From Cavenderia fasciculata (lineage: Eukaryota; Evosea; Eumycetozoa; Acytosteliales; Cavenderiaceae): a stretch of 64,000 nt of DNA. The notes below the pieces were generated by a model that was not told the DNA's origin, did no database searches, and worked only from the letters and a program-made list of their open reading frames with translations. This document shows, piece after piece, positions 1 through 64,000 of this stretch. Location: the NCBI RefSeq assembly GCF_000203815.1, contig NW_004457644.1:682001-746000 (forward strand), read 5' to 3'. Within the stretch, counting starts at the first letter, position 1, and each line of letters begins with the position of its first letter. Both the position numbers and the translations under genes were made by a program.

Positions 1-564
1 TTCAATTGAAAAATCAAGATCTGATTTCATTATGTATTATATATATGTTTTATATACATATGGGCAAGAAGATGAGATGAGATCAGTGCTGGCTGGCTGG
101 CTGGCTAGCTAGCTAGCAGTGGAAACAGACAGGGTGAAAAAAAAAAGAAAAGAAAAGAAAAAGGGTAAGGTTTCATACCTCCCATCAATTTGATCATCTT
201 CTGCTCTCTCTCACTCCCCACTCTTCTCGTTATCCAATATCTAAATCTGCCATCATCATCATCATCCACTACTACAATATTTAAATATATATATTTACTA
301 ACCAATCATCCTATCCTATCCTATTTATTATATTTAGATTTTCATGCTCAACCATTTAACTACTCTTACTACAACAATTTCAACTACAACAATCATCATT
401 GTACACCGATTTGAATCATAATCATCATAATCAATTAATCTTTCTTTCTTTATCCAGTTTTTTTTTCTTTAAATCCATGTTTTAGTTTTAGTAATATTAC
501 ATTGTACACATTTAATCAATAATAACTCTTTATAAACATATATAAATAATAATAATAATTAATA
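1..564. promoter_or_regulatory. Upstream region and 5' UTR of the cdc25-like gene
   Basis: This is AT-rich DNA without a convincing gene. A short tetranucleotide tract of CTGG units passing into CTAG units lies near 88-118, and there are pyrimidine-rich stretches before the first ATG at 565. The short open frames here are low-complexity and look like chance. I see no recognisable promoter motif beyond general AT/T richness. Confidence 0.4.
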
Positions 565-3408
565 ATGGTAGTTCACCAAAAAGATTTACAACAACAACAA
601 CAACAACAAAATATTAACAATAATAATAATAATAATTCACAGATGACATTCCATTCATATCCGGTTGGTGGCCATCATCATAATCATAATCATCATCATG
701 GTCATGGTATGATTGATTCCATGCAGGTATCGTCTTCGAGTGCTGCCGTTGCTTCTGTTGCCGCTGCAATGTTGTCGTCATCGTCGTCATCGTCGAGTGC
801 AGGACTAGACATTGAGTTGATTGACAATGACAAGGAGAATCTTTTCAATAACAGTAATACCAACATGGTTATTGGTGGCACCAACTCGACTGTCAACCTC
901 ATGATCAAACAACAACAACAACAAGGTGTTCCAATTGGACACGGTACCAATTCATCTTCACCATGTTTATTAAACCCATTTACAACTGCTGCCAATGCTG
1001 CTGCTGGTTTGAATAATCCTTCTTCTCTCAATAATTCCAACTCCAACTCAAAATATAATAATAATAATAATAATAGCAGTAACAAATTAAAAAGAGAAAG
1101 TAAATCATTATCAAGTTCATTACCAGTCTTGAGTATATTGATGAGTGGTGGTGGTAATAATATTCATGGTGGTAGTCTTGGATCATCATCATCTAACAGT
1201 GGAGGACAACAAACACCTCCAACTACACCAAAATTGTTTCATTTTGATGATCATCATCTTAGTACTGCATCACCAGACCTACAAAACCTTTCAACAACAT
1301 CATCATCATCACTACTTGCATCAGTTGTAGTGGTTGAAGAAAAGTCACAACCTGTAAAGAAACATAGAAACTCTCAAATCCTTTTCAACACTTTTAATGG
1401 ATTGTCAATGATTGATCAAGAGGGCATTTCATCGCCATTGTCGCGATCCGCCTCTGATCTATCAACTCTAAACTTGAATAGCGGCGGTAATCATCACCAC
1501 GACTCTGACAATATTCCCATGTCTAGATCACGTACATTTTGTTTCGAGTCTACTCGTGGTGGTGGCAATGGTGGCGGTAGTGCACCTTCATCGGCCAGTA
1601 ACAGTGGGTTCATCCCATCGTCTTGCAAAAAGTTGGATTTTTCAAATATTTCCAGTTCTCTTTCATCCATCAATACTGGTAATAGTAGTAGTAGTGTCTC
1701 TACACAACTACCAGTATGCTCATTGTCATCACCACCTTCACCCACATTGTTTAGTATTGGATCGAGTTGTTTGATGCCTATTAGTTTCTCATTGTCCAAG
1801 AGTTTGACCAGTTGCACTACCACCACTACAACTACTACTGCTACTGCTACAGCTGCAACTGCCTATCCTGATAGTCCAGAGCCATCACCATCACAGACAC
1901 CTATCAAGGCACAGTCTCCAATGAAGCTAGTACGGTCTAGTCCTTCTATTGCCATTGTCTCTCATCATCATGGTGTGTCCTCCTCTTCGTCAATGATAGA
2001 GTCATCATCATTGTCATCAGATATGATGAGTCAAAGTAGTAGTCAAAGTACCAATGAATTTCTATCAACTCAACCATCCCTTTCACCACCTATTCCTTCA
2101 ACACCTGTGATGCAGCAGCACCACTCCAACACACCATCATCGTCATCACAAGGAATGAACTTTGAGTTTTGTACAACATCACCTTACAAGACACCATCTA
2201 AATCTGCCATCTACCTTGGTACCACCAAATCACCAACCATTCACAATTTATCTTCATTGTCCAACTTTCATAATAATAATAGTAACAATTCTTTATATCA
2301 ATCTTCCGACTCTGTTTTTAATGTTAAAAAACGTACATTGACTTGTTTACTTGGTCAAAGTAGTAATGGCATTGGTTTGGGTATGGGTGGTGGTATGGGT
2401 GGAACAGGAACTACATCTAGTTCATCATCTGGATTTATTACCCCTTACTCTACCAACAAACATTTGGATGCTACTGATGAAAGTGATCATTCAGGTATTA
2501 GTATTCTTGGTGCAACAACCACAGCAACCACTTCAAGATGGATTAAAGCATCACCTGATATTGTTAAATCCAAACCACTTCCATTTGATAATCCATCTCC
2601 ATCACCCTCATCACCTTCCTCCTCGAGTCAAACTGAAATTACAAATAATAATATTAATAATATTATCAATTCTTTACATAATGCCGATGAATATAAATTA
2701 AGATTACCTGTTTGTATTGGTAAATCTGGTTTTAATAATATAACTCCAGAAACTGTAAGAAAAGAAAATGGAAACAAAAAAATAGAAACAAAAAAAAAAG
2801 AAAAAGAAATATTAATATTTTTATTTCTTTTTTATTATTAATTTAGTTATCAAAATTAATGGATGATAGAAATAATAATATAACAATTGTAGATTGTAGA
2901 TTTGCATATGAATACAATGGAGGACATATTATCAATGCAATTAATATTCCACCTAGTTTTGCCATTGAAACTTTGAAAACACACTTTTTCCAACAAGAAC
3001 ATCTCTCGAAAAATCGAAATACCAAACCAAGTATTATCATCTTTCACTGTGAATTCTCGTCAAAGAGAGCTCCAGAATGTTATAAAAACTTTAGATGGTT
3101 GGATAGAAAACATAACCCCTATCCAAATATTCATTACCCCGATATTTATTTATTAAGTGGTGGTTATAAAAGATTCTTTGAAACTTTTCCTGTAAGTTTT
3201 AAAAAAAAAAAAAAAAAATCAAAATCAAATCAAATCAAATATTAATTTCTTTTTATTTTTATTTTTTTAGGAAAAATGTTCAGCAGATTATATTAGAATG
3301 GATGATCCAAGATTTATTGATGAAAAAAGAAAAGAAGATGAAAAGAAAAAAGAAGAAGCAAAGAGAAATAGATTTGGTAAAGAAAGATCTCAATCATTCC
3401 ATATTTAA
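565..3408 (+). CDS. cdc25: Cdc25-type dual-specificity phosphatase
   Basis: The exons are 565-2754, 2847-3191 and 3271-3408, giving 890 residues with all introns phase 0. The first ~700 residues are low-complexity Gln, Asn, His and Ser tracts with many Ser/Thr-Pro sites, as expected of a regulated, phosphorylated N-terminus. A rhodanese/Cdc25 fold follows. The boundary reads ITPETLSKL, and the active-site loop HCEFSSKRAP (encoded near 3048-3077) gives the CX5R signature with the Cys nucleophile and the Arg. By family knowledge it removes inhibitory phosphates from cyclin-dependent kinase and drives mitotic entry. The C-terminus is charged and Lys/Glu-rich. The N-terminal length and the start codon are less certain than the catalytic part, because the repeats could extend or shrink without losing frame. 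Confidence 0.9.
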
Positions 3409-3869
3409 ATATATAAAAATATTGTATAAAAAAAACAAAAATAATAATAATGGAGGAAAAAACAAACCAACAACAACAACAAAAAAAAAAAAACAACATA
3501 CATACACCAGACAATCATACTTTAGATAATCCCTCCAATTCCAGATAAATAATACTCCAACAACAAACAACATCTACACACACATACATCACTAATCTCA
3601 TCTCTCACTCACACACATCATTTCATTGTAATCATTTTTTCAAAGATAAAAAGGCCCTCGATTGGATCTTGGTTGCTTTATTTTATTTTTTTGAAAATGA
3701 TAATACACAAAACACTCATCATTCATTTATCACATATTTCATAAATTATTTCCTTTTTACCAAAGAAATAAATCAAATCATTTTTTTTAAAACAACTTAA
3801 TATTTATTAAACAAGAATAAAAAGGGTTCTTTTTTATTTTGTTTAAATTATCATGCTTTTTGTTTTTGT
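3409..3869. other. Convergent 3' intergenic region
   Basis: Very AT-rich DNA lies between the cdc25-like gene on the plus strand and the CBM49 gene on the minus strand. It has several AATAAA-like words and A or T runs on both strands, fitting 3' UTRs. No gene is supported. Confidence 0.5.
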
Positions 3870-4244
3870 TTAAGCATAGATGACAGCCTTGACAAAGAGG
3901 TTGGCTGGAGCAGCACCATAGATGATGTAACCAAAAGTGTAAGAGGCACCAGCATTGATGTCTTGGTGGCTTGGGAGAGTGACAAAATCGATAAAGTTGC
4001 CTTGGACAATGTTGATGTTCCAGATGGAGCTGTTGTCACGGAGACGGCAAGTGGCATCAGTACCAATGACGATTTGCTTGATGTTTCTGGTGGCATAATT
4101 GGTGATGGTAATATCCCATTGAGAGAAGGTTTGACCATTGGTTTGCCATGTTCCAATCATCTTGTGTTGGATACCAAGTGGGTGACTTGCAGCTACAAAG
4201 GAAATGCAAAGGAGCATAGCACATACAAAGATTAATGATTTCAT
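3870..4244 (-). CDS. Secreted CBM49-type cellulose-binding protein
   Basis: A single exon encodes 124 residues. A hydrophobic signal peptide (about residues 1-19, ending FVAAS) precedes one compact beta-sandwich domain. The domain shows family features: QTFSQWDITITN, then a T/S-rich strand, then SSIWNI, and a closing YTFGYII strand. In dictyostelids, CBM49 proteins (sheathins, stalk and spore-coat proteins) bind cellulose in the slime sheath, stalk tube and spore wall. The protein is little more than the signal peptide plus the domain, so it is probably a structural matrix protein and not an enzyme. It is divergently transcribed from the glycosidase at 4990. The intervening ~745 bases contain clustered palindromes that may regulate either gene. 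Confidence 0.75.
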   Translation of the reverse strand: MKSLIFVCAMLLCISFVAASHPLGIQHKMIGTWQTNGQTFSQWDITITNYATRNIKQIVIGTDATCRLRDNSSIWNINIVQGNFIDFVTLPSHQDINAGASYTFGYIIYGAAPANLFVKAVIYA

Positions 4245-4989
4245 TTTTTAAAAGTTTAGTTGAGTTTGGATTGGATTATTAATTAAATATTTAGAATATT
4301 TGATTTGATGATTTAATTTTAATTTAAAAATAGAGTATTTATACTTTTTGGACAAAGGAACTCTGGAACATTGTCAATGTTGTTTTGTCAATGTTGACAT
4401 TATAATATATCGTTTACATGATGCACTCTTGTATTTGTATATTGTACAATCTATAAAAATAAATATTTATATAACCCAATTCTAAATAATATTATTTAAA
4501 TAATTACGTAATTATTGTTTTAAAAGTAGATTTTAGATTTAGATAGATAGAGATTAAAAAAACAAAAAAAACAAAAAAAAATATAAACACACAACAAGTC
4601 ATAGAGGTGTTTACACCATAACATTTATAACTTTTAACAATCAAAACAAAAATAATATTTATACAAAATGCACTCCACCTTTCTTCTTTTCTTTACTTTC
4701 TTGTCTTGCAATCTTGGATGAGATATGTTGTCAACGATTTGAAAGATATTTTCAGTCTCAAAAAAAAAGTATCTTGAATCAAGCAAGCTCGAAAAAAGCA
4801 GCATATTGCGATAAGGTTCGATCATTTCATTGCACCGTACTTTTATAACTTCTTCTTCTTCTTCTTTGGAACCCACGCTCACAACAATGAAATAATATTA
4901 ATATCTTTTTGTTATCATTATCACATTCGCACATATTCTCTTCTTCATCTCTTCTTCCTTTGTTTATAATAATAGATAGATACAGAGAG
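4245..4989. promoter_or_regulatory. Divergent promoter region between CBM49 and glycosidase genes
   Basis: The region is AT-rich. It holds a TATA-like TATTTATAC at about 4337-4345 and two adjacent palindromes at 4367-4381 and 4386-4399 on the CBM49 side. An 82-codon minus-strand open frame (4634-4882) has no recognisable domain and is not called. Upstream in-frame codons from 4909 to 4989 probably belong to the 5' UTR of the glycosidase gene. Confidence 0.45.
4367..4399. promoter_or_regulatory. Paired palindromes, candidate protein-binding site
   Basis: The word AACATTGTCAATGTT (4367-4381) is a perfect palindrome around a single base. Five bases later TGTCAATGTTGACA (4386-4399) is a second inverted repeat. 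Both share TGTCAATGTT, so this is also a direct repeat spaced 15 bases. It lies about 120-155 bases upstream of the CBM49 start codon. A dimeric regulator is an inference. Confidence 0.4.
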
Positions 4990-6451
4990 ATGAAAATATT
5001 ATTATTATTATTATTTTATATATTATTAGTAACTAATAATAATATTGTTAATTCAATATCAACAGTTGGTATAACATTGGATAATGGTAGATCAATAGTA
5101 TGGAGTGACTATTTAGCAATCAATTATCAATTGTTGTGGTGGAATACTACAACGTTGGACAAGCAAAACGAATATATCAGAGGGTTGGGAATAGAGACGG
5201 TTCGTGTTGACGTACATTGGGATCAGTTTGAACCTACCCAAGGTAATCGTCTGTACAGTCAATATGACCCACTCTTTGCAAAGTTAAAGGGGTTCAAGAG
5301 TTTGGTCAACCTCGTTGGTACACCGAGATGGGCTAGTTCGTACAACCAGTCTGTCGATGGCCAATGGATTGATACCTACCCACCCGCCAACGACACGGTC
5401 TATGCTGATCGTCTCATGGGTCTAGCCATCCGATACCCTTGGGTCACTCATTGGGAGGTATGGAACGAGATGAATCTCATCCCATACTTTTGGGCACCAC
5501 ATTATAACCCCTCTCGCTATAATCAACTCTTTCAAGCTTGTGTATCGTATTTTGATCAATATGGTCCAATGAACAGCGAGCCAATCAATTCGTCATCGTT
5601 GGCAGTTGGAGGATTTGGATACTTTAGTGCAAGTAGTGAGAACCCATCATCACTCATGATCAACGACCTATTTCCAATGGGAACCTTTTCAAACAAGGTG
5701 ATTAGTTACCACCCATACACCAATACGCCAGAAGGTGACTTTGGTCAGACTCCAGGTGACCCCTACGCCTTTCTCGCCACCTCTCAGTACATTAACCTCA
5801 ATCTAAAGATTGCAACACCCGCCCAAAACCGTCCAAGTGAGGTATGGGCATCGGAATGGGGATGGTCGTCTTTTGCGTCGGGCGGCTTTAACCAATCGAT
5901 CCAGTCAACCTATACTATCCGTCGTCTCCTTCTCGACACTCTTGCCAATTTCAACAAAACCTTTATCTTTGCCATCTCGGATCTCGATGCTCGTGCCTCC
6001 TCTGAACGTGATCAATTCTATGGTCTCATCAATCTTCAACTCGAAAAGAAACAAGTCTATGTAGATTTGGAAAGATTATTTAATATTACTGGTCCAGTTC
6101 TTTATTCTGCTGGTGATATAACTAAAATTCTCACCATCAATAATAATAATAACCAATTGCCATCGGATCTAGTCACAATCGTCTATAAAAATGCAAATAA
6201 TCAAACTCTTGTTGCATTGTGGTTATCAAGAAATGAAACCAATTCACCAGTCAACATTACCATCACTTTTGTTGAAACCAATGTTTCAGGTGTCTATCGT
6301 ACCATTGTTGGTCAACATACCAATACATTAATGTCTGGTCATTCTATTACATTACCAGTTACAAGTGATGTTGCCATATTTTCATATCCAGATCAAATCA
6401 ACGATAATTCTTCAGATGTTCCATCAATTGCTATCAAAAATCTTCATCAAC

Positions 6452-6482
<31 letters not shown>

Positions 6483-6507
6483 TATTTCAACCATACTCTT
6501 CTTTTAA
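4990..6507 (+). CDS. Secreted, probably GPI-anchored glycoside hydrolase (clan GH-A, GH39-like)
   Basis: A single exon encodes 505 residues from ATG 4990; an in-frame ATG at 4909 is rejected because the signal peptide starts at 4990. The order is signal peptide (~1-22), a TIM-barrel glycosidase domain, then a beta-rich C-terminal part. It ends in a short polar linker and a Leu run of about 10 residues with no charged tail, which is typical of a GPI-addition signal. Catalytic residues fit retaining clan A: WEVWNEM places the acid/base Glu at about residue 160, and WASEWGW the nucleophile at about 289. This suggests a beta-xylosidase-like or related exo-glycosidase acting on extracellular polysaccharide at the cell surface; the substrate is not predictable here. 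There are many N-glycosylation sites. Confidence 0.75.
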
Positions 6508-6756
6508 AAGAGATAATAAATATCTCTCTTATTATTATTGGTCAAAAAAAAAAAAAAAATCGAAACGAAAATAGTTTCCAAAAAGTGTGAATTGGGGATT
6601 TCAGATTTCCAACTTTGGTGGTTAGGGGTTGCACAAAATTTAAAGGTACCATCAATAGAATAACCGATCATTGTTTAAATCAATAATATTTTATATATAT
6701 ATATATAACATTCCTCTTATATTTATTTATCTATTTTTATATATTCACCAAAAAAA

Positions 6757-8231
6757 ATGTCAATCATTCAAGATCAACAATTAGATGAATGTCTTGTTGA
6801 AATATCAAATGATGAAATTCCATTGGTCATTCAATCAGATGAAAAAGTTGACCAACTTTCTAATATAGAACCTGAAAAAAGAAACAATATAGATTTATAT
6901 TTAGTTTATCTTTTATTATTTCTATCAGAATCTTCTAGAGGTATAGTTTTACCTACCATTTCATTATATGTTATTTCAGTTGGAGGTAATACCTCATTTT
7001 TAGGAGTATGTAAAACTAAAATATAAAATTTTAAAATATAAATATATATTTAATATTCTTTTTTTTTTTTTTAGATAATAATTAGTGGATTTAGTTTAGG
7101 AAGATTTTTATCAACTATTATACAGGTTATTTATCAACTTTTTCATTTAAAAGAGTATTTTGTGGATCAGTTTTAATTTGTATTATTGGTTCTGCAATGT
7201 ATTGTACAATGTTTTCCTTGTCATCTAAATCATTATTATTGATTTCAAGATTTCTATTGGGTGTTGGTGCTGGTACTCTTAGTGTTGTTAGATCTTATAT
7301 TGCAGAGATTACAACTGTAAAAGAGAGAACAAAATTTGTAGCTATTACTGGAGCTGTACAATATCTTGGTTTTGCAATCACTCCTTCCATTGGATCAACA
7401 TTGGCATACATTCCACCTTTTAATATTGGAGTATTTCCAATTAATCCAATAACATCACCTGGTTGGTTATTATTTATTGGTAATCTTTCTCTTTTTATTT
7501 TTCTTTTATTTATTTTTAATAATCCAAAAGATCAACAACAAAATACTTCTTCTTCATCTTCATCTAATATTTTGTTGGAAAAAAAACAATCAACATTTTC
7601 AATAATTATTAATGATCGAAATACTATTCAATCATTGATAATATTTTTTACTATAAACTTTTTTATTAGAGCTGTATTGGGAATCTTTGAAACATTGGGT
7701 ACACCCATTTATACTCTACTCAATGATGATATTGACAATACAAGTGGATACTTTTTTGGTGCGATTGGATGTATTGGAGTGGTCGTATTGTTTGGTATTG
7801 GATACCTCTCTAAAAGAGGATTTAATGACTTTTACATTCTCATTATTGGTAATTTTATCATGGTTATTGGATGTTTGGTTGTAGTGACTAGTCGGTTAAA
7901 TTGGGGTCGCTTTATAGTTGGATCTATTTTAATTTGGGGCTTTGGTTTCCCTCTGGCCCAAACCGTTGTGGTCTCTATGTTTTCAAAAAAGCTAACTGCT
8001 TCGATTGGTAAAAACTCTCAAGGTACTTTGATGGGAATCATTGGAGCGGCTGGCTCTCTTGGGAGAATTGCTGGTCCCTATTGCTCTGGTCTCATCTTTT
8101 CAAATCATGGTAGCCTTTACACCTTTTTGTTTGCTTTTGTACTATCTGTTATTAGTTTGGTCATTTCATTTTTAATTATTCCCTTGGATATTAAATTGAA
8201 ATATATCAAATATATTAAATTAGGACAATAA
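6757..8231 (+). CDS. MFSD8/CLN7-like major facilitator transporter, with a frame break
   Basis: Exon 1 is 6757-7005 and exon 2 starts at 7075. The protein has a polar N-terminus and then about 12 hydrophobic helices. The family signature is the block after TM4-TM5, VVRSYIAEITTVKERT, which is close to the lysosomal MFSD8 group. The first helices read ISGFSLGRFLSTI in one frame. From about 7126 the conserved continuation (GYLSTFSFKRVF) lies in another frame, so exon 2 is one base short of an open frame. Either a base is missing near 7111-7127, or the gene is damaged. A different splice (donor after 7009, acceptor at 7126) would stay open but delete the conserved GFSLGRF segment. The 3' end is duplicated in inverted orientation at 11837-12091. 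A tRNA-Ser lies 66 bases downstream. Confidence 0.7.
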
Positions 8232-8580
8232 ATTAGGTAAAAAGCGGACGAAATTTTTATGAGTATAAAAAGGCCTAAGGCCAAAAAACTTTCAGTCGGC
8301 ATCTTGGGTGAGTGGTTAAGCCGACAGACTTGAAATCTGTTTCCTTAGGGAGCGCAGGTTCGAACCCTGCAGATGTCGTATATTTTGTTGTTTTTTTCTT
8401 GGCGCCGAAGGAATTTCATTTTTTTTGCTTATTTTTGATGCTAATCGTCATCGTAGATCATTACAACTTGAATACAGTCCATCGGAATTGATTTATACTG
8501 ATTTCTACACTTTTTTTTTTGTTATTTCCGGTCACATGGTTCGCTATATTACTTTGTTTGGTTTATTATTTCCAATTTAA
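8016..8580. repeat. Left arm of inverted duplication (transporter 3' end, tRNA-Ser, flank)
   Basis: This stretch matches the reverse complement of 11381-12091. It covers the last ~70 codons of the MFS gene, the tRNA-Ser(UGA) and about 200 bases beyond it. The tRNA is identical between arms; flanks differ by scattered substitutions. The right arm carries extra internal duplications. Confidence 0.85.
8298..8378 (+). tRNA. tRNA-Ser (anticodon UGA)
   Basis: The acceptor stem GGCATCT pairs with AGATGTC, with discriminator G at 8378. The anticodon arm ACAGA-CTTGAAA-TCTGT gives UGA, reading UCA codons. A long variable arm (class II) and the T arm GCAGG-TTCGAAC-CCTGC fit tRNA-Ser, and the gene is intronless. 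A TATA-like motif followed by a near-palindromic GGCCTAAGGCC lies 20-45 bases upstream, and a T run follows. An identical copy lies at 11690-11770 on the other strand. Confidence 0.95.
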
Positions 8581-9177
8581 TTACTAATTAGTTATCGAGT
8601 CCTTGGAACTCTTGGTTTGATAATCTATCCTATATACATTAATATTTATTAATTGCACAGAAAAAAAAAATAATATCATTTCGTTTTTTTTTGGTGGTCA
8701 CTTGATTATGACAATTTTGGTAGATATACCAACAAATAAATTCATTAAAATCATTATTGATTTGTCAAGACAAGAAGAAAAGAATATTGAAACGAGACAA
8801 AAGATAAAGACCAAATCAAAGAGCAAGTTTAAGAAAATCTCATTGATGATTTCCAAACAACCCTTTTATGGTCAGTCTATTTATTTAGATTCAATACCAA
8901 TCATTTAAAATACTATGCAAACTATTTAAAAAGAAAAGAAATTGTATTTTTAAAGTTGAAACGTTCATTCAAACTCCTTCAATACTCGTTTTCAAAAGAA
9001 AAGATTGATACCATTCTTTGGATGATAAACAAACTTTAAGGATTGTAATGATGGTAACTTATATTTGATTGTGACTACTATCGATTATAACCATCAATTT
9101 TTTTTTTTTTTAACTAATATCAAATCGGTTATTTAGGCTCTACTACATACATACAAAACACCCATCTTTTAATTAAA
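8379..9177. other. Flank of the tRNA-Ser duplication and unassigned AT-rich DNA
   Basis: The first ~200 bases belong to the inverted duplication. Beyond that lies AT-rich DNA. A 68-codon plus-strand frame at 8702-8908 (Lys-rich, starting MTILVDIP after the second Met) has no recognisable domain and may be a remnant. No other gene is supported. Confidence 0.4.
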
Positions 9178-9444
9178 ATGTTTTTAGTTGCTAGAAACAT
9201 CCTATTTAAAACAATATTTGGGAAATCAACATGCATGACAAGAGCTGTTTGCTATTATATTGGAACTGACAAGTCTTTGGAAATACAACAAGAAGAGTGT
9301 GATGTGGTTGATATCATATCTGCAAAAAGTTCATTAAAACTGATAGAGAATTTAGACTTGGAAGATATATCAGTCAAATTTAATGATGGTATTTTACAAA
9401 TAACAATTCCAAAGAAAACACCTCCACCACCCAAACAAAATTAA
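9178..9444 (+). CDS. Small HSP20/alpha-crystallin-like C-terminal fragment
   Basis: An 88-codon frame ends with SVKFNDGILQITIPKK followed by a Pro-rich tail. This matches the closing beta strands of the alpha-crystallin domain (consensus FxxGVLxIxIPK). The N-terminal ~50 residues do not show the rest of the fold clearly, and the whole is shorter than usual small heat-shock proteins (about 150-200 residues). It may be a truncated gene, a gene with an upstream exon I did not find, or a decayed copy. The fragment sits inside the region bracketed by the inverted tRNA-Ser duplication, where other sequence also looks decayed. The IPK end is convincing; the gene's integrity is not. Confidence 0.4.
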   Translation: MFLVARNILFKTIFGKSTCMTRAVCYYIGTDKSLEIQQEECDVVDIISAKSSLKLIENLDLEDISVKFNDGILQITIPKKTPPPPKQN

Positions 9445-10504
9445 AATTAAATAGAATAGAATCAATCTTCCTATTTAATATTCATAGAATATTCAATGAC
9501 CCTACACTGAATATTATGACATGCAATGTTTATGTGTAGAATTGTGGAATCCAGACTTGTCCTATTGTAGGTGTGTTTTGAATACTCACAACCATCTTGC
9601 AACCAGAATTTTTAAACTGTATCGATAGGCTCTGCTTGTCTGAAACTAATTTTTAAAACTTATTATTTCTTTTTTTTATCATTTCTTTTTTTTTTAGGAA
9701 TGATCTTTTTTTATCAAAGTAAATGACCAAAAAACTGTTTGTTCTATTGAATTTAAAAGTTTCAATCATAAAACATGGCAACCATCAACCAACTCAAGAT
9801 ATCTTTTATCGACTAATTCAACACCCTTTCAAAATATCAAAAGTATCATCAAACCAATGAAGGATTAATGAATCATTTTTCAAAACAAGAGATTATTAGA
9901 TATTGTTTGGATTTGGAGCAAGGTTTTCAACAAGTTTTCCAAATCGATTCAACTCGTGAAGATCAAAAAGGATATTGTTGGCAAGAGGTTGAGGAATATT
10001 CATAGAACCATCGCGATAGAAAATATAACATCTTTATTACAAACAAAATTACCAATCTATTCAAATGATTCCAACACAATTTACATATGGATTGTTAAGT
10101 CTATTTATTCTTAAAAGGACATTTATAATAATACTACTCGGATCGTGTATCCATACATTTATCCAAACGAATCATTCTTCTATTTTTTAGATTCATTCAT
10201 ATGGATACAACAAAACTATCATGATACAACAACAACAAAAGAAAAGCAAAAACAATTCCTGTTAAAATCATTTTCTGCATTTTTTGTATTGATATTTACA
10301 ATAGTGGTAGTGATCCAATTATGGTCATCTATTTGAATTTTATTCAACCCTAAACTCTCACTCCTCCTTTTTTGTAAAAGAATCACTTTCTTTACTTTTG
10401 GAATCCAAATCATTTTTAATAGAAATTAAAAGATATTGTCCATCTTTATTTTCAATAAATAAATAAATTTAATTATAATACAAAAAAGTTTTGATTGATC
10501 CAAT
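9445..10504. other. Unassigned, possibly decayed coding DNA
   Basis: There is no intact gene. Short open segments in several frames, separated by stops, cover about 9550-10330. They are compositionally more gene-like (less A/T homopolymer) than usual intergenic DNA here. The longest runs are near 9720-10080 and 10145-10336. No family could be named, so this may be a decayed host gene, possibly linked to the HSP20-like fragment upstream. Confidence 0.3.
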
Positions 10505-11028
10505 TTATGGTAAATCAGCTAAACTCTTTTTTGATGGTAAATTGTTATAAGTAGCGCGAACAGTCTTTCCCTTTAAGGCATATTTCTGACCTTGTTCTGC
10601 CTCTGGCGATGCTTCTCCTTTACCCTTTTTTGATTTTGAGATTGGTACATTCTTTTCAACTGGTTTGTTTACAGCTTCAAAATGCTCCTCCCATGCTCCA
10701 GTAATCAACGATGGAATACCCGTAGATGATGGCAAACTTCCACTCTTTACATTTTCGCACATCTTTACAAAATCATCAAATCCTACTACTCCTTTCTATA
10801 AATTAACATATCAGTATAAATTAAAGATATGTTTGTATATTATTGTGATTGATTAGATTTACATACACCAGAAGTATCAACTTGTTTAATCATTGAATGA
10901 ATCTCTGCCAAACTTGGTTTGGGACCTCCTGATCTTGAGAATGCTTGTGACAATTCTTCAGAATCTAAAATTCCATCACTGTTTTTGTCTAATCCCTTAA
11001 ATAATTTTGATAATTGTTCTCTGTTCAT
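10505..11028 (-). CDS. Small EF-hand calcium-binding protein
   Basis: Exons 11028-10867 and 10795-10505 give 150 residues, with a phase-0 intron of 71 bases. EF-hand 1 is canonical: DKNSDGILDSEE at residues 14-25. A second, weaker loop, DTSGKGVVGFDD at residues 51-62, spans the splice junction, which supports the join. The C-terminal half is Lys/Ser-rich and lacks further EF loops, unlike calmodulin's four. It is probably a cytosolic Ca2+ sensor or buffer of the small dictyostelid calcium-binding type; the partner is unknown. It lies between the two arms of the tRNA-Ser inverted duplication and is the only clearly intact gene there. Confidence 0.75.
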
Positions 11029-11380
11029 TTTATCTATCTGTAGTATTTATCTATCTGTAATAATAATATCGAATATTATTAATAATTAAAATTTTAATGA
11101 TCAAACACCAAATGTGCATGAAAAAATATCTTTTAAAAAAAATCAAATTGGGTTCAGGATTTTATTTGAAGTGAAAATTGGATGTAGGTGGTTTTTTCAT
11201 TAAAGTATTGTCTGGCAACTAATTTTTCTTTGAGTATTTATTTTTATTACTGGGACAAAGGGAAATAATTTATCAAATTCCATCATTACCAATGTAGAAG
11301 AAAACTTGGACAAGTGTTTATTGACCAATAATTAACGAAATTAAAAGAGGATCCAATGTATAAATAAAATCTATTACTAT
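11029..11380. other. AT-rich gap upstream of the EF-hand gene
   Basis: This is probably the promoter side of the EF-hand gene on the minus strand. I see no gene, RNA or clear motif in it. Confidence 0.4.
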
Positions 11381-11689
11381 TAAATGGGAAATAATAAACC
11401 ATACAAAGTAATATAGATGGACCAATTGACTGGAAAAAAAATAAAAAAAAGAGTAGAAATCAATCCCAATCGATACTGTATTCAAGTTGTAATCATCTAC
11501 GATGACGATTAGCATCAAAAATAAACAAAAAAAAAAAAGTGTAGAAATCAGTATAAATCAATTCCGATGGACTGTATTCAAGTTGTAATGAACTACGATG
11601 ACGATTAGCATCAAAAATAAGCAAAAAAAATGAAATTCCGGAAAAAAAATGAAATTCCTTCGGTGCCAAGAAAAAAACAACAAAATATA

Positions 11690-11770
11690 CGACATCTGCA
11701 GGGTTCGAACCTGCGCTCCCTAAGGAAACAGATTTCAAGTCTGTCGGCTTAACCACTCACCCAAGATGCC
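11690..11770 (-). tRNA. tRNA-Ser (anticodon UGA), second copy
   Basis: The sequence is identical over all 81 bases to the plus-strand tRNA at 8298-8378, with the same stems, long variable arm and UGA anticodon. Its 5' flank also has the TATA-like motif and GGCCTAGGCC palindrome. It is part of the inverted duplication and looks functional. Confidence 0.95.
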
Positions 11771-11836
11771 GACTGAAAGTTTTTTTGGCCTAGGCCTTTT
11801 TATACCCAATAAATTTCGCCCCCTTTTTTCTTCAAT

Positions 11837-12091
11837 TTATTGTCCTAATTTAATATATTTGATTCATTTCAATATAATATCCAATGGAACAATTAAAAAT
11901 GAAATGGCCAAACTAATAACAGATAGTACAAAAGCAAACAAAAAGAAAATTTTTGAGTATAAAAAGGCCTAGGCCCAAAAAACTTTGTAGAGGCTACCAT
12001 GATTTGAAAAGATGAGACCAGAGCAATAGGGACCAGCAATTCTCCCAAGAGAGCCAGCCGCTCCAATAATTCCCATCAAAGTTCCTTGAGA
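11837..12091 (-). pseudogene. Truncated copy of the MFS transporter 3' end
   Basis: The minus strand encodes the same tail as the gene at 6757-8231. It starts at SQGTLMGIIGAAGSLGRI and runs to the terminal LGQ-stop, but the last membrane helix is interrupted by an inserted copy of the tRNA 5' flank at about 11950-11986. Upstream of 12091 the similarity stops abruptly. There is no start, promoter or N-terminal half, so it cannot make a transporter. It dates from the inverted duplication that also copied the tRNA-Ser. Confidence 0.85.
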
Positions 12092-13275
12092 TGAAACCGC
12101 TGATAAAATCATACCCAATTGGATAGCTAAACGATTTAGCAGATTCTCCACCAATTGGGGCAAAGTAGCTGCACCATATCCATTCCTTCCTGTCGACTAA
12201 TAGAAATCATTATCTAACTACTTTAACAAAACACCAACCCATACGATAAGTTAGGATCTGGTCTTATCCGCATATGAAGAACCTATTCTCGCATGGAATA
12301 ATCACCATCTATTACAACCTATTTCCTATAATATATTCTATTACCTCTGTATCTAACCTAGTAAATAGAGCAGTTAGTATCTGGGAACTAACTGCCACAA
12401 CATCTTTCTCTCATTCTATTACTATTAGTCCAATTACTGTCAGTGACCCAACCAATTTCCAAGTAGAATCTAGATTAAGTCATTTACAAGAGTCAACAGA
12501 CTTTGATCGATAACAATGAACCATTAATGTGATTGTAATTAAATGTTGTTTATCCTGGACACTGTATAATAGTTGTATGTGGAAAAGAAGAATGTTAGAC
12601 ACGATAAAAGAGCAATATAAGAGTAATAATTATTTATACTGTCCTCAATGACGGATCATCGATAGACATCACCCATTTGATTCAATAAGAATCTATTCTG
12701 GTTACACTATGCAGAAAATGGTTGATGAATCAAACGGGTGATGTTTTGGGCAAGCTGCTTCATCGGTGGAAGTCCCAAAGAACCAAAGATGATCCCACGG
12801 ATGAATGTGGTGGTTATCAGTCTGTGTACTAGGCATCGGATAATCTAGTATTGGTTGGACACGTAATGTGCACGCCTTTGGTATTGACAACCGTACCAAT
12901 AAGCACAACCTCTTTCTGACTTGTTCTTGTTGGATGTAACACTACTAAAGTAACGGCGGTGCGCAGCTAATAGTATTGTCACAATACATACCTCCTATTA
13001 TTTCACAATGAAAAGGTGATAAAATCGATCGTTTGGCTTGATTCTTTTTTTTTTTTTTTTTTAATTAAATTCTTTTGTGTGTGGGTTTCACCAACAACTC
13101 AAGATTGGTCAGTTGAATTACTAATAATAATACTGTGTTTATTAGTAATCTTTTTTTTGTATATATAAAATTTGTAAATTAATCATTATCATTCAATCAT
13201 TAGTATAGTAGTCGTAGTAGTAGTAGTAGTAGTAGTAGTTAATAGTCACAACATCGATCATCAACAATCAAATTA
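12092..13275. other. Gene-free region of unusual, non-homopolymeric DNA
   Basis: From 12092 to about 12960 the DNA is richer in G+C and freer of A/T runs than other intergenic stretches. It carries short open segments on both strands but no gene I can name. An inverted repeat lies at 12667-12684 / 12726-12743. After ~13030 it returns to AT-rich promoter-like DNA with a TAG-triplet tract near 13208-13240, just upstream of the RING/TRAF gene. An old mobile-element remnant is possible but unproven. Confidence 0.35.
12667..12743. repeat. Inverted repeat, 18-base arms
   Basis: Arm CATCACCCATTTGATTCA (12667-12684) faces TGAATCAAACGGGTGATG (12726-12743) with one mismatch and a 41-base loop. It could form a hairpin in RNA or mark an element end; no function is known. 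Confidence 0.6.
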
Positions 13276-14844
13276 ATGGAACCAATACCATTAGAGACAG
13301 TAATTGTTGATCAAGAGATTGTCAAAGAGTTACAGTGTGGAATCTGTCTACAGATTATAAACAAACCTAGACAATGTTTACAAGGTCATCTATATTGTCT
13401 TGATTGTATATCACAATATTTAAAGAAATCTCAAGAATGTCCAACATGTAGAACATCTTTAAATGTTGAAAAGTTATCACGTTCTTTATTTGTTGAAAGA
13501 CATTTAAGAAATTTAAATGTAATTATAGATAGATTAAAACACAAAAACAATTGTTATTTAGTCATTTATTAATTTAGTTTCTTTTTATTTATTTACCTAG
13601 GTATGGTGTAAATATCATTTTGAAAATAAAGGAGGAGGAAATAATAATGTATGGGAAGTTGATGAACAAGGATGTAATGAAATATTGACAATGGAGAATT
13701 CTACAAGACATGAAAATACTTGTGAATATAGTTTTGAACCTTGTAAACTATCTTCAGATTGTGGATTGATTAGAAAGATTCAACTAGTTGATCATTTGGA
13801 AAAATGTCCAAAAAGACCTATCAAATGTGATCATTGTTTAATTGAGTATCCATTTTCTGATATTGATGTAAGAAATTGAAAAAAAAGAAAAGCAAAAAGA
13901 AAAAAAAGAAATAATATTAAAATACTTTTTTTTTTTTTTTAGAAACATTTATTAGAATGTGAAATGATTGAAATTCAATGTGACAAGTGTAATACAAAAT
14001 TATTAAAAAGAGATTTTGAAACACATAAATTAAATGAATGTCCAAATTGTCATGTTCATTGTCCATTTTTTGATTCTGGTTGTTTAAAAATGGTAAAAAA
14101 AAAAAACAAATCAAATCAAATCAAATCAAAATCAATCAATCATTAATTTTTTTATTTATATTTAGTTTGATAGAAAGAATTTACAAGAACATATTGATAA
14201 ATCACTTGGAGAACATTTAATTTTAATGAAAAACAATTATACACAATCCATTTCATCATTGAAAAAGGATTTCAATCAACAATTAAAAGAAAAGGATGAC
14301 CAAATTAAAAAATTGGAAAAAGTTTTAAATGATAAACGTAAATATATATATATAAAATAATAATAATCATTTATTTATTTATTTATTTATTTATTTAATT
14401 TTAGATGAACCAGATACAAAAATTGAATGGTGTGTAAAAAATTATAGTATAGCAAAGAAAAAAGGATATATTCAATCGGAAAAGTTTGTTTTGGGAGGAT
14501 TTCAATGGTTTTTGGGATTCTATACAGATGGAGATAGCGCCGACAGCAAAGGATACATTAGCATTTATCTATTTCTCGATACTCATCAAATCCCAAAAGG
14601 AAAGAGTTTGGCTTTGGAATATTACCTCAAATTTTTTAATCATCGCGATCCTAGTCAATCTGTGAAAAAGGAATTTAGAACAACCTTTCCCATCAAGGGT
14701 GGCAGAGGTTGGGGTGATAGAAAGGCTGTCAAAAGTGCTCTTCTCGATTCTAGTGGTTTCATAAAGGATGATACCTTGTTGGTAAAGGCTGAAATTAATG
14801 TAAAAAAAACTTGTTGGTCAATTGATCAAGAACCTGATACTTAG
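13276..14844 (+). CDS. RING / TRAF-type zinc finger / MATH domain protein
   Basis: The exons are 13276-13518, 13601-13867, 13943-14092, 14166-14337 and 14405-14844, giving 423 residues. An N-terminal C3HC4 RING spans about residues 21-60 (CGICL, GHLYCLDC, CPTC). Cys/His-rich TRAF-type fingers follow at about 110-215, then a Lys/Glu/Gln coiled coil (about 230-280). The C-terminal MATH/TRAF domain starts near IEWCVKNYS and includes GGFQWFLGFYTDG. The architecture is that of TRAF-like E3 ligases, which are abundant in dictyostelids. By family knowledge it probably transfers ubiquitin to partners bound by the MATH domain; substrates are unknown. A triplet TAG repeat precedes the start codon by about 40 bases. 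Confidence 0.88.
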
Positions 14845-15379
14845 AAAAAAACAAAGAAAAAAAAATAGCTAAAGCTTAAAAACTGTTGTATAAATTAATG
14901 TAAATAATTAAATAGAATAAATAGAATAAATAATTTTGTTTCAATGTCTTGGTTTACTTGTTGTTAACCAACAACAGAGAAATAGAGAGTTACCATGATG
15001 TCATCCTTCATTTGTCGTTGATTGTATTCTTATTTGAAATCCTTTAATAACTTGTTCAACCAAACTATCTCATCATGGTTTTTTGTTAAAAAAGAATAAA
15101 AAAATGGTTTGGATTCTGTTAAAGATTGGGTCATTTCATCGGTAATGAGAAGTTGTTTCTTTCCATATCCAACGATGAGTAGAACCAGAATAAAGCAAAA
15201 AGAATGAAATCCACTTGAAACACGGCAAAAAAGTGTGGACTGGAAAACTGGAAAAAAAAACTGGAACAGATTTTTTAAAATCAATGTTTTGGTGATCAGG
15301 TTTTGTTGGAAATCAATCAAACTTGGAACCAGAATACAGCAAAAAGAATGAAATCCACTTGAAACAAGGCAAAAAAGTG
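14845..15379. other. Gene-free stretch with a 60-base direct repeat
   Basis: The 3' flank of the tRNA-Ala gene is present twice (15182-15241 and 15326-15385). A 96-codon minus-strand frame (15030-15320) runs across one copy and has no recognisable domain; it is not called. Confidence 0.5.
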
Positions 15380-15385
15380 TGGACT
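15182..15385. repeat. Direct repeat of the tRNA-Ala 3' flank
   Basis: Two ~60-base copies, 15182-15241 and 15326-15385, are offset by 144 bases and differ at only a few positions. The second copy runs into the tRNA-Ala gene and includes its last bases. The first copy keeps those tRNA-derived bases and then diverges. Confidence 0.8.
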
Positions 15386-15452
15386 AGAAGGGTATCGATC
15401 CCTTTACCTCTCGCATGCTAAGCGAGCGCTCTACCATCTGAGCTACAAGCCC
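15380..15452 (-). tRNA. tRNA-Ala (anticodon AGC)
   Basis: The reverse complement starts GGGCTTG and ends CTAGTCC plus discriminator A. It has a D arm GCTCAGATGGTAGAGC, anticodon stem CTCGC/GCGAG with loop TTAGCAT (AGC), and T arm AAGGG-ATCGATA-CCCTT. The acceptor stem has one T-T mismatch and one G-T pair. It is 73 bases long and intronless. Confidence 0.93.
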
Positions 15453-15618
15453 AATTTTTTGGATGAGACCAAAAACAATTTTGCGGTATTTATACCGCCC
15501 GCAAAAATTTTAAGTTTAAATTCAGAATGGATAGTCCAAAGTGAAAAATATATTTTTGTAGAAAATAATAATAATATTATCAAAAAATCTTCAATTTATT
15601 AATTTTTTTTATTTTTTT

Positions 15619-17532
15619 TTATTGATGAGAAGCAACAAAACTATCAATAATAAAAGGTTTATCGGTAGAAGAATAAGGAGTAGAAGGAATATTAAAAGGT
15701 ATTTGATCAACCCAACAAGGAGGTTCAAAGTCATTGTATAAACGGTCGTTGAGCAAGACTACACCAATTTCATAGTTGGACAATTGAATTTGAGTTTGAT
15801 TTTTTTGTATCTTTCCCCAAGCGGCGGGTGAAAGGTTATGACTACCCACATAGATCCAATCATATCTCTTGTTTTTACCAATGGTTGTGACACCGACATT
15901 TACCTTGGTATGCAACAGCATATTACCACGATGAGGATGACGATGTTTGATCAATGTCATAGAGTTTCGTGGAAATGTCTTGTCATCGTATGACTTGTCT
16001 TGAAACCTAATAATCGAAGCACTTTGCATTCTTTTATGATTTGAAGTGATCCATGAAACAGTTGGAAATAATATATGTAATGATTTACTAATATCCTCCA
16101 AATTATTTTTTGGTATTCTACAACTTTCTAAAAAATGTTGATTCCAACCACTATTTACATTTCCCAATGATGAACACTAAAAAAAATAAATTAAAAATTA
16201 ATAAATAGAATATATATATATTATATTACATTTTAAACTTACTTGACTAAAAACATCTCTTTTAAAATTATCTATTTTTAAATTTAAATCTTTTTCCTTT
16301 TGATTATAATAACTTGTCAATACAGATCTTAATTTTAAATGACCATAGGAATTTAATGTTGCACCATTATGAAACCCAGGAATCGATATAATCAATTGAG
16401 CCTTTGCACATTCAAAGTCAAATTGATCCAAGAATTTTGTTTCAATTTTAAAACAATTTAATAATGTTTTTAATGAAATTTGAAAATCATTTGTTGTAGT
16501 AGTAGTAGTAGTAGTAGTAGGTTTTTTTGTTGTCATCTGTTTTAATGATAAACTTATAGTTTTAGAGGTTGAAGGAATAGGTTTAAGAGTAGGAGTAGTG
16601 GCCAGAGGAGGAGGAGGAGGAGGTAATTTTTTTTGGAAATCCTGATACCAAATTGTTTGACCAATTCTAATATAATCCTCTTCAAATGGATTTGCTGATG
16701 GTACTACAACTCTAATATAATCTTTATATAACAACTAAATAAAACAATTAGATAATTTATAAATTAGATATAAATATTTAAATATAATTACCAAAATTAA
16801 TTTACTATGCATACAACCATATAAAACATGTACCAAGATTAAGGTAATATTTTGAATAACAGTAGTACCTTTTTTCTTTGGATCACCACAATCAATGACA
16901 AATGTCATTGGTATATCCTTTCTACCTTTTTGTGAACGTATAATTTCATTCATCATCCATTCAGTATCCATACCAAATCCCATTGCAATCACACTTTCCA
17001 ATCCACTTGGTGATATAATATCTCTAAATGTTAATGTCTTTGGTGTAGTACTACTATTATTATCATTACTTTCACCATAAATTCTATTTAGATAGAATGA
17101 CTCTCCAGAAGAAAAAGAAGAAGAAGAAGAAGAAGAAGAGGTAGTAAAAGTATTGTTTGATTTTTGTTGTTGTTGTTCTTTTTGATGATCTAATAATGAT
17201 TGTTGAATTGCATATTCTAAATCATCATCATATTCTTGATCAATCTTTGTTTTCTTTGTTGATGTTGTTGATGTAGTAGTAGCAGTTGATTTAATTGATT
17301 TGAATGGTTGTGTAAAGGTTTCATCTAAATCTTCTGGTTCTGTATCATCATCATCATCAACATTTATGATTTGTGATGTACTTGATCTCTTTTTATTATT
17401 ATCATTGTCATTATTATTATTATACTTTGATTTATAAACCAAAGGTGGTGAATCTATATTATCTTCTGGTTCTGTTGATTCATCTTCTTCTTCTTCTTCT
17501 TGATCAATATCTTGTATCTTTGATTTACTCAT
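15619..17532 (-). CDS. tdp1: Tyrosyl-DNA phosphodiesterase 1 with an N-terminal ubiquitin-interacting motif
   Basis: The exons are 17532-16792, 16734-16243 and 16176-15619, giving 596 residues. The enzyme has two HKD half-sites of the phospholipase D superfamily. The first is GCMHSKLIL at about residue 240, and it ends exon 1. The second is LLHTKVNV, followed by GSHNLSPAAWG near the C-terminus. By family knowledge it hydrolyses the 3'-phosphotyrosyl bond left by stalled topoisomerase I and acts in the nucleus. The ~170-residue N-terminus is acidic with Asp/Glu and Ser runs. It contains DDLEYAIQQSLLDHQKE, a good match to a ubiquitin-interacting motif. Exon joins keep frame exactly and restore the first HKD context, so the model is secure. 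Confidence 0.9.
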
Positions 17533-17722
17533 TGTGAAAGAAAAAAAAAAAAATTTAAACTCCTCGCCACCTTTTTGATCAATTAAACAAATAAATAATA
17601 TTATATATTTTTTTTTTTTTATACACCGAATACAAACAAATACTATATACTATATAATATATTAATTATATAGTTTTTTGTATTGTTTTTTTTTTATTAC
17701 TTTTTTACTTTATACTTTTTTT

Positions 17723-18789
17723 TTACTTCTTGTTGGTCCAGATAAGAGTATTATGACGATCAATAAGTTGCAAAGCACCATGATTGGTAAAGTGAAGCTT
17801 GAGTGGTTGTTGACCCTTGTTGTCGGTACCAGAAGCCCAAGTTGGCTTGCTGTTGATGTCATACAAGACCAAGTTACCATCGTGTTGCATGGTCAATCTG
17901 AATGGGCCTTGTCCCTTGTTATCGGTACCAGTAGCCCAGATGGAGTGTCTTGGCTCCCAAGATTGGCCTTGGTAGACGACCAAGTTACCGTCTTCTTGCA
18001 TGACGAGGTTGAATTGACCGTGGTTGACGGCCGAGACGTTGGAAGAGTGCAAGCCAGCGCCGCAGGACAATTCGTGACCTGGGAAGTAAGACTTTCCACG
18101 GTGGTGGTGTGGATGGAGGAGGTGGTGAGAAGATGGACCTGGGTATGGAGAGGCGGCAGATGGGTATGGAGTGGCTGCTGGATAGGCTGATGGGTATGGG
18201 GTGGCAGCGGGATAGGCTGGTCCAGTGGTAACAATCACATTGGGATAGTAGGTAGTGGTAGTGGTTTGTGGCACCTGTGGTTGTGGTTGCTTTTGTGGTG
18301 GAACTTGTTGACTCTTGAAGATGACGGCTCCTTGGCTGTCGACAACCTCCAAAATACCAGTTGGATTAAGGTAAGCAATATGTGGTCCACGACCTACATT
18401 GTTGGTGTTTGATGCCCACAATGGCTTTGAATTTCCATCATAAACAACTAAATTCTAGAAAAAGAAAAAGAAATAAAAAAAAAGAAAAGAAATAAGTAAA
18501 GAGTGTGAGGGAGAGGAGGAGGAGGAGGTTGTTTTTTTGTTTCTTTTTCTTTTCTACTTACACCATCAGCTTGCATTGTGCATCTAGCTACTCCATGGCC
18601 CTTACCGTTTGTTCCACTTGACCAAACAGCATTGTTTGGTGTAAAGACGTTACCGCAATACAAAACAAGATTTGAATCTTCTTGCATCACCAAATACCAG
18701 CCTCCTGATGAGATGTAGTTTGGTTGAACATTGGAAGTAATTGATGTATTGCAGAGAATACGATCAGCGACAAATGAAGATGACATCAT
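17723..18789 (-). CDS. Comitin-like protein with two bulb-type lectin domains
   Basis: Exons 18789-18562 and 18454-17723 give 319 residues; the intron is phase 0. Four copies of the mannose-binding signature QxDxNxVxY are visible: MQEDSNLVLY, MQADGNLVVY (split by the intron), MQEDGNLVVY and MQHDGNLVLY. They form two lectin blocks at about residues 20-125 and 190-319. Between them is a Pro/Tyr/Gly-rich linker with repeated ATPYPSA-type units and a His-rich patch. D. discoideum comitin, which ties Golgi membranes to actin, has a single such lectin domain plus a Gly/Pro/Tyr tail, so this is a related but double-headed form. There is no signal peptide, which fits a cytosolic protein. Residues 1-20 show no obvious targeting signal. 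Confidence 0.8.
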
Positions 18790-19186
18790 GGTTGAAAGTA
18801 TAGAGATTTATCTGTTTGTATGTGTGTATATGTAAAAAAAGTAAATTAAATGATGATGATGATGAAAAAACAAGCAAGGTGCTCTGCAATATCTTTCTGT
18901 TTGCTTTAATTTGCTTTGGATATTTATAAAAAAACAAAAAAACTGGCTCCTTAAAAAGTCGAGTGTCCTCTCCAAATTTCTGAGAGTCTGGTGAGCCGCT
19001 TCGTTGAAAGGTGTGTCATTCCTTAAAAACTAGCGATTTTGTCATTCTGGGAGACACGTGATTAACCGGGTTAATCCATAAACAAACACCTTTAGAGATT
19101 CTTTTTTAGAAGATTATAAACACTAATCACTTTATTTTTAGTTTTATAAGAGGAGGTAGGTTTCAAAGATGATGTCACACTTGTCA
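18790..19186. promoter_or_regulatory. Promoter region of the comitin-like gene
   Basis: AT-rich DNA sits between the lectin start and the 3' end of the PAS gene. A CACGTG E-box core at 19055-19060 abuts a 15-base palindrome at 19061-19075. A TATA-like tract lies at about 18920-18935 in the minus orientation. Confidence 0.4.
19055..19075. promoter_or_regulatory. E-box plus adjoining palindrome
   Basis: CACGTG (19055-19060) is followed directly by ATTAACCGGGTTAAT (19061-19075), a perfect inverted repeat around one base. The position is ~270 bases upstream of the lectin start codon. A role in binding a dimeric factor is inferred. Confidence 0.4.
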
Positions 19187-21530
19187 TCATGAAACCTTGG
19201 GTTTGATGGCTCGCTGAACCAGAGCATCCAAGGTACCATCTATAAGAGGGTTCTTGATGATAAATGTTTCTACACTATCCAAAAACAAACGGTGATCGAT
19301 AAATGCAAGGGGAACCAAAAGTACTATTTTGGACTTTACAAATGATAGGTTTTTTTTTTCAATTAAAAATTCACAACATGTATCTTCGACAAATAATAAT
19401 AAACATTCTATCAATTCCTTTTCAATTATTTCTTCCTAAAATAAAAAAGTTAGAATATTTTGGTACATATATAATTTTCTTTTTTTTTTTGATCTTACAA
19501 AATTATTTTTAAAAATTAAATTTGTTGATTTTGTTGATTGATTTGATTGAAATCTATTTTTTAAATATTGATCTTTAGTAATAACTAGTATTTTAGGTAT
19601 ATTAACTACATTATTATTATTATTATTTTCTATTCCAGTCATTTGTTGTTGTTGTTGTTGATTATTATATTGATTAAATAAAAATAAAAAAGTTTGATTT
19701 GGTAATTCTTTAATATCAATCAAACCATCACCAACTTGTTCTACTATTTGTTGTATATTTAAAGTTTTTATAAATTGAGGAAAAGATTTTATAAAACTAG
19801 ATTGTTTTAAATCACCCAATTTAGAAAATACCTCTAATATATCCATTCCAATTATATTATTATCTTGATTAAAAGATTCTAAAATAAAACCATTATGATT
19901 TGTCAAGATGATTGATTTTTCCTCTTTTACTTTTAATTCATCTAGAATTAATGATTTTGATAAACTTTCAGCTTGAATAGTTTGACGATAAACAAAACCA
20001 GAGGCTATATTTGACATTACTTTTAGAGTATTTTGTTCAATTGCTGAAAATTGTCTTTGAGCAACCGTTCCAATCGTAATAAAGCCATATGGAATACTAC
20101 TATCATAATTACCAAAATGAGGAATAAATTCAGTTGTTACACTTTTCATTCCTAAACGAATCATCAAAGGTGATATATAATTTTGATAGAGCATTGAATA
20201 AATGTTTGGTTGTAGGTAGACCATATTATTTGCTTGATCGATTCTTTTAAACATTTCAGAGAGTGGGTATTGTTCTAGAGGGGATGATGGGATGTCTTCG
20301 TAAAAGTCACGACGTTCCATTTGAACTGGATCGATTGGTGGATCAGCTGCCGCCGCATGATGGATAGAATCTTGTTGTTTTTGATGTAATTGTTGTTCTG
20401 GTGTTTGTGGTTGCATAGTTTCTATACATTGTTGCCAAAATCTTTCAGGTAATTGTATGGTATAATCTTGATCAATGTTTACATTGTGTTTTTGACCAAT
20501 ACGCAGTAAACAAGGATTGTTTGAATCCACCAAAAATATTATCGATCCATTTGAAAGAAATGAATAAGTCAACGATTTTAATATAGATTTAAAAAATATT
20601 AATCTATTTGCATTTGAAAAAGAAGAAGAAGAAGAAGTAGAAGAAGAACTTCCTGGATTATTTAATAAATATTCTGAACATTTTAATAATGATTCCTAAA
20701 AAACAAATAAAAATAAATAAATAAATATTGTTTTTCTTTTTTTTTTTATGATTTTCTTCTTACTAATTGTTTTTTAACAGTAATAGTTTCATGTTTTGAA
20801 TGCCACATATCAGTAACATCTAAACAAGAACCAACATAACCAAGGAATTTTTGATCAGGTGAAAAACGTGGACATCCAGTATCAATCAACCATCTATAGA
20901 CTCCATCGTGACGCATGGCACGATATTCAAGTTTAAATGAAGTACGATTGTGGAATGCTTCCATATAGATGGAGAATATTCGTACCAAGTCTTCTCGATG
21001 TACAATTTCAGTCCAACCATCGCCCAATTCCTCTTCTACCGATCGACCTGTAAACTCGTACCATTTCTTGTTAAAATAGATTGCTTTGCCATCGACACCA
21101 GACATCCATAAAAGAAAAGGTGATGCATCTGCAATCACTTTAGCAACAGTCTCTGAAAATTGATCCAATGATTGACCTTGTTGTAAATGTGGAAATGTCA
21201 CTGCATTTTGATCAATATTTGATTCCATTTGTTGAATTCTATTTGTTAATGATTCTACCTAAAATAAAAAAAAAAACAAAAAGTAAATATAAAAGTAGAA
21301 AAAGCTTTCTTCTTTTTCTTTGTACTTACTACAAATCTAAGATATTCCAATTCTTGTTGAACATTCATATTTTCGTCATTATTCTTTAATTCTAATTGTT
21401 GTTGATAAAGTATTTGTTGTTGTTGTTGTTGTTGTTCTTCTTGATCATTATAAAAGTCAACATCTGAGATGAGTGTATCATTATCAATATCATCATCATT
21501 TTCTTCATTATTTTGGTTTGTTGACGACAT
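19187..21530 (-). CDS. PAS-domain protein with C-terminal degenerate signalling domains
   Basis: The exons are 21530-21330, 21258-20764, 20695-19499 and 19435-19187, all phase 0, giving 713 residues. An acidic, Gln-rich N-terminus leads into a short coiled segment, then a PAS fold with PAC tail at about residues 105-222. PAS landmarks are FLLWMSGVDGKAIYFN, YEFTGRSVEEELGDGW, MRHDGVYRWLID and GYVGSCLDVTD. The middle (about 330-450) contains FGNYDSSIPYGFITIGT and a helix, and resembles a GAF-like sensor only weakly. The last ~120 residues begin PKILVITKDQ and contain KIVLLVPLAF and FIIKNP, echoing a response-regulator receiver without the phospho-acceptor Asp. No histidine-kinase H-box or ATPase motifs are visible. 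It is probably an intracellular sensor or scaffold; the ligand is unknown. Confidence 0.7.
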
Positions 21531-22355
21531 TGTTTCTTGGGTGGTTGGTTTAGGGTAGGGTTAATGGGGGTTGTTTGGTGAAAAAAATAGAGATAGTTTA
21601 CTGTTACTGTGTATCAATGTTTTAATCGATGCCTCATATCTAAAAGTAAACAAATAAACAAACAAACTAAAACTATAAGATGAGAGAATATATATATATA
21701 ATTTAGTTATTTACATGTGAGGAGATTAAAAAGTGAGAGAGTAAACATGTTCTTCTCGAGATGATGATAAAAACTAAAAGGTTTTCTTTTTATCTTTTTA
21801 TAGCTAAAAAATGGTTGGTGATCTGTATCGCGTCATTCAATGAGGGATGTGGGTGTTGGGGGGTTGCTTGGTTGACTGATGACTCTGACTCTCTTTTTGA
21901 GAGACTGGTCTGAAAGACGGTGATGAGGTGAACCATTAGGGGGTTTTGCTCATCATCTCATCGCATCAACACCCTTCCTATAAAAATATCGATGTGGGTT
22001 AAAACGATCATCCAACTCATCGAACTAAATTTCAATAAAATTAAATAAATAATAATAACTTCTTCTTGAGATATATTGTCACAAAAGTAATGATTCTCTC
22101 TCTCTTTATATTTTTAGTTGAACTTTCAACTAATAACCATCATCGAAAAATGCAACGTATTTTTTATAAACAAACACAAAATTAAATTAAATTTATAAAT
22201 CGATTTTGTGGGGGTGGTGAAACGTCATTAGAGAGTTGGACGGACTAATAGTAGTAAATAAAGATAGTAGTAGAACAACTACACTACATACTTATATATA
22301 TATATACCTACCTCACATACACACATACTAGAGACACATACCAGAGAGAGAGAAT
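21531..22355. promoter_or_regulatory. Divergent promoter region, G/T-rich boxes
   Basis: The region lies between the PAS gene (minus) and the gene at 22356 (plus). G/T-rich words such as GATGTGGGTGTTGGGGGG (about 21847) and TTGTGGGGGTGG (about 22205) recall G-boxes bound by the dictyostelid factor GBF; this is only a resemblance. AT runs and a TATATATA tract occur near each start. Confidence 0.3.
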
Positions 22356-22874
22356 ATGGAATGTTGTGATTGTAATAAGCAGTTCACAATGAACGGAATT
22401 GAACATTGCCGACAATGTCATATGGACAAGGGAATCATTGTACAACATTTAGATGAACAGAATTATTTATTATATCATAGTTGTAGTAGCAATAGAACAA
22501 TGCAACAACCTCAACAACCTCAACAACAAACATTACATTTAAATAGTTTATCAATACATAATCATAGTCTAAGTAATTTATTAGACAATAATCTAAATAT
22601 AATGTCTCACAATATACACGGTCATAATATATTTGATCATACAAATACAACTACAACTCTATTAACTGGGATGAATATAAACAAGAATAATAATGGTGGG
22701 ATGACACATTCTTTAAATCAATTAAACCTTTGTTCTACTGAAACTAGAAATATTAATAATAATCATAATAATAATAACAATACTAATAATAATAATACTA
22801 ATAATAATAATCAATTACAAATGCAACAACAAGAAAGACAAAGATATTTAGATCAACAACAAGAGGTAAAATAA
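22356..22874 (+). CDS. Unknown protein with an N-terminal Cys-rich knuckle and Asn/Gln-rich body
   Basis: A frame of 172 codons opens with MECCDCNKQF and HCRQCHMDKG. The spacing C-x2-C ... C-x2-C is like a small treble-clef or LIM-type zinc site at residues 3-22. The remainder is Asn, Gln, His and Thr-rich low complexity. A splice donor GTAAAA lies at 22866, and an acceptor (ACAG) occurs near 22950. The downstream exon would end at about 23005, but the phase giving the more protein-like sequence does not match the upstream phase, so the 3' end is unresolved. No family is recognised; a nucleic-acid or protein-binding role would be a guess. Confidence 0.5.
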   Translation: MECCDCNKQFTMNGIEHCRQCHMDKGIIVQHLDEQNYLLYHSCSSNRTMQQPQQPQQQTLHLNSLSIHNHSLSNLLDNNLNIMSHNIHGHNIFDHTNTTTTLLTGMNINKNNNGGMTHSLNQLNLCSTETRNINNNHNNNNNTNNNNTNNNNQLQMQQQERQRYLDQQQEVK

Positions 22875-23473
22875 TCTTTCATTTCTTTTATCTATATTTG
22901 TTTCATTTTATTAATTTCCGTCGTCCTTTTTATTTAAGTTATTTTTAACAGATAGATTTAATAATATGGATATGGAGGATGATAATTATATGCCATATAT
23001 AAGTTAAAATAGGATAGAGTGTTTTTATTTATTTATTTATTTATGTAAAAGAAGAATAAAGGAACTAACAAACTAGAAACTAAAATGAATATGTTCACCA
23101 ATAATACTTGCAATGTATATATTGTAAAAATAAGAGAATAGTAAAACAATGATTCAAGGTTGCAAGAGACTCTAGTTCAAGATACTGTTGATTTTGGTAT
23201 TGGGCCAATACCATTACAATCAGGGTTCAGAATGTCAAGAGACGTTCGATTATGTTCTAAAGCGTTGTCTCTCGGGGCATGGTGGGAAAGATACGATTTT
23301 TTTTATTACAAATATCTATTGGTTTCGTTTTTTTCATTAAATTGTGTAGGTCCTGACATCATCTTTTCAAAAGATCAAAAACCATATCTCCAATATCTTT
23401 AATATAAATAGGTAATGTTCACAACTTTTCATTCATTCATTCATTTCATTATATATAATTACGCGCAACAACA
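22875..23473. other. Intergenic region with a G+C-richer island
   Basis: It contains the uncertain 3' exon of the preceding gene (~22951-23007). A less AT-rich block lies at about 23155-23290 and includes a tight hairpin word TGGTATTGGGCCAATACCA (23192-23210). No known RNA family was recognised. The 80-codon frame through the block has no domain and is not called. Confidence 0.35.
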
Positions 23474-24388
23474 ATGAAATTCCATTTATCTATTTTAATT
23501 TTAATATTATCAATTGTTTCTTTTTGTTTTGGACAAAAGATAATTCAATTTGATACTAGTTCAGATTGTTACCAAGGATGTGATTTTAATGATCCATCAG
23601 TTTGGATTGGAGGAGTAGCACCAAACCAAAACTTTAAATATATTGCATCGATCAACTATACTTCTACCAACAACAACTTACCACAAAACATCGATTCATT
23701 TAAATCAATCGAGTTGGCTGGTTTGATTGTCGTAGGTTCTCCATCGGGTTCTCCAGTGACCGTTACATCATACACTACCACTCAGATTAAAGGTTCCGTT
23801 TTGATTGGAAACAATGCCAAATACGAAAGCGTGGAAGATCTCAGTGCCACCAAAGGAGTCACTCTTGCCAATGAAGGTGCAATGGTTCTTGAAATGGGAT
23901 CTGGAATTACTGCCAACCTCAATAGTTTGGCTGGCAACTTGACACTCTCCAACGCATCCATAGAAGGTAGTGTCACATTGACTGGCGGACAAGTCTATTT
24001 GGAAGGTGCCTACATCACTCAAGACCTTACCATCTCCTCGTCGGTATCGACTCATTTAACAGCCCCCCTCATGGTAGGTGGTAATTTCAATCTCGGTCCA
24101 TCCTCTGTCAACCTCGTCATCTGGGAACCAACCACTATCCTCAAACACGTTGCTATCCTCGTCGAGGGACAATTCACATTTAACGGTAAATTAATGGTCA
24201 CCATCCAAGATGATAGTTATCTCGTAACTGGTCCAACATACTATATCCTCATGACTGCCGAGGCCTCTTTTAATCCAAACCAAGTTGCACTCGCCAACAA
24301 TTTACCAGCCAACTTGAGACCATTATTCCGTTCAGTTAAAATTCAATCAGTCAATTATATTACTCTTCAATTTAAAAATTCAAATTAA
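23474..24388 (+). CDS. Secreted protein of unknown function, beta-helix-like
   Basis: A single exon encodes 304 residues. The N-terminus MKFHLSILILILSIVSFCFG is a clear signal peptide. A Cys pair (CYQGC) precedes FNDPSVWIGGVAP. Then a long series of short hydrophobic/polar strands with regularly spaced Gly, Asn and Thr (about residues 80-230) looks like a right-handed beta-helix or repetitive beta sheet. There is no transmembrane segment or GPI tail, so the protein is predicted to be secreted. I do not recognise catalytic residues. Its composition and the DPSVWIGG entry resemble dictyostelid secreted proteins of unknown role; function is not assigned. Confidence 0.75.
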   Translation: MKFHLSILILILSIVSFCFGQKIIQFDTSSDCYQGCDFNDPSVWIGGVAPNQNFKYIASINYTSTNNNLPQNIDSFKSIELAGLIVVGSPSGSPVTVTSYTTTQIKGSVLIGNNAKYESVEDLSATKGVTLANEGAMVLEMGSGITANLNSLAGNLTLSNASIEGSVTLTGGQVYLEGAYITQDLTISSSVSTHLTAPLMVGGNFNLGPSSVNLVIWEPTTILKHVAILVEGQFTFNGKLMVTIQDDSYLVTGPTYYILMTAEASFNPNQVALANNLPANLRPLFRSVKIQSVNYITLQFKNSN

Positions 24389-24566
24389 ACAATAAAAGAA
24401 AATCAAAATAAATAATAATCATATATATATATTATTATTTACAATATATTAAATCAAAAGTTTTTAAAATCTTTTGTACTAAAATCTTTGGTTTTTTTTT
24501 TTTGCCATCATTAACATGTTCTTTTAACGAATCTCAAGATATATTATAATTCAATTTTAAACAAAG

Positions 24567-25674
<1,108 letters not shown>

Positions 25675-25761
25675 TAAACAATAAAATTGTAGTAGTAGTT
25701 TGCCTATGTAAAAAAAGGTAATGGTTTATTTAGAAAGAGTAATAATTGTTGTTGGTATGGG

Positions 25762-27147
25762 TTAATCATCAGATGAACTGTCATCCTCTGACGATGATGA
25801 ACTTGATTCAGATGATGAAGATGAACTTGACTCTGATGATGACGAACAACGACTACTCGATTTTGACGAGGAATCATCATCGGATTCAGATGAACTTGAC
25901 TCTGATGACGACGATTCAGATTCAGATTCTGATGACGATGATTCGGATTCAGACTCTGATGATGATGATTCGGATGATGACGATGATGAATCCTCACTAC
26001 TTGACTCCTCTTTCTTTTCAACTTGTTCTTCTGATATGGATGGATCTTGTTCTTTGACCTCTTTTCCTTCTACCTCTGCTGAAGCTTCCTCTTCTGAACT
26101 ACTTGATGAACTGCTAGATTCATCAGAAGATGATTCAGATGACGATGAATCAGATTCCGACTCGGATGACGAAGAATCAGATTCCGACTCGGATGACGAC
26201 GAATCAGATTCAGATTCAGACGATGACGAATCAGAGTCTGATGAAGATGATTCAGATGATGACGAATCAGAGTCTGATGATGAAGATTCTTCACTGCTAC
26301 TATCTTGTTTCTTTACTTCTTCTTCTTCTTCTTTGTCCTTCATCTTGATATCTCCAGATTCATCTTCATCGCTGCTCTTGGATTGATCACTTTGTGTAGT
26401 ATTTTCGCTATTGTCTTCATCTTTGGATGATTCTGATTCTGATGATGACGATGATGATTCTGATGATGAATCAGATGATGAATCACTATCACTATCACTA
26501 TCACTTGACGAATCAGAGTCTGAAGAAGAATCTTCACTACTGCTGCTACTTGATGAATCTTCACTACTGCTTGACGAATCTTCAGATGATGATGATGATG
26601 AACTGCTACTACTACTACTACTATCACTATCACTATCATCAGTTTTGGTTACTGCTTTTGAAACTTTAGATTCCTCCTTTTCATCCTTTTCAATTTTGAT
26701 TTGTTTCTTGATGGTTGATGGTTCCTCTTGTTTGATTGATGTATTTTCTTGATCTGCTTTTCTCTTGTGATTACCATTACCATTACTATTTTCTTGTTTG
26801 ATTGTGCTATTGTTGTTGTTATCACTACTATTATTATTTTTTATTTTTCCATTATTATTTGCATTCTCTTTGGTTGGATCATATTTTTGACCTACACACA
26901 ACAAGTATTAGTTTTTCTCTCTTTCAGATTCTTTCTATCATTTTATAATAAACATACCTTTAAAGTATTTACCATGATATTTTTCTTCTTCTGTTACACA
27001 AGCCGAGTGAATTTGATATTCCTTGTTTGTAAACACTTGACGACAATTGATACATGAGAATGTAGCATACCGGCAACGCCAAATATGAGGTGCTACTTGT
27101 TGTTTCTTTAAAATATCTCCACAACCGTCACATGAAAAGTTTGGCAT
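25762..27147 (-). CDS. LYAR-type C2HC zinc-finger protein with long acidic Ser/Asp tail
   Basis: Exons 27147-26958 and 26891-25762 give 439 residues. The N-terminal ~65 residues form the LYAR zinc-finger pair: MPNFSCDGCGDILKK, HIWRCRYATFSCINC, and HSACVTEEEKYHGKYFKG, followed by QKYDP across the intron. A Lys-rich segment with an IKQE repeat follows, then ~300 residues dominated by Ser, Asp and Glu (SSSSESESD-type units). The family is nucleolar, linked to rRNA transcription and pre-rRNA processing, and the acidic tail is typical of nucleolar factors. The neighbouring gene is RNA polymerase I subunit 2. The reverse strand of the acidic tail also gives long Ser/Asp-rich open frames; these are shadows. 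Confidence 0.85.
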
Positions 27148-27908
27148 TCTCTACTCTATTTTTTATTATTCTAGGTTTATCTAGTAATTAGTAGCTACTT
27201 GATTAGTTCTATTGATTGATTGATTGATTGATTGTATGGATGGTGATAGATACTCCTATTCTTTTTCCCCCTCTTCTTATTACTTCTATCTTTTTATCTC
27301 GTTGCTTAAAAAAACTTGCTTTAGAATGATTCGTTTTGACAAACATACTTTTCGTTTCGGTGTGGTTTGCCAAAAAAACATTACTTTGATTTAAAATATC
27401 TGTATTTTGCATTATCTACAAATATCAAAGATAATCATAATCTCAAAGCTTTATCTAACAAACAACAACAACAACAACTGTGAGATCACTATTCATCCAA
27501 ACTTTTAAAAAACACAATTAAAAATTTTATCAAATAATTATTTTTATTATTTAGAGGTATTAGAATATTTAAATAAAAAATATATTATAATTTTTAAATT
27601 TAAAAAAATTTTGGTTTCCCCCGATCAGTTTGTTAAAAAATATTATTAAATTATTATTTACTTGTACAAATAAGATAAATATTACGATTCAATGATTTTT
27701 CATTTTATATTTGTTTGTTCGTCTCGTTCGTTTTTTTTTTTTTTTTTTTTTTTGATAATTTTTTTTTTTTCATTATTGAGGGGTGATTCGTTTTCGGTAC
27801 TTTTTTCATTCAACTTTTTGATTCAACACCAACAATCAAGTTGTTGTAGTTTAACTACTATCCTATTTCTCTCTCTCTATATTATATATATTTACTTTAC
27901 TTTTAAAT
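27148..27908. promoter_or_regulatory. Divergent promoter between LYAR-type and RNA polymerase I subunit genes
   Basis: The stretch is extremely AT-rich, with an uninterrupted T run near 27731-27754 and another at 27761-27770 upstream of polr1b. No gene is present. The two divergent genes both act in ribosomal RNA production, so shared control is plausible but not shown. Confidence 0.4.
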
Positions 27909-30900
27909 ATGGCAAAGTTTAAAGAGACATCAGATCAAGAAGGATCAGCAGAGTTACAAAAGCTTGTACAGCCACATATAGACTCGTTCAACTTTTTTGT
28001 AGAACATGGCTTGGGATTGATCTGTGAGAATCAGACACCCACCTACATCAAGAATCTAGACGGCGAAGGAAAGAACTGGTTCATGAAGTTTAAGAGCATC
28101 GAGGTGAAGCAACCATTCAAGGCAGACAACAAGCCGCTGTACCCCGATGAAGCACGTCAAGCGGGTATTTCGTATGCCGGCTCGATGGGTGGTATCGTGC
28201 AGATATACAAGCACGGCGACAGCACTCCACTCGAGTTGCCAGTGTCGTTGGGCAACTTGCCTATTATGGTGCGTTCGCGTTTGTGCCATCTCGAGGGATT
28301 GACACCTGACGAGCTCGTATCCAACCACGAGGAGGCGATGGAGATGGGAGGCTACTTTGTCGTCAACGGTAATGAGAAGCTCATCCGTATGCTCGTTGCC
28401 AACAAGGGCAACCATCCCGTCGCACTCCAACGTAAGGGTTGGACTAGCAGAGGTCCCGGGTACACCAAGTATGGTATCACTATCCGTTCGGTCCTCCCCG
28501 ATCGTACATCGATGACCAACGCACTCCACTACTTGGCCGACGGTCAAGTCACCTACCGTTTCCTCTACAAGCGTCACGAATACTTCCTTCCAGTCGCCAT
28601 GCTCCTCCGCATCCTCGGTGACACCACCGACAAGGAAATCTACCAACACGTTGTCCAAGGTGACACTGAAAACACCTTCCTTACAGATCGTATCGAACTC
28701 ATGCTCCGTGAGCAACGTATCGACCACGTCAACACCCAAGCCGAAGCTCTCGATTATCTCGGCAGTCGTTTCCGTCACAAAGCTTTCCTTCCAGATAATT
28801 TTACTAATCGCCAAATCGCAGAATATATGATCAATAATTATATCCTTGTTCATTTACCAAATTGGAGAGATAAATTTAATTTAATTTGGTAAAGAAACAA
28901 AAAATAGAAAAGAAATAGAAAAAAAAAGAAATAGTAAACATACTTATTTATTTATTTTCTATTTTAGTTTAATGGTACAAAAATTATATTCATCAGTACA
29001 AGGAAAATCAGATTGTGATAATATTGATGCTACATCATTCCATGAAGTATTATTGGGAGGACATTTATTCTGTTCAATGTTAAAGGAAAGATTACAAGAA
29101 TATTTAGAGACTGTTAGATTCCATTTCCTACACGGTGTAGAAATTGAGAAAAAGAATGGCAAAAATCCAAATCATGAAGCAATTTTAAAGAAATCTTTTG
29201 ATCGTGCTGGTGCTATCGGTCCAAAGTTTGAATCTTTTTTGGCTACTGGTAATCTTGCTTCAAATTCTGGTTTAGATGTTCAACAAGTAAATATAAATTT
29301 AAAAACAAAATCAAAACAAAAAAGATATAGAATGAATATTTATTAATTATTTTATTTTATTTTTATTTTTGTTTAGACATCAGGATTTACAATTATTGCA
29401 GAAAAATTAAATTTCCTTAGATATATTTCACATTTTAGATCGATACATAGAGGTGCCTTTTTTGCAACAATGAAAACTTCATCTATTCGTAAATTGATGC
29501 CAGAATCATTTGGTTTCCTTTGTCCAGTACATACACCAGATGGTGCTCCATGTGGTCTTTTAAATCATTTGTCTTCAAATTGTTTAGTATGTAAAATAAT
29601 AACAAACATATATAATATTCTGAATATTTATATATTCTAATTTTCTCTTTTTCTCTATTTTAGATTACAAAAGATCCATTACAAGAAAGAAAAGTACTTG
29701 AATCAAATTTAACATTGACCAAATTTTTATTAAGTAATGGAGTAACATCAATAGAGACAACATCAACATTTAGACCGGGATCGTTGCCAGTTACATTTAA
29801 TGGACGTTTGATTGGTATGGCCGACGAAGATACATGTGATGAATTGGTCAATACATTACGTTATCTTAGATCGGTTGGACATGAAAATGTACCAAGTACG
29901 CTAGAGATTGCCTATGCACCAAAGAATAGACCAGGTATTGTTGGTGGACAATTCCCAGGTATCTCGTTGTTTTCGACTGGTGCACGTTTTATGCGTCCCG
30001 TCATCAATGTCAAGTCTGGCAAACAAGAGTTGATTGGACCACAAGAACAACTCTACATGAATATTGCCATCTACCCCGAAGAGGTTAAAAAGGGTATTAC
30101 TACACACGTTGAGCTCAGTCCAACTGCCATGCTCTCTGTCGTTGCCAATTTGACCCCCTTCTCAGATTATAATCAATCGCCACGTAACATGTATCAATGT
30201 CAAATGGCCAAGCAGACTATGGGTACCCCCATGCACTCTTATGCCTACCGTGCCGATAACAAGTTGTTCAAGATTCAAAACCCACAAAAGCCTATCGTAC
30301 GTACCATCAATCAAAGCAAATACCATGTCAACGACTACCCCCACGGTTGTAACGCTGTCATTGCCGTCATTTCAAACACTGGTTACGATATGGAAGACGC
30401 TATGATTATCAACAAGTCTTCGTATGAACGTGGTTTTGGTCATGGATCGGTCTACAAGACTGTCTTTTACGATTTGGACGAAGGTAAACTCAGAGCTCAA
30501 ACTGGTCGTACCTCTGTCTCTCGTCCAGACTATCAAACCGATGGTCTCGATCAATACCTCGATGTTGACGGTCTCCCACATGTAGGTCGTTATGTCACTG
30601 GTCACGAACCACTCTACACCTTTGTCAATGAACTCGATGGCAAACAAGTCGTTGAAATGATAAAGTCCAAGGAAGAGGCTTGGATTGAAGAGGTCAAGAT
30701 TATTGGTAACCTCACCTCTATGAATGCCCCACGTACTGTCACCAAGTTTACCGTCAAGTATCGTTTCGATCGTAACCCAGTCATTGGAGACAAGTTTGCC
30801 TCTCGTCACGGTCAAAAGGGTGTTTTGTCGCAGTTGTGGCCAGAAATCAATATGCCATTCTCTGAAAGTGGTCTCAAGCCAGATGTCATTATTAATCCAA

Positions 30901-31544
30901 ACGCTTTCCCATCTCGTATGACTATTGGTATGCTTATAGAAATCATGGCCGCCAAGGCTGGTGCCGTCAATGGCATCTTCCAACAAGGTACAGCCTTTAG
31001 CTTTGACGAAAAAAACACTGCCGTCAAATTCTTTGGTGAACAATTGGCCAAGGCCGGTTACAATTATTACGGCAATGAGCCAATGTACAGCGGTACCACT
31101 GGCGAGGAATTCCACGCCGATATTTTCTTTGGTGTCTGTTACTACCAACGTCTTCGTCACATGGTCAAGGATAAATACCAAGTACGTGCCACCGGTAAGG
31201 TCAACGCCCTCACTAGACAACCCGTCAAGGGTCGTAAGATTGGTGGTGGTATTCGTTTTGGTGAAATGGAACGTGATTCAATGCTGGCTCATGGTACCTC
31301 TTTCTGTCTCAACGATCGTCTCATGAAATCTTCAGATCTCCACATTATGATGGTCTGCAGACACTGTGGTAGCACCCTCACCGTCGCCACCAAACCATCC
31401 GGTCAAACCGACTCTAGAAATCATACCACTTGTATCGATTGCAAGGTTGATGATGCTGTCCCCGTGGCTGTCCCCTATGTCTTTAATTATTTGATTACTG
31501 AATTGGCTGCTGTAAACATTGCTCTTAAACTTCAAATTAAATAA
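27909..31544 (+). CDS. polr1b: DNA-directed RNA polymerase I second-largest subunit (RPA2/RPA135)
   Basis: The exons are 27909-28888, 28968-29286, 29377-29586 and 29664-31544, giving 1129 residues, matching the usual ~1135. Pol I identity comes from [16 protein letters not shown] and [16 protein letters not shown] in the N-terminal half. General beta-subunit motifs are [52 protein letters not shown] and the C-terminal zinc site CRHCGS...CIDC. By family knowledge it forms one side of the active cleft and transcribes rRNA in the nucleolus. All exon joins preserve conserved sequence (for example [11 protein letters not shown]). Codon use is less AT-rich than in neighbours, as expected for a highly expressed gene. 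Confidence 0.96.
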
Positions 31545-32601
31545 ATAAAAGAAAACAAAAAAAAAATAATAATTAAAATTTAAAAAAAAAAAAAAAAAAA
31601 GATAAAGAAAAAGAAAGAGAAAACCCGATCGATCGGTCGATCATTGTATTTTCAATCGCAATCGAATCAACAATGGATTAAGATAATATACATTTAATAA
31701 CCCTAACCCTTACTAGTGATCAAAAGTAATTCATGTTAATTGAAAGAGAGTGGTAGGTGTGGTTGGTAGTCAAATTAGGAATATCTGCACCCCAACCCCC
31801 ATTCTGATCAATTCTTTGGTTAAAAGTTTATGGATACCAGTCTGGTAAGAGTGTAGAGGATTTTCAATGATGGTCAATATCAATGATAAATTAAAGATGA
31901 GGATGGAAATCCTATTAATACATCTATTTACTATATAAATAAATTTTATTCTTGTTTGGATCATTCTCTTTTCGTTAGTGGGGAAGGTTGGATGAATGTT
32001 ATGTCTCTTTAATGCAAAAATTACTAAAAATAAAGGAATACACAACAGTAATAAGAGTAAACAAATCAAATTCCTTTTTGATTTTAATTTATCAACAATA
32101 TTTATTATTCATCTATAACTTTTGTTTAAAAATCAACATCATCAAAATATTATCTACTATTTTTTCCCTTTTAAACCCGTTTATTATTTTTTTTTATCAG
32201 CCAGCTTCAAGAAATAAATATCTCGAACAAATATCATTATATAAAGGTAAAGATTTGATAGAACATTCTTATATGATTGATATGTAACGTCTGTTTTTTA
32301 TTTTAAGTGGTTGAGAGAGAGAGTGGGTGAAAGATCTCTTCTGAACAAATAGTCTCCAACTCCTCCTCCTCTCTTTTACTCAATAATCAAAAATCATTCA
32401 AACAACTAATGAAAGAGGATAATAATGCTTGGTTTTATAATATAATAGATAGGATCAATCAACCAAAAAAAATGAATAAACAATAAATAAATTGTAATCT
32501 TGTGTTTTTATTATTTTTATAAATCAATTTATTACAAATATATTAAAAATATTATTTTTAAAACCATAGGTACAAAAAAAAGTCAGAATACAAAAAAAAC
32601 A
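31545..32601. other. 1-kb gene-free region
   Basis: AT-rich DNA with an imperfect GATC-rich palindrome (GATCGATCGGTCGATC near 31627-31642). A 99-codon frame at 31988-32287 is hydrophobic and low in complexity and crosses splice-like signals; it has no recognisable domain. No RNA gene was seen. Confidence 0.4.
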
Positions 32602-34019
32602 ATGGGAAGATTAATTTGGAGGAATGAAAATATTGTAATTAGAGAATATAAAACCAAAGATAAAGATTTTCTTTCAAGAATAAGTAGACTACCAAATAAT
32701 TGTGATTTTCATTCTTTACAAGCTTATTCTTTTTGTGATGGTAAAAAATTTAACAAAAAACAAATAGAACAAAATAGATTTATTAACCAAAAAAAAATAA
32801 TTTTCTATTTATTTATTATTTAATTATTTTTAGATTACTCTATTAGAAGAAGTATGACACAAAATGGATTTATTTGGGTAGCAGAAGATGATATTACAAA
32901 TAAAGTAATTGGTGGTCTTTGTCTTGCTGAAAAAAGGTTAAAAATTAATGGAGTTGAAAGATTATTTTTTTATCCTTTTGATGCAATTGTTGATCCAGAA
33001 TATAGAAGTTTGAGTATATTAAAAAGATTAACAGATTTGGCAACGCTAACATTTATGGAACATTATGATTTAAAACCAATCACTTATACTTCAACAAGTA
33101 TTACCAACGAGAATATGGATAGATTTTATAAAAATACATCAATGAAGGAAATGGTTCAACAAGTACAACATGCTTGGAGGGTTGAACATCCATTTATAGA
33201 ACCACAAAGAGATGAAAGAGTAAAAATTTGGAAAGAAAGAGATTGTCATTTGGTAAAGGAAAAATTTGATATTCATTTTAAAAATTATGAAATGGTCCCT
33301 GTTGAATTTGATGAATTATTATTTAACAAATTTTATAAACATTCTTATTTTGCTCAATTTAAAGGTAATAGAAAAAAAATAGAAAAAAAAAAATAAAATA
33401 AAAGAAATTAGACTAATTTGATTTTTTTTATAGGAGAAAATAATAAAATGATTGAAGCATCAATTAGTATTTGGGATCAAAACAAGGTTTCAACATTGGT
33501 TAATCTTACACCATCAATGTTATCAAGTAATGAAATTCGTGGTAATAGTAATCAATTGGTTGATGAAATTACATCAAGAAATACAAGACAACAACAAAAT
33601 AATCCAAATCATTTCTTTCAATTATTTGGTTGTTATTCAACTGAAAATTTTAATGATCCTTTGGAATATTCTTTATTTTATGAATTATTAAAATTTGTTC
33701 ATAATGATTGTTTAAATGTAAATAGAAAAACAAAAACAAAAAAGAAATCAAAAAGTCTAATAATTTTCTATTTTTTTCTATTTAGATGGGAGTTGAATAT
33801 TTATTTATTGGATTATCAAAAACTGATCCAATTGATAGATATTTTCCTTTGTTACCAGGAATTAAAAGTTTACCATTTGTAATGCATTTTTGTCTTGGTA
33901 ATGAAGAAGATCATGCATTACAAAAATTAAACAAAAATCCATTCTTTCAAGATCCAAGAGATTATGGTATCTTATTACTTTATGCTGATACTAATAATAA
34001 TTTAAAACCAAAATTCTAA
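32602..34019 (+). CDS. GNAT-family N-acetyltransferase-like protein
   Basis: The exons are 32602-32740, 32834-33364, 33434-33717 and 33786-34019, giving 395 residues. The N-terminal half shows a GNAT pattern: IVIREYKTKDKDF (strand 1), FIWVAEDDITNKVIGGLCL (strand 2-3), then DAIVDPEYRSLSILKRL, where the acetyl-CoA loop is expected, and SITNENMDRFYKN. The pyrophosphate-binding loop is not a perfect Q/RxxGxG/A. The C-terminal half resembles a second, degenerate GNAT repeat, recalling plant HLS1-type proteins. Substrate is unknown, and activity is uncertain because the loop deviates. Codon use is very AT-rich compared with nadsyn1 next door. Confidence 0.65.
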
Positions 34020-34061
34020 ATAAACAAAAGAAATCTCTAAATCTTTTATTTTATTTTTCTC

Positions 34062-36325
34062 TTATAAATGTCTATCAATTAAAGTACCAGTACTTGAACC
34101 AAGAGGCATAACTGGAGGAGTAAGATTTGTATGAGAGGGATCAGAGTCGGAATCTGAATTTTCTTTTAATTGATTTGATTTCCAACGTTGAACCAATTCA
34201 TCAATGAGAGCAAATTGGGTATCCCACTTTGTATTGTATAAAAAGGGACGGTGATCATAACGATTGTCATCTGGTGAATAGGCTTCGGCATGGTACGAAG
34301 GAGTGATGGTTGTCATTTTGTGACGATTGATGGAATAGTAGTAAAAGAATCGTTTGACCTTTTCGGCTACTTTTGGTGGTTCTAGATGACTCCATTCACT
34401 GACCAAACGTTCATACATGGATACTGGTCCGCACTTGTGAATCTTGCGAAGTTTACCAAACACTGACAACTCGTCATAGGTCATACCCATGTCGGCCTCG
34501 TCAGATTGTACATATTCCTTGGTGACTGGTTCGAGTTCGGCGGTTGGTGTGGCTGTGAGTACTTGGGCAATCGATGGAATATTTCTTTCGCGTGATGCCC
34601 ATTCTATAAAGATTCTAAGATCATTCTTGCTAATACCTCCAATTGGATTAATGTCGGCCGATGAACAATCATACTTTGTCATGTATCCACGAAGTGACTC
34701 GTCACAATTGGCACTACCCAACACGAGTAGACTGCCTTCTCTTCCATGATCCCAAAGCAAGAGTGATGCCAAATGATAAGATGCAACCATTCTACTACGT
34801 GCTTGGACGTTTTGGAGTGCTAGATTCTCACGATTGCTTCCACCATGTACCTTGAAACGTGGTTGGTTCTTGGATACCTGTCCAAACATGCTTCCAAAGG
34901 CTGTAGTCACTTCTTCAATATCAACTTCTTTGTGGACGGCACCAACGTCGGCTGCAATCTCGGCAGCACGCTTTCTAGTCTCGTCTGAGCTGTTCTTTGT
35001 ACCTAGATAGGCAGTGTAAAAGATACGACTGGCAAATTCCTTGGCATTGGTGGGGATATAGTCTGGACCGGCACCTGCAATTCTTTGTGCATCGGCAATC
35101 ACTTGTCGGTTACCCTTGCCAGCATCCAACACAACCAATTGACACATGATGGCGACAATGGCTGCTGTGGCTGCACTGTCTGCACCACCACTCAATGGCA
35201 AAAAGTAACCACCCAATCCACTACGACGGAGGTAGTCCCACAACCAACATGCTGGTCCAAATCCAATCTCTTCGGCTGGGGTGATGTACTTTATGGGGAT
35301 GGGTTGTGAAGCTGATCCCTTGTATGTGGTCAAGTGTTGGTCACATAGTACACGGGGAAATTCTTTGGTAAGAGTTGCCTGAGCACAACGACTCATAAAC
35401 GATGCACGTGCACTGCGCACTTCATCCAAATCGATGGTTGCAGTGATCACCTCTACATCGACCAAAGAGAATTGACTACCTTGTGCAACACACTCACCAT
35501 TGACCATGATCATACAACATCCGTCAAAGTAGAGACGTCCACCATCACATCCTTGCTGATTGGCATATAGATAGATACCTCCACTCTTGCTTGTTGCTGA
35601 TGTAATCAAATCGACACGTTGCTTTAACTTGCGCAGTTGGTGATGTGAACCACTACCATTAGCAATCATCTCGACACCATCCAATCCCATCTCTATGTGT
35701 GGGCTGTTGGGTAGGAAAAGCTCCTCGCACGTTTCATTGGCAATGGCAGTGTCACGAGTCGCGATAATAGCATCTCCAATCACACACGTTGTCTGTCCAA
35801 CAATGTCGGCAATCACCTTTGGTAGTGGAAAGATCTCGGTGGTACGGGACTTTAACCACGGTGTAAACCATCTGTTTTCTCTATAGTTGCCGTCCATTGC
35901 CAATGCCTTTTTGGGGCAAATCATCACGATCCTTTGATCGCTGAGAATGACTCGGCAGTTGTATCGAACATTCTTGTGCAACACTGGCATACCAACATCT
36001 ACAATAATGTCTCTTGTCAACTCGGGGTCCTTTAACAGTGCCATCAATGATTGCCAACTGTGCAACATTGTATCTTGTTCATAGAAATGATCTTCACATC
36101 CATATCCTGGTATCTCTAATTCTGGTCCTAATCTATATATTGCTCTAAAAAAAAAAGAGGGTTTAGAGATAGATAAAAGAGATAGAGATATATAGATTTA
36201 GATTAGATTTCTTGTTACCCTTTAGATTTTGCAATTTTAATAGATTCTATGATTCTTTCTAGATTGCCTTTAAAATCTAATGCCCATTGATTTAAATTAC
36301 AAGTTGCTACTGTAATTAATCTCAT
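34062..36325 (-). CDS. nadsyn1: Glutamine-dependent NAD+ synthase
   Basis: Exons 36325-36219 and 36144-34062 give 729 residues, near the ~706 of animal enzymes. The N-terminal nitrilase-type glutaminase domain starts [14 protein letters not shown] and has [15 protein letters not shown], with the catalytic Glu; the Cys and Lys lie downstream. The C-terminal synthetase domain has the PP-loop [12 protein letters not shown] and the NaAD/ATP contact region [19 protein letters not shown]. By family knowledge it makes NAD+ from nicotinic acid adenine dinucleotide, ATP and glutamine-derived ammonia in the cytosol. The C-terminal ~25 residues are Ser/Asp-rich. The exon join restores [11 protein letters not shown] in frame. 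Confidence 0.96.
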
Positions 36326-36713
36326 TTCTCTCTCTCTTTGTAATATATAGATATAAATATAGAAAAGAATAAATAATGAATAGAGTGAAATTGTAAATTG
36401 TTTTTTTAATATCAAAAAAAAAAAAAAAAAAAAAAGGGTGTTTTTATTTATTTTTCTATTTTCATCACAATGACGACGAAACCCCTATCAAAAAAGATGG
36501 CATCAGACGATTATATGTTTCAAATAGATTGGTTGCCGAAAGACGATTACAAACCCAGATACAGCGATCGGAGGATCAGTGCCTAAAACTGACGTCTTAG
36601 ACCGCTCGACCAAACAATCTTGATGACGGCTCAAAGTGACAAAACTATAACGACCCGAAAAAAAAAAATGGAGATGCAACAATCAGCAGCGTTCTGAGCG
36701 GCAGCAAAAACGA
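36326..36713. other. Upstream of nadsyn1; truncated small frame and tRNA half-copy
   Basis: It contains an A run (36416-36435). A 38-codon frame from 36470 to 36586 starts [15 protein letters not shown] and its last codons lie inside a partial tRNA-Leu copy (36569-36619). The frame is probably the stump of a gene cut by the duplication, or chance. Confidence 0.35.
36569..36619 (-). pseudogene. Truncated copy of tRNA-Leu (5' portion only)
   Basis: Positions 36569-36660 repeat 36743-36834 (offset 174) and include the tRNA 5' half through the variable arm plus ~40 bases of its 5' flank. The T arm and 3' acceptor strand are missing, so it cannot fold as a tRNA. Confidence 0.85.
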
Positions 36714-36793
36714 TGATTGCTGTGGGATTTGAACCCACGCCCCGGAGGATCAGTGCCTAAAACTGACGTCTTAGACCGCTCGACCAAACAATC
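36714..36793 (-). tRNA. tRNA-Leu (anticodon UAG)
   Basis: The reverse complement begins GATTGTT and ends AGCAATC plus discriminator A. The anticodon arm TCAGT-TTTAGGC-ACTGA gives UAG, reading CUA codons. It has a class II variable arm and the T arm GTGGG-TTCAAAT-CCCAC. It is 80 bases long and intronless. Confidence 0.93.
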
Positions 36794-37437
36794 TTGATGA
36801 CGGCTCAAAGTGACAAAACTATAACGACCCGAAAAGTTTTTGGCCCAAATTGGAATTCCATGAAAAAATTGGAAAGATCGATTTATTGTTCGATCCGCAA
36901 TTGAAGAGCCCATTACACCCTTTTCACCACGACCCGAAAATAGTCGCGCTCCCCGATCCAAGATATACGAGAATAAAAAATAAAATAGTATTCATTTTAT
37001 TGGGGGACAGTTTTGATTTTTAATAAGAAAATTCTAGAGATGAAAAGAAGATACGATCCGTCTTGACATATTTTTATTATTCAATCAAAATCTATTTATG
37101 AAAACATGATAAAGATGAAATATCCCAGATCTTGAGTTTGTGAATTATCAAAATTAAAATTGATAAATGTCATTGATTACAAACATGTTCTCAAATGAAC
37201 AACACCTATTGATTTGTGTAATCTCTTCTTTCCAACTTATTCCTCAGTGTTATTTATGGTTGTTGGTGAAATCAAATTGACAAATGTCATTGATTACAAA
37301 CATGTTCTCAAATGTACAACACTTATTGATTTGTGCCATCATAAAGACCTATACTACTACCTTTACCTGTTGTTCTTTATAAATACCACTACTCTTATAG
37401 ATGACAAATCAATTTCATTATTTACATTCATTAAAAA
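36794..37437. other. Intergenic region with a 60-base direct repeat
   Basis: The repeat copies are 37159-37218 and 37276-37335. Offset is 117 bases, a multiple of three, and both copies read VIDYKHVLK in the same frame. This may be decayed coding sequence upstream of the gene at 37438. No intact gene is supported. Confidence 0.4.
37159..37335. repeat. Direct repeat, two 60-base copies 117 bases apart
   Basis: The copies 37159-37218 and 37276-37335 differ at about three positions. The 39-codon period keeps a shared reading frame, although the first copy contains a stop in that frame. Confidence 0.8.
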
Positions 37438-38555
37438 ATGAGTGATTATTTAAAAATGACACTCCATTGGTCAAGAAAGGGTGCACCACATGGAAATCTA
37501 TCTACCTATCTTGAAACTTGTGCAGCATTTGAGAAAGGTCCCATTTGCGATCATTGTCAAATATATGGTCACGGTCAATTCCATTATTATCATGGTAAAT
37601 ATAAAAGAAATTGTATATGTTTTATCTGTAAACAGTATGTTATTTAACTATTAATTAATCTCACTACTATATATTAATTCTTTTCTTTTACAGGTCAAAG
37701 GAAATCGCTCTTTTCTTTAAAAAACGAGCCGCGAGCACAAAACGTACCCACTTGTTAAAATATGGTGAGATTGGTGATTACGATATCGATGAGGACTATC
37801 TCATTGAATTGAACGATGACCAAGGCCATTTGTGTGCCGTCCTAAAGATACGACTCCGTTTTGACAGCAAGGAACATTGTATGGCCAGCGTCGATAGAAT
37901 CAACAACTCGATCACCTACACGAAAATGAATGTCCGTATCACTTGCCTCGAGGTAAACACCTCGGCAAAATGGTCACCATTTGATATCCATTACCTCATC
38001 GAAGGATTCTTCCAACCTGATCCGACAGACAGTCAACTTGAATCGTATTATGATGAGTACTCTATGTTTGAGGATCTGAAAACCGCCTATGACTCGACCA
38101 AACCTGGTGCCAGCCGACGAACCCGATCGCTCGAAGGAGAGAAAGAAATCTCTTTCATCTTTTTAGTTCTTTTGTATTTCTTTCAAAAGGGTCGCAGTTG
38201 GTACACCCGTGCCATTCTAGGTGTTCCTCCACACGAACGACACATTACTCATCATCCATCTGCCGCCTCTCCCGAGCGACTCAACGTATTGAAGGACTAT
38301 ACTCTCGAAAATACGGTCTTGATCGATCTCCGATGCCAATCTTCCAACTATCGTTCCACCTACACTGACCCAGAAGACTATGATGAAGGAGACGGTAACT
38401 GGACCGAGATGAAGTTCTACTATGTTATGTATGCCCAACATTGCTGCCATTCCAAACCACGTATCCTTCCAATGTACTATGAAGATTGGCTTGCCGACAA
38501 CCAAGAGCTTGAAACCATAAAGTTAAAGTTCTCAAAGAAGAACACAGACGAATGA
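37438..38555 (+). CDS. Unknown protein with N-terminal Cys/His cluster
   Basis: Exons 37438-37634 and 37694-38555 give 352 residues. The first ~65 residues carry CDHCQIYGHGQFHYYH and CICFICKQ, a Cys/His spacing that could bind zinc. The remainder is mixed alpha/beta and acidic. It has a hydrophobic insert (about residues 235-252, FIFLVLLYFF) that could be an unspliced piece or a membrane-like segment, and a SWYTRAILGVPPHERH block. The annotated stop at 38553-38555 overlaps an ATG in another frame. That frame continues with a natural-looking helix for ~28 codons to 38638, so the true C-terminus may lie there. No family is recognised; it may be dictyostelid-specific. Confidence 0.6.
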
Positions 38556-38915
38556 ACTTTATCGATCATGCTATATTTCTAATGGATGAAATCGATAGAG
38601 ATCGTCTTACTTTGAGAGAAGCTATTGATATAGTATAAAAAGTACAAATTATTATAGTAGTAATTCTCTTTCAATTAATGATCATGATGATTAACATTAA
38701 TTGTACAAATAATAATAAATATAAACAATAAAATTAATCTTTTAAATCATTTCAAAAGAACATGTGATATGAATATTTTATTATCTCTATCTAAAATTAA
38801 TCCCCTCATTCCTCTTCATTTATTATTCTTTCAGGTATATTTACAATTATGATTTATTTGTTACATATATATTATTTTGTTTCCATTCCAATGATGTTAA
38901 TAAAAAGTCTCAATT
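38556..38915. other. Short convergent intergenic region
   Basis: The first ~80 bases may encode the frame-shifted C-terminus of the preceding gene (MNFIDHAIFLMDEIDRDRL). The rest is AT-rich 3' UTR-like DNA. The end of the other RING reading frame (stop near 38897) lies at its right edge. Confidence 0.4.
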
Positions 38916-40001
38916 TTAGAGTTTATAGTTTGACAACAAATTGGACAAGTTTTCAAGTTTAGGTTCTTTGAGCAAGGTAAACACAAGCAACTGACCACAA
39001 GGTGAAAGAACAACTTTGATTGGATTATCGAGACAGATGGAACAGAGTTTTTGTTCTTCCAAATTTCTTTTCTCTTTTTGAAGCTTGTCTACCTTTGCCA
39101 TCAATTGTTGGTAGAATTTAGGAAGGCTCTTTTGATTAGTCTCTACCAACGTTTGAAGTTCTTTATAATCCAACTCTTCCAAATTGTCACCTTGCAAGTG
39201 TTGATGTTGTTTTTCGAGTACATCAAACCGTGATTGTAATGCTGTATTTTGTTGAATGGCCTTTTTTTCGAGTACATCAAATTGTGATTGTAATCCTTTC
39301 TTTTGTTCTTGCAAGTGTCGATGTTGTTTTTCGAGTTCATCAAATCGTGATTGTAATCCTTTTGTTTGTTGAGTGGCTTTTTTTTCGAGTACATCAAATC
39401 GTGATTGTAATCCTTTGTTTTGTTCTTGCAAGAGATGATGTTGTTTATCGAGTGCATCAAATCGTGATTGTAATCTTTGTTTTTCAGAACCATCTTTCTT
39501 TATCTGACCATTTTGTTGTTGAATAGTTTGTTTTTGTTGATCATTCAAGAGTAAAAGAGCTTCGTTTTGCTTTTTCATTGCTTCAAATTCTTGTTTCATT
39601 TTTTGCTCCAATTCTTCTTTAATTTTTTGTTCCAACTCTTCTTTAAGCTTTTGCTCCTCTTGATCTTTAATATGTTGAAAAGGATTAACCAAAAGGGGTA
39701 TATTACTACTACTACTACTAGCACCAAACATAAAAGATGGTGAAGAGGTAATTGGTTGTGGCTGTACCAAAGATAACCCCCCAATATCCAATTGCGAAGA
39801 GGTAGTAATTGGTTGTGGCTGCATCAGTTGTTGTTGTTGAAGTTGTTTTTGTTGTTGAGTGTGTTGTTTTTGAATGAGTTGAAGTTCATGTGGAAGAATT
39901 TGTTGTTGCTCAAGTAGTTTTTGTTGTTGAAGTAGTTGTTGTTTAGAGAGGGGCTTACCATCTTTGGTTTGTTTTGGTAAATCCAATGGCTCTAATTTCA
40001 T
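38916..40001 (-). CDS. Coiled-coil protein with a C-terminal RING finger cut by a frame break
   Basis: The open frame gives 361 residues. A Gln/Leu-rich N-terminus is followed by a Lys/Glu coiled coil, then five tandem ~19-24 residue heptad units containing LQSRFDxLEKQ at about residues 175-275. The RING begins CSICLDNPIKVVLSPCG and then loses the pattern. In another frame, from about 38992, the minus strand continues SCLCLPCSKNLNLKTCPICC and stops near 38897, completing a C3HC4 RING apart from its His. A two-base loss in CACAGT would explain both the break and the missing His. The intact form would be an E3 ubiquitin ligase. The start codon overlaps the stop of the upstream frame by four bases. 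Confidence 0.6.
   Translation of the reverse strand: MKLEPLDLPKQTKDGKPLSKQQLLQQQKLLEQQQILPHELQLIQKQHTQQQKQLQQQQLMQPQPITTSSQLDIGGLSLVQPQPITSSPSFMFGASSSSSNIPLLVNPFQHIKDQEEQKLKEELEQKIKEELEQKMKQEFEAMKKQNEALLLLNDQQKQTIQQQNGQIKKDGSEKQRLQSRFDALDKQHHLLQEQNKGLQSRFDVLEKKATQQTKGLQSRFDELEKQHRHLQEQKKGLQSQFDVLEKKAIQQNTALQSRFDVLEKQHQHLQGDNLEELDYKELQTLVETNQKSLPKFYQQLMAKVDKLQKEKRNLEEQKLCSICLDNPIKVVLSPCGQLLVFTLLKEPKLENLSNLLSNYKL
39199..39490 (-). repeat. Tandem repeats coding LQSRFDxLEKQ coiled-coil units
   Basis: About five units of ~57-72 bases share the plus-strand core CATCAAATCGTGATTGTAAT with small changes. They lie within the RING/coiled-coil frame and stay in frame with it. Confidence 0.75.
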
Positions 40002-40498
40002 ACTACCATGGATGGGTCAAATCCTCCTCCAGTAGTCATAGGCCAAGGGACAGTTTTTCCATCCTTTGTTACCTCGACCGCTCCGTGTGGAATAGGTGGA
40101 GGATTTTGAATATGATCTATTGCTTTTGCTCTTTGTCTAACTGCAAAGGTTTTCCTAAATGTCATCTGGTTCATACCCGAGGGAGGTCCATCACCAAAAA
40201 CCATGTTATCAAGTCGTGAACTTCTTTACATTATTGCATCAGGATGTGCTGTTTGTTGCTCTAATTTCATAAATGGGTTATCAACGAGTTGTAACACTGT
40301 CTTGAGGTAAGTATCCTTTGCTTTTTGCATAGCTTCCTTTGATCCAAAAAACTGTTCCAGTGACGGAGGTATATGTGTAATCGTTTCACCCGTCTTTAGC
40401 AAAATAATAGCTAAAGTTACAAATAATAGAGTTTAATAAGAAAGAAAGATATAAAGAGATCACTATTCATACATACACTTTTGATTGGGGTTAAACAT
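39998..40498 (-). CDS. Unknown small protein(s); frame interrupted by one in-frame stop
   Basis: A short first exon (40498-40477, MFNPNQK) joins 40410 by a GTATGT..AG intron and reads through IILLKTGETITHIPPSLEQF to a TAA at 40228-40226. The same frame then continues RSSRLDNMVFGDGPPSGMNQ to a TGA at 40000-39998, where it overlaps the ATG of the RING frame. Three readings are possible: a 68-residue gene plus a separate 68-residue gene, one ~143-residue gene with a stop change, or the damaged N-terminus of the RING protein. The Pro-rich HIQNPPPIPHGAVEV segment is clearly protein-like. No family is recognised. Confidence 0.4.
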
Positions 40499-41141
40499 TT
40501 TCTCTGAGGTCTTTGAGATACTCTATCTCTATCTCTATAACTCGAGTATATATGAAAAAAATAACGACAAATATAGTTAGTTGATAAAAATTGTTTTTGT
40601 CTTGGCGAATAATTAAAATTAATTAAAAATAATATTGATAAAGAAAAGAAAATTTATTATTGTTTAATTAATTAAAAAGAGAATCTTGTATTGTTTCATT
40701 CATTCGGTCCAATTGACTCTCACCAAATCATAATCCTCTGGGTTCAATATAGGATGATTTATAATTGGTTCATCTTCAAAGATAGATCTACCTATATTGA
40801 ACCTGTGGATTATGATTGGTAATCAATTACTGTATTTTCCAGTGTATACTATCTATCGTTGACCAATCCCCAAATTTGGCCCTTCCTTCATAGAAAAGGA
40901 TAAGAGCAATAGTTAATATCAAAGTATATTCTTACCATTAGACATAATCTTCATCAATTAAAATCTATCTCTCTTTTTATCTGTTATCTTTTGTAAACTG
41001 TTTCAAAAAAGGGAATGAATACGTAAAAGAGGTTGTTCTTCAAAAAAAAATAAAACTTTAAATTGAATTAATTCAATTTTGTTTTGATTGGCCCAACCCT
41101 TCCTTTTTTCAATCATTTTTAAAAAGAAGAAGAAATTTATA
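40499..41141. other. Intergenic region with a strong hairpin
   Basis: Between divergently arranged frames at 40498 (minus) and 41142 (plus). A near-perfect inverted repeat at 40723-40753 / 40791-40819 is the main feature; the rest is AT-rich. No gene is called. Confidence 0.45.
40723..40819. repeat. Inverted repeat, ~30-base arms, 37-base loop
   Basis: The left arm (40723-40753) contains CATAATCCTCTGGGTTCAAT; the right arm (40791-40819) contains ATTGAACCTGTGGATTATG. They pair over about 28 positions with a small bulge or mismatch in the middle. A structured non-coding RNA, a MITE-like element or a regulatory hairpin are all possible. Confidence 0.75.
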
Positions 41142-41675
41142 ATGTTACAAATACTAGGAACATTTTCAGCGATATGGGGATTTTATTACATCTATCTATC
41201 ACTGTGGGTCGTAAAAGAACGTAGTAGACATCAAATTAATATAGGTGATGGAACATTACAATTGATTGAATGTTTGGTCAACATAGATAAAAATAATAAT
41301 AAAAAAGAAGAAAATGATAATAGTAATAAATTAATAATCAGCAATGATAGTGGTCCTATAAATGTTCATAAATACAATAGGTTGATAGCAGCTATTAGAT
41401 CACATTCCAACTTTAATGAATTCATTCCACTGATTGCCATTCTATCGGCCATTCTAGAGCTTCAAAATGCAAACACCATCTATCTAATTGTATCACTATC
41501 ACTACTCACAGTTGGTCGTATCATTTACGTTGCATTTGGTACTGCCAATCCTAACATGCGTGGTTGGGGAAGACATCTTGGAATCATCATTACCTTTTTA
41601 ACTATCCTCTCTCATTCCATCTATTTATTATATTCCTCAAATTATCATTCAATCTATTCTCATTTTAATAAATAA
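41142..41675 (+). CDS. MAPEG-family membrane protein
   Basis: A single exon encodes 177 residues from ATG 41142; an upstream in-frame ATG at 41088 adds a Lys-rich segment ahead of the first helix and is not preferred. The first helix (about residues 3-22) is followed by a loop with a low-complexity Asn/Lys/Glu insert (about 50-68). Then comes the MAPEG signature region IRSHSNFNEFIPLIAILSAI, which carries the conserved Asn/Glu. Two or three more helices follow, with NPNMRGWGRHLG near the C-terminus. The family comprises microsomal glutathione transferases and eicosanoid enzymes in ER-type membranes. The exact substrate is not assignable, although the short length and motif fit the soluble-GSH-using branch. 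Confidence 0.85.
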   Translation: MLQILGTFSAIWGFYYIYLSLWVVKERSRHQINIGDGTLQLIECLVNIDKNNNKKEENDNSNKLIISNDSGPINVHKYNRLIAAIRSHSNFNEFIPLIAILSAILELQNANTIYLIVSLSLLTVGRIIYVAFGTANPNMRGWGRHLGIIITFLTILSHSIYLLYSSNYHSIYSHFNK

Positions 41676-41707
41676 AAAAGAAAAGGAACCAATATTATTA
41701 TTATTTG

Positions 41708-41790
41708 TTGTACAAAAATCAATAATTTTATTATTTATTTAATAGTTTGATTTTGAAGTTTCTTTGATAAAAACCAATCTTTGTCTTAGT
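41708..41790 (-). pseudogene. Duplicated fragment of the mtaA 3' end
   Basis: The minus strand encodes LRQRLVFIKETSKSNY-stop plus ~30 bases of 3' flank. It matches the C-terminus and 3' UTR of mtaA at 43965-44045 (LRQRLAFIKETSKSND-stop) in the same orientation. Similarity ends abruptly at 41790. It has no start or promoter of its own. Confidence 0.8.
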
Positions 41791-42538
41791 AGATAGCGCT
41801 TTGGATCGTTATATCTATTTAAGCAGACTGAACGAGAGTTATTTAAAGTTTAAATAATCAACCATTGTGATAGAATCCTAGTGAATGGTGATCCCTTGGT
41901 CTAAAAGTCAAATCATTATTGTTAAAATAATAAAGTAAGTTTAAATTTTCTTTTTTGTGATTGGTTGGTGTTCGTAGGTTAACTAATTAAGTAAAAGTCA
42001 ACTTCACAACACTATTAAACCGTTCAATTTCATTGTAACTTTAAATAGACAAAGAAGGACAAGATGCATCTTTATATACCATTGCAAGTGCGCACCTGTC
42101 TATCATCAGGTGACATCAAGCTCAGTCAGTGGTCAACGATCAGCGTAGATAAGAAGCTAACGTAAAATATTTCGACCCGTTATTGTTGTATAACAAAACC
42201 AACCAATAACAGCTATTTATAGATCACCCAACCATCTTTGTGATTGATGTCTGTCGGATGGTAGATTTTTTATTCCCAGTTGCCGGTTGCTGGTTCATAG
42301 ATTAAGATTGGGTCGACCCATTGTATGTACAATGATCATCAACCACAACCATCATCATGGTAGCATAATATCAACAGCAAAGCAAAGCAAAGCAAAAAGA
42401 AAGAGTAAGTATTTACCCGATGTTCACCAACCGACAGAAAAGTATAAATACCAATCACCCCCCACTACTAACTAACAATAACAACCTTTCATCATCAGCC
42501 CTATCTTGTATTATTATTATTATTATATTTTAAAAAAA
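41791..42538. other. Intergenic region upstream of the esterase gene
   Basis: Mixed-composition DNA, less AT-rich at about 42060-42330. An AAAGC pentamer run (AGCAAAGCAAAGCAAA near 42376-42396) and a TAT/ATT triplet tract just before the ATG are the only regular features. No gene is supported. Confidence 0.4.
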
Positions 42539-43881
42539 ATGTATAAATTAATTATTTACTTTATAGCATTAAATTGTATTATCAATCAATTCACTACTTG
42601 CATATTTGCAAATGGATCAACATCATTCCTTGACGAAAAGGATAAGATCAGCATATCTGGATTTTCTTCGGGTGGCTTTTTCGCCGTCCAATTTCACATG
42701 GCCTTTTCATCGATTATTAAAGGTGCTGCCATCATTGCTGCTGGTCCTTATTATTGTATTGTATTATAACTTGTAAATCTATAATATAATATTTATTAAT
42801 TTATTAATTTATTAATTTAATTATTTATTTATTTATTTAGGCGGACAAGGAAATGCAGATATAGCAGTTGAACAATGTATGAATAATGCTTCATTAATTT
42901 CAATACCAAAATTATTAAATTATACTGAGCATGCTGAACGTACCTTTGCAATTGATTCAACTGACAATCTTGCACGTCAAAGAGTATACCTATTCTCTGG
43001 TAAATATGATTCAAGTATTCGTCCAGGTACCGTCCATAAATTAGAGGAATATTATTCAAAGTTTGTACCATTTTGGTCAATCAAGAGTGTCTACAATGTA
43101 CCTGCAGAACACTCGATTGTAACTAAAACCTATGGTAACAATTGTACTTATTTCGGGTGGCCATGGATCAATCAATGTGGTTATGATACAACTTTTAATT
43201 TATTATCACATTTGTATGGCTTCTTATTCCCTGCTTCAAATACTCCTTCTTTAGCTTCAAATGTATGAAACATTGAATAATAATTATTAATATGTTGAAA
43301 AGAATAATATTAATTGTTTTTTTTTTTTTATCAAAAGATTGTTGAATTTAATCAAACTGCATTCTTACCAATTGGTACTACAAATGAATTTGCTGGATTA
43401 GACCAAAGTGCATTTGCATATGTTCCACAATCATGTAGATTATTAAAAAACAAAGGAAGTACGTATTTTTAATCTATATTCTTTAAAATATAATATAATT
43501 AATCTATCTATTATTTTAAATTAATTTAGGATGTTCATTACATGTAGCATTTCATGGATGCACCCAATCAGTATCATTTGTTAATAGTACATATTATATG
43601 AATATTGGATACAATCAAGTTGCCGACAATAATAACTTGATTATTCTTTATCCACAAGCTCTTGCAAACGCTTTGAATCCAAATGGGTAAAATTTTTTTT
43701 ATTATTATTTATTAAAAAGATATTTTGAAATGTTCTAATATTGATTATTTTATTAATATGTAGATGTTGGGATTGGTGGGGATACACAGGACCAGATTAT
43801 GCTACTCAATATGGATTACAAATGATCACAATCAAAAAATTGGTTTCATATGTTCTATCTGAATATATCACACCATTGTAA
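42539..43881 (+). CDS. Secreted PHB depolymerase-like esterase, circularly permuted (type II) order
   Basis: The exons are 42539-42755, 42841-43262, 43338-43458, 43530-43686 and 43764-43881, giving 344 residues. A signal peptide (1-25) is followed at once by the lipase box GFSSGG, with Ser ~43. The charge-relay Asp is likely in SGKYDSSIRPG and the His in PAEHSIVTKTYG. The oxyanion-hole motif VAFHGCTQS comes only near residue 265, then CWDWWGYTGPDYATQYG. In extracellular polyhydroxybutyrate depolymerases, type II enzymes have this order (Ser-Asp-His-oxyanion) while type I enzymes have the oxyanion motif first. It probably cleaves a polyester or short-chain ester outside the cell or in food vacuoles; the substrate is unproven. 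All five exons join in frame across conserved motifs. Confidence 0.83.
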
Positions 43882-43994
43882 TAGTAATATCTGCATCATA
43901 ATAGTCAAAATAACTCTTTAAATAAATAAACCATGATATCCTTTTGGTTTATTCTCTTTGATAATGTTGTACAAATAATAAATTAATTATTTAT

Positions 43995-46900
43995 TTAATC
44001 ATTTGATTTTGAAGTTTCTTTAATAAAAGCCAATCTTTGTCTTAGTGAAGCAACAGTTGAAGTTAAATCTTGTGTTCCCAAAGAAGTAGACGAGGTAGAT
44101 GAAGTAGAAGTAGTATTGGGTGAAATATTTGTAGTAGGTGGAGAAATATTATTATTATTATTATTAGTGTTATTTGTTGGTTGATTTCCAGCATTACTTA
44201 GGCCTCTAATACGATGTAAAGTATTTAAAGCATTGACAGTAGTACTTTTAATTTCATGTTGAGATAATCTTCTTGGATTCAATCCAGTCGTTGTGATTCC
44301 CATATTTTCACCAGACATTTGATCCGTAGAATGTTTTCCACTACCATCGCTGCCACTATCAGGTTGCATTTGATTATTTAAATAGGTATTTTGAATATCA
44401 CGTAATCTTTCAGAATAATGGTTAATGTCACTAGAGGTAAGTTCAGCCTCTTCTTCTTGTTGTTTTTCCAATTGTTGTTTATCGATTTGTTGCAAGTGAC
44501 GAGTGACATAATTTTGAAAGGTACCAGTAGTTTGCAAGAGGTTGGGTGTAATGTCATAATCTTTAAATTGTTTTTTAAAGTAGTAGAGATCCCACAAGCC
44601 GTCGATGGTAAGATCACGATGACCAACCTTTTTGAAAATCTCAGACAGAACTTGCTTTTGCTCAGAAACAGTTGCGCATTTAAAGTTTCTTGGCTCCTTA
44701 TTTACATTTTGCATCAATGTCTGCATGTGTGACTTTCCATCCTTTCCAACACTACTTGCTACATTTACAACTGGTATCGTATAATTTTGTTGTTGTAAAA
44801 TCTCTGGTGTATTTAATGGTTGTATACCCAATTCTTCAAATTTCATTTGTTGCGAAATAGCAGGAGGTGAAATATTTTGAACTATTGGTTGAACTGTTGG
44901 TTGATTGGTTATTGATTTTGTTGTCGTTGTTGTTTGATTTTCTTGAATTTTAAATAATTGTTTAAAATTATCAATACCACCTAAAAGATCGATTAAAAGA
45001 TTAAAGAGTGGTTGGAATTTTTGTTGATGTTGTTGATAAGCTTGTCTACAAAAAGCGGCAAACTCATCACCTTTAATATTTAAAAGTTCAGAGGTGAGTG
45101 TTTTGGTGGTCTTTTTGGTGGTTTCATCAAGGTTTTGTTGAATGAGGAATTGATTCATCTTGGAGAGGATGATTGAAATGTCCAATTCGTCAACTTTGGC
45201 GCCGGGTGCCTTGAGTGATTTGGTGGCACGTAAAAGACAACGAACCAATAAATCATTAAACTTTTCTTGTCCTGGACGTGACCCAACCTTTGTTTTCATT
45301 TCCAAAAGTGCACAAAAGAGGGTGGTATTGTTACTGTTTTGAAGTGTACGAAGGAGTACTTGGTTGAGTGCCTTGGTGATCCATTCAAGATCGGCTTGTT
45401 GTTGAGGTGAAGAGTCGGGTTGAGCAACCAACAAACGGATAGATTCGGTGAGGACCGTCTCGAGTGAACGTACACTCGACTTTTTGGCTATAATCTCGTT
45501 AGAGTAGATGGTAATGATCGTGTGGATCAGATACTTGCACAATCTAAAGATCGATGTATCCATAAATACCTGCGCAAAGATGGATACGAGCAGCTGACTC
45601 AATACCATCAAATACTCTTCCGAGAATCTTAAAAACTTTTCTGCCAATGCTGGTTGTGCCGACGAAACAACACCAGATATTTGTTTCAACAATTCCACAG
45701 TTTGATCTATATTTTCTCTTCTATATGATTTTAATTCTTCTAAATATTCTTTAAATTTTTCTTCTTCTTCTGAACCAAATGAAGTGGATGAAATTGATGG
45801 AGATGATTGTGATTGTTGACTTGGTTGATTTGGTTGATTTGATTGAAATTGTTGTAATAATAAATTTTTATCAGTTTGAGAGAGGGTTGAAAGATATTTC
45901 CAAATTTCTTCACCAATATGAATATAGAGTTGAGAAAAACATTGAATGACCTGTTGTTTGATGAGTGGTTCACGATCATTTAATAGTTTGGCAATGGTTG
46001 GTACAGTGATTTTAAGGTTACCACAGCAGACGCCACCATGTTGATTGATGAGTTGGCCACATTCGGTAATACTTTCAAGACGTGTACGCCAATTATTGGA
46101 ACGAATCACTTCCAACGTATAACGGAATTGTGATTGAGGTGGACATACTTCAGACAAGAGACGATAACATTGTTTGAGGAGACCTTTAAATGTTTCATTT
46201 GATGTACCACTCTTTTCGGCCAAGATGGGTATGAGACAACTTGCTTCATAATCAGACATGTTATATTCTACAGCTTGCATACGAACCAAAATAGTCTCTA
46301 ACAGTTTCAAACTTCTCTTGAGTGATGTCAAACCCATGTCAAAAAGTTTAAACGTAACCCAACGAAACAATACATCCACGACTGATAATAATGGCATCAT
46401 ATCTTGTTCTGCCAATTGTATCAACATATCTACTACTTGTTGTGAATGTTGTGGATTGGCTGAAAACATCATGTTTGCAAATTCTTCACTAAAACATGAT
46501 AATACTTGATCTTGAAGTGTTTCAACTGCTTCTGATGGATCTTGGTAATACCACATTTGTTGTTGATCTTTTTGTCTTGATTTTTTATCATTTGAAATTA
46601 TAAATGAAGCAGATGATGAAGATGATGGAGCTCTATTATTTGTTGTAGTAGTAGTAGATGTAGTAGATGTAGTAGAAGTAGTTGGTTGTACTTTTTGAAC
46701 TGGTTGAACTGGTTGAACAGGTTGAACTATTGCTTCTGGTTTTTTTGAATTTGGAGGAGGAGGTTTAGTTTTATAATATTTTTCAATAATTGGTTGAATG
46801 GTATTTAAGATGACTGGTTTAATATCACGGAACTCCTTTTTAAAGAGGTCAGGTGGAATATAAATATAAATATAAGAAAGGATGGTTTCAGCCATTGAAC

Positions 46901-49900
46901 GAACATCATTGTTTTTATCTTGAAGACATGCAACGATTGGTTTGACCATATGAGCTGCTTCTTGACCAGACTTTAATGATCCAATGTGTTGAACGGTCCA
47001 TCCCAATGCCTCTTTTCTACTGACAGCTCCATCTTGTACGATTGGTTGTGCCAGCGATGACATGAATGGGTCGATCACTCCAAGTCCCTCGATGATATGG
47101 TTCATGCAGTTGATGGCTGCGTCACGCAATGGTTTTTTGCTGTCAGACAGTATGGCAACGACACCTGGCAAGAGGATCTTTGCACTCTTGTCAAAGGTGG
47201 CTCCAGTGGCAACTGCCAACAAACTGATCAGTGACAATGTCGTAGTGACCACCTTTTGGTTCTTGTCAGAGAGGCAACCCTTGGAGAGTAGTGTGACGAG
47301 GGACCCAAGCTTGGGTTGAATCTTTCGATTAGCGTCAATGACAATACGCTCGAGATCCTCCAGTGCAGACTGACGCATCTTCCAATCGAGGTCTCCAAGG
47401 TTACCGAGAAGTGGACCGTTCAACTTTGAACTAATATCAGTTCTAGGAATAATCTCGTCAATACTGACTTTAAAAGTACGTGTTGGTGGAGACACTCTTT
47501 GTTCCTTGGTTTTGGCAACCTCCTTTTCAATCGAGTCTAACAGTGGTTTCTTTACATCTGACAAATAGTCAATGACCGATGGACCAAGTGCCAGCTTGAG
47601 TATACCAATCAATTTGATGGCAGCCAATTTAACGGGAGATTGTGTAGACTCGAGACAACTCTTTATAAAATCAAACAATGGTTTTAATAAAAAGCTTCCC
47701 ACCCCAAATTCCTCTACCATTGGTGTCATCCATGCCAAACAATCCAATGTAATCTTTGGATTCTTGTGTCCTGCTGCGTATCCATAAATCATTGAAAATA
47801 CAAATTGTGGTGATATACTTTCACTAGCCGTAATTAATAAATTATTTACCAAATCTTTACTTTTAATATCAATTAATTTATCAATTATATCTAAAAAAAT
47901 TAAAATTAATAATTAAATACAATATACTTTTTTTTCTTTTTTTTTTTAATCTTACTATTAAAAAATAAATTAATAAGTTTGGAAGAATTTGGATCAATTT
48001 TTATAATAATAGTAAGAATTGAAATGATATTATTTGAAACTTGAGGATTTGTATCTTTCCAACCAGGTTTTTCTTGAAGGTATTGAATGATGAGTGGGGA
48101 GTATGGACCGAGTTCATCACCACCCATTGATTGAATAATGTTTTGAATTTCATCTGTTCCTTCAACACGATCCTTTAAATTGGCACTTGACAACTTGTCA
48201 AGAATCTCTTGTGAAATGATTTCTTTTAATTTTTCATTCTTGGGTGGTGCTGGAGCTGCAGCTACGGCACCGGCAGCAGCAGGTTTCTTTTGACCTGCAC
48301 CCATTTCATCTGCCGATATAGAAACACTAGTAGGAGCCATTGTAATGACTGGTGCTGAAGCAGCCATTAAATCTTTGATTTTCTTCATTTTGATTGGATC
48401 CAATTGATTGAGGTAAGGTGCCATACTACGTTCTCCTATAATACCACCGAGTGCACCAAATGCCTTGGCACACGAGTCTCTGACCGACTCTACCGTATCG
48501 TTGAGTGCTTCCATGAATATTTTGGCAAGTTGTTTGGACACCTTTTGTATGTCTTGTGGTTTGCGTGTCGTCGAGATGGAACGATAGATGAAATTGAGTG
48601 TCTCTTGTTTGGTTTGTGGTACCTTGGAGGCCATCGAAACGGTCACTTCCTCTATCGTCTCACTAAAATTGAGTGAACGTGCCACGATAGAATCGAGTGA
48701 TGTGCTGATTGCCTTTGTAATCAAAGGCTTCTTTTCTTTGTACAAATTCAACAACCCAGCAATAAATTGTTTACTATGACTTGTAAATCCAGTTCTCAAC
48801 CCCTCTGCCAATAATCCAATACATGTAATTGCTTTTGTTGCAATTAATAAATTTGTATCTACCAATGTCTAAAAAAATAATAAATTAAAAAATATAAATA
48901 AATAACATATATTTCTATTTCTATCTTTCTATAATATTTTACCTTTTTTAAAACTTTAACCAATTCTGAATAATCAGCATTTTCAATCTTTTCAGCAGAT
49001 GATAATATTTTCTGAAGATTTTCCATATGTTCTGATCTAATTTGCCATTTCTTTTCTTCAACTCCAGTCCAAAATTCAGGATCAATCTTTTTTAATACAT
49101 CAACTGAATTTAACATTGTATATGGATCAATTTCTTCTACTTCAACCTCTAAAAATTAAAAAATAAACAATACAATTAATAAATGGTCTTTTTGGTTCTT
49201 TTTTTTAATTTCTTTTTTTTTTTTGTTTCTTTTTACATACTTTGAGCAGAACCACCAGCTTTAGCAGCAGCCAATGCTTTTGCAGCCTCTGATCTCATAT
49301 ATTTAAGAGGAGCAGCAGGTTCTTGAGGTAATTTATCAAATTGTTCTTGTAAAGCTTTCATTTGGATTGCACTTAAACTCTCCAACCACGACGATATAGT
49401 TTTACCCATCCATCTATAAATTTCAACAAGCAATGCACTTGCTTCATCTCTAACATTTTTATCTCTATGTTCAAACCATGGTGGACATTGTTTTAATATT
49501 GGTTTAATTGGTACTATTTTTGGTCCAAATGTTCTTAAAAAAAAGAGAGAGAGAGCAAAAGAGAGGTTAGTTTCAAATGCTATTATTTATACTTTTCTTT
49601 TCTTTTCTTTTTTTTTTTTTCTTTCATACTTTAAAGATTCTCTTAAACCAATGATAGAAGCAATTAATATTTTTGGTGAAGTACTAGTTGCACCCTTTAA
49701 AAGTGATTCGTTTACAGGCTCGGGTGAATCTGCTTCGATGGTTGCCAATAACAACTCTATTGTTTTATCCTTGGCTTTTGGTCTAGTCGATCCAAACCCC
49801 TTCTCGACCAACACCGATACCCATTGCGGTGCAAACTTGTTGACGGTATCACATCGATCGATAAATGCACCCAATGTATCTAATACCTTTTCTTGTGACA

Positions 49901-50173
49901 TTGGGTTACTATCTGCTAACAATGTCTTAAATTTTGGTCCTACAAATTGTATAAAGACGAGTAAGTCAAATATGAAGATTCATTATATCTAATCGTCTCT
50001 GCAGCCGTTAGTTATATCTATGCCATACCATATTCATTATAAAGTGGACCAGTAGAATCCTCAGCAGATCTAAACTTTTGAGTCAATTCTTCATAGGCGC
50101 TCACCTTCCATTTCCAATTCTTGTGAGTTAATCTCTCCTCTAATGGTCCTGATGGTTTCTCATCATCTGCCAT
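43995..50173 (-). CDS. mtaA: XMAP215/CP224-type TOG-domain microtubule-associated protein
   Basis: The exons are 50173-50029, 49939-49630, 49533-49241, 49148-48943, 48868-47956 and 47890-43995, giving 1920 residues, against about 2000 for D. discoideum CP224. The start MADDEKPSGPLEERLTHKNW leads into TOG domain 1. Further TOG arrays of paired HEAT helices follow, with linkers such as the Pro-rich and Thr/Ser-rich stretch near 46590-46760. TOG landmarks include DLDWKMRQSALEDLERIV and SNNWRTRLESITECG. By family knowledge TOG domains bind tubulin dimers and promote plus-end growth; CP224 sits at centrosomes and microtubule tips and is needed for spindle and aster microtubules. A copy of its last ~17 codons lies 2.2 kb away at 41708-41790. 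Confidence 0.93.
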
Positions 50174-50450
50174 TATTTTTTTTTAATCAATCTTTATATC
50201 TTTTCGATCGAACCACTAATATACATGTAAAAGAAAGAAAGAAAGAAATGAAATATGAAAGTATATAATAACCAATATATAGATAGATAGAAAGAGATGA
50301 TGATGATGAAGTACTCAATGATTCATTCTGCTCAAAAAGGTAGGTAGAGACTAAAAAAAAAAAAAAATTAAAAAATCAAAAAAGGAGGGAAACTCTAATT
50401 TTTAAATAGTTTGTGTACTTCCTTGTTATTTAATTATTTATATATATATA

Positions 50451-51461
50451 TTATTGATTATATGATTTTAAATTTATAATCATTTCAAATTGAGTAAAAG
50501 AAGGTTGAAGATTAAATAGACCAAATAATTCATTGGTTGTTGGAGTGGATGAAGAGTCGCGTGAATCAATCGTAATACATTTAAATGGTGTAGGATTGGT
50601 CTCGTTGCAATAATCAATACAAAGAGATTGTAGTAGTATCTTGGCATCACTTGATGAATCGAATCGGTATTGTGAAATGAGACCAAGTTGTTTCTTGACA
50701 AGTAGGAATGATTTGCTGTCTTGAAGGTACCGATATTCAACTTGATCAGAGTCTGTCTTTAGACACCCTACTTTGCCCTCCCATTGCGGTGCGTACAACA
50801 TGTCTGGTACGACTGAATAATCTATATCTGCACCATACTTTACTTGTACTAATCTCTTGATTTGTTCATTGTCAATGATAACTTGTGTAGCACCATCATC
50901 CAATGTCAATTGTTGTTGTAGTTGTTGTAGTTGTTCTAATACGATTGGTTTAATGTCACCTTTAACAGTTTGCAAATGACGATGAATATGAAAACCAACA
51001 GAGGTGTATGCTTTGACAGCCTTTTCATTGATCGATATGACTTCGAGTTGTATTTGTTCAATACTCTTTTCTTTTGCTAGTATAGGGATTGCGTGTTGGT
51101 AGATACATTGTACCAATCTTTTGCCTCTATACTCTGGTACCACTCCAGTGATACAATTGTATGCATTCACACCATCAATACCCAATACTACAAACCCAAC
51201 CATTACCCCATCCCTCTTTGTATAGGCTGCAAAGCTATACTTGTAATCTACCATGCCCATTCTCCATCTAGAGATAAAGTAGTCATCTGCCACTTGACTG
51301 AAATTAACAAAGTAGTCTGAGAATGCAAGTCTCGAACATTGAACTATATCCTTGGGATCAGTACCCTCCAATGACTTTATGATTATAATCTCCTCTTCTT
51401 GGGTAGAGTTGTTGTTGTTGTTGGTATTGGGGAAGGTAGGTGGTTGTATCGTATGCTCCAT
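50451..51461 (-). CDS. GNAT-family N-acetyltransferase
   Basis: A single exon encodes 336 residues. After a Thr/Asn-rich N-terminus, the GNAT core runs from about residue 27 to 165: IIKSLEGTDPKDIVQCSR, VMVGFVVLGIDGVNAYNCI, TGVVPEYRGKRLVQCIYQHA (acetyl-CoA loop, near the Q/RxxGxG/A pattern), and VISINEKAVKAYTSVGF. A C-terminal ~170-residue extension contains no clear second GNAT core but may be a degenerate one. No signal peptide or membrane segment is present, so it is probably cytosolic. Substrate is unknown. It is distinct in sequence from the GNAT protein at 32602. Confidence 0.75.
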   Translation of the reverse strand: MEHTIQPPTFPNTNNNNNSTQEEEIIIIKSLEGTDPKDIVQCSRLAFSDYFVNFSQVADDYFISRWRMGMVDYKYSFAAYTKRDGVMVGFVVLGIDGVNAYNCITGVVPEYRGKRLVQCIYQHAIPILAKEKSIEQIQLEVISINEKAVKAYTSVGFHIHRHLQTVKGDIKPIVLEQLQQLQQQLTLDDGATQVIIDNEQIKRLVQVKYGADIDYSVVPDMLYAPQWEGKVGCLKTDSDQVEYRYLQDSKSFLLVKKQLGLISQYRFDSSSDAKILLQSLCIDYCNETNPTPFKCITIDSRDSSSTPTTNELFGLFNLQPSFTQFEMIINLKSYNQ

Positions 51462-52633
51462 TATATCGGTATGTTGGGTTTTGCTGTGTGTAAGCGGACA
51501 AGGTACCTAGGTTGTTCGTAGGATAGGTGGTATGGAATTGATAGAGATGGATGAACAGAATCGATTGAATCGACAAAGACAAGGGATGATACCCCCTAGC
51601 AAAGCCAACACAACAGCGTCGTTAGGTTTTGAAAAAAAAACCAAAACAAAAAACGCTTCAATCTCCCATCTGTTCTCGAGCCACCTTGTTGGGCGTGTCT
51701 CTGTGTATCAGGTCGAACCAACCATCAACACAAGCTCTATTGAGGATGAGGTGCAGTCAAGCAAAAGTGTTGTTCTCCTTTTGATCAAACGAGCATCGGC
51801 ATGCGATACAGATATTTCAATTGATCTCTCAATAGATAGTGTGTCTAGACACAGACACAAAGCAACAGCCTGATCACAAACAAACACTTACTTGGTTTAT
51901 TGGTGTCTGTTCTTTTTTTAATGATATCCAAGATTTGACCGGAGTCTTTTTTTTGATGTTGACGCGAGGAACAAGAGCCAAACCCGAACAAAAATTAAAA
52001 AACTCGCATCAACACATACCCCCCGTTCCTGCTTGTGTGATGGGTAGCTTCTTATTCTTGGGTGAAAGCGATTTAGTTGCAATCAACGCCCTCCCTCTTC
52101 ACAATCACTTTCTTTTTTTTTTTTTTCTCTCAAAGCCCCTTTGGACACACATCTTTTTTCTATTGGCCATCTCTCGTTTCGTACACCATCATCATTCAGA
52201 CAACAAACTAAAAAAAGAAAAAGAAAAGACAAGAGAGAGAGACTGTTAGCAAGCAACACTACTACAACTACAACAACAGCATTACACAAACAAACAAACA
52301 ATAAGAGAAAAATAGACAAAAAGACACAACAAGGACAAACCAACCAACACACTGATACAACAACAATAACAAACACAAAAACAAACAAAACTTGCTACAG
52401 AAACCTTTTATTTATTTGTTTTAGGTAGTTGTTATAACAACAAACAACAACACAAACAAAAAGAGAGGAGGACACATCACATCTCTAGGCTAGGTTTGAC
52501 AAAGGAGAGAGAAGAAGACAACAACAACAAGGCATAATAATAATAATCTATATTTATTTATTTAATTTTTTCACATCACTCCCTCCCTCCCTCCCTCTTC
52601 CTCTATCTTGCCACCACCCTTTTTGAAACAAAC
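51462..52633. promoter_or_regulatory. Long upstream region of the adhesion-receptor gene
   Basis: About 1.2 kb lies between the divergent GNAT and receptor genes. From ~52230 to the ATG the plus strand is extremely A/C-rich, with CAA/ACA runs and then a CCCT/CTCC tract (52581-52600). This fits a long untranslated leader or initiator region. Open frames here (51532-52249) lack any domain. Nothing else is recognised. Confidence 0.4.
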
Positions 52634-55600
52634 ATGAACTCAAAGGTTACAAGTTTGTTTGTTTTAGTGTTTTTGATTTGTTTGGCTTGTCAGATTTTCA
52701 TTGTAAAAGCCCAAACAGGTAAGTCACCAATGTCGCAATGACCGAAAAAGGCAACATCAAAACCCCCCAACACGTTGATCAAGCCTTGTCTTTTGTTCAA
52801 ACCATAAAAAAATCTAATTTCTCTTTTTGTCTCTCTCTTTTTTCTTTCTATTTCCATTTGTAGATTTAAATTCACCTAGCTTGGACATTACGAGATTATT
52901 ACCAACGACGATAGACGTTCATTATACAGTCCAAGGAGGCGACGGCACACCCGTCACAACCCAAGTTTTCCTCAATCAACAATTGGATACCATTTCCAAT
53001 TGCAACGACACTGATTGTACTTTTAATTCACTCAATCCCGAACAATCCTATAATATTACCATCCTTTTCACAGATGCTACCACTTTTACAAATATTACTC
53101 AAATCATTAATACTCCATCATGTAAGTCGAATATAAATAGTTTATCGAAAGTAATTTTGATTCACAATATTTATTTATTATTTTCCCTTTTTCCCTTTTT
53201 AGATTTAAATGAACCAATTTTAAATTCAAAAGATGTTCATACAACATGGATAACATTAAATTTGACATTGAGTGGAGGCGACAATTCACAAGAATATCTT
53301 ATCGACATTACATCTGTAGGTAACGTCTCACCAAGTATGACGTTTACCTGCGAGCTAAATAATACTTTTGAGATTTGTACCATTGACAATCTCATCGACA
53401 ATACAGACCAATCACTTTTGGTCAAAATAACCAATGGCAATCAAATCAATTCTACTACCATTTCTTTTAAAACTTTTCAATGTAAATATTTAGTATTAAT
53501 AATATTCGTTGATCATCATCATCATTATTTCTAACAAATATATATATATTTTATTTATATTTAGCTATTCAACTAGTAAATTTAACATATGAAGTACTAC
53601 CAAATGTTAAAGGAGTTAATTTTACATATAATTTGGTTGGTGGATTGGGAGATTCTATTGTCACGAATGGTTATGGCTGCAACAATACAGATTGTCTTAT
53701 TTCTTATTCATACCTCATTCAAGGAACCAATGCAACATTTACATTCATCATTGAGAATGACAATACCATTTTAACTTTTCCAGTCACCCTGTATATACCT
53801 TGGTCAGGTAAGAAGAAGAAGAAGAAGAAGAATATAAATATTTATTTGTGGATATTAACCAACATTTTCTATTTTCTATATATAGCAAACAACCTTTTTA
53901 CGATCGCTACACAACTTGTTACGGCCACATCATTTGGTATAAGAAGTAATTATGATGGAAATCCACAAACAAAACGGTACACAATCTATGTCAATAATGT
54001 ATTACAAACACATTGTAGTAACAATGTAGATCTATGTCAAATGACTGGGTTATCGGCAGCAACAGCCTATTTCATTACTGGATCCGTTTATGATGGTCAA
54101 TTTAATTTCACTAGACCAGCTACAAGTCCTGTTAATGTTAGAACTCAAGTTGGTAAGTAGTAAAAGACTTAAATATATAGAGGTTATTTACTAAAATTAT
54201 GATTATTATTATTATTTTTTAAAGCAATTAATACACCAACACTGACACAAACGATTACAACTAAATCTATTAAAATTGATTATTCGATTCTTGGAGGTGC
54301 TACTCAATCCGCTTTAAAGAGAAATTATGTACAATTGAATGGTGTCAATGTGACTGGATGTACTCAAGCCACTTGTACAATGAATAATCTTAAAGATGGT
54401 ACAACTTACAATGTCACTGTTGTTTTTACAAGTGAAGGTTATGTTGTTCTTGCTTCAAGAATGATGACAACTTTTAAAAGTATTTAGAAAAACAATATCA
54501 CAATCAATCACATTTGTTTTACTTACTTTTTTTTTTTTTTTTTTTTCCAAAAGATATAACAGCACCAATTATTAATTTTTCAAGAGGATATGGAAAACTT
54601 GTAGTTAATTGGGTAACATTATATGGTGTACCAGGAACAAGTCGTTACAATGTATTTGCCAATGGAACCATTGTTACAGGATGTTCCAATTTATTGGCTT
54701 CGAGTTGTGTTGTTTCAAACTTACAAATTGGTGAAACCTTGGATTTCAGAGTAGATGTAACAAATGATGATGATCTATCAAATAATACAAATAGTTATTT
54801 TATTATTCCAGGTATGAGAGAAAAAAAAAGAAAAAGAAAAAAGAGAGAGTAAAAAAGAATCAACAAAAGAGGATGGATAATTAATTGTTATTTTTTATTT
54901 TAAATAGAACCAACATTATCAGTAATAACAACAACAACAACATTTGATTCAATTATATTAAATTGGACAGAAAGTATTAGTAGTATACCTTTGGAGCAAA
55001 CTACATATACTGCAATGATTTCATTTGATTCTTTTACTTGGTTTAGAAAATGTCTAAATACCGCCTCACTCTCTTGTGTCTTTGATAATTTACCTCAAAA
55101 CACTACCTATAGTACCCGAGTGGATATTAATAGTCCTGGATTTTCACCAAATGAAAATTATAAATCACTTACAACTTTATTTTCAAATGGTAAAAAAAAA
55201 AACAAAAGATAAAAAGAAAGAAAGATATAATAATCTTTTTGAAATAATAATAATATTAATCCAAATTTTATTTATTTTTATTATTTTAGAAACAATAACA
55301 TGTCCAAAATCAAATTCACAAGTCCAATGCAATGGAAAAGGAACATGTGTAGAAGGTATTTGTCAATGTGATGTTGGATTTACAGGACATGCTTGTGAGT
55401 GGAAATTAAATGATAGTAGCAAGGTTGCTATAAAGTCATCTTCAAACAAACCATTGTTGGACTTTGGCAATGGGGAGGGATACCAATTTTCAATGTCTCG
55501 TTTGGTCGAAGTCGATGCAAATGGAGCTACAGTGGCTACTATTGATATTGCTACTGAGATTTGGGAGTTGGTCACGTCCAACATTGCCATTATCACTCAC

Positions 55601-56470
55601 CCTACCAATGGCAGTCCGGTTTCACAAGTGCGTCGTGTTTATATCCTCTCCAAGAACAGTCCAAACGCTGCGCTTGCCGATAATATTGCCATCACGTTTA
55701 CACAATTGGTTCCAATCGCAGGGACACTGGGCGACAACTATCCATACGAGTTTGCTGGTGACGACTTTGCGGTCACATATGGTGCCGTCAAGTTTACAAT
55801 TCGTGTGTCCAAATGGGCATTTACATCATTTGACAATCAGTTGCAGATTCACAGCGAGCTCACTGTTGCCCCGGCCTGTCTAACCTCACCCGTCTCACTC
55901 ACCTTTGACAACAATGCCAATCGATCTTTTGCACTTGTCTATTCACAGTTCCAATCCAAGGGACGTTCCGTCTATTCTCGTTTTATCAATCGTGCCATGT
56001 CTGATGCCTTGCCACGTGCAGTCTCACACAAAATGACCCAATCCTCTACCAGTTTCAATGGTTCCTACACTACAAAGGCCACCATCATCTCGACCTTTGG
56101 CAATTTCAGGAGCCAACTTCTCTATGATCCAGATTTTGCTGCTTCCGGCCTCACCACACCACTCTGTGCTTCTCCAACCACCGGTGGCGGAGCAACCACC
56201 ACCACCTCTTCGACTACCGCTTCAGGAGACACTACGTCTACCACCACCTCTGGAGGTGAGTCAAACCCTTCAACAGAAGATGAAAGTGCATGGAAAATTA
56301 CAGTTGGTGTGGTAGTAGGTGTAGTTGGATTGGCACTTGTCGCCACTGCCATCTTTCTTACTCGCCAAAGATACATGATGAAATCTAGACAAGGCCAACC
56401 CAAGAGAAAAAAACAAAAGAATTCAAATCGATTTGGTATCGATTTGGAAAAAGTTGGAGGAAACAATTAA
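52634..56470 (+). CDS. Single-pass surface protein: seven FNIII/Ig-like domains, EGF, ComC-like domain
   Basis: The nine exons are 52634-52718, 52864-53121, 53203-53481, 53565-53807, 53886-54152, 54225-54479, 54554-54811, 54908-55189 and 55290-56470, giving 1035 residues. All eight introns are phase 1. Exon 1 is the signal peptide; exons 2-8 each encode one ~80-95 residue beta-sandwich-like domain. Each of these has a short-spaced Cys pair (for example CNDTDC, CTQATC) followed by a LxxxTxY-like strand typical of fibronectin III folds. Exon 9 holds an EGF domain (CNGKGTCVEGICQCDVGF), a ~250-residue domain resembling the C-terminal domain of ComC-type proteins, a Ser/Thr-rich stalk, one transmembrane helix (ITVGVVVGVVGLALVATAIF) and a basic tail. 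It is probably an adhesion or signalling receptor; the ligand is unknown. Confidence 0.85.
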
Positions 56471-56770
56471 AAACCATTTCCTCATCGACATTATAAAAAT
56501 TAATAATCAAATACTACTACTACTACTATATATATAAAGTAAACCATTTCAAGAATATATACATATATAAAAATAAATAATAAAAAATTAAACTTTTTAT
56601 GTTATTTCCAACTCTACCCTATAGAAAAAATTAATTTAAAATTTTGTAATTGTTAGTTCTGATTAAACTCTACCATCCATATGTCCTCTATCCACTATCT
56701 ACCATCCTCAATCCACTATCCATGCTCTATGTTTTAAATAATAAATTAATATCAAATATTTTGATGTTTA
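56471..56770. other. Convergent 3' region
   Basis: AT-rich DNA with poly-A signal-like words and a short cluster of repeated CCACTATC-type words near 56680-56725. No gene is present. Confidence 0.4.
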
Positions 56771-57419
56771 TTAAATTTTGAAAAAAGATTTATTTTGATC
56801 GAATAGGATGATTATATTTTGGATAGATTTGGATATAGAATCATAATTCTTTTTCAACATGGATTCACTTATTGATTTCAATAATGATATTAGATCGATT
56901 TCAAATTGTAGAAATGGTACAATGTTGTTTAGAATGTCAACATGTTTGTTGTTGGGAATGGTAGAAATGATATCAGACAATTTCTGGTGTACTTGGGTCT
57001 GGCTGTTATTAGTCTCGATTAAATCCTTTACAAATAGATTGATTTGGCCAATGACAACATTTGAGTCATACCGAGCAATGATACCAAAAAAACAATCAAC
57101 ATAAGATTTAATTTTCATCAATTGCAATGCAACACCCAATATAATATCACAATATGATGCAACAATTGGTAAATGCTCCAATCCGAATCCTCGTACTTTA
57201 AAGAATTGGTTGATTTGTTCAACTATTGGGTATAATAATGGTATTTGTCTTCTACGATGATGATTCACTTTTTTAAATAGAAATAGAAAAGAAAAAAAGA
57301 ATTAGTACCCAATCAAAAGTAAAAAGTCAGGTTTATTTATGTAACAATATTGTGTTATAATCAATCTTACTTGGTTGTGGTGGTGGAGGTGGAGGTATTT
57401 GGAAGTTCATAATAGACAT
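56771..57419 (-). CDS. Unknown helical protein with Pro-rich N-terminus
   Basis: Exons 57419-57371 (MSIMNFQIPPPPPPQP) and 57267-56771 give 181 residues; the intron is phase 1. After the proline run, the protein is predicted to be mostly helical, with hydrophobic and acidic periodicity (for example DLIETNNSQTQVHQKLSDII and LLKSISESMLKKNYDSI). No signal peptide, membrane helix or catalytic motif is visible. I do not recognise the family; the helix pattern would suit an adaptor or complex subunit, but this is speculation. Confidence 0.6.
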
Positions 57420-58198
57420 GATGAAAATTAAATTATTTATTTAGTATTGAAAGAATTAGAATATTATTAAATGTGATCCAAAATACGCTTTGAGGACACT
57501 CTTTTAAACTAAACCATTATTGGATCAACCAACCCAATGATTTTATCTTTTAAAACTACTACCATTTTAAACATCAGATAATAAATTTTATTAATTTTGT
57601 TTTTTTATGTAACAAAAAGATAAAACTAATACTTTTAGGTCATTTTTACCACGAGATTCATTCATTCATGATTTTGATCATAGTAAAGATATCATAGAGT
57701 GATGATCCATCTATAATTATATTATATATATATACTCTATATTCAAGTATGAACTATATGATGTTCCTATTGTATATTTGTCAATTGGAAAATGTTTTGT
57801 GGTCAAGTATCGATCATGGTTATGATGGTTTGGTCAATGCATATTTCAGAAACCACACTTTATAAAGATAGATGGTAGAAAGAAAGTTTTGTTTAACATT
57901 TAGATTTGTATTGATGAGAAAGTTCCTTATCTTTGCAAGTCAGCTTGGTACATTTATTTTTGAGAATCAATCGAGAATACTTTCCAATTTTATTTGGTCT
58001 CCCATAAAAACTCTATTGATATTTTAAAAAGCTTGGGTATGTATTGATGAGCGCCAATAGTTCTCTCAAGGTCTCTTACTGCAATCAAAAACAAATCAAT
58101 TACTCAAATGAATTAAACCTAGGGATCTGTTTAAAAAACATTAGTTTTTATCCTTTTTTATCAAAAAATATTATAATTATTATATTAATTAAATTTAT
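57420..58198. other. Gene-free stretch
   Basis: About 780 bases of AT-rich DNA without open frames of note, RNA genes or clear repeats; a TATATATATA run lies near 57721-57735. Nothing else is seen. Confidence 0.5.
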
Positions 58199-59702
58199 TT
58201 ATTCTTGAAGAAATTCATTTACATTCATAAAGATTGATGAAGGACAAGCATTCTTTTTGACAGATTCGTCCATAACAACTTTAGTTTGACGAACGACTCT
58301 TTCTAGGATGGGTGTGGAAGGTTTGTTGCTATACACCAAGAGGGCGCAATTGAGGTCCTTGGCAATGGGTTCTCTTCTCTCTTTGTCCAAGAGATGAGCA
58401 ACCGGGCTTTTGAAAGGATCCTGATAGGCAATCAATGAAAAAATTTCATGTAAACTATTTTCATACTCTGGTAGAAAACTATACAACTCTTTTGTACCAA
58501 ATGCCATAGTATCTTCAATCGGTGAATGTTTAATCATTTCTATAAATTTCTGACACTGTAACTTGAACAATATATCTTTTCTCTTTTGTAAAAAATCTGG
58601 ATACAATCGATTCAATTCAATTATCACTTTTTCAATTTCACCATTTAATAATAAATCCAATATTGCTAAAAGAGAGAAAATAATATTAGTATATAGATAT
58701 ATTTATATATATTATTTGTTTGTTTCTTTTTTTTTTTGTTTTTTTTATATATTTACTTTGTCTATTTTTAATATAATCTAATTGAGAATTTAAAGTATCA
58801 TCAACAATTCCAGTTGCACTTGCAAATAATTTAACAGTTTCAGGATAACCATGATGAATGAGATAACCAAGTACAAGTTGAGTAGATATTAATTCTTCGT
58901 TGGTGGTTGGTATGGATTGAATCGATTTGAAAGATTTCTGTTTTTCTTCTTTAAAGTATTGACTAATTTCAAATTGGAACTTTTTTTCTCCAAAGTTGGC
59001 TTCCACCGATTCCTGTGGCGTACGTAATCCGACGCATGGATACAATGTCAATCCCTTTATATCATTGGCTGCTTCACCCAATGGTACACCATTCTTTGTG
59101 AAGAATAGAGTATTATTTACAAAATTTATACAACATCCAACCGTATCACCAGTTGTATAGGTAGGACCATAATGTTTACCAGTTCCTGAACATTTAAATA
59201 AATTTCCATCATCACCATGATATCTAAAGTCAAAAGATAGAGAAATATTATTAATAAATACTTTATATATGTAAATATTTATATTTATATATATTTACCC
59301 ATAACTATTTCTTTCCCAACCAGGTAATTTTGAATGAGCCATTGAATTTGTACATAAACCTATACCTATATAACCATCTCTTCCTTTACTAATGACAGTA
59401 ATCTCAAAGTAATAGATACCACATGCTGGTGGTATATGATGATTGGCCTTGATGAGAGCAGCGTCTGATACCTCTTTAGTTTGTTTATAGGTGACGCGTA
59501 AATGTCTATTTGATACTTCAAGACAACTATTCTTATTCTCTTTACTCCACATTGTAGGTATATCCAACATTGGTTTAAATTGTCCATAGTAATGTGCTGT
59601 CGTATTTGAAATATCACCTTCTTCATCATCATCAAGTAATGAACTACTACTTGATGATGGTAAATCTGTCATTATTATTTCTTTTTGTTGTTGCTGAGAC
59701 AT
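58199..59702 (-). CDS. RanBPM/Gid1-like SPRY-LisH-CTLH protein
   Basis: The exons are 59702-59299, 59223-58757 and 58665-58199, giving 445 residues. An acidic, Ser-rich N-terminus precedes a SPRY domain (about residues 50-190): GIYYFEITVISKGRDGYIGIG, PGWERNSYGYHGDDG, TVGCCINFVNNTLFFTKNG, LYPCVGLRTPQESVEANFG. LisH follows (LVLGYLIHHGYPETVKLF), then CTLH/CRA, with ILDLLLNGEIEKVIIELN and the C-terminal helices. This is the architecture of RanBP9/10 and yeast Gid1, core scaffolds of the GID/CTLH E3 ubiquitin ligase. By family knowledge it recruits substrates and holds the complex together in the cytosol or nucleus. Exon joins preserve SPRY and CTLH sequence exactly. Confidence 0.9.
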
Positions 59703-60086
59703 TAATGTAGGTAATGATTAACTTTTTGTTGTAAAGGTAAATAACAAACTAGTCTGATTTAAAGTAACTTCTTTCTTTCTTTCTTTTATTTCTCTCTCTC
59801 TCCTATCTGTACTATATATATATAAGTATATAAGTATATTACTAGTAATATAGTAGTATATCTATCTTTGTTTTATAATGTTCGTCTATATCTCTCTTTG
59901 CTTTACTTTTAATCTCTTTTTGTTTCAATTTCAAGCAACACCCCATTTTTGGCATGAAATTAAATATTAAATTAAAATCAAATAAATAAATATTATTAAA
60001 AGATAATTTAAGTTTTACATATATAATATATAATCAAATTACTATAATATTTATATTATATTTAATTTGATTTGATTTATTTTATT
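59703..60086. promoter_or_regulatory. Promoter side of the RanBPM-like gene and 3' end of dhps
   Basis: AT-rich DNA with CTTT and CTCT repeats near 59770-59805 and TATATATATA near 59815. No gene is present. Confidence 0.4.
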
Positions 60087-61220
60087 TTAAAATAAATCAC
60101 GTTTATTTAATTTAAGTTCTTCATCATTTTTTGGTTTAAAATGTTTGACAAAAGTTTGTGAGACCAAGAGTGGGAAGACGAGGGAGGCGTCGGCGTAGAC
60201 CTTGACGGGCTTGGCATCGAGTTTGATCTTGCCCCAGCTGACAGCTTCATCGGGACGTGCACCAGAGTCAGATCCGTCGAATTCCTGACCCGTGTTGATG
60301 TAGACGGCATATTCGGCACCGTTTCTAAAGAGGTTGGCATTGCAAATGTGATGTTTGATGACACCACCACCCAAGATGATGACACCACTCTTTTTAGAGT
60401 AGATGGCGTGGTTGTTGATGGCACGGATATCGGCGACGAGGTCGACGATGAGACCGGGCTTGGAGTAGCTGTGAAAGTACATCATGTCACCGATCGAGCC
60501 GTCTGTGATGGCTGGACAGTAGACAGGGATGTTGTTACGATGTGCCCAGTAGAGGATGGAATCTTCGTTTTTAATCTCCTCTCCGAGACGGTTGATGACG
60601 CGAGAAGGTGTCCATCTGATCCCCTTCTTTTCCTGGTCGTCTACCATACGGTCGAGGACGGGCATCACCCAATCCTCAAACTTGCAGTAGTTGTCATTTG
60701 GCACCAAAAGATTACCGATACGATTCAAACCACGACGACGAAGGTCGGCACCAGGCATTGAAAACTCGCCCAGATAGGTTGGTGCCAAACACTTGATAAT
60801 GTCTTCTTCGACACCACCGGCCGTCGACACGAGCACATCGACCATACTGTGTTGCACGAGGTAACGGATAACCTCACGCACACCCGACGATACCAAGTTG
60901 GACGTGTACCCCAAAAATATCTTGCAACGCGTGTTCTTCCGCGTCTCTTGATCGTGGTAGTCTTCCGACTCATCCTCTTTGATTGGGTCATCTGATAGAC
61001 GCCAGCTGATCATTCTCTTGACCTCTTCGATTGCCTGTCCCATTGCACTTGCTTGGAAGCCAGTTCTGACCAACGATTCAAACAATGCATCATAATCGAG
61101 ACCCTTGTTGAAATCGTACCCCTTTATCTGTTCTCTACCTTCTAAATCTTTGGGGTCAGATTGAAAAAATACTGCATTCTTTGCGTCATCATTGACTTTT
61201 ACTTCTTGTTGATTATTCAT
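60087..61220 (-). CDS. dhps: Deoxyhypusine synthase
   Basis: A single exon encodes 377 residues, close to the ~370 of the eukaryotic enzyme. Family motifs are in order: [60 protein letters not shown], and GRSGVI-type [20 protein letters not shown]. These are followed by [20 protein letters not shown] with GKI, where the catalytic Lys sits. By family knowledge it transfers the aminobutyl group of spermidine to one Lys of eIF5A, using NAD+, in the cytosol. Coding GC is noticeably higher than in the flanking genes, fitting strong expression. The gene is intact. Confidence 0.97.
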
Positions 61221-61505
61221 CTTTTAGAAATAAATAAATATATATGTTGTATGTATGTGATATTAATACAAAAGTATCTCGATTTCTTTGTATAATACTA
61301 TGATCAATCTTCGTTTTTTCAATTTCAAATTTTTATGGGAGACATGACTTTTTTTTTTTTGCACCAAATTTACTCAATATTAATTAATTTGTACCTGGTA
61401 TCCTGTAAAATTACCATAATCAATCAAATACTTTAATATTACATTAACCATTAAATGTAAATGGGGATGATGATTGGATTACGATACATGATTCATGATG
61501 ATTCA
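61221..61505. other. Short gene-free gap
   Basis: AT-rich DNA upstream of dhps and downstream of the NRPS-like gene. A TGATGATTGG/ATGATTCATGATG cluster lies near 61466-61512. No gene is seen. Confidence 0.4.
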
Positions 61506-64000
61506 TCATGATGGTGGTTGTAGTTGTTTATTATTATTATTATTGAATCTAAAATTACCTGGGAACAAAATCATTGTAAATAATTTTAGGTCATCCTGGT
61601 TTAAAAAGGAAAGGTATCGAATGAAACCTAATGGATTGCCAATTGGTGAGCACTTGAATTGACTATAGTCTTGGTTTAAAATTAATTTCCTCCATTCTTT
61701 AACTTGTATTGATGGAAAAGGTTGAGATCCAATGAACCCACTAGTTAATGGAAATGAAGAGTTGTAGTAATGGTAGATACTCGAATGTGCTGTTGTTGTT
61801 GTGGTAGTTGGGATGATATTTTCTAAAAATTGTTTAACAAATGCAAGTATGGGGGTATGATCAGTTTGAATGAAATTTGGAAGGTTTGGATAACGTCCAA
61901 TAGATTTACAAATTGCAACAAAGTCATCCAAATAATTTGTTGTTCGATTGGTTGTATCCATAATCATTGCTGGTCTATGAATAGTATATGGTAGTTGTGT
62001 GTTGATCAATAGATATTCGCATATCCACTTTGATTGTGCATAACCACCATAGATTATCGTAGAGTCTGTACAATCCAATGGCTCTTCCTCTTCAAGTTGA
62101 ATGAATCCTTTGTTTTGAAGCTCCCCCCATTTCAAACTAGTTGATAATATAGTTGACATGGTAGACATGTAATGTAATTTCTTTAAAACATGACATTGCT
62201 TTGAAAAGATAATCATATTTTTCATTGCTTCTACATTGTCTGATATTGATTCATCCAATGTCATAATCATATTTACTTTAGCTGCACAATGAATAATATA
62301 ATGTACACCTTGAACCAACATTTCATATTCTAGAAATTATAAATAAATAAATAAATAAATATGAATATTTACCAATATATATAATATATATTCCAAAATT
62401 AATTTACATACCAGTTTGATCAAGATTAAAATTTGGTTGTGATAAATCTCCTTGTATAAATAAAACGCTATCCTTGTCAAAACCAAGTTGATCTTTTTGG
62501 ATCAGTAATTGAGTGGCTCTGTCAACATCTCGAACCAAAAATACCAATTTATAATCAGAGAATGAAATGACCATATTTTGAAAAATATGATAACCAATGG
62601 TTCCTGTGCATCCAGTAATTAAAATATAACCTTTTTGGGCTTGTCCAAGATTTAGTTGTGGTGATTGTCGTTGTGGTTGATTGATAATAGTATTTAAAAA
62701 TAGTTGAGAAATTGATTTCAAGTTGGCAACTGATTCGGAATATTGTTCTTCATATTGGTCGATATTTGGATGAGATGTATCTATATAATTGGATATTTGG
62801 GTGATACTTTTAAAAGTATAGATTATTTTTGGTGTAATAAAGATTCCTTGGTCTCTTAATGTTTCAATAAATCGAATAGAATGGATTGATTTTAATCCCA
62901 AAGAAATTAAATCATCTTCAACTCTAATCAATATCAACATGATTCCTTCTAATATTTGTTTTAATTTGGTTTCGGTTTGATTTAAATGAGAAGAAGAAGG
63001 GGAGGAGGAGGAGGATATAAATATTGTTGGAATGGGTAATGCAGATCTATCAATCTTTTCATTTGCATTGATTGGGAATTTATCCAACACCATAAAATGA
63101 TTGGGGATCATATAGATTGGTAACTTTTTGTTTAAATAATTTGTTAAATCCTCTTTTAAATGAGGACATTGTAGTCGTTGTTGTTGTTGTTGTTGTTGTT
63201 GATTTAAAATTAAATAAGCAATCAAAGTAGATTGACCATTAATTGATTTAACATCAACAATAGATTGATGTACCAATGGGTGTAAATCCAATTGCTTTGA
63301 TATTTCCTCCAATTCGATTCTTTGACCATTTAATTTGATTTGATTGTCCATTCTACCTCTAAATTCAATCTCTGAATTTGCCAATAAACGACCCCAGTCT
63401 CCAGTCCTATACATCTTGCTACCATCCTTTGCAAATGTATTCTCTACAAATCTCTTCCTTGTTAAATCATCCTTTCCAAAGTACCCTATTGCAACTCCAA
63501 CACCTCCAATATAAATCTCTCCTTGATCTCCAATCTTTGTCAGTTGTACTAATTCACCACTATCATCTTCCTCTTTCTCGTCGTCATCTTTTGAAGCAAC
63601 CAAATAAATACTAGTATTTGGAACTGCATCTCCAATTGGAATGATTATATTTTCTTGTTCTTGTCTATTCAACAACAAATCATTACAAACTAGTATAGAT
63701 GCACAAACAGTTGTTTCAGTAGGTCCATAGACACTAACCAATCTAACATGTTTACACCACTTTTGGATGACGTGAAGTGGACATATCTCACCTCCAATCA
63801 CTATAGTTTTAAGAGTTGATAGTTTGTTTGGGTCGGGTGATAGATGTGACAGTAGTGAAGGTGCAAGCATAATACATGTGACAGACATGTCTTGAATACA
63901 TTGTAACAATGTATCGGTTGATGCACGTACCATGGCCATATCCTTTGGTGATCGTGGGATGATGAGTGTCGACCCCGATAGCAACGTTGTTCCAATCTCT
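61506..64000 (-). CDS. NRPS-like adenylation-carrier-reductase enzyme (5' end beyond window)
   Basis: Exons 64000-62412 (partial) and 62329-61506 give ~804 visible residues. The window cuts the N-terminus inside the adenylation domain; the frame enters as TTLLSGSTLIIP. Adenylation motifs follow in order: SVYGPTETTVCAS, GEIYIGGVGVAIGYFG, YRTGDWGRL, GRMDNQIKLNGQRIELEEI and NANEKIDRSALP. A carrier domain has the phosphopantetheine Ser in LISLGLKSIHSIRF. A thioester-reductase/SDR domain starts ILITGCTGTIGYHI and has YAQSKW (Tyr-x3-Lys). Such A-PCP-R enzymes activate an amino or other acid and release it as an aldehyde or alcohol, as in aminoadipate reductase. The product here is unknown. Confidence 0.85.

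Follow-up and report, generated by a model that had tools for sequence, protein, structure and literature searches.

A dictyostelid ComC-type receptor gene with seven one-domain fn3 exons and phase-1 introns throughout

Introduction

Modular proteins assembled from exons of class 1-1 are, according to passages of a review (PMC8001218), confined to animals. In the same passages Patthy asks what confines exon shuffling to animals and what makes class 1-1 modules its material, the answers being given as hypotheses. Among proteins of social amoebae, a close known counterpart of the receptor considered here is the Dictyostelium ComC / EGF-ComC_SSD family (PF22933), in whose C-terminal anchor an EGF domain is combined with a supersandwich domain and a membrane helix. 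According to a passage of PMC2873529, comC mutants are listed as aggregating aberrantly. Dictyostelids also possess the Tgr proteins (TgrB1/TgrC1), described in portions of two papers (PMC4931340, PMC3188802) as large, variable surface families with tandem Ig-like folds that act in cell recognition. Outside animals, excerpts of a study on brown algae (PMC11378527) describe LRR-ROCO genes whose repeats each occupy one symmetric exon, and call the process exon shuffling. Here we describe a gene of Cavenderia fasciculata that combines the ComC-type anchor with an array of fn3 domains, each in its own exon.

Gene structure

The gene lies at positions 52634-56470 (+) of the window, the 64,000-nucleotide stretch of genomic DNA that was analysed, and is predicted to have nine exons and eight GT-AG introns. 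In the hand-rebuilt model the exons measure 85, 258, 279, 243, 267, 255, 258, 282 and 1181 nt, and the introns, in order, 145, 81, 83, 78, 72, 74, 96 and 100 nt (72-145 nt). Intron GC content ranges from 11 to 36%, and all eight introns are in phase 1. The predicted product has 1035 residues, of which exons 2-8 contribute 81-94 each. The features are as follows.

52634..52718, +, exon 1: start codon and predicted signal peptide, 28 codons and 1 base (hydrophobic N-terminus read directly; gene finder agrees)
52719..52863, +, intron 1: phase 1, 145 nt, between signal peptide and fn3 domain 1 (hand model)
52864..53121, +, exon 2: fn3 domain 1, class 1-1, 86 codons (hold-out profile E 2e-12; short of the Pfam fn3 cut-off at E 0.015)
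53122..53202, +, intron 2: phase 1, 81 nt, 3n and stop-free (hand model)
53203..53481, +, exon 3: fn3 domain 2, class 1-1, 93 codons (hold-out profile E 8e-9)
53482..53564, +, intron 3: phase 1, 83 nt (hand model)
53565..53807, +, exon 4: fn3 domain 3, class 1-1, 81 codons, the most diverged (hold-out profile E 9.5e-5; structure prediction)
53808..53885, +, intron 4: phase 1, 78 nt, 3n and stop-free (hand model)
53886..54152, +, exon 5: fn3 domain 4, class 1-1, 89 codons (hold-out profile E 5.5e-9)
54153..54224, +, intron 5: phase 1, 72 nt (hand model)
54225..54479, +, exon 6: fn3 domain 5, class 1-1, 85 codons (hold-out profile E 8e-13; short of the Pfam fn3 cut-off at E 1e-4)
54480..54553, +, intron 6: phase 1, 74 nt (hand model)
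54554..54811, +, exon 7: fn3 domain 6, class 1-1, 86 codons (hold-out profile E 7e-17)
54812..54907, +, intron 7: phase 1, 96 nt (hand model)
54908..55189, +, exon 8: fn3 domain 7, class 1-1, 94 codons (hold-out profile E 2e-12)
55190..55289, +, intron 8: phase 1, 100 nt, between last fn3 domain and EGF (hand model)
55290..56470, +, exon 9: EGF, ComC_SSD, stalk, membrane helix, tail and stop (Pfam; structure model)
55301..55396, +, EGF-like domain (PF07974 E 5.7e-5; PF23106 E 2.1e-6)
55430..56146, +, ComC supersandwich domain (PF22933 32.4 bits; strands from 47 to 285 in the model of exon 9)
56297..56365, +, predicted membrane helix, followed by a basic tail of ~35 residues (sequence read directly; helix 333-367 of the exon 9 model)

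A gene finder trained on the window and related loci, without any phase preference, returned the identical nine exons at two of three penalty settings and, at the strictest setting, eight exons with one intron fewer. The first of the three settings was used throughout the later work and was chosen after its models of the window had been seen. The preliminary description, made from the letters alone, had nine exons with every intron in phase 1, and both the hand model and, at two of its three settings, the trained gene finder bear this out. An introner-like source was considered for intron 2 and rejected, the genome search having returned only the intron's own copy.

Domain content of the receptor

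Each of exons 2-8 encodes a single fn3 domain with a pair of cysteines. To score these exons we used a hold-out profile of 103 domains from outside the window, its rows having been gathered by a search seeded with the window exons. It gave one match in each of the seven exons (13.9-54.0 bits, E 9.5e-5 to 7e-17), assigning all of them to one domain family; the best score among 210 shuffled exons was 10.3 bits, and no match was listed for exons 1 and 9 searched singly. With the Pfam fn3 model (PF00041) the whole protein passes the cut-off (35.3 bits vs 25, two stretches), single exons 2 and 6 stay below it (15.9 and 22.9 bits), and exons 3, 4, 5, 7 and 8 searched singly have no fn3 match at E<=1. 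Exon 4, the weakest of the seven, was predicted on its own as a complete seven-strand, FN3-like sandwich that aligns over its full length with solved FN3 domains, so the structural check suggested along with the preliminary description came out in its favour for this exon, as did the idea of one domain of ~80-95 residues per exon for all seven. Exon borders coincide with domain borders for 7/7 fn3 domains, the introns lying 6-8 residues before the core of the following domain.

Exon 9 is composite rather than a single domain, comprising EGF, ComC_SSD and the membrane anchor. Searched alone, it scores 32.4 bits with PF22933 (cut-off 24), where the best-matching part runs from residue 148 to residue 256 of the exon, 23.8 bits with PF07974 (cut-off 22.1) and 28.1 bits with PF23106 (cut-off 24.3); PF22933 is absent from the 16 families listed in the Pfam scan of the whole protein. 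A single membrane helix near the C-terminus is indicated both by a hydrophobic stretch of the sequence and by a helix in the exon 9 model, and the short basic tail behind it holds no recognised domain. The best fold match of exon 9 is the luminal domain of GLMP (E 6.8e-5, TM 0.38), which is too weak for a function to be derived from it. The fn3 stalk contains glycosylation sites. Judged from its anatomy, the protein is most likely an adhesion or recognition receptor that binds ligands or partner cells.

A large receptor family

The genome searched comprises 31.0 Mb in 21 contigs. In it, the exon encoding EGF and SSD has 68 matches and ComC_SSD at least 150, all above cut-off (150 of 282 candidates scored), and ComC_SSD gave no match in 14 control genomes. 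We examined 42 anchor-bearing gene models or fragments, of which L028 and L047 represent one gene seen twice, and detected fn3 matches in 22 of the 42. Phylogenetic analysis covered 40 of them, two having been dropped as too long or too short. Twenty fn3-bearing rows together with one fragment form a single 21-row clade (support 99/96), which argues for a common origin of the fn3-bearing genes. The other 19 rows have no fn3 match, and several of them carry LRR-like or beta-sandwich regions instead. Within the fn3 clade, the window gene groups with P4 and L035 (92/88), but its branch is long and drew a long-branch warning; an alternative tree in which it branches first was not rejected (p-AU 0.169).

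Intron phase in the family and in the genomic background

As background we took 50 sampled gene models devoid of fn3 and EGF-SSD, whose 82 introns are distributed over phases 0/1/2 as 33/25/24. With this frequency of phase 1, the chance that eight introns out of eight are in phase 1 is 0.305^8 = 7.5e-5. Symmetric phase use in the window gene (8/8, vs 25/82 in the background) is therefore non-random, and a chance origin of the pattern was rejected on this value together with the family count of 83/85 given below. None of the six background genes with four or more introns uses a single phase, and the other 23 models of the window have 1.57 introns per gene, with a maximum of 5.

The pattern extends to the paralogues. 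In 25 fn3-bearing models, 83 of the 85 introns in or beside the fn3 arrays, the array limits being set by the detected domains, are in phase 1 and two in phase 0; these models are related, and the 85 introns do not represent independent events. None of the 85 falls inside a detected domain core. For seventy-five, including 73 in phase 1, the edge of a detected domain is at most 16 residues away; the other ten occur in gaps without a detected domain and are not assignable as border introns. When partial-locus models and two faulty models of locus L038 are set aside, phase 1 accounts for 59/59 introns, and for 51/51 without the window gene. Placement is equally regular: among 56 introns that immediately precede a domain, the distance to the start of the profile is 6-7 residues in 48, and all are in phase 1 (55) except one in phase 2. 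The remaining 28 introns of the same 25 models are distributed differently, 19 being in phase 2, 7 in phase 1 and 2 in phase 0.

Both phase-0 exceptions are faults of the models, although they are still counted within the 83/85. In L038_0 the exon opens with a stop, an error of the gene finder at phase 0, and the intron has 45 nt, 44% GC and an acceptor score of -1.0, and L038_2 is cut off at the end of the locus. A phase-2 intron of L044_1 and a phase-1 intron of L039_1 are located in stretches without a detected domain, at 38-39% GC, and look false. More generally, the paralogue models come from ab initio prediction and include merged or truncated ones, and a small number of the introns in them are apparently false (GC 38-44%, weak sites).

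Duplication of exon blocks in paralogues

Exon-bounded tandem duplication occurs in this genome, as seen in P1, P2 and L029. In P1 (in C5:2178658-2187270), exons of 498, 531 and 516 nt are followed by exons of 498, 525 and 519 nt, the tandem copies being 94, 93 and 88% identical exon by exon. P2 (in C5:1960390-1967199) has the same three-exon block twice, with exon identities of 89, 88 and 81%, and P3 (in C5:858593-865429) has it in single copy. The block of P1, P2 and P3 consists of three exons with six fn3 domains, two per exon, and all array introns are in phase 1; the introns of the duplicated blocks have diverged, with 61-84% identity over the aligned part and many gaps. L029, from the clade without fn3, contains three tandem one-domain exons of class 1-1 (267, 267 and 261 nt) that are 58-66% identical in nucleotides, and one of two of these exons tested has a weak match, below cut-off, to the second beta-sandwich of ComC (PF24143, E 0.014). 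Paralogues usually have as their unit an exon of ~165-180 codons with two domains, and P5 has seven domains without an intron between any of them.

History of the array in the window gene

Within the window gene itself, recent exon duplication was rejected. Its exons are 41-50% identical to each other, its introns resemble each other only as much as shuffled ones do, and most of its domains find better matches elsewhere. At the amino-acid level, the other six domains have 19-24% identity to exon 6. Domains 2, 4, 5, 6 and 7 each match some paralogue domain clearly better than any other domain of the gene, domain 3 is a near tie (56 inside, 60 in paralogues), and for domain 1 the best partner is domain 5 (75 vs 70.5 elsewhere). 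Any duplication in this gene must be old, because its domains are strongly diverged and mostly nearer to those of paralogues. The preliminary description had suggested tandem exon duplication as the source of the array. The match between exon and domain borders, the non-random phase and the duplications in P1, P2 and L029 all speak for such an origin in the family; for the window gene's own array it would be an old event.

Domain 7 is the best match in the window gene for the last fn3 domain of 12 of the 19 other models, including P1-P5 and L035. Agreement in domain order with P3 and P5 comes mainly through domains 6 and 7. With domain 7 omitted, the order relative to P3 is not significant (72 of 720 orders are as good) and that relative to P5 is weak (14/720), and full in-register orthology of the seven domains with P3 and P5 was not established beyond domains 6 and 7. 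When domains 1-6 are divided in the ten possible 3+3 ways, the alternating split (1,3,5 vs 2,4,6) scores best, which is expected if a two-domain unit was copied; the lowest p possible with ten splits is 0.1. Domains of the same parity are more alike in P1, P2 and P3 as well as in the window gene, but not in P4, P5 and L035; with cross-gene parity also mixed, an origin from pair units as a rule across the clade was rejected.

Proposed origin and alternative explanations

Taken together, these results are best explained as follows, with a probability of roughly two in three for the account as a whole. The protein would be a glycoprotein of the cell surface, single-pass and of the ComC type of dictyostelids, with seven Cys-paired fn3 domains in its ectodomain, and its modular gene would come from a family whose ectodomains grew through tandem duplication of phase-1-bounded units of one or two domains. 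Each fn3 domain of the window gene constitutes a separate class 1-1 exon, and because both introns flanking such an exon share one phase, an exon or exon block can be copied, lost or skipped without a break in the frame. Such duplication is seen in three paralogues and would be an old event in the window gene, which displays the fully separated state with one domain per exon.

This separated state could instead be secondary. If the ancestor had two-domain exons, introns 2, 4 and 6 might have been added later at the pair-internal linkers, in phase 1 by chance or preference, and the one-domain exons would not have made the array. We regard this as unlikely, although several observations fit it. 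Introns occupy 6/6 borders between adjacent domains in the window gene vs 20/62 in the other models, those at pair-internal borders are seen in the window gene only, and the intron before the second-last fn3 domain is likewise unique to it among about 13 models that could be scored, about 12 of them, besides the window gene itself, with two adjacent domains detected at that place. The two-domain exons of the paralogues and the nested position beside P4 and L035 in the best tree also agree with gain, and copying of a two-domain exon as one unit is the easier explanation of the alternating pattern in the paralogues. However, gain would require three separate insertions, every one of them in phase 1 and at the same linker position, 6-7 residues before a domain, and the tree with the window gene branching first is not rejected. 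Furthermore, the sections of a comparison of two Dictyostelium species relevant here (PMC4683709) give 643 precise intron losses vs 98 putative gains and report that adjacent introns were often lost together in one of the two. Intron loss is plausible given that, in those sections, losses far exceed gains. For the pair-internal introns taken by themselves, gain is as possible as retention.

A general preference for phase 1 at the linkers of secreted proteins, due to proto-splice sites or glycine-rich linkers, would place introns independently and leave no role to duplication. Such a preference is offered by Patthy as an explanation in animals, and intron 1 would be covered by the excess of phase 1 around the cleavage sites of signal peptides (both in the passages cited from PMC8001218); on our tree, the intron preceding the last fn3 domain also underwent at least 2 changes of state, and the one following it at least 3. 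It is nevertheless improbable as the sole cause, since phase 2 predominates among the remaining introns of these proteins, phase 1 makes up just 25/82 of the background, and the repeated exons of P1, P2 and L029 are each still bounded by phase-1 introns. That the phase-1 count has been inflated by unreal introns is less probable still. Introns 2 and 4 could be retained with the frame intact, intron 6 has weak splice sites with the lowest summed score of the eight, one intron disappears at the strictest gene-finder setting, and the paralogue models have the faults described above. Against this, six of the eight introns break the frame or contain stops, and the coding log-odds on read-through are negative for all eight (-9 to -30), which disfavours retention of introns 2 and 4; were these two retained, the six remaining introns would still all be in phase 1. 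Finally, a gene with 1-1 fn3 exons might have been acquired from an animal, and a profile of 56 family fn3 domains (A2; 7 from the window) does match animal FN3 of titin (5e-18) and fibronectin (3e-10). We consider this hardly credible: the gene belongs to a large family of this genome with the SSD anchor, which was found at least 150 times here and in 0 of 14 control genomes, its introns are short and mostly AT-rich, and 99 of 110 family fn3 domains have the Cys pair, which is unusual in FN3 of animal proteins.

Beyond the account favoured here, that of ectodomains grown by tandem duplication of phase-1-bounded units, a broader scenario may be raised tentatively, though we would not expect it to hold in full. 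In this scenario dictyostelids independently evolved an animal-like exon-module system, in which phase-1 exons for fn3 and ComC beta-sandwich domains and phase-2 LRR-like exons were duplicated, and perhaps exchanged, upstream of a common EGF-supersandwich-membrane anchor, giving rise to a large receptor repertoire. Frame-neutral skipping could further alter ectodomain length. The copying of exons as units is evident in P1, P2 and L029, and exchange of modules between unrelated genes is perhaps to be added to it as a conjecture. If the scenario is true, animals did not invent class 1-1 exon shuffling, and the process is linked with surface recognition in an independent multicellular lineage.

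Comparison with known systems

In the titles and abstract openings listed by searches of an open-access library we found no report of class 1-1 or fn3 exon shuffling in dictyostelids; print literature may differ. Compared with ComC, whose features were taken from Pfam names and portions of published descriptions, the window protein shares the C-terminal anchor and differs in its seven N-terminal fn3 domains. It differs from the Tgr proteins, which have IPT/TIG domains, in that IPT/TIG is absent among the 16 Pfam families listed for it at E<=10. The brown algal LRR-ROCO genes, as described in the excerpts cited above, resemble it in devoting one symmetric exon to each repeat outside animals, but theirs are 72-bp LRR exons in phase 2, located beside a ROC-COR GTPase unit.

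The likeness to animal class 1-1 modular proteins, such as titin with its fn3 modules, comprises fn3 modules, exons that follow domain borders, phase-1 flanks and tandem arrays. Unlike these, the window gene is amoebozoan, has its own Cys-paired fn3 subfamily and ends in a ComC supersandwich anchor. An amoebozoan family that has fn3 exons of class 1-1, keeps strictly to one phase and duplicates blocks of exons makes Patthy's questions testable, and the source of phase 1, be it an insertion preference or the copying of units, can now be addressed through the states of border introns across dictyostelids. Such a family would suggest that social amoebae share with animals the genomic route by which ectodomains for recognition are built and varied.

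Exon likeness among the fn3 paralogues

The fn3-bearing paralogues P1 (loci L056, L051 and L003) and P2 (loci L002 and L052) each carry a tandem copy of a six-domain block spanning exons 2-4. The exon 2 copies have their closest match within their own gene (94.4% in P1, 89.0% in P2), and first-block exons 3 and 4 have theirs across genes, P1 versus P2 (94.5 and 94.4%, respectively). This pattern is one of mosaic homogenisation of exons.

Other exon arrays

Three paralogues, L034, L049 and L042, lack fn3 and have N-terminal regions resembling, by eye, leucine-rich repeats (LRRs), divided by successive phase-2 introns; in L034 and L049 the LRR-like region includes several exons of 60-75 nt, each corresponding to about one repeat. 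These exons appear to follow the same logic as the fn3 exons, with a different phase (2 versus 1). L047 (C14:2404074-2409316) is possibly another array of class 1-1 exons, flanked by phase-1 introns on both sides: nine of its ten predicted introns are phase 1, and one of its five exons of 303-330 nt matches DUF7743 (1.7e-23).

Supersandwich domains and genomic surroundings

The 31 Mb genome holds at least 150 matches to ComC_SSD, many of them in tandem clusters with a spacing of ~4.5 kb; a few contain internal stops. The set looks like a large recognition repertoire. Example regions are:

C17:384297-443961
C14:2087753-2112078

Among the fn3-SSD copies of the C13 cluster (L038, L039 and L044), some models contain false-looking introns with 38-44% GC and weak splice sites, as if bridging stops or frame breaks; these copies are possibly decayed.

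The neighbours of the window gene are ordinary genes:

50451-51461, minus strand, GNAT acetyltransferase (E-value = 1e-7)
60087-61220, minus strand, deoxyhypusine synthase (E-value = 4e-124)

The predicted supersandwich domain of the window gene (55430-56146) is closest to the luminal domain of GLMP, a lysosomal membrane protein (Foldseek E-value = 6.8e-5).
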